Shown here: positions 1 to 27,767 of the stretch, piece by piece
How positions within the stretch are numbered: position 1 is the first letter of the stretch
Layout: each line of letters starts with the position of its first letter
Source of the DNA: a virus
Length of the DNA stretch: 27,767 nt
Reading direction: 5' to 3' (one strand)
Virus record (IMG/VR): IMGVR_UViG_3300047472_000151
Location: 1 to 27,767 of that record
The notes under the pieces: model-generated
Database searches by the model: none
What the model was told of the DNA's origin: nothing
What the model saw: only the letters and a program-made list of their open reading frames with translations
Made by a program: the position numbers and the translations under genes

Positions 1-261
1 CAAAACGAATTCACGGTCATACTCACGAACGTAGCGCTCGCCGACACCACTGGGTTTGAGATTGCAGCAAGTGTCCGGGCAGCATACCCGAATGCACGCC
101 CATTACTAGTCGGCGTTGTGAGTCACTGGGACGGCAACGTTCACGATCAAGCATTGGCTACGGCATTTGATTTTCTCATGTGTAAACCCTTCAAGTTTCT
201 GGATTTGCTTTCTCGCATAGAGGCGGGATTACATTCCCTGGCCATTGGCGGTAGCAAGTGA
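1..261 (+). CDS. Response-regulator receiver domain, 5'-truncated by window edge
   Basis: An open frame runs from base 1 to a TGA at 259-261 and gives 86 residues with no start inside the window. The pattern is that of the second half of a CheY-like receiver: a hydrophobic strand ending ILTNV, then TTGFEIAASVRAAYP, a strand LLVGVVSH, and the conserved Lys-Pro in the CKPF motif, followed by a final helix. The protein ends about 25 residues after the Lys, so the receiver is either stand-alone or C-terminal. The position that normally holds the phospho-accepting Asp (ILTDV in typical receivers) is Asn here, so phosphorylation in the usual way is doubtful. It lies on the strand opposite to the prophage and may be host flank or phage cargo. 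The receiver fold call is fairly secure; its role is unknown. Confidence 0.75.
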   Translation, partial: QNEFTVILTNVALADTTGFEIAASVRAAYPNARPLLVGVVSHWDGNVHDQALATAFDFLMCKPFKFLDLLSRIEAGLHSLAIGGSK

Positions 262-389
262 AGCATCAAATCATTTCGCTGTTTTCGTCCTTCCATATAT
301 TCTGATAAATGACATGCTTCAGTCAATTGAGCGCCGCCTATTGGCGAGTAGGCAGAGACTAGTGACAGTGAAGTTAATGGAGTGCTTGT

Positions 390-578
390 ATGTCACCCGC
401 GCAGAGGTGCCGCAGGCAAAACACGAAGCTTGGTGAAATTATCGATCTTGGTGTTAGCCTGCAAAATATTTCCGGAAGAAACGAGGCGTTACGTTATTTA
501 TGCGCTCAGGGCGTTCCGGTCCATACCATTAGCCGCATCCTGGACAACACCAACGAAAGAAGACCTCTTCGAATATAG
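390..578 (+). CDS. Small uncharacterised protein (62 aa)
   Basis: The ATG at 390 is preceded by GGAG seven bases upstream, which favours this frame over an overlapping GTG frame starting at 382. The product is a short, probably helical protein with LGEIIDLGVSLQNISG, then NEALRYLCAQGVPVHTISRI. The second part reads like a small helix-turn-helix or helical hairpin (an ALRYL helix, a Gly-Val-Pro turn, then a helix). I do not assign a function. The IID motif and its spacing recur in the 39-residue gene at 18786-18905, so the two may be relatives. It lies between the receiver-domain gene and the lipoprotein gene on the same strand. Local base composition is visibly more AT-rich than in the phage structural genes. 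Confidence 0.55.
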   Translation: MSPAQRCRRQNTKLGEIIDLGVSLQNISGRNEALRYLCAQGVPVHTISRILDNTNERRPLRI

Positions 579-659
579 GGGTCTCCACTGTTTGCATGAT
601 GCTCCAGTTTAGGCCTCGTTCGTTATAGTAGAAATTTGCTGTGCGACGAGGTCTTCTTT
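556..659. repeat. Imperfect 16-bp inverted repeat around a 72-bp spacer
   Basis: AAAGAAGACCTCTTCG at 556-571 pairs with the reverse complement of 644-659 at 15 of 16 positions. The left arm overlaps the end of the 62-residue gene. The spacer has no gene. It could be a large transcript stem or the remnant ends of a small mobile element; no target duplication was recognised. Confidence 0.5.
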
Positions 660-907
660 TCACCCCGATATCTTCAGGCGACAACCACTGGGGGCATCCT
701 TATTTGTCCCAGCCGTAAAGAACTTTCCCGGCCTGCCATGCATGAAAATAGCTGCGTTTCCGCAGAAAAACTTTTCTGTTACCAACTATGCTAGACTTCA
801 ATCCGGTTCGTATGGCCGCTTTCTCCAATTTGGCTTTGAGTAGCAGAGGTCTAGGCGTGCTGTTGAGGCAGCACGACCAGGCTTTCTTAATTGCAGGTTG
901 ATTAACG
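579..907. other. Intergenic region without a recognisable gene
   Basis: These 329 bases hold the right arm of the inverted repeat described for 556-659. They also hold a short perfect hairpin at 752-765 (CTGCG, loop TTTC, CGCAG) and a possible promoter at 863-891. The hairpin has five A bases, not T, after it on the plus strand. On the minus strand it is followed only by a weak TATTTTC, so it is at best a poor terminator for leftward late transcripts. No open frame with a credible ribosome-binding site was found. Confidence 0.5.
863..891 (+). promoter_or_regulatory. Possible sigma70-type promoter for the lipoprotein gene
   Basis: TTGAGG at 863-868 and CTTAAT at 886-891 are separated by 17 bases, each matching four of six consensus positions. 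The start codon at 908 is 17 bases downstream. The match is modest and rests on position and spacing. Confidence 0.3.
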
Positions 908-1270
908 ATGAAAAGACTACTGACGTTGCTGCTTGTGCTTTTGTCCAGTGCGTGCTCAGATCACTCGCCAGCAGCAATTTCGGGTGAATGGGACTGCGGG
1001 AGTCACCGGATCTTCCTGTCAGAACACGGAGGCTATACCATCGTCAGCGGTGGTAGCACGTACAAGGGTGCGTTCTCCATCGAGCCTTGGAAGGAAGGTA
1101 CATTTGGCCAGCTGAAACTGGATAAACCGGTCTATCCGCTGAGTGAACATCGCCTGATCAAGGCGGCGCCTAATATTGCTGCTGACCTCTATACATCGAT
1201 GGGAGGCCTCATTCTGTGGAGCACTTCGGGGGCACCATTGCAATGCTTCCATCCCAAGAAGCAGACTTAA
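908..1270 (+). CDS. Putative small lipoprotein (120 aa)
   Basis: The N-terminus is MKRLLTLLLVLLSSACS: two positive charges, a hydrophobic core and a lipobox-like SSAC with Cys16. This suggests export, lipid attachment and an envelope location; the lipobox is slightly atypical because Ser stands at -3. The mature part of about 105 residues has two further Cys (30 and 113) that could form a disulphide, and a strand-rich pattern beginning SGEWDCGSHRIFLSEHGGY. No family was recognised. Its TAA (1268-1270) overlaps the TAA of the convergent endolysin gene within one TTAA. A lipoprotein at the end of a prophage is the usual position of a lysogenic-conversion or superinfection-exclusion gene, but host origin is equally possible. 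The Shine-Dalgarno is weak. Confidence 0.65.
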   Translation: MKRLLTLLLVLLSSACSDHSPAAISGEWDCGSHRIFLSEHGGYTIVSGGSTYKGAFSIEPWKEGTFGQLKLDKPVYPLSEHRLIKAAPNIAADLYTSMGGLILWSTSGAPLQCFHPKKQT

Positions 1271-1827
1271 GCCGACTGTGCAGAAGTCTGCACTCCATGA
1301 TCAAGATACATGATACGTTCAGCGCACCGTCTCGCCGTAAGCCCAGGCAAGACCACGCCTCCAGCCTTATTCCACAGCAAAAACCTGTCGCCTGCCGTCG
1401 CATACTCCCGCCGCGATGTACTGCGGCATATCGAACTGAGCCGGAATGCTTTGACGCCGATGTTATAGGCCAAAGACGTACAGGCCGCTTGACGCGTCGA
1501 CGGTTCACGCAGCAATTGCGGGCATGCGCCCAATACGCCTACCAGCACGGCTGCAGCACGACTTGCCAGTCCGGCTTCGGCCTGGTCGACTGTCCACCAC
1601 ATATCCTCGTGTACGCCTTCTGTTTCCCCGTAGCCGATCGTCCAGGGCTCACCGTCGAGATCCCGGAGCGCAGCCGGGATCTCCGCCCCGCCCTGCATGT
1701 AAGGGGCTAAGATGCGCGCCTTTCGCATCGCCACAGCCAGCGGAGATGCGGGATCTGGATAAGCCCGCAGCGACAGGCCCTCACAGGGCCTGATCAATCC
1801 GCAGGCAAGCTGCAGCGCTGTACTCAC
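1267..1827 (-). CDS. Endolysin, GH24 phage lysozyme
   Basis: This is a muramidase that cleaves peptidoglycan between MurNAc and GlcNAc at the end of infection. The 186-residue protein has the GH24 pattern: Glu16 in the CEGLSLRAYPDP segment, Asp25 eight residues later, then WTIGYG with Thr63, and a late VLPGLTARRCAE segment typical of the C-terminal helices. About 37 residues separate Asp25 and Thr63, against about five in T4 lysozyme, so the protein belongs to a long-loop variant. There is no signal peptide or SAR anchor, so it should depend on the holin. The start is GTG at 1827 and overlaps the holin stop in GTGA. No spanin gene follows it in the window. Confidence 0.88.
   Translation of the reverse strand: MSTALQLACGLIRPCEGLSLRAYPDPASPLAVAMRKARILAPYMQGGAEIPAALRDLDGEPWTIGYGETEGVHEDMWWTVDQAEAGLASRAAAVLVGVLGACPQLLREPSTRQAACTSLAYNIGVKAFRLSSICRSTSRREYATAGDRFLLWNKAGGVVLPGLTARRCAERIMYLDHGVQTSAQSA
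1278..1293. repeat. Palindromic motif, copy C: GTGCAGAAGTCTGCAC
   Basis: The motif is a 16-base palindrome except at its central dinucleotide. It differs by one base from the copy at 20438-20453 and by two from the copy at 18525-18540. It lies in the last codons of the endolysin gene, at the junction with the plus-strand accessory segment. No T-run follows on either strand, so a simple terminator is unlikely. Confidence 0.6.
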
Positions 1828-2297
1828 GACTTCTTATCCAAGACGCGACCGACGAACCAGAACGACAGAATGCCGGTCAGGAGGGCACGGTCCTCCTGGT
1901 CATACACCTGCAGCACGGCCTGCCACACGCCGCCGCCGGCGTGCAGCGCGACGGCAAACAGGGCGACCTTAAACATGCCGTACAGCGCGAGCATGTAGTA
2001 CGTGGTCACCGGACGAACCAGGATGTTCAGCGCGTCCACCCACCAGACGCCGGTCATTTGCGCCTGGCCAGCCAGGGCCGTTTTCTGCGCATCCAGCAAC
2101 GCGAGCACCTGGGAAGAATCCGTGGTCAGCTGGACCTCTTCTTTGTGCGCGGCCGCACGGGCCTGGTCAAGCTGCAGCTGACGCTCCAGCATGGCCAGTT
2201 CGTGCGCGTTGTCGGTGCGTTTATTCAGAAGCCCTAGGAACTCTGGCAGCAGGCGCATCAGGCCACCGCCCAACATCGTTAAAAGGGACAGAATCAT
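1824..2297 (-). CDS. Holin, 3-TM type (GTA-holin-like)
   Basis: The frame is open further upstream, but the ATG at 2297 (protein MILSLLTMLGG) is chosen because it forms an ATGA overlap with the stop of the preceding small membrane-protein gene. The resulting 157 residues have an N-terminal hydrophobic stretch (1-23), then a charged, helical cytosolic-type segment (NAHELAMLERQLQLDQ onward). A C-terminal half follows with hydrophobic runs at about 84-118 and 137-151. This arrangement resembles the three-TM holin family found in gene-transfer agents and many proteobacterial phages. It would form the inner-membrane lesion that releases the endolysin encoded directly downstream. The family call comes from layout and motif resemblance; the lysis role also rests on the neighbours. 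Confidence 0.7.
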   Translation of the reverse strand: MILSLLTMLGGGLMRLLPEFLGLLNKRTDNAHELAMLERQLQLDQARAAAHKEEVQLTTDSSQVLALLDAQKTALAGQAQMTGVWWVDALNILVRPVTTYYMLALYGMFKVALFAVALHAGGGVWQAVLQVYDQEDRALLTGILSFWFVGRVLDKKS

Positions 2298-2476
2298 TTG
2301 AATCCTTTCATAGAGCCATATGCGGCCACCAGCACCAGGGCAGAGATGACGGCCTTCCAGACGATGGCCCACACGCCCCGGCCGATATCCCCGTAAAAGC
2401 GCTCGGTCATGCGCTCCTCCATTTTGCTAACGATTGCCTCCACATCGGCGTCGTTCAGTTTGCGTTCTTCTGGCAT
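2294..2476 (-). CDS. Small single-TM membrane protein of the lysis cassette
   Basis: This 60-residue protein has a charged N-terminal half (MPEERKLNDADVEAIVSKME) predicted to be helical or coiled-coil. One hydrophobic helix spans about residues 34-54 (VWAIVWKAVISALVLVAAYG), and the C-terminus is short and basic. An AAAGGA site precedes the ATG. It directly precedes, and is translationally coupled to, the holin gene, so a second holin, antiholin or pinholin-type role is plausible but not demonstrable from sequence. Confidence 0.65.
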   Translation of the reverse strand: MPEERKLNDADVEAIVSKMEERMTERFYGDIGRGVWAIVWKAVISALVLVAAYGSMKGFK

Positions 2477-2612
2477 AGCTTCCTTTCGAAAAATTAAATC
2501 GCCCTAAGGCTTGTATGTGGATGAATTACTACCTAAACCGCTGCAGTTCGATTCGCCGCGCACATGACATGGCCGATGTGGCACCGACAAGGCCGGCACG
2601 CGCAGCAAAGGC

Positions 2613-3023
2613 TTACAGAGCGCTCGCTTCGATGAACAGCGTGTCCAGCTCCGCCGAGCTCAACCCGAGCGCCGCCCCAATTGCGACGACCAGCGGGCGC
2701 TGACGCATGAATTCCTGGGCATCCTGCCATTCGATCATTGCAAGACGACGCTGCATCGCGTCAGGAATGGCATTGATGGCAGGCTCCACTGCATCCAGCA
2801 GGCCTGCGAGCAGGAGCTTTTTCCTGGCCTGAAAGCGCGTGACGGCAGCCGGCACTGCGGGCGGAGGGGGTTCAGGTGGGACGAACACCTCACCGTCCCA
2901 TAGATCGCCGATATTTCCACTGTCCTCAGCTGGCGCAGTGCGCACGCCTTCCAGTTCATCTACGTTGGCCACCACTGCGAAATTAATCGCGCGGTCGTTC
3001 TCATCCAAAATCGCTACCCGCAT
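2613..3023 (-). CDS. Tail-fibre-associated / assembly-like protein (136 aa)
   Basis: The start is set at the ATG at 3023 because AAGGAG lies seven bases upstream; an in-frame TTG one codon earlier is less well placed. The ATG shares one base with the TGA of the tail-fibre gene. The N-terminal half (MRVAILDENDRAINFAVVAN, then IGDLWDGEVFVPPEPPPPAVP) has the layout seen in short proteins encoded just after phage tail fibres. A strand-rich segment and a Pro linker are followed by a helical C-terminal region of about 75 residues (TRFQARKKLLLAGLLDAVE). It could be a fibre chaperone or a fibre-bound component. No clear match to lambda Tfa or T4 gp38 was seen, so the role is inferred from position. 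Confidence 0.65.
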   Translation of the reverse strand: MRVAILDENDRAINFAVVANVDELEGVRTAPAEDSGNIGDLWDGEVFVPPEPPPPAVPAAVTRFQARKKLLLAGLLDAVEPAINAIPDAMQRRLAMIEWQDAQEFMRQRPLVVAIGAALGLSSAELDTLFIEASAL

Positions 3024-5095
3024 CAAATCACTCCTTCCAAATCAAGTTGGCCATCGCCGCCTTTTTTACCCAGTCCACCGCACCCACCGGCAGGCTGCTG
3101 GCCATCGATCAGGGCCGCAGCGCCGCGAATGCGAAGCAGCGCCGTGGCGCCGGCTGGCGAACTGCCGCTCGTCGAGCTCATGGTCATCGCGTATGTGCAC
3201 GCGGCATTTGCAGCACCTGAACTGACGCGAGCAGCAGCGGCGGCCAATGCAATATTCGGCGTGCTGCCGCTAGCGATCCATCCATTAGGGAGCACGTCAC
3301 CGATCGTCGTGCCAGCCAGTGTGAAAGTGGCCGATTCCGTTCCCGCAGTAAGGGAGCTGTGGTCATATGCGCTAAAGGCAAATACGAAGTCACCGGCAGC
3401 GACATCAAGGTTTCCGGTGGTAACGCTCCAGCCAGTTCCAGCGGTGTTATCCGCGCCGCCAGCAATGGCGAAAGACAACGGAACGCCCGCCTGCTTTGGG
3501 ATGTGATACGACGCAATAATTGACCCTTCGAAGCCAGCCTGGTTGTAGCTTTGGCTGGTCGTCTCAGAGCCATCAATAATTCGAGCGAACACCGACACGC
3601 GACGTGTCCCAGAGTTCAAAGCGTAAGAACCGGTGCCGCCGCTGTAGCTGCCTTGCAGCGCGTAACCGGCTGGCGCCGGCGGCGTGCTGTCGCCCGGGCT
3701 GGATGTGGCCAGCACAACGAACGACAAGTCGCCATTCTGTCGCGTCGTATCGAGATTGAACGTTCGCGCGACCAGGTTAGCTAGCGCTTGACTCTGCACC
3801 TGCCGCAACAGGAAACCGGACCATCCGCCATCCCCACCGAAAATGGAATCGCCACCAGGCACATTGTCGGAAATCACGGACGAAGTGGAACCACCGGCAC
3901 CACCATTGATGGCATTGCCGCCTTTGCCCGCAGTGGCCGAGTAGGCACCAACGGAACTATCTCCCCCTCCAGCACCACCGTCACCGGAGTCGCCAGGCAG
4001 GGCTGGCGTGCCGCCGACGCCGCCAGAAGCACCGCCGCAACCAGGATTCGAGGTGCCCGCATTCACCGGCCGCCCCTGATTACTGCCCGCGCCACCAGCG
4101 CTAAACACGCCGCCACCCGCACCGCCGCTGACACTACTGCCAGGACCGCCACCATAAATAGTCAACCCAGCGAATGTGGAGCTACCACCAACCGCTCCTG
4201 GAACGCCGCCTGCGCCGCAAACAAATGCCTGCGACACACCGAGCGCGGCAGCAGTGAGGAAGAACGGCAGGCATGCGCCGCCAGCTCCTGCACCAAGGCC
4301 CGCGCTTGCGTAGTTCAGGGGGGTGCTATATCGCCCGCCACCGGCGCCCCAGAGCTTCCCCCGGAATCCTTTGTACCCCGGCGGCAGACTGACGGTGCCA
4401 GAAGTCAGCCACGAACGACGGAAGGCGTTAATGACGAACGAACGAATGTTGCCAGCACCGTCGCACTGGAAAAACCGCACTTCTCCCGGGTACATGAAGT
4501 AGGAGGCGCGACCGTCAATCAAGTCGGCGCCCGAGCGCTGCACGGTCGTATCGCCATCCGCATTCCGAATAAAGCAGCACCATCCGTCGCCCAGGAGATT
4601 GGACGCGCTAAACGTCAACGTCAGGGAGCCGGTGCAGTCAATCAGGTTGCCCGAGTGGGATGCGGTCAACGTCGTATTAACGGCCAGCGCGACGCGACTC
4701 ACTGCCAGTGGGACCGGCACCAGAATCCAGTTGGCTGGATCATTCGCAGGATCTGTCGCGCTAATCCCTGCGGTGCGGCGCAGGTATGCGCGAAAGTTAA
4801 TGCCACTTTTCGCGGGCTGGCCTTGCGTGTAATTGGTCACCGGATTGAACATCAGCGCTGCAGACGCAGTAGACGCAACCGCGGCGGAGGAAGCAGCGGA
4901 TACGGCATTCGCCGCAGCCGCCTGCTGCGAGGCCGCTGCCGCACTGGCATTGGCGTCAGTCTGCACGCCGGCAGTATTGATCTGCGTGATGGTGCTTGGA
5001 AGCTGCTGCATGAACACAGCCATGATCTGGTCGAAAATGTCTTGTGGCTGGCTACGCAAAGCGGTCTGGATTGGCGTGATCTGAGTGAAAGTCAT
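3023..5095 (-). CDS. Tail fibre / receptor-binding protein with glycine-rich domain
   Basis: The 690-residue protein has four visible parts. Residues 1-85 form an attachment region with an Ala/Ser-rich helix. Residues 90-235 form a strand-rich stem domain that includes the WCCFIRNADGDTTV and GRASYFMYPGEV stretches. Residues 240-425 are extremely rich in Gly, with many GAGG, GGS and GGAGGG runs, a composition known from glycine-rich phage adhesins that can form polyglycine-II-like packing. Residues about 430-665 are ordinary strand-rich sequence low in Gly repeats. A final Gly-rich tail (GGCGGLGKKGGDGQ) looks like the missing end of the Gly-rich domain, so the 430-665 block appears inserted into it. 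It lies next to the distal tail protein gene, with adjacent TAA and ATG. Host receptor binding is the expected role. Confidence 0.8.
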   Translation of the reverse strand: MTFTQITPIQTALRSQPQDIFDQIMAVFMQQLPSTITQINTAGVQTDANASAAAASQQAAAANAVSAASSAAVASTASAALMFNPVTNYTQGQPAKSGINFRAYLRRTAGISATDPANDPANWILVPVPLAVSRVALAVNTTLTASHSGNLIDCTGSLTLTFSASNLLGDGWCCFIRNADGDTTVQRSGADLIDGRASYFMYPGEVRFFQCDGAGNIRSFVINAFRRSWLTSGTVSLPPGYKGFRGKLWGAGGGRYSTPLNYASAGLGAGAGGACLPFFLTAAALGVSQAFVCGAGGVPGAVGGSSTFAGLTIYGGGPGSSVSGGAGGGVFSAGGAGSNQGRPVNAGTSNPGCGGASGGVGGTPALPGDSGDGGAGGGDSSVGAYSATAGKGGNAINGGAGGSTSSVISDNVPGGDSIFGGDGGWSGFLLRQVQSQALANLVARTFNLDTTRQNGDLSFVVLATSSPGDSTPPAPAGYALQGSYSGGTGSYALNSGTRRVSVFARIIDGSETTSQSYNQAGFEGSIIASYHIPKQAGVPLSFAIAGGADNTAGTGWSVTTGNLDVAAGDFVFAFSAYDHSSLTAGTESATFTLAGTTIGDVLPNGWIASGSTPNIALAAAAARVSSGAANAACTYAMTMSSTSGSSPAGATALLRIRGAAALIDGQQPAGGCGGLGKKGGDGQLDLEGVI

Positions 5096-6718
5096 TTATA
5101 CAGTTCCATCAATTTGCATGGCCATCTTCGATTGAAGAAGGCCTTCGATAATGTTTTTAAAGCTGGAATAGCGGCCAAACACAATGGCCGATCCGTAGAG
5201 CACCGTGCCGACCCACACGACGGGCTTTTGCCGGTAGTTGGCCAGCGCCTCTTGCACGCTGTCGATGTACTCGTTCTTAATCACCAAATCGACGGACATC
5301 CGCTTTGCGAAGTCCCTGACAACGGTGGTACTGGTGCCATCGAACTCGAAGGTTGTGGACGAGTAGTCCTTGATCTCTGTCGACAGTCCGTACTCCGACA
5401 AGCCAACATCCACAATCGGACCGAGCGCGAACATGCCGCACTTCGCCGTGCTGCCGAGATTCTTGATGACGACGGTGACGAGGGCGCCCCAGTAAGGAGG
5501 CAGAAGGACGCTGACGCAATAGCTCTTACGCAGAATGCGTTTGAATATCCAGTTAAAGTAGCTACTACGAGAATTGGAGAGCACCTGAGATTGCGTTTCG
5601 CGATAGACGATGCCCTCGACAGGGTCCTGCATGACCATCGAAACTTCCATCGCGTCCAGGCCGGCGAGGAAGATGCCCTGGGCGATGGCGCCTGGCGACA
5701 AGACCAAAACAATCTGGTCAGCATTCTGCGACTGAGTGTTGTTGTACTGATCCAGCATCTTCCAACGGTTGGTAGCACCGCGAGGCACCCACTTAGCCTT
5801 GTCGCTGAGCGCGTTACCCACGTTGTTCGCCCCTACCGATTCGTAGAGGTCATTGGTGGCCGGGTCGCGCACTACATCAGCCGCTGCGTAGGTCGCCGTG
5901 GCGCTGTATGCTGCCTCCGTCATGGACACATTGGAGTACAGCAGCGCGGCGCCACTGCCAACGACGTCAGCCGCGCGAGTCAACGCCACACCAGAATTCC
6001 TGATCGGCGACGTCGCATCCTTGCCTTGCTCCAGCTGCGGCAGGCCGATGCGCAAGGTCACGTCAACAACCTGACCGCTACTTACCGGCACATAGGCCAC
6101 TGGGCGAATAAATGCGGTAGTAGCGTCGCTAATCGCCGGAATCGTGCACGAATAGCGCTGACCTTTCAACGACGCATTCGTCGGCACGTTGTTGGTTTCA
6201 GGTCCACCGATAATGAAGCCACCACCATTCGTAAACTGGTCTACCGTGACGCGGAGATTGCCAGGCAGAGCTCCAGCAACGACGCGAGCGAAAACTGAAT
6301 GCACCCACTGCTGACCCAAAGAAGCCGCTGTTACGGTATTCCCTTCAAACTGCATGTACAGCTGCGTTGCGGCGGTTGCTGTCCCGAAAAAACGCACATC
6401 AATGCAGTCGATTCCATCTTCGCTGGTAATGCTGACTATTTGCCGATTGATGCCCGACGCTGTATTGATGGCCCAGTTATTCGGCGACAGCCCAGGAATA
6501 CCAACCACAGCACCCTGCATCGTGTTGTTGCGAATCGCATTGGTGGCTGCCTTCTCAACAAGGGCGATTGGCCCTGACGTTAAATCCTTCGGATCATAGG
6601 TAATACGGAACTCATCGATGGCCGCATTTTGCAACGCGCCAACGCCATCGAAGTAGGTCGCAACGGTAGGCCGATTGAAGGCAGGGTTTCCGAATTTGAT
6701 CGGGTCGATGATGAACAC
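5096..6718 (-). CDS. Distal tail protein of unknown family (540 aa)
   Basis: The gene starts with GTG at 6718, sharing one base with the TAG of the tape-measure gene (TAGTG). The protein begins MFIIDPIKFGNPAFNRP. Its first 270 or so residues are strand-rich, resembling a lectin or carbohydrate-binding fold (NNWAINTASGINRQIVS, QLYMQFEGNTVTA, RIGLPQLEQG). A short module around YSATATYAAADVV and DLYESVGANN resembles carbohydrate-binding or chitin-binding-like modules in phage structural proteins. The C-terminal third (WIFKRILRKSYCVSVLLP onward) is mixed. It occupies the place where lambda has the M-L-K-I-J tail-tip genes. It probably forms part of the tail tip or baseplate; the exact function is unknown. 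Confidence 0.7.
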   Translation of the reverse strand: MFIIDPIKFGNPAFNRPTVATYFDGVGALQNAAIDEFRITYDPKDLTSGPIALVEKAATNAIRNNTMQGAVVGIPGLSPNNWAINTASGINRQIVSITSEDGIDCIDVRFFGTATAATQLYMQFEGNTVTAASLGQQWVHSVFARVVAGALPGNLRVTVDQFTNGGGFIIGGPETNNVPTNASLKGQRYSCTIPAISDATTAFIRPVAYVPVSSGQVVDVTLRIGLPQLEQGKDATSPIRNSGVALTRAADVVGSGAALLYSNVSMTEAAYSATATYAAADVVRDPATNDLYESVGANNVGNALSDKAKWVPRGATNRWKMLDQYNNTQSQNADQIVLVLSPGAIAQGIFLAGLDAMEVSMVMQDPVEGIVYRETQSQVLSNSRSSYFNWIFKRILRKSYCVSVLLPPYWGALVTVVIKNLGSTAKCGMFALGPIVDVGLSEYGLSTEIKDYSSTTFEFDGTSTTVVRDFAKRMSVDLVIKNEYIDSVQEALANYRQKPVVWVGTVLYGSAIVFGRYSSFKNIIEGLLQSKMAMQIDGTV

Positions 6719-9700
6719 TATTCAGCCCTCACCTTCGGCTGTCCCACCACTTCCCACGTATCCTGCAAATCAGCCGTCTGCCGCGTGCTCTTGGCGATCG
6801 CATACAGGTGGCTCTCCGTCATCTTGCGCAACTCCACGGTCTCCTTTCTCAATTCCTGCAGCTCTTGCACCAGGTCTTCATTGCTACCGCCACGGAGCAT
6901 CGATGCAGTCTGCTGCGCATTGAAGATCCGCGAAGGTCCGGTCACTTCCAGTTCAGGCCCAAACTCACCAACCAGACGCGCGCCGCCTACGTGGTCTCCA
7001 CCGGTGGCAAAGGCCGGAACCTTGTTCTTGTACTCGTCGCTGTTCTGCAGCCAGCCGCGCACCTGGTCAATGCTTGCGCCGCTGGAGATGGCGTTCATGT
7101 AGAACTGCAGGCCATCCGCATCGGCACCGCGGCCCAGAATCGAGCCGTACAGGTTCTGGATCTTGGCCTCGTTGGAGTTCTTGATGCCGTTCACGATCGA
7201 GGAGATCGGCACGCCGTTGGCAGCCTGCTGCTGCCACCAGGCCAGGCCATCTGCTTCGGGATTTCTCCCGAGGTAGGTTTGATAAGCTTGCGTGATCGGG
7301 GCGGTCGAGCCAGCGATAGGATTTGCCTGCGCCGCCTGGAGGGCGCTGCCGAAAGCTGCCAACGCTTGTGTCAGGGACAGCAACGCCGCGTTATTTCCCT
7401 TGAGCAGATCAACCTGCTCCTGGGCGGCGGCAAGTTGCTCGTCCAGCTTCTTCATTTCGCTTTCGAACTGCAGCTGCTCCTGGTCCTTCTGCTTCTCCAG
7501 CACGTCGAGGGTGCGTTCTTCAACCGAAATGCCCTGGTCGGTCAGGTTGGCCAGCTCGCCGATATCGTTGGCGGTTCGAGCGCGATCGCGCAGATAGTCG
7601 TTGTAAGTGGCGAACTGCGATGCGGCATCACGCGTGACGACACCCAGAGCACCCTTCAGGCTGTCGGCCGTGGGCAACGGTCCACCGACGCGAGCGATGG
7701 CCAGGGCTGCCTGGATCTTCGCCTGGGCCGCGCTGCGCGATTCCAGGCTATCTGCCGTCACTTCCACTTGCCCCAGCGCCGCATGCAGGGAGTCGGACAA
7801 TCCGCGCAGCTTGGCGATCGTGGCGTTTTCCGCGTCGATGCGCTGCTGGATGCCTTTCATGCGCACGTCGTGTTCGGCCGAGATGGCAGAACGCTCGCGG
7901 TTGATCACGTTCTGCAGCGTCGCAAACGCACCGTCAGCTGCGTTGAACAGCGAGTCGGCCACGCTCTTGGCAGCAGCGAACTTCTCTGCCGCCTGCGCCA
8001 CACTATCGCCCGCGTCCTGAGCATATTCCGCCACAGCCGCGAACGCGGGAGCGAGAGCCAGGAGCGCCGCATACGTCGCAGCCCCTTTTTCCGTGGCCAA
8101 CTGACCGGAGTTCACCAGGCCAAGTACTGCCTGCTTAAAGTCGTCCTTGGTTTTGAGCCCCTGCTGGCCAAGCTCACCGAGCTTTTCGGCAACCATCTTC
8201 TGCACCGGGGCAATCTGCTCTGCCTTGGAAAGGAAGGTATCCGCGAAATACTGGGTCTGGCTGGCCAGGGCATCGGTACCACCTGCCAATGCAATCAGCC
8301 GCTCACGCGCCTGCAGGGATGCCACGCCCACAACTCCGAAGGCCTGCTCGGAGGTGCGGCCCAGCGTGACCAGCATCGCGTCCACGGTCTGGAAGTCGCC
8401 TGCCAGTCGCTGCAGCGTTGCGCTGGCCGTTTCGCCTTCCTTGGAGAAGGTAGCGATCGAGGGAACAATCCGCGCCGCCAGTTCGTCGCCGATGTCGGAA
8501 AACAGTTTGCCGATCAGTTCATCATTCTTCGCGCTGTCTTTGGTCAACTCCAAATTAAGCGACTTGGAATAGCCGTTCACCACGTCCGCCGACACGCCCA
8601 GAGTCTTGGCAAACTCCTGCGTCGTGGTTTTCACCGCTGCGAAGCCATCACCCAACGCCTTCTGCAGCTCCGCCGAGACAGGCGTGATGTCCGTCCCGTG
8701 TTTGTCGCTGCGGAAGATGCCGCCTTTCTGCACCCAGTTCGCATACTGCTGTCCCGAGCTGAATCCATTGCCGTCGAACGTACCAGTGATGCCCTCGCTC
8801 GTGACTTCCTTGGCCTTGTGGCCGAACAGGCGGTTGACTGCTCCACCGAGCAGGCCACCGACAACGGCGCCGAGCGCCGTGCCGATCACGGGCACGATGC
8901 TACCCACAGTGGCGCCAATAGCGGTTCCGGCATTGACTGCCCCATTGCCCGAGCCGCCGAACGCTGCGTAGCCACCTGAAAGCGCGCGACCACCGTATAC
9001 ACCCGCTGCCACGCCGGCAGCCGCACCTGCGACCGATCCAACAGCCGAACCGGTGCTCAGACTGCTACCCACGCCAGTCATGCCGGCCCCGTTATAGGCG
9101 GCTGCGGCATTGGCCGCTTGTGCGCTCGTCATGCCCATGCCGGTACCGAACGCCGAGATCGAGCTCGATCCCACCAAGTTGCCCAAGCCCGACACAATGC
9201 CGCCCAACGACGCACCTACGCTTGCGAATCCGGTCGTAATCCCGTCATAGAGCTTTTTGCCGGCACTCACCCAATCCAAAACCCCGCCACCGGACGATCC
9301 GCCTGCGGCTCCAGCCCCGGATCCCGATGTTCCCAGCGTTGCGCCAACGTTGATGATCCATTGCTTGAGGGTCATCTGGTACAGCCAGTCGAACAGGATG
9401 TTCTTGAGCGAATCCTTCAGGCGCGTAGCAGCGCTCTTGCCGCCATCGGCAATGCTGATGAAGGTCTGGTGCGCGGTCTGCTCCAGCGATTGCCACAGCT
9501 GCTTCTGTGCCTCGATCTGAGGACGGGCGGATTGATTCGCGTACCAGGTGTCGAATTGCGTTTGCAACAGCTTCTGGGCTTCGGTGCCCTCGCCGGCCAG
9601 CTTGATCCGTTCACGCCAGGTATCTGCCTCGACTTCCAGCAGCGCCTTGGAGCGCGCACGGTCGTCGATGATCGATTCGGCTGCAAAGCGTGCATTGGCC

Positions 9701-11589
9701 TGGCGCAGTTGCTCCGCGCCTTCGCGGGCCTGCTGCTCGCCCATGATCGCCGCGATGTTGTCCTTGCGCGCCTTCGCCGCGGCGCGCAAATCCGCGATCT
9801 CCTGGTCAGTAAGCGTGTGCCCTTGCTTTTGCTGGCTGGCGAGGAATTGGCGCAGATCCGCGTCCACCTTCAATTGCGCAGAAGCGATCTTGCGGGCCTC
9901 GGCGCTCTGCCCGAACAATGCCGTCTCTTCCTGCAGCTGGGCCTGCTCGTTGGTTGTGGCAGCCGACCAGGTATTGATCTGCTCGCGCACAGCGCGGCGC
10001 ACGGCGTCCGCCGAAGCGGCAATCTCGTCGTCGGCCGCCTGGATGATGTTCTTACGACGCTGCTGCAGCACCTGCAGCGCGCCCAGGTACTTCTCGCGCT
10101 CGGCCAGGTCGCTCTTGCCGGCGGCAAGATTGGCCTGCTTCTTGATCGAAGCGGACTCCGCATCCAGATCCTTCAGTTCCAGATCGCGCTTCTGCTGGTA
10201 ATACTGCTCGTCCGTGATGAGCATGCGCTTGTGGCGGCTCTCCAGCGATGCCAGGCTACCAGCCAGCAGCTCCCTATCGACATTACGTTGTGCTTCCAAC
10301 GCAGCGATGCCGACGTTATTCAGATCGCCGTATTCGGCCTTGATCTGATCGACAACCTTTTTGATTTCTTCCGGTTTAATGCCGGCGGCTGCGCCCGTGT
10401 TGGTGGCGCGCGTAATGTCCTCGGCGAGTTTGTCCTTTTTGCTCTTATGCTGGTCGGCCAGATCGTCCCAGCGATACTTCGCCTCATCGAGCTTTTGCGC
10501 CTTTTCCTTCGCCTCGTTGGCACGCGTCTGTTCGCGCTGCTGCGCCTGGAGCGCTTCCTGTTCGGCGCGCAATGCCGGCAGTCGTTCGTTTGCATCCTTG
10601 CCATTGACAAAGCTATACCGGGCCTGCTCGGTTTTCTTGATCCGTTCGGCTACTTTCGCGAGCTTTTGCTCCAGCGTGTCTTCGCGGCCGATATTGAGCA
10701 TGTTGTCCCAGGCCTTCTTGGCCCAGTCGCCCACGCCCTTCCAGGCGCCCTCAATCGGGCCCAGGTTGGCCTTGAGCTTGTTCGCGCGCTCGGTCATGGA
10801 CTGCGAATAGGTCCGCTGCGCCAGCTCCAGGGCCTCCTCATGCCGCCCCTGCTCGTCCAATGCCTTGATCTGAGCAAACGTCGCGAACGTGAGGTAGTGA
10901 TACTGGTCGTTCAGTTTGCGGCTGGCATCGACTGGCGCCTTGCCCAACTCCGCGAAATCTTTCGCGGTGTCCTGTACGCTCTTGCCGATGTACTTCTGCG
11001 CCAGCACCGCTTCCTGGCCGAACTCCTCCAGGTTATGCGCCGCAACCTGACTGGTACTGGCGATCTCAGCCACCGCCTCGGCGGCAGCGCCCTGCGTTCC
11101 GACCGTCGCGCTGATGTGGCGCGCCATGTCCGCCATCTGACCGGTGGTCGTGGCCACGGCATTGCCGTTCATGACCAGCGCTTTGGTGTACAGATCCGCC
11201 TCGTGCGAACCCTGGTTATATGCCAGGGCCAACACCAGGCCTGCGCCAGCGGCAACGGTGAATGGATTGATCAAGCTGACTACGTAGCCGCCAAGTGCCT
11301 TGGCGGCAGCACCGGCGCTACCGAACATATCGCGCAGTTGGCCACCTTGCTGGAGGAACACGGTGAGGGGCGCCTGGCCGGACTGGAGGCTGACGACGAT
11401 GTCAGTCAGCTGCGCTGGCACCTGGCGCAGTGCTGCCCGCGTTTGTGCTGCCGATTGTGTGACGCGATCAAACTGGCCAGCACCTTGGCCGATCTGCTGC
11501 AGCGATCCGGTTGCGCTCGAACGCAACCGGTTGAATTCCTGAATAGCCTGGTCGGCCTGGGCTGTGATGATGACGCGTGAATCAGCCAT
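6718..11589 (-). CDS. Tail tape measure protein
   Basis: At 1623 residues this is the longest gene, lying after the G/GT chaperone pair as in lambda (gpH position). The protein sets tail length and is usually ejected with the DNA. The N-terminus (MADSRVIITAQADQAIQEFN, then a hydrophobic SLINPFTVAAGAGLVLALAY segment) matches the prophage tail-length family. Long Ala/Gln/Lys/Glu-rich helical stretches follow. A large Gly/Ala-rich hydrophobic segment lies near the middle, and more coiled-coil comes after it. Two consecutive DUF4214-like repeats (AYQTYLGRNPEADGLAWW and LYGSILGRGADADGLQFY) occupy about residues 1432-1525. The GEFGPELEV segment and terminal helix are usual for these proteins. GGAG lies four bases before the ATG, and the start overlaps the end of the GT frame. 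Confidence 0.93.
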   Translation of the reverse strand: MADSRVIITAQADQAIQEFNRLRSSATGSLQQIGQGAGQFDRVTQSAAQTRAALRQVPAQLTDIVVSLQSGQAPLTVFLQQGGQLRDMFGSAGAAAKALGGYVVSLINPFTVAAGAGLVLALAYNQGSHEADLYTKALVMNGNAVATTTGQMADMARHISATVGTQGAAAEAVAEIASTSQVAAHNLEEFGQEAVLAQKYIGKSVQDTAKDFAELGKAPVDASRKLNDQYHYLTFATFAQIKALDEQGRHEEALELAQRTYSQSMTERANKLKANLGPIEGAWKGVGDWAKKAWDNMLNIGREDTLEQKLAKVAERIKKTEQARYSFVNGKDANERLPALRAEQEALQAQQREQTRANEAKEKAQKLDEAKYRWDDLADQHKSKKDKLAEDITRATNTGAAAGIKPEEIKKVVDQIKAEYGDLNNVGIAALEAQRNVDRELLAGSLASLESRHKRMLITDEQYYQQKRDLELKDLDAESASIKKQANLAAGKSDLAEREKYLGALQVLQQRRKNIIQAADDEIAASADAVRRAVREQINTWSAATTNEQAQLQEETALFGQSAEARKIASAQLKVDADLRQFLASQQKQGHTLTDQEIADLRAAAKARKDNIAAIMGEQQAREGAEQLRQANARFAAESIIDDRARSKALLEVEADTWRERIKLAGEGTEAQKLLQTQFDTWYANQSARPQIEAQKQLWQSLEQTAHQTFISIADGGKSAATRLKDSLKNILFDWLYQMTLKQWIINVGATLGTSGSGAGAAGGSSGGGVLDWVSAGKKLYDGITTGFASVGASLGGIVSGLGNLVGSSSISAFGTGMGMTSAQAANAAAAYNGAGMTGVGSSLSTGSAVGSVAGAAAGVAAGVYGGRALSGGYAAFGGSGNGAVNAGTAIGATVGSIVPVIGTALGAVVGGLLGGAVNRLFGHKAKEVTSEGITGTFDGNGFSSGQQYANWVQKGGIFRSDKHGTDITPVSAELQKALGDGFAAVKTTTQEFAKTLGVSADVVNGYSKSLNLELTKDSAKNDELIGKLFSDIGDELAARIVPSIATFSKEGETASATLQRLAGDFQTVDAMLVTLGRTSEQAFGVVGVASLQARERLIALAGGTDALASQTQYFADTFLSKAEQIAPVQKMVAEKLGELGQQGLKTKDDFKQAVLGLVNSGQLATEKGAATYAALLALAPAFAAVAEYAQDAGDSVAQAAEKFAAAKSVADSLFNAADGAFATLQNVINRERSAISAEHDVRMKGIQQRIDAENATIAKLRGLSDSLHAALGQVEVTADSLESRSAAQAKIQAALAIARVGGPLPTADSLKGALGVVTRDAASQFATYNDYLRDRARTANDIGELANLTDQGISVEERTLDVLEKQKDQEQLQFESEMKKLDEQLAAAQEQVDLLKGNNAALLSLTQALAAFGSALQAAQANPIAGSTAPITQAYQTYLGRNPEADGLAWWQQQAANGVPISSIVNGIKNSNEAKIQNLYGSILGRGADADGLQFYMNAISSGASIDQVRGWLQNSDEYKNKVPAFATGGDHVGGARLVGEFGPELEVTGPSRIFNAQQTASMLRGGSNEDLVQELQELRKETVELRKMTESHLYAIAKSTRQTADLQDTWEVVGQPKVRAE
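7015..7296 (-). other. DUF4214-like repeat pair inside the tape measure gene
   Basis: Two copies of a roughly 47-residue motif occur in tandem: [AL]Y..[YI]LGR..[EA]ADGL.[WF] followed by a stretch of the form [IS]...[NQ]..[NW] and a final NS[ND]E. DUF4214 is best known from secreted and surface-layer or calcium-binding-type proteins, where it occurs in repeats. Inside a tape measure it may be a structural spacer or may act after ejection. Confidence 0.6.
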
Positions 11590-11956
11590 TCTTCTCCCGT
11601 TTTTCTTGCCAAGCCATTAGTGCCTCTTCCTCCATTTCGCGGATAAATCGCCAGGTGTCCTTGCGCTCGCTGCGCGGGCACTCGTACCGTAAGAACACTT
11701 CAGCGCCGGGGTAGTCGAGTCCAATCCTGCAACCGTCCTCATAGCGCCACTGCGTGCCCAGCTGCTGGAAGAACATCCATGCCGCCACGTTTTCCGGCCA
11801 GAGGTAGAGGGACTGGTACTCTTCGACGGGGGCATCTGCCTCAATGACCAGCCCCCACGCCGCCGCCGCTTCGTTGACGGTAGAGCGGTTGCTCCGCGCC
11901 TGTTCCCGATCGACGATTTCGCCGCGGGCCCAGGCGCGGGCAACATGCCTTACATT
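11582..11956 (-). CDS. Frameshift-expressed C-terminal part of tail chaperone GT (DUF1799-like)
   Basis: This is the -1 frame that follows gene G. It is read from base 11956 after the slippery site and encodes 124 residues beginning NVRHVARAWARGEIVDREQ. The resulting G-T fusion is 238 residues long. The domain resembles the DUF1799 family, commonly found in this position in lambda-like tails. Family features visible here include AAAAWGLVIE, LYLWPENVAAWMFFQQL and QWRYEDG. The frame has an in-frame ATG at 11998, but it lies inside G and has no convincing ribosome-binding site, so independent translation is less likely than frameshifting. The product binds the tape measure and tail tube during assembly. 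Its end overlaps the tape-measure start. Confidence 0.75.
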   Translation of the reverse strand, partial: NVRHVARAWARGEIVDREQARSNRSTVNEAAAAWGLVIEADAPVEEYQSLYLWPENVAAWMFFQQLGTQWRYEDGCRIGLDYPGAEVFLRYECPRSERKDTWRFIREMEEEALMAWQEKREKNG

Positions 11957-12297
11957 TTTCCCTTGGCTGCGTTCTCCGCGGTGTAGGCGTTGTAGCAAAC
12001 CAAACCCATGCCGGTGATGTTCAGCAGCGCGTCCAGGGCATCGACATCGAACGCGGCCGGGGTGTCATCGTCGTTCAGCACCAGGCGCTGGCCTTCCCAG
12101 CCTTTGGTCACTTTCTTGAGGAAGTCGGAGAACACCAGGTCTTGGCCCTGGAACTGTTCGCGCATGCTCTGCTGGTCGATGCGATCGCAGATCAGGGCGA
12201 ACTTGAATTTCTGCGGTTTACCTTCGGCATCGGCAATGCTGCCTTCCACTGGAACGCGCACGGAGTTGCTAACTACGATTTTGTATTTCTTGGCCAT
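11950..12297 (-). CDS. Tail assembly chaperone G
   Basis: The 115-residue protein begins MAKKYKIVVSNSVRVPVEGS, and AAGGA precedes the ATG by eight bases. The features are those of small siphophage tail chaperones: a strand-rich N-terminus, then a helical part with QSMREQFQGQDLVFSDFLKK and a GWEGQRLV segment. The gene lies between tail tube and tape measure, as in lambda. It ends AAG GGA AAA ATG TAA, so the last sense codons before the stop form a -1 slippery site that can fuse it to the following frame. The identity rests on position, size and the frameshift signal together. Confidence 0.85.
   Translation of the reverse strand: MAKKYKIVVSNSVRVPVEGSIADAEGKPQKFKFALICDRIDQQSMREQFQGQDLVFSDFLKKVTKGWEGQRLVLNDDDTPAAFDVDALDALLNITGMGLVCYNAYTAENAAKGKM
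11956..11962 (-). promoter_or_regulatory. -1 ribosomal frameshift site GGGAAAA
   Basis: On the minus strand the heptamer G GGA AAA has the canonical X XXY YYZ form in the frame of gene G, one sense codon (ATG) before the TAA. A -1 slip continues into the AAT GTA AGG frame of the GT extension. Lambda uses GGGAAAG at the same place. A GC-rich region downstream can pair CCGCG with CGCGG and may stimulate slipping. Confidence 0.85.
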
Positions 12298-12330
12298 GTG
12301 ATTTTTCCTTGTTGCTGGCGTGCCAGCGGG

Positions 12331-13302
12331 TTAGAAACTGGTAACGATTCGAATCTCGTCGTTACCGGATTGCGGCAGCATGCGCAGCTTGTAGCCGCAC
12401 AGACGGGCGCCGTTGAGTTCTTCCTTGCTCGGTTCGGTGAACTGCACTGCAGGCATGTACACGCCCACCTTCTCGCCAACGCGCGTGCCGTGAATCAGGC
12501 CGATGCTGCTCAGCGTCGCCTGTTTGACGTTATTCAGGTAGGTCACTTCCTGAGCCGCGGTGAGCTGCAACTTGACGTCACCAGCCACCTTGCGATCAGT
12601 GATCTCGACCGATTCGCCGCCAAGCAGCGCCTGGAATGGCGTGGTGATGCCCAGGTCTACGGTCAGGCCCTGGCTCGGATAGACAGTGCCACCGACGAAA
12701 GCAGGCGCCGTCGCTGCGGCATGCGTCGCGCCAAAGGTCAGATCGCCGGAGTTGGCGTCGATGATCAGCTGCGGGACCTTCCAGACCGTCAGCGTCGTGG
12801 CCGGCGCAACAGTGGCAGTAGCACCGCCGTCAATGGCGACGAACTTGAACGTGGCAGAAGGTTTTTCCCCTACCGTCAATTCCAGCGTGGCAGTACCACG
12901 GGCACCGAGGCCCTTATGCAGCACGCCATCGTCGTACCAATAGATCGTGGCGGATTCGAACGACGTAGACACGGGCGTATAGTCCACGCGGATGCCTGCG
13001 GTCAGTACCTCAGCAAAGCCAATGGCACGCATCAGCGGGCCCCAGGCCGGCGCTTGGCCTGCCGTGCCGGAGCCGACCAATTCCACCGTGAAGCCCATTT
13101 CCACATAGCGGACACCCGGCAGCTGCTCGGAGTTGCCGAGGTATTGGCGGATGATGTCGCGATCCTTGGTTTCGATCTTGAGCGGGTTGATGCTCAGCTT
13201 ACTGACCAGCATTGCATTGGCGACGCCACTCGGCGCAGCGTCAAGGCCATAGGTCGTTTCCAGCGCGGCCAGGATGGCGGTATTGCGAATAAGACGGCCC
13301 AT
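12331..13302 (-). CDS. Major tail tube protein
   Basis: At 323 residues the protein is of the size and style of siphophage tail tube subunits. The N-terminus reads MGRLIRNTAILAALETTYGL. A long strand-rich core follows with motifs such as DYTPVSTSFESATIYWYDDG and FGATHAAATAP, and an Ig-like-looking C-terminal end. It polymerises into the non-contractile tube through which DNA passes. GAGGAA lies seven bases before the ATG. It lies just upstream of the G/GT chaperones, exactly where the tube gene is found in lambda-like phages. The family call is by layout and general pattern. Confidence 0.82.
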   Translation of the reverse strand: MGRLIRNTAILAALETTYGLDAAPSGVANAMLVSKLSINPLKIETKDRDIIRQYLGNSEQLPGVRYVEMGFTVELVGSGTAGQAPAWGPLMRAIGFAEVLTAGIRVDYTPVSTSFESATIYWYDDGVLHKGLGARGTATLELTVGEKPSATFKFVAIDGGATATVAPATTLTVWKVPQLIIDANSGDLTFGATHAAATAPAFVGGTVYPSQGLTVDLGITTPFQALLGGESVEITDRKVAGDVKLQLTAAQEVTYLNNVKQATLSSIGLIHGTRVGEKVGVYMPAVQFTEPSKEELNGARLCGYKLRMLPQSGNDEIRIVTSF

Positions 13303-13305
13303 GGT

Positions 13306-13467
13306 TTATTCCTCCTCGGCGCCATCGGGCACAGGGCCGTTGCGCGTCAATTCGCCGGTCTGTGGGTCGCGGGTATAACTGCCGCCTCGCGTCGGTTCCT
13401 GCAGGCTCGTTGCGGCCTGGCCGGTGGCGTCTTGCGCGGACAGATCGTCCGCTTCCTGATAATTCAT
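13306..13467 (-). CDS. Small phage protein between tail terminator and tail tube (53 aa)
   Basis: The frame is open much further upstream, but the upstream portion is a shadow of the tail-terminator gene. The ATG at 13467 overlaps that gene's TGA in ATGA, which fits translational coupling. The 53-residue product begins MNYQEADDLSAQDATG and contains GGSYTRDPQTGELTRNGPV. It is acidic, low in hydrophobics and probably disordered. The function is unknown; it may be a minor assembly factor. Confidence 0.65.
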   Translation of the reverse strand: MNYQEADDLSAQDATGQAATSLQEPTRGGSYTRDPQTGELTRNGPVPDGAEEE

Positions 13468-13910
13468 TGGGTCAATCCCCTTCCTTGGGTTTCGTGGGTG
13501 ATTACAAATTGCGCGGTGACGCAGCCCAGGGTGGTATCGAGCTCGTCGAAGTCCCAGGAGAGCGTGTCGCCCTCCAAGGGGACAATCTCGACAATCTGGC
13601 CGCCGAGCGATGGATCTGCTGCAATGCAGGCGAACACGGCCTCGATCAGCGCGTCCACTGCCTCCTCCTGGGCATCGCCCGTGCCTCGGGCGTAGCACTC
13701 CACATGCAGCAGCGTCTGCCAGATGGTCGGGCCGCCAATCACACGTGCCAGCTGCGAGGCACTACGTACCGGGCGCACCACGATGGCCGCTGCCGTGTCA
13801 CGCGAGAATGCCCGCGAGCGCGAGCGGAATACGTTTCCACCTGCAATGGATGGCGCCCGCTTGAGCCAGTCCACCAGGGCGCTGACGACGTTGAAATGGC
13901 CCGTCGTCAT
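13464..13910 (-). CDS. Tail terminator-like protein (gpU position)
   Basis: This 148-residue protein begins MTTGHFNVVSALVDWLKRAP and contains the TIWQTLLHVECYARG strand, a helix with DAQEEAVDALIEAVFACIAADPSLGG, and a final strand region TTLGCVTAQFVITHETQ. The alternation of helix, strand and a conserved central strand fits the small alpha/beta terminator fold that caps the tail tube and makes it competent for head joining. The genes around it (head-tail joining upstream, tail tube downstream) support this. Starts and stops overlap on both sides by ATGA. Confidence 0.72.
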   Translation of the reverse strand: MTTGHFNVVSALVDWLKRAPSIAGGNVFRSRSRAFSRDTAAAIVVRPVRSASQLARVIGGPTIWQTLLHVECYARGTGDAQEEAVDALIEAVFACIAADPSLGGQIVEIVPLEGDTLSWDFDELDTTLGCVTAQFVITHETQGRGLTQ

Positions 13911-14209
13911 GCGCGCTCCAGGATCAGCGTTGCGAGGCCGTATTCCTGCTCGCTGTCGGGCTGGCGATCAGCTACGCGCCAACCCTTGCCGTTCACCAGC
14001 ACCGTCACATCGATCACGTCCGTCGGGACCTGGTCGTTGGCCATCACCAATTGCGGTGCGGCCGCGCCCATGCCGACCACGCCAGCCATGCCTACCTTGA
14101 ATTCGGCATCAAAGATGACGGGGATGTCCTCGCCGCCGAAGTTGGCTAGCGCGTTGGCCAGCTTCTTCAGTGCGGCGCGGTTCATCCGGGCTTCAAGCGC
14201 GTCGAACAT
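13907..14209 (-). CDS. Head-tail joining protein (gpFII-like)
   Basis: The 100-residue protein has the opening MFDALEARMNRAALKKLANA, then PVIFDAEFKVGMAGVVGMG, and the terminal region LVNGKGWRVADRQPDSEQEYGLATLILE. This matches the size and two-part layout of the lambda FII-type joining proteins that sit at the head-tail junction. It follows the decoration protein and precedes the tail terminator, which is the expected order. The call combines pattern and position. Confidence 0.75.
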   Translation of the reverse strand: MFDALEARMNRAALKKLANALANFGGEDIPVIFDAEFKVGMAGVVGMGAAAPQLVMANDQVPTDVIDVTVLVNGKGWRVADRQPDSEQEYGLATLILERA

Positions 14210-14212
14210 GGA

Positions 14213-14542
14213 TCAGGCGTTGATCTTGATGTTGACGACGGCAGCATTCGCTGCAGGCGCTTCGGCGCAGTAACCGGACAGGATGTTGCCGGCTGCGGTG
14301 ACCGTCAGGCGGTCGTTAGCATCGTCCCAGTACAGCAGATCACCGATCACCGGGTTGTCGCCCGGCACCTTCGGCACCGCCCAGACGCCGGACACCGAAA
14401 TGGAGCCCGATGCGTTGGTCGGAATGTCCACCAGGGCCACGGCCATACGCTTGCCCGTAACGAATGCCGTGCCGGCCGTGAGAGCGGGGCCGGTGTTCTT
14501 ATAGGACAGGATCTCGCCTTCCTGCACGTAGTTCTTTGGCAT
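14213..14542 (-). CDS. Head decoration / cement protein (DUF2190-like)
   Basis: The 109-residue protein begins MPKNYVQEGEILSYKNTGP and includes VTGKRMAVALVDIPTNASGS, then DLLYWDDANDRLTVTAAGN and a GYCAEAPAANAAVVNIKIN ending. This is the pattern of DUF2190, a family of capsid cement proteins. AAGGAG stands six bases before the ATG, the strongest ribosome-binding site in this block, as expected for a protein needed in hundreds of copies. It follows the capsid gene directly. Confidence 0.8.
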   Translation of the reverse strand: MPKNYVQEGEILSYKNTGPALTAGTAFVTGKRMAVALVDIPTNASGSISVSGVWAVPKVPGDNPVIGDLLYWDDANDRLTVTAAGNILSGYCAEAPAANAAVVNIKINA

Positions 14543-14552
14543 GGTTTGCTCC

Positions 14553-16613
14553 TTATGCGCCGGGGTTCTTCTGCATCGTGCGGAAGTCCAGCGCTTTCAC
14601 GCCAGCGTCCATACGCACCTTGAATTCGACGCCGTCGACCTTCCAGCCATCCTGCTGCTCAAGGGTCGGGGTCTTATTGCCGTCCAGGTAGCTCACTTCG
14701 ACCGTGTCGTTGGTGTCGCGGTTCGCCACGCCGTACCAGGCGATCGCCGATGCCAGGTCCAGGCGCGCGTCGGAGATCACTTCGAAGGTGTTGCGTACCG
14801 AATTGGGAACGGTGTTGTTTTTAGCTGCGGCGCCGACTTCGTATTCGCTCTCACGCACGACGTTTGCTACGCCTTCCAGTGCCATCGGCACCAGCAGCTT
14901 GGCCAAACGAATGTTCAGCGCACGGGCACCGCCTTCGGTCTGCGTCGCCATCGCCACTTTCATGGCATCGACGGCCGCAGTATTGATGCCGCCGCCGGCC
15001 AGCAGATTCTTGTGATTGGCGTGGAACAGATCAACGCCATCTGCCATCTTCGGATTGCCGGTCAGGATCGCGTAGACCAGGTCGCCGATGGTGCGGATTG
15101 CGGCGCGGCCCATGCGGCGCGGAATCTTGGAGAAGGCATCCAGGTCATCGTTGATGATGGTCTGACGGGTGATCGAGAACATCTTGCCGTACGTCGCCAG
15201 CTGGACGGATTCGCCGCGGTCGCCGATATCGGCATAGCGGTATTCACCGCCGTCTTCGATCTTGTCCAGGCTCGGGAACATGCCCAGATCGACGCGCTTA
15301 CCTGGCTTGAAGTCGCCCAGGCTGCCTTCCACGGTCCACAGCTGGAAGGTTTCGTCGGCTTCTTCGTACCCTTTCAGCATGGCCTTTTCTGCGATGTTGG
15401 CCAGCAGGTTCGGGAAGTCGCTGGTGCCGTGGGTGAACGCCGCGGCGACAACAGCCATCTTGTCCATGCCGCGCACGTTCACGCCAGCCTGCGCTGCGCA
15501 CTCGCGGGCAATTTCCAGCATGCTGTAGCCGCGGTAGTTATTGGTGCGGTCATCCTTGTCCAGGCCGGCGCGGGCCAGGATGGACGCGGCGACGCCGGTG
15601 CGGAACTTATCGCGCTCGTCTTCCAGGGTGACGATGTGCGACGCAGCTGCTGGTGTCGAACCCTTGCCCAGGTGCGCCAGCAGACGCTGATTTGCGGTTT
15701 CGACGGTGCAGTCGATGTCATCCGAGCAGGATGCCTGCAGATCGGTAACGCCTGTGGACGCTTTGAAGGGGGCGAATGCAGCAACGATTGCGGTGCGTCG
15801 CGCCTGGTCAGCCTGCAAGGCTGCGCGGGCAGCGTCTTGTGCATTCGGCTGTTCCGGAGTGTTTGCCGGTGGCATGGTGGTGCTCTCCTTGGTTTGGGTA
15901 GTCGGTTTGGCCGCAGCGACAGGCGCAGCAGCTGGGCGGGGGAACGAAGTAAAGCGGGCCATCACTTGTGCCTGCATGCTGGCGGATGCCGCCACGGGAA
16001 GCGCGGAGATCACTTCGTCAACGAAGCCTTCCTTCTGCGCCTCTTCGGCGGAATACCAGTGATCGATGCCATCGGTCAGGATCGCCAGGACGCCGGCCTT
16101 GTCGGTGCCAGTCTTGGCAGCGTAGGTGTTGGCCATCGCATCGGCCCAGCCGTCGAGCATGTCGGCAAATTCGCGCATCGATGCGCTGTTGCCGTAGTTG
16201 CCGCCCCATGGGGCATGTACCATGAAGCGCGCGTTATTGGCCATCTGTACGGTGTCACCAGCCATTGCAATCAGGCTGGCGATGGAGGCTGCGATACCGT
16301 CAATGACGGTGGTAACTTGCGCGCGGTGGCGCTTGATGGCGTTGTAGATGGCGATGCCGTCGGTGACCGAGCCGCCATAGCTGTTGATGCGCACTGTCAG
16401 GTTGTCTACGTCCAGAGCGTTCAGGTCGGTAACAAAATCTTTGGCGGTAACGGTTTCGCTCCACCAGTTCTCGCCGATATCGCCGTAGATCAGAATTTCA
16501 GCGGAGGATTCCGCACTTGCCGCCATAGCGCGTGCCGCTGGACGGATGGAGTACCACTTCTGCGGCTGCTGAGCGGAGGGTTGATTCGGATTGTTGGTTT
16601 GATTCGGGGGCAT
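14553..16613 (-). CDS. Head maturation protease fused to major capsid protein
   Basis: This 686-residue fusion combines functions separate in many phages. Residues about 38-205 form a ClpP-like protease with ILIYGDIGE, the INSYGGSV oxyanion region, Ser110 in GIAASIAS, His133 in RFMVHAPWGG and Asp184 in DHWYSAEEA. Residues 247-395 are Ala/Gln-rich, helical and scaffold-like. Residues about 396-686 are Mu gpT-like capsid, including EADETFQLWTVEGSL, GKMFSITRQTIINDDLDAF and VDLFHANHKNLLAGG. The protease would remove scaffold and itself during head maturation. An internal ATG with a strong ribosome-binding site at residue 247 could supply scaffold-capsid without protease, comparable to lambda C/Nu3. 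The gene lies between portal and decoration protein. Confidence 0.9.
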   Translation of the reverse strand: MPPNQTNNPNQPSAQQPQKWYSIRPAARAMAASAESSAEILIYGDIGENWWSETVTAKDFVTDLNALDVDNLTVRINSYGGSVTDGIAIYNAIKRHRAQVTTVIDGIAASIASLIAMAGDTVQMANNARFMVHAPWGGNYGNSASMREFADMLDGWADAMANTYAAKTGTDKAGVLAILTDGIDHWYSAEEAQKEGFVDEVISALPVAASASMQAQVMARFTSFPRPAAAPVAAAKPTTQTKESTTMPPANTPEQPNAQDAARAALQADQARRTAIVAAFAPFKASTGVTDLQASCSDDIDCTVETANQRLLAHLGKGSTPAAASHIVTLEDERDKFRTGVAASILARAGLDKDDRTNNYRGYSMLEIARECAAQAGVNVRGMDKMAVVAAAFTHGTSDFPNLLANIAEKAMLKGYEEADETFQLWTVEGSLGDFKPGKRVDLGMFPSLDKIEDGGEYRYADIGDRGESVQLATYGKMFSITRQTIINDDLDAFSKIPRRMGRAAIRTIGDLVYAILTGNPKMADGVDLFHANHKNLLAGGGINTAAVDAMKVAMATQTEGGARALNIRLAKLLVPMALEGVANVVRESEYEVGAAAKNNTVPNSVRNTFEVISDARLDLASAIAWYGVANRDTNDTVEVSYLDGNKTPTLEQQDGWKVDGVEFKVRMDAGVKALDFRTMQKNPGA
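15873..15890 (-). promoter_or_regulatory. Internal ribosome-binding site and start in the protease-capsid gene
   Basis: On the minus strand AAGGAG (15890-15885) is followed after nine bases by an in-frame ATG at 15875, Met247 of the fusion protein. Translation from here gives a 440-residue product starting MPPANTPEQPNAQ, with scaffold-like and capsid parts but no protease. The signal is as good as the gene's own start at 16613, which has only AAGGA or GAGG nearby. Confidence 0.65.
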
Positions 16614-16650
16614 GGTCCTCGTTCCTTGTGGAATGAGGAGCAGTGTCGGT

Positions 16651-16692
16651 TTTCGGCAGTCTCATTTCTAGGGAAAAAGGAGACTGCCGAAA
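16651..16692. repeat. 13-bp perfect inverted repeat between portal and capsid genes
   Basis: TTTCGGCAGTCTC at 16651-16663 is the exact reverse complement of 16680-16692, with a 16-base loop. It fills the gap between the portal stop and the protease-capsid start. No T-run follows on the minus strand, so it looks like an RNA stem for processing, stability or translation control and not a classic terminator. Confidence 0.8.
16659..16676. repeat. 18-bp direct repeat, copy 1 (GTCTCATTTCTAGGGAAA)
   Basis: The repeat is identical over all 18 bases to 18488-18505, and forms part of one arm and most of the loop of the portal-capsid hairpin. On the coding (minus) strand it reads TTTCCCTAGAAATGAGAC and lies about 45 bases before the protease-capsid start. 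Confidence 0.8.
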
Positions 16693-16699
16693 TGGGGGG

Positions 16700-18220
16700 T
16701 TAGTCGGTGCCCTTTGCTGCGAGCTCAGTGCCGGCAAGGTTGGTGCCCTTCTCGTTGGCGTAGTCGCTGGCGTACACCAGGCCGCGCTCCTTGGCTTTAT
16801 CGCGCCACGCTTTGGTCTGCTCCATCACGTCCCGCGGATTCACGCCACGCTTACGCATCACTTCAACCTCACTGGCGAAACCATCCTGGGTCAGCCAATG
16901 CCAGGCCATCGCTTCCTTGAGCGGATCGATCCAGGGCATCGACTGCGCAACGTACAGCGCGTCGTCTTCCGTGCCGGCCTTCAGGTCAGCCGGCATGCGT
17001 ACAACACCGGACAGGTGAGCGATCCGGACGAAGTTCTGCCACACCGGCTGCACGCACTGGCCTGTGAATTCGTCGGCCAGTACGGCGTAGTGAATCCATT
17101 GCTCGACCATCTCTTGGCGCTGCGCCGAATAAGTGCCGTTGTAGTCGCGCGAGATGCTGGAGTAGCCAGCGCCAACGCCGGCCGAGACAGCGCGCAGCTG
17201 GCCTTGCCGGAACGTGATGAGATTAGGGTTCGGGCGGTTGGAGTCGATCATGCCGATCTCTTCCCCCGGCATCAGGTTGTCGATGATCATCCCGGGCGCC
17301 AGGCCCAGCTCGCGCGCCCCACCCGCCTGACCCTGCGGCGCAGTGTAGTCTTCCGCTGCGCCCTTCTTCACGTAGGCAGTCAGCGCTGCTGCAACCTTTG
17401 CCGCAATACGTTCGCTTTCCTCGTAATCCTTGATGTCCTCCAGGCGCGTGATGACGCTGGCAAATTCCGACACGCCGCGCAGCTGGCCGATCCGGTCAAT
17501 GGCGGCCATGTGCAGCATACGGGCTGCCTCAATGCGCTTGGTTTCGTAACCGCCTGTACGCCACTTGTCCTCGCCTGGGAATTCCTTGTATACCCAGTAT
17601 CCCGTGGTCTGGCCCCAGGCATTGCGTTCAAAGCCCTGGCGGATGCGACGCCCCTCATCGTGGAACTCCATGGGGATCATGTCTGGCTCCATCAGCTCGA
17701 GGGAGTAAGGCACATCGGAGCCATGGACCAGCAACGGCACTTGGCCGATTAGCTCCTGCACGAAGCTCTCGCCATCGCGAACCATGGTCTTGAACAGCAG
17801 ACGCTGCGACTTACTGAAACTGTGCTTCCGCGTGACTTCCGGAGTCTGGCACCAGGTGCGCCATGCCGCACGCAATTCGGCCGCGTACTCTTCATGGATA
17901 GAACCGTCGCGCCGACGCGGCTGCGGCTCGACGCCGATGCCGTTGGGGCCGATCACGTTGTTCACCAGCGTGCGAAGTGCGCCGCGAGCAATATCGTGGT
18001 TGCGCTCCAGGTTACGGGCCAACGCACGCAGGGTGACAGCGCCTTGCTGCACCATCTGGTTGGGCGAGCGAGCATCGCGGCGCAGCTTGCGCATACGAGA
18101 CGGCTTGGCCGCATCGTATTGGCTCAGCACCTGGCGCGCGGCGAGACGACGCAAACCGGAAGCCGGAGAAATGTAGGAAACGATGCGGTCCAGGGAGTTG
18201 AGTTCGATTTTCACGCTCAT
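16700..18220 (-). CDS. Portal protein, lambda gpB family
   Basis: The 506-residue protein forms the dodecameric DNA gate at the capsid vertex. Recognisable lambda-family stretches are VTLRALARNLERNHDIARGA, LVNNVIGPNGIGVEPQPR, the LLFKTMVRDGESFVQELI strand, SRDYNGTYSAQRQEMVE and the late WLTQDGFASEVEVMRKRGVNP helix. The end is the flexible tail rich in Ala/Gly/Lys. Length and order match lambda portals. The ATG at 18220 overlaps the stop of the gpW-like gene in ATGA. It is followed by a hairpin-bearing gap before the capsid gene. Confidence 0.94.
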   Translation of the reverse strand: MSVKIELNSLDRIVSYISPASGLRRLAARQVLSQYDAAKPSRMRKLRRDARSPNQMVQQGAVTLRALARNLERNHDIARGALRTLVNNVIGPNGIGVEPQPRRRDGSIHEEYAAELRAAWRTWCQTPEVTRKHSFSKSQRLLFKTMVRDGESFVQELIGQVPLLVHGSDVPYSLELMEPDMIPMEFHDEGRRIRQGFERNAWGQTTGYWVYKEFPGEDKWRTGGYETKRIEAARMLHMAAIDRIGQLRGVSEFASVITRLEDIKDYEESERIAAKVAAALTAYVKKGAAEDYTAPQGQAGGARELGLAPGMIIDNLMPGEEIGMIDSNRPNPNLITFRQGQLRAVSAGVGAGYSSISRDYNGTYSAQRQEMVEQWIHYAVLADEFTGQCVQPVWQNFVRIAHLSGVVRMPADLKAGTEDDALYVAQSMPWIDPLKEAMAWHWLTQDGFASEVEVMRKRGVNPRDVMEQTKAWRDKAKERGLVYASDYANEKGTNLAGTELAAKGTD

Positions 18221-18444
18221 TCCCGGAAGCTGGCGACGGAAAACGTCAGGCCGCCAATGCGCGGTGCGCCCGCCGCTGCCGCCTGTTCACTGGAAACCTT
18301 GCGTTCCCATTCCTGACGGCCAGCGCGCACGGCAGCCAAGTCTTCCATGCGCAGAATACGATCGCCAAGCCGAACCTCTTTCCCTTCGAGAATGGCCGCT
18401 TCTGCGGTCATGTATTTGGCTAGCATTTCTTGGTTTGTAGGCAT
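18217..18444 (-). CDS. Head-tail joining protein, gpW-like (75 aa)
   Basis: The start is taken at the ATG at 18444 because AAAGGAG stands five bases upstream; a GTG two codons earlier sits on top of that site. The protein, beginning MPTNQEMLAKYMTAEAAILE, has two short helices around a hairpin (GKEVRLGDRILRMEDLAAVR), then a helix REWERKVSSEQ-like and a tail. This is the gpW layout of a small joining protein encoded next to the portal. It is the first head gene after the histidine-kinase insertion. Confidence 0.8.
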   Translation of the reverse strand: MPTNQEMLAKYMTAEAAILEGKEVRLGDRILRMEDLAAVRAGRQEWERKVSSEQAAAAGAPRIGGLTFSVASFRE

Positions 18445-18487
18445 GAGCACTCCTTTCTGCGGAAGCGCCCACGGTAGCTACTACAAG

Positions 18488-18505
18488 GTCTCATTTCTAG
18501 GGAAA
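18488..18505. repeat. 18-bp direct repeat, copy 2 (GTCTCATTTCTAGGGAAA)
   Basis: This is identical to 16659-16676. Here the flanking stem is short (GTCT with AGAC at about 18510). It lies about 45 bases before the gpW-like start, a distance similar to that of copy 1 before the capsid gene. Confidence 0.8.
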
Positions 18506-18523
18506 GATCAGACTAAGGGCCGC

Positions 18524-18541
18524 AGTGCAAACGTCTGCACT
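18524..18541. repeat. Palindromic motif, copy B: AGTGCAAACGTCTGCACT
   Basis: This 18-base palindrome has one mismatched pair. Its core GTGCAAACGTCTGCAC differs by one base from the copy at 20438-20453. It marks the gpW-side border of the segment that carries the histidine kinase. Confidence 0.65.
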
Positions 18542-18644
18542 ATCGGGTCAACACATCCGTGACCGGAATTCGATAAAGCGGATCGGGAGGAGCAAGGTCG
18601 CGAGGCCAGCTCCTAAAATCGCTGCCATTGCAGCCCGTGGGACC

Positions 18645-18656
18645 GTGAGCGCTCAC
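18645..18656. promoter_or_regulatory. Perfect 12-bp palindrome GTGAGCGCTCAC
   Basis: The palindrome equals the core of the symmetric lac operator, a shape typical of LacI-family sites. It lies upstream of the tiny plus-strand gene at 18786. No LacI-type regulator gene is visible in the window, so operator function is only a possibility. Confidence 0.3.
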
Positions 18657-18785
18657 CGTTCATGAAAGTTGTGGTCAAATATCAATATCGATAAATATCC
18701 TAAATCCCACTGGTAAAGAAGGCATGGTAAGGTGAGTAAATTACCTCGCTTGGCCAATCGCAACAGAGCGACGATGGAGACAATC

Positions 18786-18905
18786 ATGCTATCGAATGTT
18801 CAGGAACGCCGCGTCAGCGTTCAACTGGCTGGCATTATTGATGAAGCGCTTGATCTGGCTGAGGCATGTGGGTGGCGCTACGCCATCAGCCTACCTCATC
18901 AGTGA
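18786..18905 (+). CDS. Tiny protein (39 aa), possible truncated relative of the 62-aa protein
   Basis: An ATG at 18786 with GGAG six bases upstream opens a 39-codon frame ending TGA at 18903-18905. The product begins MLSNVQERRVSVQLAGIIDE and continues ALDLAEACGWRYAISLPHQ. Its IID segment and the following hydrophobic helix with a Gly at similar spacing resemble the 62-residue protein at 390-578, but the second half (ALRYL...GVPV) is missing, as if truncated. It is the only plus-strand gene inside the phage late region and is divergent from the gpW-like gene. The leader GATGGAGACAA is shared exactly with the histidine-kinase gene. Function is unknown. Confidence 0.5.
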   Translation: MLSNVQERRVSVQLAGIIDEALDLAEACGWRYAISLPHQ

Positions 18906-19162
18906 GAAGGTACCTCCCCAATTGTTCAGCGGCTGCTTTGGGGGGGCGAACGCACAAGGCAATCTTCCAACATGCTTGATAGACGCTTCCCTTCCTGGAA
19001 GGGGAGCGATGCCGAAGAAATGAGAAGTTTGTTCGATTGGTTGCGCCAGCGGAGGGCCGTCGAAACTTGCGCCCGCCGGGATGCGTGGTGCGCTTCGCGT
19101 CCGAGCACGCACCACGCAGAGAACGATTGAACATTCGGAAGAAAGAGCGACGGCTCAGCAAC
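18906..19162. other. Intergenic region downstream of the histidine kinase
   Basis: No gene with a credible start was seen on either strand in these 257 bases. The stretch contains CCCCAA/TTGGGG inverted arms near 18916-18950, a short CCCTT/AAGGG hairpin near 18990-19005 and the strong stem-loop described for 19082-19118. Its composition differs from that of the phage structural genes. Confidence 0.45.
19082..19118. repeat. 11-bp perfect stem-loop downstream of the histidine kinase
   Basis: TGCGTGGTGCG at 19082-19092 pairs perfectly with CGCACCACGCA at 19108-19118 around a 15-base loop. It lies 45 bases beyond the kinase stop. There is no T-run on either side, so it is a strong hairpin but not a textbook intrinsic terminator; it may end or protect the kinase transcript. 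Confidence 0.65.
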
Positions 19163-20299
19163 TCACGCTGTTTGGGGCGGGCGCGGCATTGTCACTTCGA
19201 ACGTCGTGCCATCGACTGCATTCGACTTGACTCTGATCTGTCCGCCATGCGCATGCACGACCTGACAAGAAATGTAAAGACCTAGGCCAAGGCTAGTGCG
19301 CTCAGTGTTACCACTGGTATCGACACGTACCATGGGATCAAAAATGCGCGATATCTTGTCAGGGGGAATGATTGGGCCTCGATTGTTGATCGCAATAAAA
19401 ATTTCGTCGTCACTACTTGTCATGAAAACGCGAACCGGGGACGCCTCGTCGCCGTACTGAAGAGCGTTCCCAATCAGGTTCGACAGCATTTGGGCGATGC
19501 GATTGGCATCAAAAGTGGCATCCACCTGCGGCGGAGCGTGCAGTACTACGAACTTCTCCGGGTGAAAAGTGCGCAATTCGTTGACCACCTGCTGGCATAC
19601 GACGACAAGATCGCCCGGAGTAATTTGAACGGGGATACCGGATCCAAGGTGGGTGCGCGTAAAGTCGAGCAGGTCGTTAATCAGTTGGCTCATCCGTTTG
19701 GCACTGTGAAGCATCCGGGTAGCCATGAGAACGTACCTCGGCGGTATATCAACAGCCTGCGTCATGCAACTCGCCCCGCCGACCAGCGTACCCAGAGGAT
19801 TACGCAGGTCATGGCCGAGGATCGCCAGGAACATGTTTTGCGATTGTGTAACTATATCTTGGTAACGGGCGATCGACTCAGCCAACGCCTGATCCACAGT
19901 CTCGTTAAATCTCGTCATGTCGGCCATATCCGTCGCCAGGGCTGTCTTTGAATCACGGTCCCACAACGTCAGAACGCTGCAACGTAGTGCTCGGTATTCG
20001 GAGATCAGTTGCACGGCTGAGTATCCGGACCTTAGCCGCACTTCGGCGTGAGACTCTGCAGCCGAGTCCCCATGGTCGCGCGGCCCTAATCCCTTGGATT
20101 TGTCTTCGCACGCCTGGTTCGATTGGGGGGTATCCAGATCTGCGGCGAACGTGAGCAACATTTCGTGAACGTGGTCACGCAACTCCGCATCGCGCATCGT
20201 CGGAGCAGGAGGCTCAATTGTGCGCGCAAAATCTTCCCATGCCTGCAGGATCGGCTCCATGTTGGCGCGTATGAAACCGGAGAGTCGGGACTGAGTCAT
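19163..20299 (-). CDS. Soluble sensor histidine kinase with RsbRD_N-like domain
   Basis: The 378-residue protein has no membrane segment. Residues 1-140 resemble the RsbRD_N sensory domain, with RSGYSAVQLISEYRALR being the characteristic stretch. HisKA follows, with the H-box LGHDLRNPLG and His163 as the expected phosphorylation site. The HATPase domain has the N-box LSNLIGNALQYG (Asn274/Asn278), INNRGPIIPP in the G1 position and a SLGLGLYIS G2 box at 336-344. It should autophosphorylate and pass phosphate to a receiver encoded elsewhere; no partner is adjacent. It starts at ATG 20299 with GGAG seven bases upstream. It interrupts the packaging/head gene order between the Mor-like and gpW-like genes and is flanked by palindromic repeats, which suggests acquired cargo. 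Confidence 0.9.
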   Translation of the reverse strand: MTQSRLSGFIRANMEPILQAWEDFARTIEPPAPTMRDAELRDHVHEMLLTFAADLDTPQSNQACEDKSKGLGPRDHGDSAAESHAEVRLRSGYSAVQLISEYRALRCSVLTLWDRDSKTALATDMADMTRFNETVDQALAESIARYQDIVTQSQNMFLAILGHDLRNPLGTLVGGASCMTQAVDIPPRYVLMATRMLHSAKRMSQLINDLLDFTRTHLGSGIPVQITPGDLVVVCQQVVNELRTFHPEKFVVLHAPPQVDATFDANRIAQMLSNLIGNALQYGDEASPVRVFMTSSDDEIFIAINNRGPIIPPDKISRIFDPMVRVDTSGNTERTSLGLGLYISCQVVHAHGGQIRVKSNAVDGTTFEVTMPRPPQTA

Positions 20300-20431
20300 C
20301 GGTTGTCTCCATCATGCCGGGTTACCGACACTACTGTGTAGGTTAGCATAGTGAGCAACGCTTGAGCACACGTTGCGGTACCAGGACGTACTGGCAAACC
20401 CAGCCTAGCCCACGGTACAAGTACAACTAAG

Positions 20432-20459
20432 TTGCGAGTGCAGACGTCTGCACTCGCAA
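20432..20459. repeat. 28-bp perfect palindrome, copy A of the border motif
   Basis: A perfect palindrome with core GTGCAGACGTCTGCAC (20438-20453) extends six more bases on each side. It begins eight bases beyond the Mor-like stop and lies between that gene and the kinase. As RNA it would form a 12-bp stem, but no T-run follows on the minus strand. It marks the Mor-side border of the kinase segment. Confidence 0.8.
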
Positions 20460-20466
20460 TCAAGAA

Positions 20467-20757
20467 TCAAGCGCCCTTCAATATTTTGTAAAACTGCGCG
20501 CGCCCAAGGCCCCATTTTTCACGTAATGCCCTGCCGTTGGCGCCGTTATACTCGCCACGGATCGCGAGGGCACGCTCATCAGGATCACGGCCTGACTTCT
20601 TCACGTAGACTTCCTGTCCCCCCCACTCAATACGCGCTCTTCGTTCAATTGCGCGCTCCAGTTCGCCAGGGAATACCGTGGTGCCTAGCGCTGCGCGGAC
20701 CTCCTTCAACAGCATGCCAACGATATCCGGTTGATGGTAGCGCTTCAAATTCTTCAT
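20467..20757 (-). CDS. Mor/C-family transcription activator-like protein (96 aa)
   Basis: The protein starts MKNLKRYHQPDIVGMLLKEV. The Mor-type pattern is visible: a helical N-terminus, GGQEVYVKKSGRDPDERALA (the GGQ.(I/V)Y strand), then EYNGANGRALREKWGLGRAQFYKIL, a helix-turn-helix like that of Mu Mor and C. At 96 residues it is shorter than Mu Mor, lacking some N-terminal dimerisation sequence. Mu Mor and C activate middle and late promoters. The ATG shares one base with the large-terminase stop (TAATG), so it is co-expressed with packaging genes. It may regulate the operon it belongs to. Confidence 0.8.
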   Translation of the reverse strand: MKNLKRYHQPDIVGMLLKEVRAALGTTVFPGELERAIERRARIEWGGQEVYVKKSGRDPDERALAIRGEYNGANGRALREKWGLGRAQFYKILKGA

Positions 20758-22835
20758 TAATTAAATCCCCTGTTAGACCACTCTTCTGACGCAAAGCGGG
20801 TAGATCCGCCTCGATTACTTTGCGACGCCGGCGCATTGGCCGGCGCTGCTTGATTCGTTTGCTGCTGCGACGGTGCTGGTAACGCAGGCTGTGCGCGTTC
20901 GTCGATCATCAGCGGCGCGGCGAACAGATCCGCGATCGCTGGCTGCACAATGGCTTCCAACTGGTCCCAGTAATGCGCCACCTTCTTCGCCAGTTCCAGG
21001 TGCGTTTCCAGCCATACCGCGTACACAGTGCAGTCCAGCGCTTCTACGCGCTTTCGCAGTGGCGTCCAGCGTGACTCACGGCCTCCGGACACGGCCCGCT
21101 CAACACGAGCCTCGCCGGCCAGCTGTTTATAAAACTCGTCGCTAAGATCCTTCGAAAAGTGCATGAAGCCTGGCCCCTGCCGCTCGATCTGCAGGCGACC
21201 GAAGATCAGGTCCTTCGCCAGATTGGTACCCACTTGCCACAGGATCAGGCCCTTGCGCCGAACCTTTCCGCGCCAGTCGATATCTACCTTGGACGCTCCG
21301 TTTTTGATGTGCTTTTCCCGGCCTGGACTGCCACGTACTGCGAACACCTTGCGTGCAGCGTGCTCGTGCACAAAGCTATACACGGCGTGCGTGTGGTGAC
21401 CGCCCGTGTCGATCGCGCCGGCATGGATGCGCAGCCGCTGACCGCTAGCATGCTGGAACTCCGTTTCGAAGAGGTATTCCGCCAGGTCCAGCCACACCTG
21501 ATCCTCGCCAGGGTTGCCGTAGAAGATACGGTGATCGATCACCCACTTCTGGCAGCCACGGCCATAGCCCCATACCACGACCTCCAGGCGGTTATCCTGC
21601 GTGTCGCAGCCAGCCAGCAACAGCAGGCACCCCATAGGCACCGTGCCCAAGGAGTACGGCTCGGCACGCTCCCTCATCTGCTCGTGATCCGACTTCTCGA
21701 CATCGAGCGCCCACGTCCGGCCCAAGGTGGTATTGGTAAATGCCTTGAGTTTCGATACGTCGCCCGATTGCGCCACCTGGTGTGCCGTCTGGAATTCCCT
21801 GACCAGGTCGGCCCAGGTCGCGAGCGGGCTGTATGCAGTCCAGACGTGGAAAGCGATGTGTCGCGGAGGCTGGATCATGTGACCGGCGGCGTTGCGGAAA
21901 ACGCCGTCCTGATCAATCGTGACCGTGGCGCCTTTGTTCTGCCAGCGCCCCCGTTCGGCGACAGCGAGATATTGCCCCTGGCCGATCAGCGAGCCGCAAT
22001 GTGGGCATGCGTGGCGTACAGTATCCGGGTCGTTGTTGATCCACTTGAAGCCGCTGGCCTCCTCCTTGCCGCCCCACTGCAGCTCATGATAGCCGCCGCA
22101 ATCCGGACACGGCACGGCATAACAGAAGCGCTCGTCGGCTGCATCATGGCGATCCTCGATCAGAGACAAACCCTTCAGTTTCGGTGTGGAGCCGGTGACC
22201 AACTTGGGGAATGTGGCACCCTCAACACGCTTACCGGCCAGTACATCGGGCGAACCTTCTTTATCGATATCGCGCAGGAAGGCATCGAGCTCATCGAGAT
22301 AGGCCACATCGACGGAGATCCGGCGATAGGCGCGCGCCGCGGTGCCGCCGCGTGTGTGCAGCAGACAGCCTTTGAACTTCTTTTGCGCCAGGGTGTTGTC
22401 CTTGTGCCGGGACACGTGCGCCGGCATCGCCTTGGCCATCACCTTGACATCACGCAGCATCGTGTCGAGCTCGGTCTTGACGAATTCGTCGCTGTCGCCG
22501 TCCGTTGGCTGCCAAAGCGCCTGATTGCGGCGCTTGTGCTCTGCGAAGTATCCGATCGACGCCAACAGCATCTTCGTGTATCCCACACGTGCCGACTTCA
22601 TGAAGTCGATTTCGCGGATGTCATCGTTGCTGATGCAGGCCAGGATGGCGCGCTGGAATGGCCAAGGCTTCCAGCTTTGTTCAACGTAGGAAGATTCCTT
22701 CGAGAGGTAGAAATGCTCCCGTGCCCACGCTTCCAAGGAGACCGGCGTTGGTATACCAAAGGCCGACAGGCCCCGCGAGACAATGCCTTCCATCTCTGGC
22801 GAATGCCAGTGCAGCACATCATATAGGTTGCTCAT
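20757..22835 (-). CDS. terL: Terminase large subunit, lambda gpA-like
   Basis: The 692-residue motor cuts and packages concatemeric DNA. Visible elements are the Walker A-like KSARVGYTK (residues 80-88), the Walker B VDVAYLDELD, and zinc-ribbon-like pairs CPDCGGYHELQW and CPHCGSLIG. The nuclease begins at GCDTQDNRLEVVVWGYG with further acidic GAIDTGGHHT. The C-terminus is Ala/Gln-rich. Length fits the gpA family (lambda A is 641 residues). The start overlaps the small-subunit stop in ATGA. The gpA type implies cos-type cutting, so a cos site is expected near the small-subunit gene. Confidence 0.94.
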   Translation of the reverse strand: MSNLYDVLHWHSPEMEGIVSRGLSAFGIPTPVSLEAWAREHFYLSKESSYVEQSWKPWPFQRAILACISNDDIREIDFMKSARVGYTKMLLASIGYFAEHKRRNQALWQPTDGDSDEFVKTELDTMLRDVKVMAKAMPAHVSRHKDNTLAQKKFKGCLLHTRGGTAARAYRRISVDVAYLDELDAFLRDIDKEGSPDVLAGKRVEGATFPKLVTGSTPKLKGLSLIEDRHDAADERFCYAVPCPDCGGYHELQWGGKEEASGFKWINNDPDTVRHACPHCGSLIGQGQYLAVAERGRWQNKGATVTIDQDGVFRNAAGHMIQPPRHIAFHVWTAYSPLATWADLVREFQTAHQVAQSGDVSKLKAFTNTTLGRTWALDVEKSDHEQMRERAEPYSLGTVPMGCLLLLAGCDTQDNRLEVVVWGYGRGCQKWVIDHRIFYGNPGEDQVWLDLAEYLFETEFQHASGQRLRIHAGAIDTGGHHTHAVYSFVHEHAARKVFAVRGSPGREKHIKNGASKVDIDWRGKVRRKGLILWQVGTNLAKDLIFGRLQIERQGPGFMHFSKDLSDEFYKQLAGEARVERAVSGGRESRWTPLRKRVEALDCTVYAVWLETHLELAKKVAHYWDQLEAIVQPAIADLFAAPLMIDERAQPALPAPSQQQTNQAAPANAPASQSNRGGSTRFASEEWSNRGFN

Positions 22836-23365
22836 TCACCGTCCTCGACGAGATCGGACGGTGCCAGGTCCTCGGACTCCTCACTCTCCTCGTCATCGCG
22901 CAAGTCGGAGAGCGACATCGCCGCAACGATGTTGCGGGCGCGGGCAATTTCTTCGCCGATCAAGGCAATTTCTGCCGAGGACAGCGCAGGCACGCGGCGC
23001 CGAACTGCCCCAGGTATGGCGTCGAAAATGCCAGCGATACGCGCACCGGCCTTGTACAGTACTTCCTCGATCATTGCCGCTGGCGCCAGCTCCTTGCGCT
23101 TCTCGGCATTGCCCATCTCGATACGCTCGCGCTGCGCCTTGGCCAGGCCGGCGCGTTCGGTGGCCAAGTCCAGGCCGCCACCGGTAGCCCGGCCTGCGGC
23201 GTGCTCCCGAAGGTGAGAGCAATATGCCTGCAGCATCTGCTGGCCCGGCATGCGGCCATCGAGCACGCCGCGGCCAACCAGGCTGCCAACCGCCTGCTGG
23301 CTGATTCCGACCAGGGCGCCGAATTCTGCCTGGGTCATAGGTTTGGACAGGTCAATCTCCGACAA
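22832..23365 (-). CDS. terS: Terminase small subunit, Nu1-like
   Basis: The start is TTG at 23365, chosen because AAGGGGG lies five bases upstream. The 177-residue protein has an N-terminal helix-turn-helix of the Nu1 type (KPMTQAEFGALVGISQQAVG, then SLVGRGVL). A helical oligomerisation region follows (DLATERAGLAKAQRERIEMG onward), and the C-terminus is very acidic (DDEESEESEDLAPSD). It recognises the packaging site and recruits the large subunit encoded directly downstream. Confidence 0.85.
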   Translation of the reverse strand: MSEIDLSKPMTQAEFGALVGISQQAVGSLVGRGVLDGRMPGQQMLQAYCSHLREHAAGRATGGGLDLATERAGLAKAQRERIEMGNAEKRKELAPAAMIEEVLYKAGARIAGIFDAIPGAVRRRVPALSSAEIALIGEEIARARNIVAAMSLSDLRDDEESEESEDLAPSDLVEDGE

Positions 23366-23455
23366 TACAACCCCCTTACATACCGTTCGTGACTAGAGAA
23401 AAATCGGGGTTCGAACTACCCGTGCCTGCCCCCTTCCGGGAGTACCTTGGATCGG
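23366..23455. other. Gap before the terminase genes; candidate packaging (cos) region
   Basis: In lambda-like phages cos lies just before Nu1. This 90-base gap holds a near-palindrome with core GTTCGAAC (23409-23416) and the string CTAGAGAAAAA (23393-23403), similar to the 18-base repeats upstream of gpW and the capsid gene. GGGCGG, also found in lambda cosN, begins at 23461 inside the end of the neighbouring gene. None of these proves a cos site. Confidence 0.3.
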
Positions 23456-24211
23456 TCATCGGGCGGTCCGCAACGCCTGGTCAAATGCCTGAGCAAACTG
23501 TGTCGGGAACTCTCGCTTCACCGCCTGTTCGACGACATATTCGAAGTCATAGCGCTGCTCGTAGCCCACGGTACGTACAAAGATCAGCACGGGCTTGATC
23601 GCCGTGCCGCGAGCGAACTGCACACGCTGCCAGATCCCCAGCGGCAGCCGGTCACCAGGCCGCCCGACGAAATAGGCGATGCCCTGCCGCGACTTGCTGC
23701 CACGCGCCAGCGACTTGCGGCGAGCTGGGGTCATGTTTGCCTTGTAGCCCATCTCAGGGAAGGCGCGGAAGAAAGACAGGATCTGGACGATCTGGCCGCG
23801 GTTCATGTTGCCGTATGAATCCAGCTTTGCCCCAGATCCTGGCACTGCTCGGAAGCCAGCAGGCATAGCGCCAACCGATTGCAGTGCGCGCTCGAAGCGC
23901 TTCTGCCCGCGCTGGCCACCGCTGATCTGTGGCGCCAAGAACTTGGAAGCTGGCGTGCCCTTGCCCGCGAAGTCCTTGAGCTTGATCTCAGCGCTCAGGT
24001 TCTGCAGCGTAGCCGGGCGAACGAACACACTGGAAAGGGTAAATGGCGTCGGACTGGTGAATACGTCGCGCATTTCCTTGACCTCGTCCATCCCAGCGAT
24101 CTGTGCTGTCTTGGTCAGCGCCACCCGCGTGGCAAAGTTGACCTGCTTCTTGCCTGCGTCTGCATGGTCTGCCACGCCCTGCACTGCCTGCCTCACGTCT
24201 ACTGTCAGCAA
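23456..24211 (-). CDS. Conserved-type phage protein of unknown function (251 aa)
   Basis: The start is TTG at 24211 with GAGGAG six bases upstream; an in-frame stop lies not far before it. The protein opens with a helical VAD HADAGKKQVNFATRVALT-type segment. It continues TPFTLSSVFVRPATLQNLSA, then a middle with GAKLDSYGNMNRGQIVQIL and a strand-rich C-terminus with IWQRVQFARGTAIKPVLIFV. It resembles short structural or minor-tail-type proteins seen in other proteobacterial phages, but I cannot name the family. Its place between replication and packaging genes is unusual for a tail protein. Confidence 0.6.
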   Translation of the reverse strand: MLTVDVRQAVQGVADHADAGKKQVNFATRVALTKTAQIAGMDEVKEMRDVFTSPTPFTLSSVFVRPATLQNLSAEIKLKDFAGKGTPASKFLAPQISGGQRGQKRFERALQSVGAMPAGFRAVPGSGAKLDSYGNMNRGQIVQILSFFRAFPEMGYKANMTPARRKSLARGSKSRQGIAYFVGRPGDRLPLGIWQRVQFARGTAIKPVLIFVRTVGYEQRYDFEYVVEQAVKREFPTQFAQAFDQALRTAR

Positions 24212-24237
24212 TCCAATCTCCTCAATTTCTTCATAGC

Positions 24238-24483
24238 GCAGGGTTTGCAGCCTTCAATTCAAACCCTGCTGTGTTGAAACCCGCACCAATACTCACTTAG
24301 AGCAGGGTATGCATGGTTGCAGGGTTGTTTTTAATATGACGGATCGAAAAAAATGTTGTAACCATCCTCAAACAAATTACGCACGTATGCGCGCAACCCT
24401 ACTAACCCTGCAACCCTGCGCAATCCCAGTATCCATGCGGGTTTGCGCACAGCAGGGTTTGTTTTAGACCCTGCGTACCCTGC
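24238..24483. repeat. Nine-copy ACCCTGC/GCAGGGT array with AT-rich centre; candidate origin
   Basis: Exact 7-mers begin at 24238, 24263, 24302, 24319, 24405, 24413, 24452, 24468 and 24477, with weaker forms between (for example at 24394 and 24438). Several extend to AACCCTGC or GCAGGGTTTG. To the left of an AT-rich stretch (about 24325-24380) most read GCAGGGT; to the right most read ACCCTGC, so the array is roughly mirror-symmetric. It lies directly after the primase-helicase gene. This is the layout of an iteron-type origin or a multi-site operator. Confidence 0.65.
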
Positions 24484-24485
24484 TT

Positions 24486-27221
24486 TCAACCCAGCGCACC
24501 ATCAGCGCGCACGTCCGCCAACTTCCTGAACTTCTCGATCTGTGCCTCCAGATCGTCCTTGCCCGACGAATTGATCTCGTACACCATCCGGTCCTTCGGC
24601 TGCTTTTTGCCTACCGCTACTTTCCGCTTGACCTTGTGCTCCCTGCTGCCGATGAATCCATTGAACTTGCACATGGACAGCGGCTTTTCGCCGCTCTTGT
24701 CGCACCACCGCTTATAGATGTTGTAGAGGTCTTCCGTCAGGCAGGAGCAGTACGGCGCATCCAGGTAGCCATCCTTCCAGGCGCGATGGAAGGACATCCA
24801 GCCGCTCAGGCCGAACTCGATCACGCGCTCTTTGGCCAGGGTCATCGGCGGCTTGGTGTGCTCATTGAAGCCATCGAGCGGGAAGTTGAGCAGGAAGTGG
24901 TAGAACGCCTCAATGCCGCCAGCATCGATCGCATCCTTCACCGCCTGGTAGAACGCTTCCGACTGCTTGGCCCGCGCCTCGATCACCATGAACCGCCTGT
25001 CTTCCAGCTCAATCGGGATCGGCTGCGGCTCATTGGACAGAAATGCGCTGTTCATGTGGTTCTGCTCGTCACGCAGCGGCAAATTCTTCTCGTTGATGCT
25101 CATCGTGCGGCCGGTGATCATGTACTTGAGCGTGCCGTTATGGCTGAACCGGTCGTCACGCGACAGCACCTCTTCGAACAGCACGAACAGCTTGCGCGAG
25201 CGCCAGGCCGTGAACGTGGATTCCAGCTGGTGCTGGCTGGCCACCGTTCCGTATACACCGTAGATCGGTGCAATCACATCCTGGAAGAACAGGCTCTTAC
25301 CGGTGCCCTGCTTCTCGCCGAACATCAGCAGCGCGGTCTGCATCTTGGCGCCGGGATGCTGCAGCGGATATGCCAGCCAGCGCAAGATCCAGGCCACGCA
25401 CTCATCGACCTTATCTTCGGCCCCGCACAGCGACTCAAGGAGCGCGAGGATCGGCAGGACAAGCTGCTCGTTCGCCTTCGGCACCAACGGCCAGCCGAGG
25501 AAGATGTTGACGTGCGTGACCGGGTCGGCCTGCTGCGTGGGATCGAACACCAGGTTCTTTGCCTCGATGGTCTTGCGCATGGCATGCTCTTGCCATTTCG
25601 AAGTGAGTTCGGCCGTATAGTCAGCGCGCACAGCGCCCAGACTCATTACCTGCTGGCCGATGCCGTCCCACACCGTTTCCGTGCCGCGGAGCAGTGTCAG
25701 CTGCTCCAGCATCTCAGCCAGCTTGCCGCCGCCGGCGCCACCCTCGATCGACTTGCCGCCAACCAGGGCGGGCAAGCTCTCACGCATGATGGTGCGGCGC
25801 CCTTCGGACTTCTCCCAGCTAGACGCCAGATCCTTGCCGACCCAGGCCGCGAAGGCAGATTTCTTGAGCCTCTGTTTGCGCAGGCCGTCCCACACATCCG
25901 TTGTGGGATACACCAAGGCGAAATGCGCCAGGAGCACTTCCAGCGTCGGCACGCGTAAGCTCACCGGCTCGGCCGACTCTGTCGCGGGTGCTTCGCCAGC
26001 AGGAGGCGCGGAGGACGCGTTATCGCTGGTCGGGGCTGTCGGCGTTGGCTGCGGGGCGTTCTCATCGAGTGAGGGCGCGGGAGCGCTAAGGACGGCCTGC
26101 AACTGCTGACGAACGACCTCCAGCGACTCTTCCGCGTGCAGATCGTTATAGTCCGTCCACTTGTTCTCTCCGCGGCTGGCGAAGGTCGGCCACACCACGC
26201 GAGCGTGACCAACATCGTGCGCAGCAGCACGGGCGCTTGCAATGCCGGCATTCTCGAACTTCCAGATATGGAAGCGGCGCCCGGAGCGCACGTCAGCCTC
26301 GATGTAGTCCGTGCCCGTGGCATCTTTGCGCCAGGTCGCACGCACCGTGACTGCATCGCCTTTGGCATTTTTCAGCACGTGGTCCGCGCCATCGATGGGC
26401 GGCGCCGCGACCTCGAACTCTTCAAGCAAGTCCCGCTCGTAGCGCTGCACCAGCTGCCAGTCATCATCTGCGAAGAAGACCAGCTCCGCGTCAGGGAAGT
26501 CCGCGCGCAGCTGGCGCGCCACAACAAGAATATTCCCCGCGCTGAATGTCAGCATGACCGGAAGCGCATCGTTGATTGCCATCCGCACCGAGCGCCCACT
26601 GGCGTAGCCTTCGGCCAGGCCAATCTGGCGCGTGTCAGCGCTAACCGTGCCGAGCAGGCAGCTCGCGCCGATCATGTCCGCCCCAGCATTGAAGCGCTTT
26701 TCTCCGGCCGCGTCGATCTTTTGTACACACACCAGGTCAGCACCGCTGCGGGTATACCGGCGCGCCGGAACCAGAAGCGTGCCGTTCTCATCGACGCGCA
26801 CGCCCTCTCCTGTGATTTTCTTGCGCACGAGGTATGGGACATTTGCCGCAGGGTCCACTGCCTTCGCCTGGCGCCATTGGCGGCGCGCACGGCCGGCAGC
26901 CAGCTCTGCGACGTGCTTACGGCGCTGCTCTTCCTCCTGCTTTTTCTGCTCCTGACGGCGTTTTAGTTCCGTCAGCTCTTCCTCGCTGATGCCGGACCAG
27001 TCCACGTCCACCTTGACGGTACCCGGATCGCGGCCTTGAAAGCGGCCAAAGGAGCCCGCTGTGACAATGCGACCATCCTTCAGGACGATCTCGGACAACT
27101 TGTACCAGGACTTCTTACCCGTGCCGAATTTCTTGAACTTGCCGCTCAGGTCCAGTGGCGTTGACGGCAATGCCGGCAGCACCGCAGACATCTGCGCCAA
27201 GACTTCATTGACTGTTGCCAT
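24486..27221 (-). CDS. Phage primase-helicase (Toprim + AAA+/DUF5906)
   Basis: The 911-residue replication protein has an N-terminal region with a charged coiled-coil (residues 80-120), followed by a Toprim-like primase domain with Glu204 in LAEGYASG and the acidic FFADDD at 249-254. A linker with KWTDYNDLHAEES and a Pro/Ala-rich stretch (380-420) leads to a superfamily-3/D5-like helicase. The helicase has Walker A GEKQGTGKS (635-643), Walker B LFVLFEE (678-684) and DRRFMVIEA with a likely arginine finger. It would prime and unwind DNA at the phage origin, probably the repeat array just downstream. TAA and ATG of the upstream gene and this one are adjacent. Confidence 0.92.
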   Translation of the reverse strand: MATVNEVLAQMSAVLPALPSTPLDLSGKFKKFGTGKKSWYKLSEIVLKDGRIVTAGSFGRFQGRDPGTVKVDVDWSGISEEELTELKRRQEQKKQEEEQRRKHVAELAAGRARRQWRQAKAVDPAANVPYLVRKKITGEGVRVDENGTLLVPARRYTRSGADLVCVQKIDAAGEKRFNAGADMIGASCLLGTVSADTRQIGLAEGYASGRSVRMAINDALPVMLTFSAGNILVVARQLRADFPDAELVFFADDDWQLVQRYERDLLEEFEVAAPPIDGADHVLKNAKGDAVTVRATWRKDATGTDYIEADVRSGRRFHIWKFENAGIASARAAAHDVGHARVVWPTFASRGENKWTDYNDLHAEESLEVVRQQLQAVLSAPAPSLDENAPQPTPTAPTSDNASSAPPAGEAPATESAEPVSLRVPTLEVLLAHFALVYPTTDVWDGLRKQRLKKSAFAAWVGKDLASSWEKSEGRRTIMRESLPALVGGKSIEGGAGGGKLAEMLEQLTLLRGTETVWDGIGQQVMSLGAVRADYTAELTSKWQEHAMRKTIEAKNLVFDPTQQADPVTHVNIFLGWPLVPKANEQLVLPILALLESLCGAEDKVDECVAWILRWLAYPLQHPGAKMQTALLMFGEKQGTGKSLFFQDVIAPIYGVYGTVASQHQLESTFTAWRSRKLFVLFEEVLSRDDRFSHNGTLKYMITGRTMSINEKNLPLRDEQNHMNSAFLSNEPQPIPIELEDRRFMVIEARAKQSEAFYQAVKDAIDAGGIEAFYHFLLNFPLDGFNEHTKPPMTLAKERVIEFGLSGWMSFHRAWKDGYLDAPYCSCLTEDLYNIYKRWCDKSGEKPLSMCKFNGFIGSREHKVKRKVAVGKKQPKDRMVYEINSSGKDDLEAQIEKFRKLADVRADGALG

Positions 27222-27647
27222 TTACTCGCTTTCTTGGCGCGCCGAGGTCTTATACGGCACGGCCACGCCGCCCATGAGAGACGGGATATCGCGGTAGTCA
27301 AGCGCACCGGCACGCAGCACCATGGGGCTACGGCTGCGCAAGGCGCGGAAGCCGCCGCCAACGCGCGGTGCAGCCGGGATGCCAGCATCGGTGACTGGAT
27401 CAGGATCGATGTTGAGGAAACGCTGTCCTTCGCGTGTGATCATCAGGTCATCGCCGGCGATACGTATGAGAAGTGCGCTCTTCAGCTTTCCGATGACGAT
27501 TTCGTTGAAGTCCCGCTCGGACATGTTGCTCTTGCCCTTGAGAGCGGTACGGAGAGCGGCGATGCTCAGCTTTCCACCGCTCTCATGCAGCATCGAGAGG
27601 CACTTCGCTGCCTTGCTTCCAGCACGCGGCATTGCATGCTTATGCAT
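27222..27647 (-). CDS. Small phage protein upstream of the primase (141 aa)
   Basis: The ATG at 27647 (MHKHAMPRAGSKAAKCLSML) is preferred over an in-frame TTG eight codons upstream because AGAGG lies about seven bases before it. The first 75 residues look like a winged helix: helix AAKCLSML, GGKLSIAALRTAL, then NEIVIGKLKSALLI and a strand-turn-strand LIRIAGDDLMITREGQRFL. The remainder, GGGFRALRSRSPMVLRAGAL onward, is Arg-rich and probably unstructured. A DNA-binding role is likely from the fold pattern, but the family was not identified. It overlaps the end of the upstream gene by eight bases. Confidence 0.7.
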   Translation of the reverse strand: MHKHAMPRAGSKAAKCLSMLHESGGKLSIAALRTALKGKSNMSERDFNEIVIGKLKSALLIRIAGDDLMITREGQRFLNIDPDPVTDAGIPAAPRVGGGFRALRSRSPMVLRAGALDYRDIPSLMGGVAVPYKTSARQESE

Positions 27648-27767
27648 GGACGGCCTCTTCCATGTCCACAACAGCCAAGTGATCCTTGCCGTGTTTCCGG
27701 AGGATGGCTACACGCAATTCGCAGAGCGACTTGTGCATTTGTTGCTCTATGGCGTGCAAGTGCGCAC
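27640..27767 (-). CDS. C-terminal end of an unrecognised gene, cut by window edge
   Basis: The minus strand is open from the right edge to a TAA at 27640-27642, giving at least 41 residues, AHLHAIEQQMHKSLCELRVA then ILRKHGKDHLAVVDMEEAVHA. The sequence is helical with good coding character. It overlaps the next gene's start, as is common in this operon. The remainder lies outside the window, so no function can be given. Confidence 0.65.
   Translation of the reverse strand, partial: AHLHAIEQQMHKSLCELRVAILRKHGKDHLAVVDMEEAVHA

Follow-up and report, generated by a model that had tools for sequence, protein, structure and literature searches.

A 16-bp palindrome that occurs three times in the window, the 27,767-base stretch of viral DNA analysed here, is probably a loading site for an orphan ParB CTPase, a reading to which we assign a probability of about 0.78. 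As judged from sequence, the palindrome is a dyad resembling parS and the KorB operator, and its putative partner would be encoded in the left early operon of the phage, outside the window. The motif most likely marks a genome-wide phage system and has nothing special to do with the histidine kinase cargo that two of its copies bracket. Binding sites of a regulator had been among the roles suggested in the first-pass annotation; that class is correct, although the likeliest regulator is a ParB-family clamp that acts on the whole phage genome and not one that controls cargo genes.

Three sites in the window

The virus record that makes up the window stands alone, with no host genome, and is a fragment. 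Our scan returned the three 16-mers with exactly the sequences and coordinates first reported (Table 1), and nothing else in the window lies within three mismatches, which agrees with the earlier statement that no further full copy is present. Chance had been called an unlikely source of the copies, and the counts bear this out: 0.23 copies were expected, and none of 100 shuffles reached three. By ORF coordinates, the borders between core phage and accessory DNA at which the copies lie are also as described. The first site overlaps the final codons of the lysozyme ORF and begins 8 bp past the stop of a plus-strand ORF (908-1270); it lies where the late/lysis operon ends and meets converging accessory genes on the plus strand. 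The second lies 75 bp upstream of a small ORF (18217-18450, minus strand) that precedes the portal gene in a small ORF-portal operon, and the third is found 14 bp past the stop of Mor, with the kinase start 139 bp downstream of it. Among the original gene calls, kinase, lysozyme, Mor and portal are backed by Pfam, but the 77-aa ORF named gpW has no Pfam hit.

Table 1. Coordinates of the palindromic sites and of the genes discussed in the text.
Feature	Positions	Strand	Match to palindrome	Placement or relevance	Basis
parS-like 16-bp site GTGCAGAAGTCTGCAC	1278-1293		1 mismatch	3' end of lysozyme gene	sequence scan
parS-like 16-bp site GTGCAAACGTCTGCAC	18525-18540		1 mismatch	left border of kinase segment	
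parS-like 16-bp site GTGCAGACGTCTGCAC	20438-20453		perfect palindrome	right border of kinase segment	
Lysozyme	1267-1827	-		3' end carries site 1278-1293	Pfam
Histidine kinase cargo (RsbRD_N-like, HisKA, HATPase_c)	19163-20299	-		bracketed by two sites	Pfam
Mor-family gene	20467-20757	-		directly upstream of site 20438	Pfam
DUF5906 primase	24486-27221	-		ties window to parB-carrying phages	

A second repeat is also present in the window, at 16659-16685 and 18488-18514 (minus strand AGTCTCCTTTTTCCCTAGAAATGAGAC; copies 89% identical), one copy immediately ahead of the capsid/protease gene and the other immediately ahead of the short ORF that precedes the portal gene. A similar hairpin-like element is found at the Mor-gpW junction of G006, one of the two closest structural relatives of the window.

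Co-occurrence of the motif with an orphan parB gene

A scan of viral contigs with the pattern GTGCANANGTCTGCAC returned 120 stretches, of which the perfect palindrome makes up a large share. Many temperate-phage records, mostly of Burkholderiales, hold two to seven dispersed copies each, for example six in the whole records of G001, G002 and G049 and seven in those of G017 and G043; the reversed-pattern control gave none. Phage VarioGold has six sites, and the Acidovorax phage Aval (L288) carries, at 7662 and 20625, a symmetric variant, GTGCACACGTGTGCAC, whose centre is the CACGTG of parS. Counterparts of the window site at 1278 are present at G001:3943 (exact) and G073:3604, beside lysozymes that are 96% and 76% identical respectively. 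In nine prophage-bearing bacterial genomes of 3-7 Mb, from Massilia, Janthinobacterium, Undibacterium, Noviherbaspirillum, Nitrosospira, Variovorax and Curvibacter, 39 of the 44 copies lie inside a parB prophage region, so the random scatter through host genomes for which the first-pass annotation had advised looking is not seen. The Noviherbaspirillum genome holds an identical site set twice, on two contigs. A full-text literature search retrieved no paper containing the 16-mer or its halves.

None of eleven terminase relatives of the window has a copy of the motif; thus the motif does not track structural genes, and terminase relatives were dropped as motif carriers. The gene common to motif-bearing records encodes a ParB-family protein of 600-900 aa. 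ParB_N and HTH_ParB score above the Pfam cut-offs in all six proteins tested, and the protein corresponds to 'ParB-like partition protein' in PHROGs and exceeds the cut-off of TIGR00180; against the ParB of the PRTRC system (TIGR03734) it scores 106-147 bits, where the NCBIfam cut-off is 278.6. Mu-like phages with a transposase had been another candidate for the carriers, and were dropped when the gene of 600-800 aa next to the sites turned out to encode ParB.

Circularity was avoided by picking loci with the ParB alignment alone (n = 80). We found sites with at most one mismatch outside parB in 64 of these loci (98 copies; 153 in all), whereas shuffled palindromes of the same composition averaged 0.05 over the same 80 loci. 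A slightly looser site definition gives at least one site in every locus, and a de novo palindrome search in the motif-less ParB loci yielded GC-rich noise only. Among the primase and terminase relatives of the window, sites are present in all seven records with parB (three to seven each) and in none of the 12 without it (P of about 2e-5 by Fisher's exact test with records taken as independent); this value is only a guide, because the records are related, and counts over records that share ancestry are not independent events.

When records were selected by motif instead, parB was found in 38 of 50, and in 16 of the 18 with at least four copies, the two exceptions being shorter records. The other 12 motif-selected records, which count against a ParB partner, match no ParB profile, and a search for divergent ParB (PF02195) was also empty in all 12; five of them have one site each and four others are short or truncated. 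G027, G057 and G069 have three sites in 35-41 kb and no ParB_N domain, and are possibly incomplete prophages or users of a different partner protein.

Of the ParB CTPase boxes, II (GERRxRA) is present in 72 and III (ENxxR) in 79 of the 80 phage proteins, and by sequence and predicted fold the solved structures closest to the N-terminal 320 residues are ParB-CTP, Noc and KorB. In the recognition helix, KSRSYVYGRLKLCAL stands in place of the KSRSHVANTMRLLAL of Caulobacter ParB, a difference that would be in keeping with a different half-site. The parB gene of VarioGold lies in a leftward operon between a CI-like repressor and the integrase, which suggests that it is an early gene.

We found no ParA (PF13614) in 27 records and no ParA-binding motif in the 80 phage ParBs, and therefore do not class the system as a ParABS partition system. 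This also bears on the idea that the prophage is plasmid-like, depends on a ParA of the host or one that escaped recognition, and has in these sites a true partition centromere. Plasmid prophages with partition do exist, P1 and N15 among them, and ParB and parS-like sites are both present here, but VarioGold and G001 encode tyrosine integrases and host chromosomal contigs contain both the sites and parB; together with the ParA results, these observations make a centromere very unlikely.

In the relatives, the putative partner ParB (ParB_N and HTH_ParB) is encoded on the same replicon as the sites, and the 27.8-kb window itself holds no parB. Proteins at the left end of the window are 90-100% identical to those of G001, and its primase is 84% identical to that of G073, which has parB beyond the primase; parB is likewise encoded beyond the primase in 7 of the 11 tested records whose primases are 51-84% identical. 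On the strength of the G001 left-end and G073 primase identities, we infer that parB would be found beyond position 27767. The closest structural relatives, G006 and G072, have no parB, kinase or sites, and in them the short ORF before the portal gene comes immediately after Mor. These comparisons of relatives indicate that the window joins a parB-less structural lineage to the early and lysis modules of parB phages.

Placement and anatomy of the sites

Of the 136 sites in 28 records, 59 fall between genes or at the ends of records, as against about 14% of random positions. Sites recur at the beginning of the parB operon, within parB, ahead of the packaging genes, where the major capsid gene ends (VarioGold 5756, Aval 20625, G001 17832 and 17892) and where the lysis genes end (window 1278, G001 3943, G073 3604, VarioGold 21002); copies are found inside terminase and tape-measure genes as well as inside parB. 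Sites upstream of the parB and packaging operons stand at variable distances, many others are inside genes, and site-to-start-codon distances, which run from about 10 bp to several hundred, do not single out promoter control. As distances vary and many copies are within genes, promoter control alone does not explain the pattern. Spacing between sites is more even than under random placement (CV 0.52 versus 0.71), which may be explicable by shared descent.

Among 119 sites outside parB, half-site positions 1-5, 7 and 8 are 96-99% conserved and position 6 is G in 80% and C in 13%, while the information in the position weight matrix is at background beyond the 16 bp, save for a weak A/T preference on the adjoining base; gathering the sites under a mismatch limit inflates the conservation within the 16 bp, but not the drop outside. 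The Aval variant is changed in matched fashion on both arms, which fits a protein dimer. Burkholderiales parS sites are reported to be 16-bp palindromes whose core, centred on CG, comprises 2C, 2G, 1A and 1T (PMC5450999), and the phage 16-mer, a perfect palindrome with a central CG and the core GACGTC, has the same composition; the chromosomal parS TGTTTCACGTGAAACA has the ACGT centre in common with it.

In many parB genes, a copy of the site coincides with the codons that specify ADVCT in a Cys4 segment. The alanine is encoded by GCA in 65 of the 66 genes of this kind, compared with 17% elsewhere in parB, and the string GCA-GAC-GTC-TGC is present in 49 of 66 against an expected 4.7%. This synonymous codon bias indicates that the DNA site within parB is under selection, with the ADVCT protein sequence constraining it in part.

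The same data bear on whether the sites could be operators or stoperators of a classical repressor or activator (CI-, Mor- or C-type), with ParB a hitch-hiker. Sites at operon and module borders, enriched between genes, would suit such a regulator, and cluster A mycobacteriophages offer a known case of many copies of one regulator site dispersed across a temperate phage genome (PMC9283540). Stoperators are, however, asymmetric 13-mers that are recognised by a repressor acting as a monomer and aligned with the direction of transcription, whereas the sites described here are perfectly symmetric 16-mers tied to ParB and show no such asymmetry. Moreover, site presence tracks parB and not Mor, which G006 and G072 possess without having any site, and one copy lies inside parB under codon-level constraint. 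We therefore regard a classical operator as unlikely.

Transcription terminators or RNA hairpins that insulate modules are, we consider, highly improbable. The palindrome could be folded on paper into a 6-bp stem with an ACGT loop, and some copies do follow stop codons or lie between convergent genes; yet the flanks have no T-tract, the loop is 97-99% conserved, copies occur within genes, and parB-less relatives of the same gene order have no sites. The transcript-insulating hairpins proposed in the first-pass annotation thus lack support, given the missing T-tract and the invariant centre.

That annotation had also raised recombination, in which short palindromes at module borders would serve to swap cargo. 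Two copies do bracket the kinase segment, which also contains a remnant of the gene found beside the G001 integrase. Cargo exchange nevertheless has very little probability: the flanks are not conserved, the matrix being at background outside the 16 bp; copies lie inside essential genes; in a reading of the neighbouring annotations, no recombinase except the integrase was noticed beside sites; and 16 bp is short for homologous recombination. The same junction is, in addition, marked where the cargo is absent. Kinase-free, parB-carrying relatives have a copy at the terminase-portal junction (G071:23488, G075:26682, G046:15650 and G041:17325, the last inside the end of terminase), so these are not cargo-exchange sites, and the proposal lacks support, given these junction copies, the sharp 16-bp edge and the in-gene copies. 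On the related question of whether cargo-free relatives keep a copy, one is present at the terminase-portal junction of the relatives just named, and none at the Mor-gpW junction of the parB-less G006 and G072. The best reading of the two kinase-flanking sites is that they are part of a genome-wide site network, and not transposon or integrase ends.

The best phage match of the kinase is the histidine kinase of the Pseudomonas satellite phage phiAH14b (43.5% over 98%), and this kinase type therefore recurs as phage cargo; we found no relative of the kinase in viral contigs, and no match to the DNA of the kinase segment in phage and plasmid collections. Within that segment, positions 18774-19071 (plus strand) are 71.6% identical to the gene beside the integrase in G001 (1566-1860), with a reading frame that looks broken, suggesting decay of an accessory gene or an error in the sequence. 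A cut-off ORF (1-261, plus strand) at the opposite end of the window resembles a response-regulator receiver domain; the fragment has no Pfam hit and shares 100% identity with the corresponding stretch of G001 (2666-2923). The receiver-like ORF and the kinase, at opposite window ends, are possibly a separated two-component pair.

A putative clamp-loading system and its relatives

If the sites are ParB loading sites, a ParB dimer would bind the dyad with its two HTH domains, close with CTP into a clamp and slide onto the flanking phage DNA; with no ParA, a nucleoprotein of the KorB or Noc type would be the likely result. As to what the clamp would do, silencing or insulating blocks of phage transcription has a little less than an even chance of being its role, organising phage DNA for replication, segregation or packaging is a plausible but less probable one, and some other role is a minority possibility.

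Several known systems resemble the one proposed. The ParB-parS centromeres of Burkholderiales, both Bsr and chromosomal (PMC5450999), have in common with it the 16-bp perfect palindrome, the core composition with its central CG and an HTH ParB partner; the phage half-site GTGCAGAC, however, is without the T-rich 5' end, there is no ParA, and the sites are spread over a 40-kb genome, whereas Burkholderiales parS sites are near oriC or beside parAB. KorB of plasmid RK2, which belongs to a repression system with a KorA partner and which loads at its operator OB and then slides (PMC11790492), is likewise a ParB-family CTPase on a mobile element with dispersed 16-bp operators, some near promoters and some farther away; the predicted partner here differs in being phage-borne, 600-900 aa long and equipped with a Cys4 segment and a long tail. 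Noc, which slides from its NBS sites (PMC8429893), acts without a ParA partner, as an orphan clamp of the ParB family whose 16-bp sites are scattered, but the sites described here are confined to the phage genome.

Orphan proteins of the ParB-CTPase fold are already known on prophages (PMC12704722), and they resemble the present ones in having the fold without a ParA-binding motif; in the accessible part of that survey no DNA site or genome-wide site pattern is assigned to them. The accessible text on VarioGold mentions merely a ParB-like domain (PMC9658991), and the literature searched, which leaves subscription papers largely outside, yielded no account of a set of dispersed sites for prophage orphan ParBs.

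It is conceivable, although doubtful, that a large group of integrating tailed phages shares a ParA-free ParB clamp that loads at four to seven regularly spaced module-border sites and coats the whole genome, giving a partition-independent nucleoid or insulation. Prophage orphan ParBs are common, and their DNA targets are mostly unknown. Here, sequence alone yields a site, its edges, a symmetric natural variant, its genomic places and two named phages, VarioGold and Aval; with the site, edges, variant and phages in hand, the function of the whole ParB branch is directly testable, and comparison of the Aval ParB recognition region with others could reveal the residue that reads position 6. If our reading is true, CTP-clamp loading at dispersed sites would extend to integrating phages, beyond the chromosomes and plasmids of ParB, Noc, KorB and VirB.
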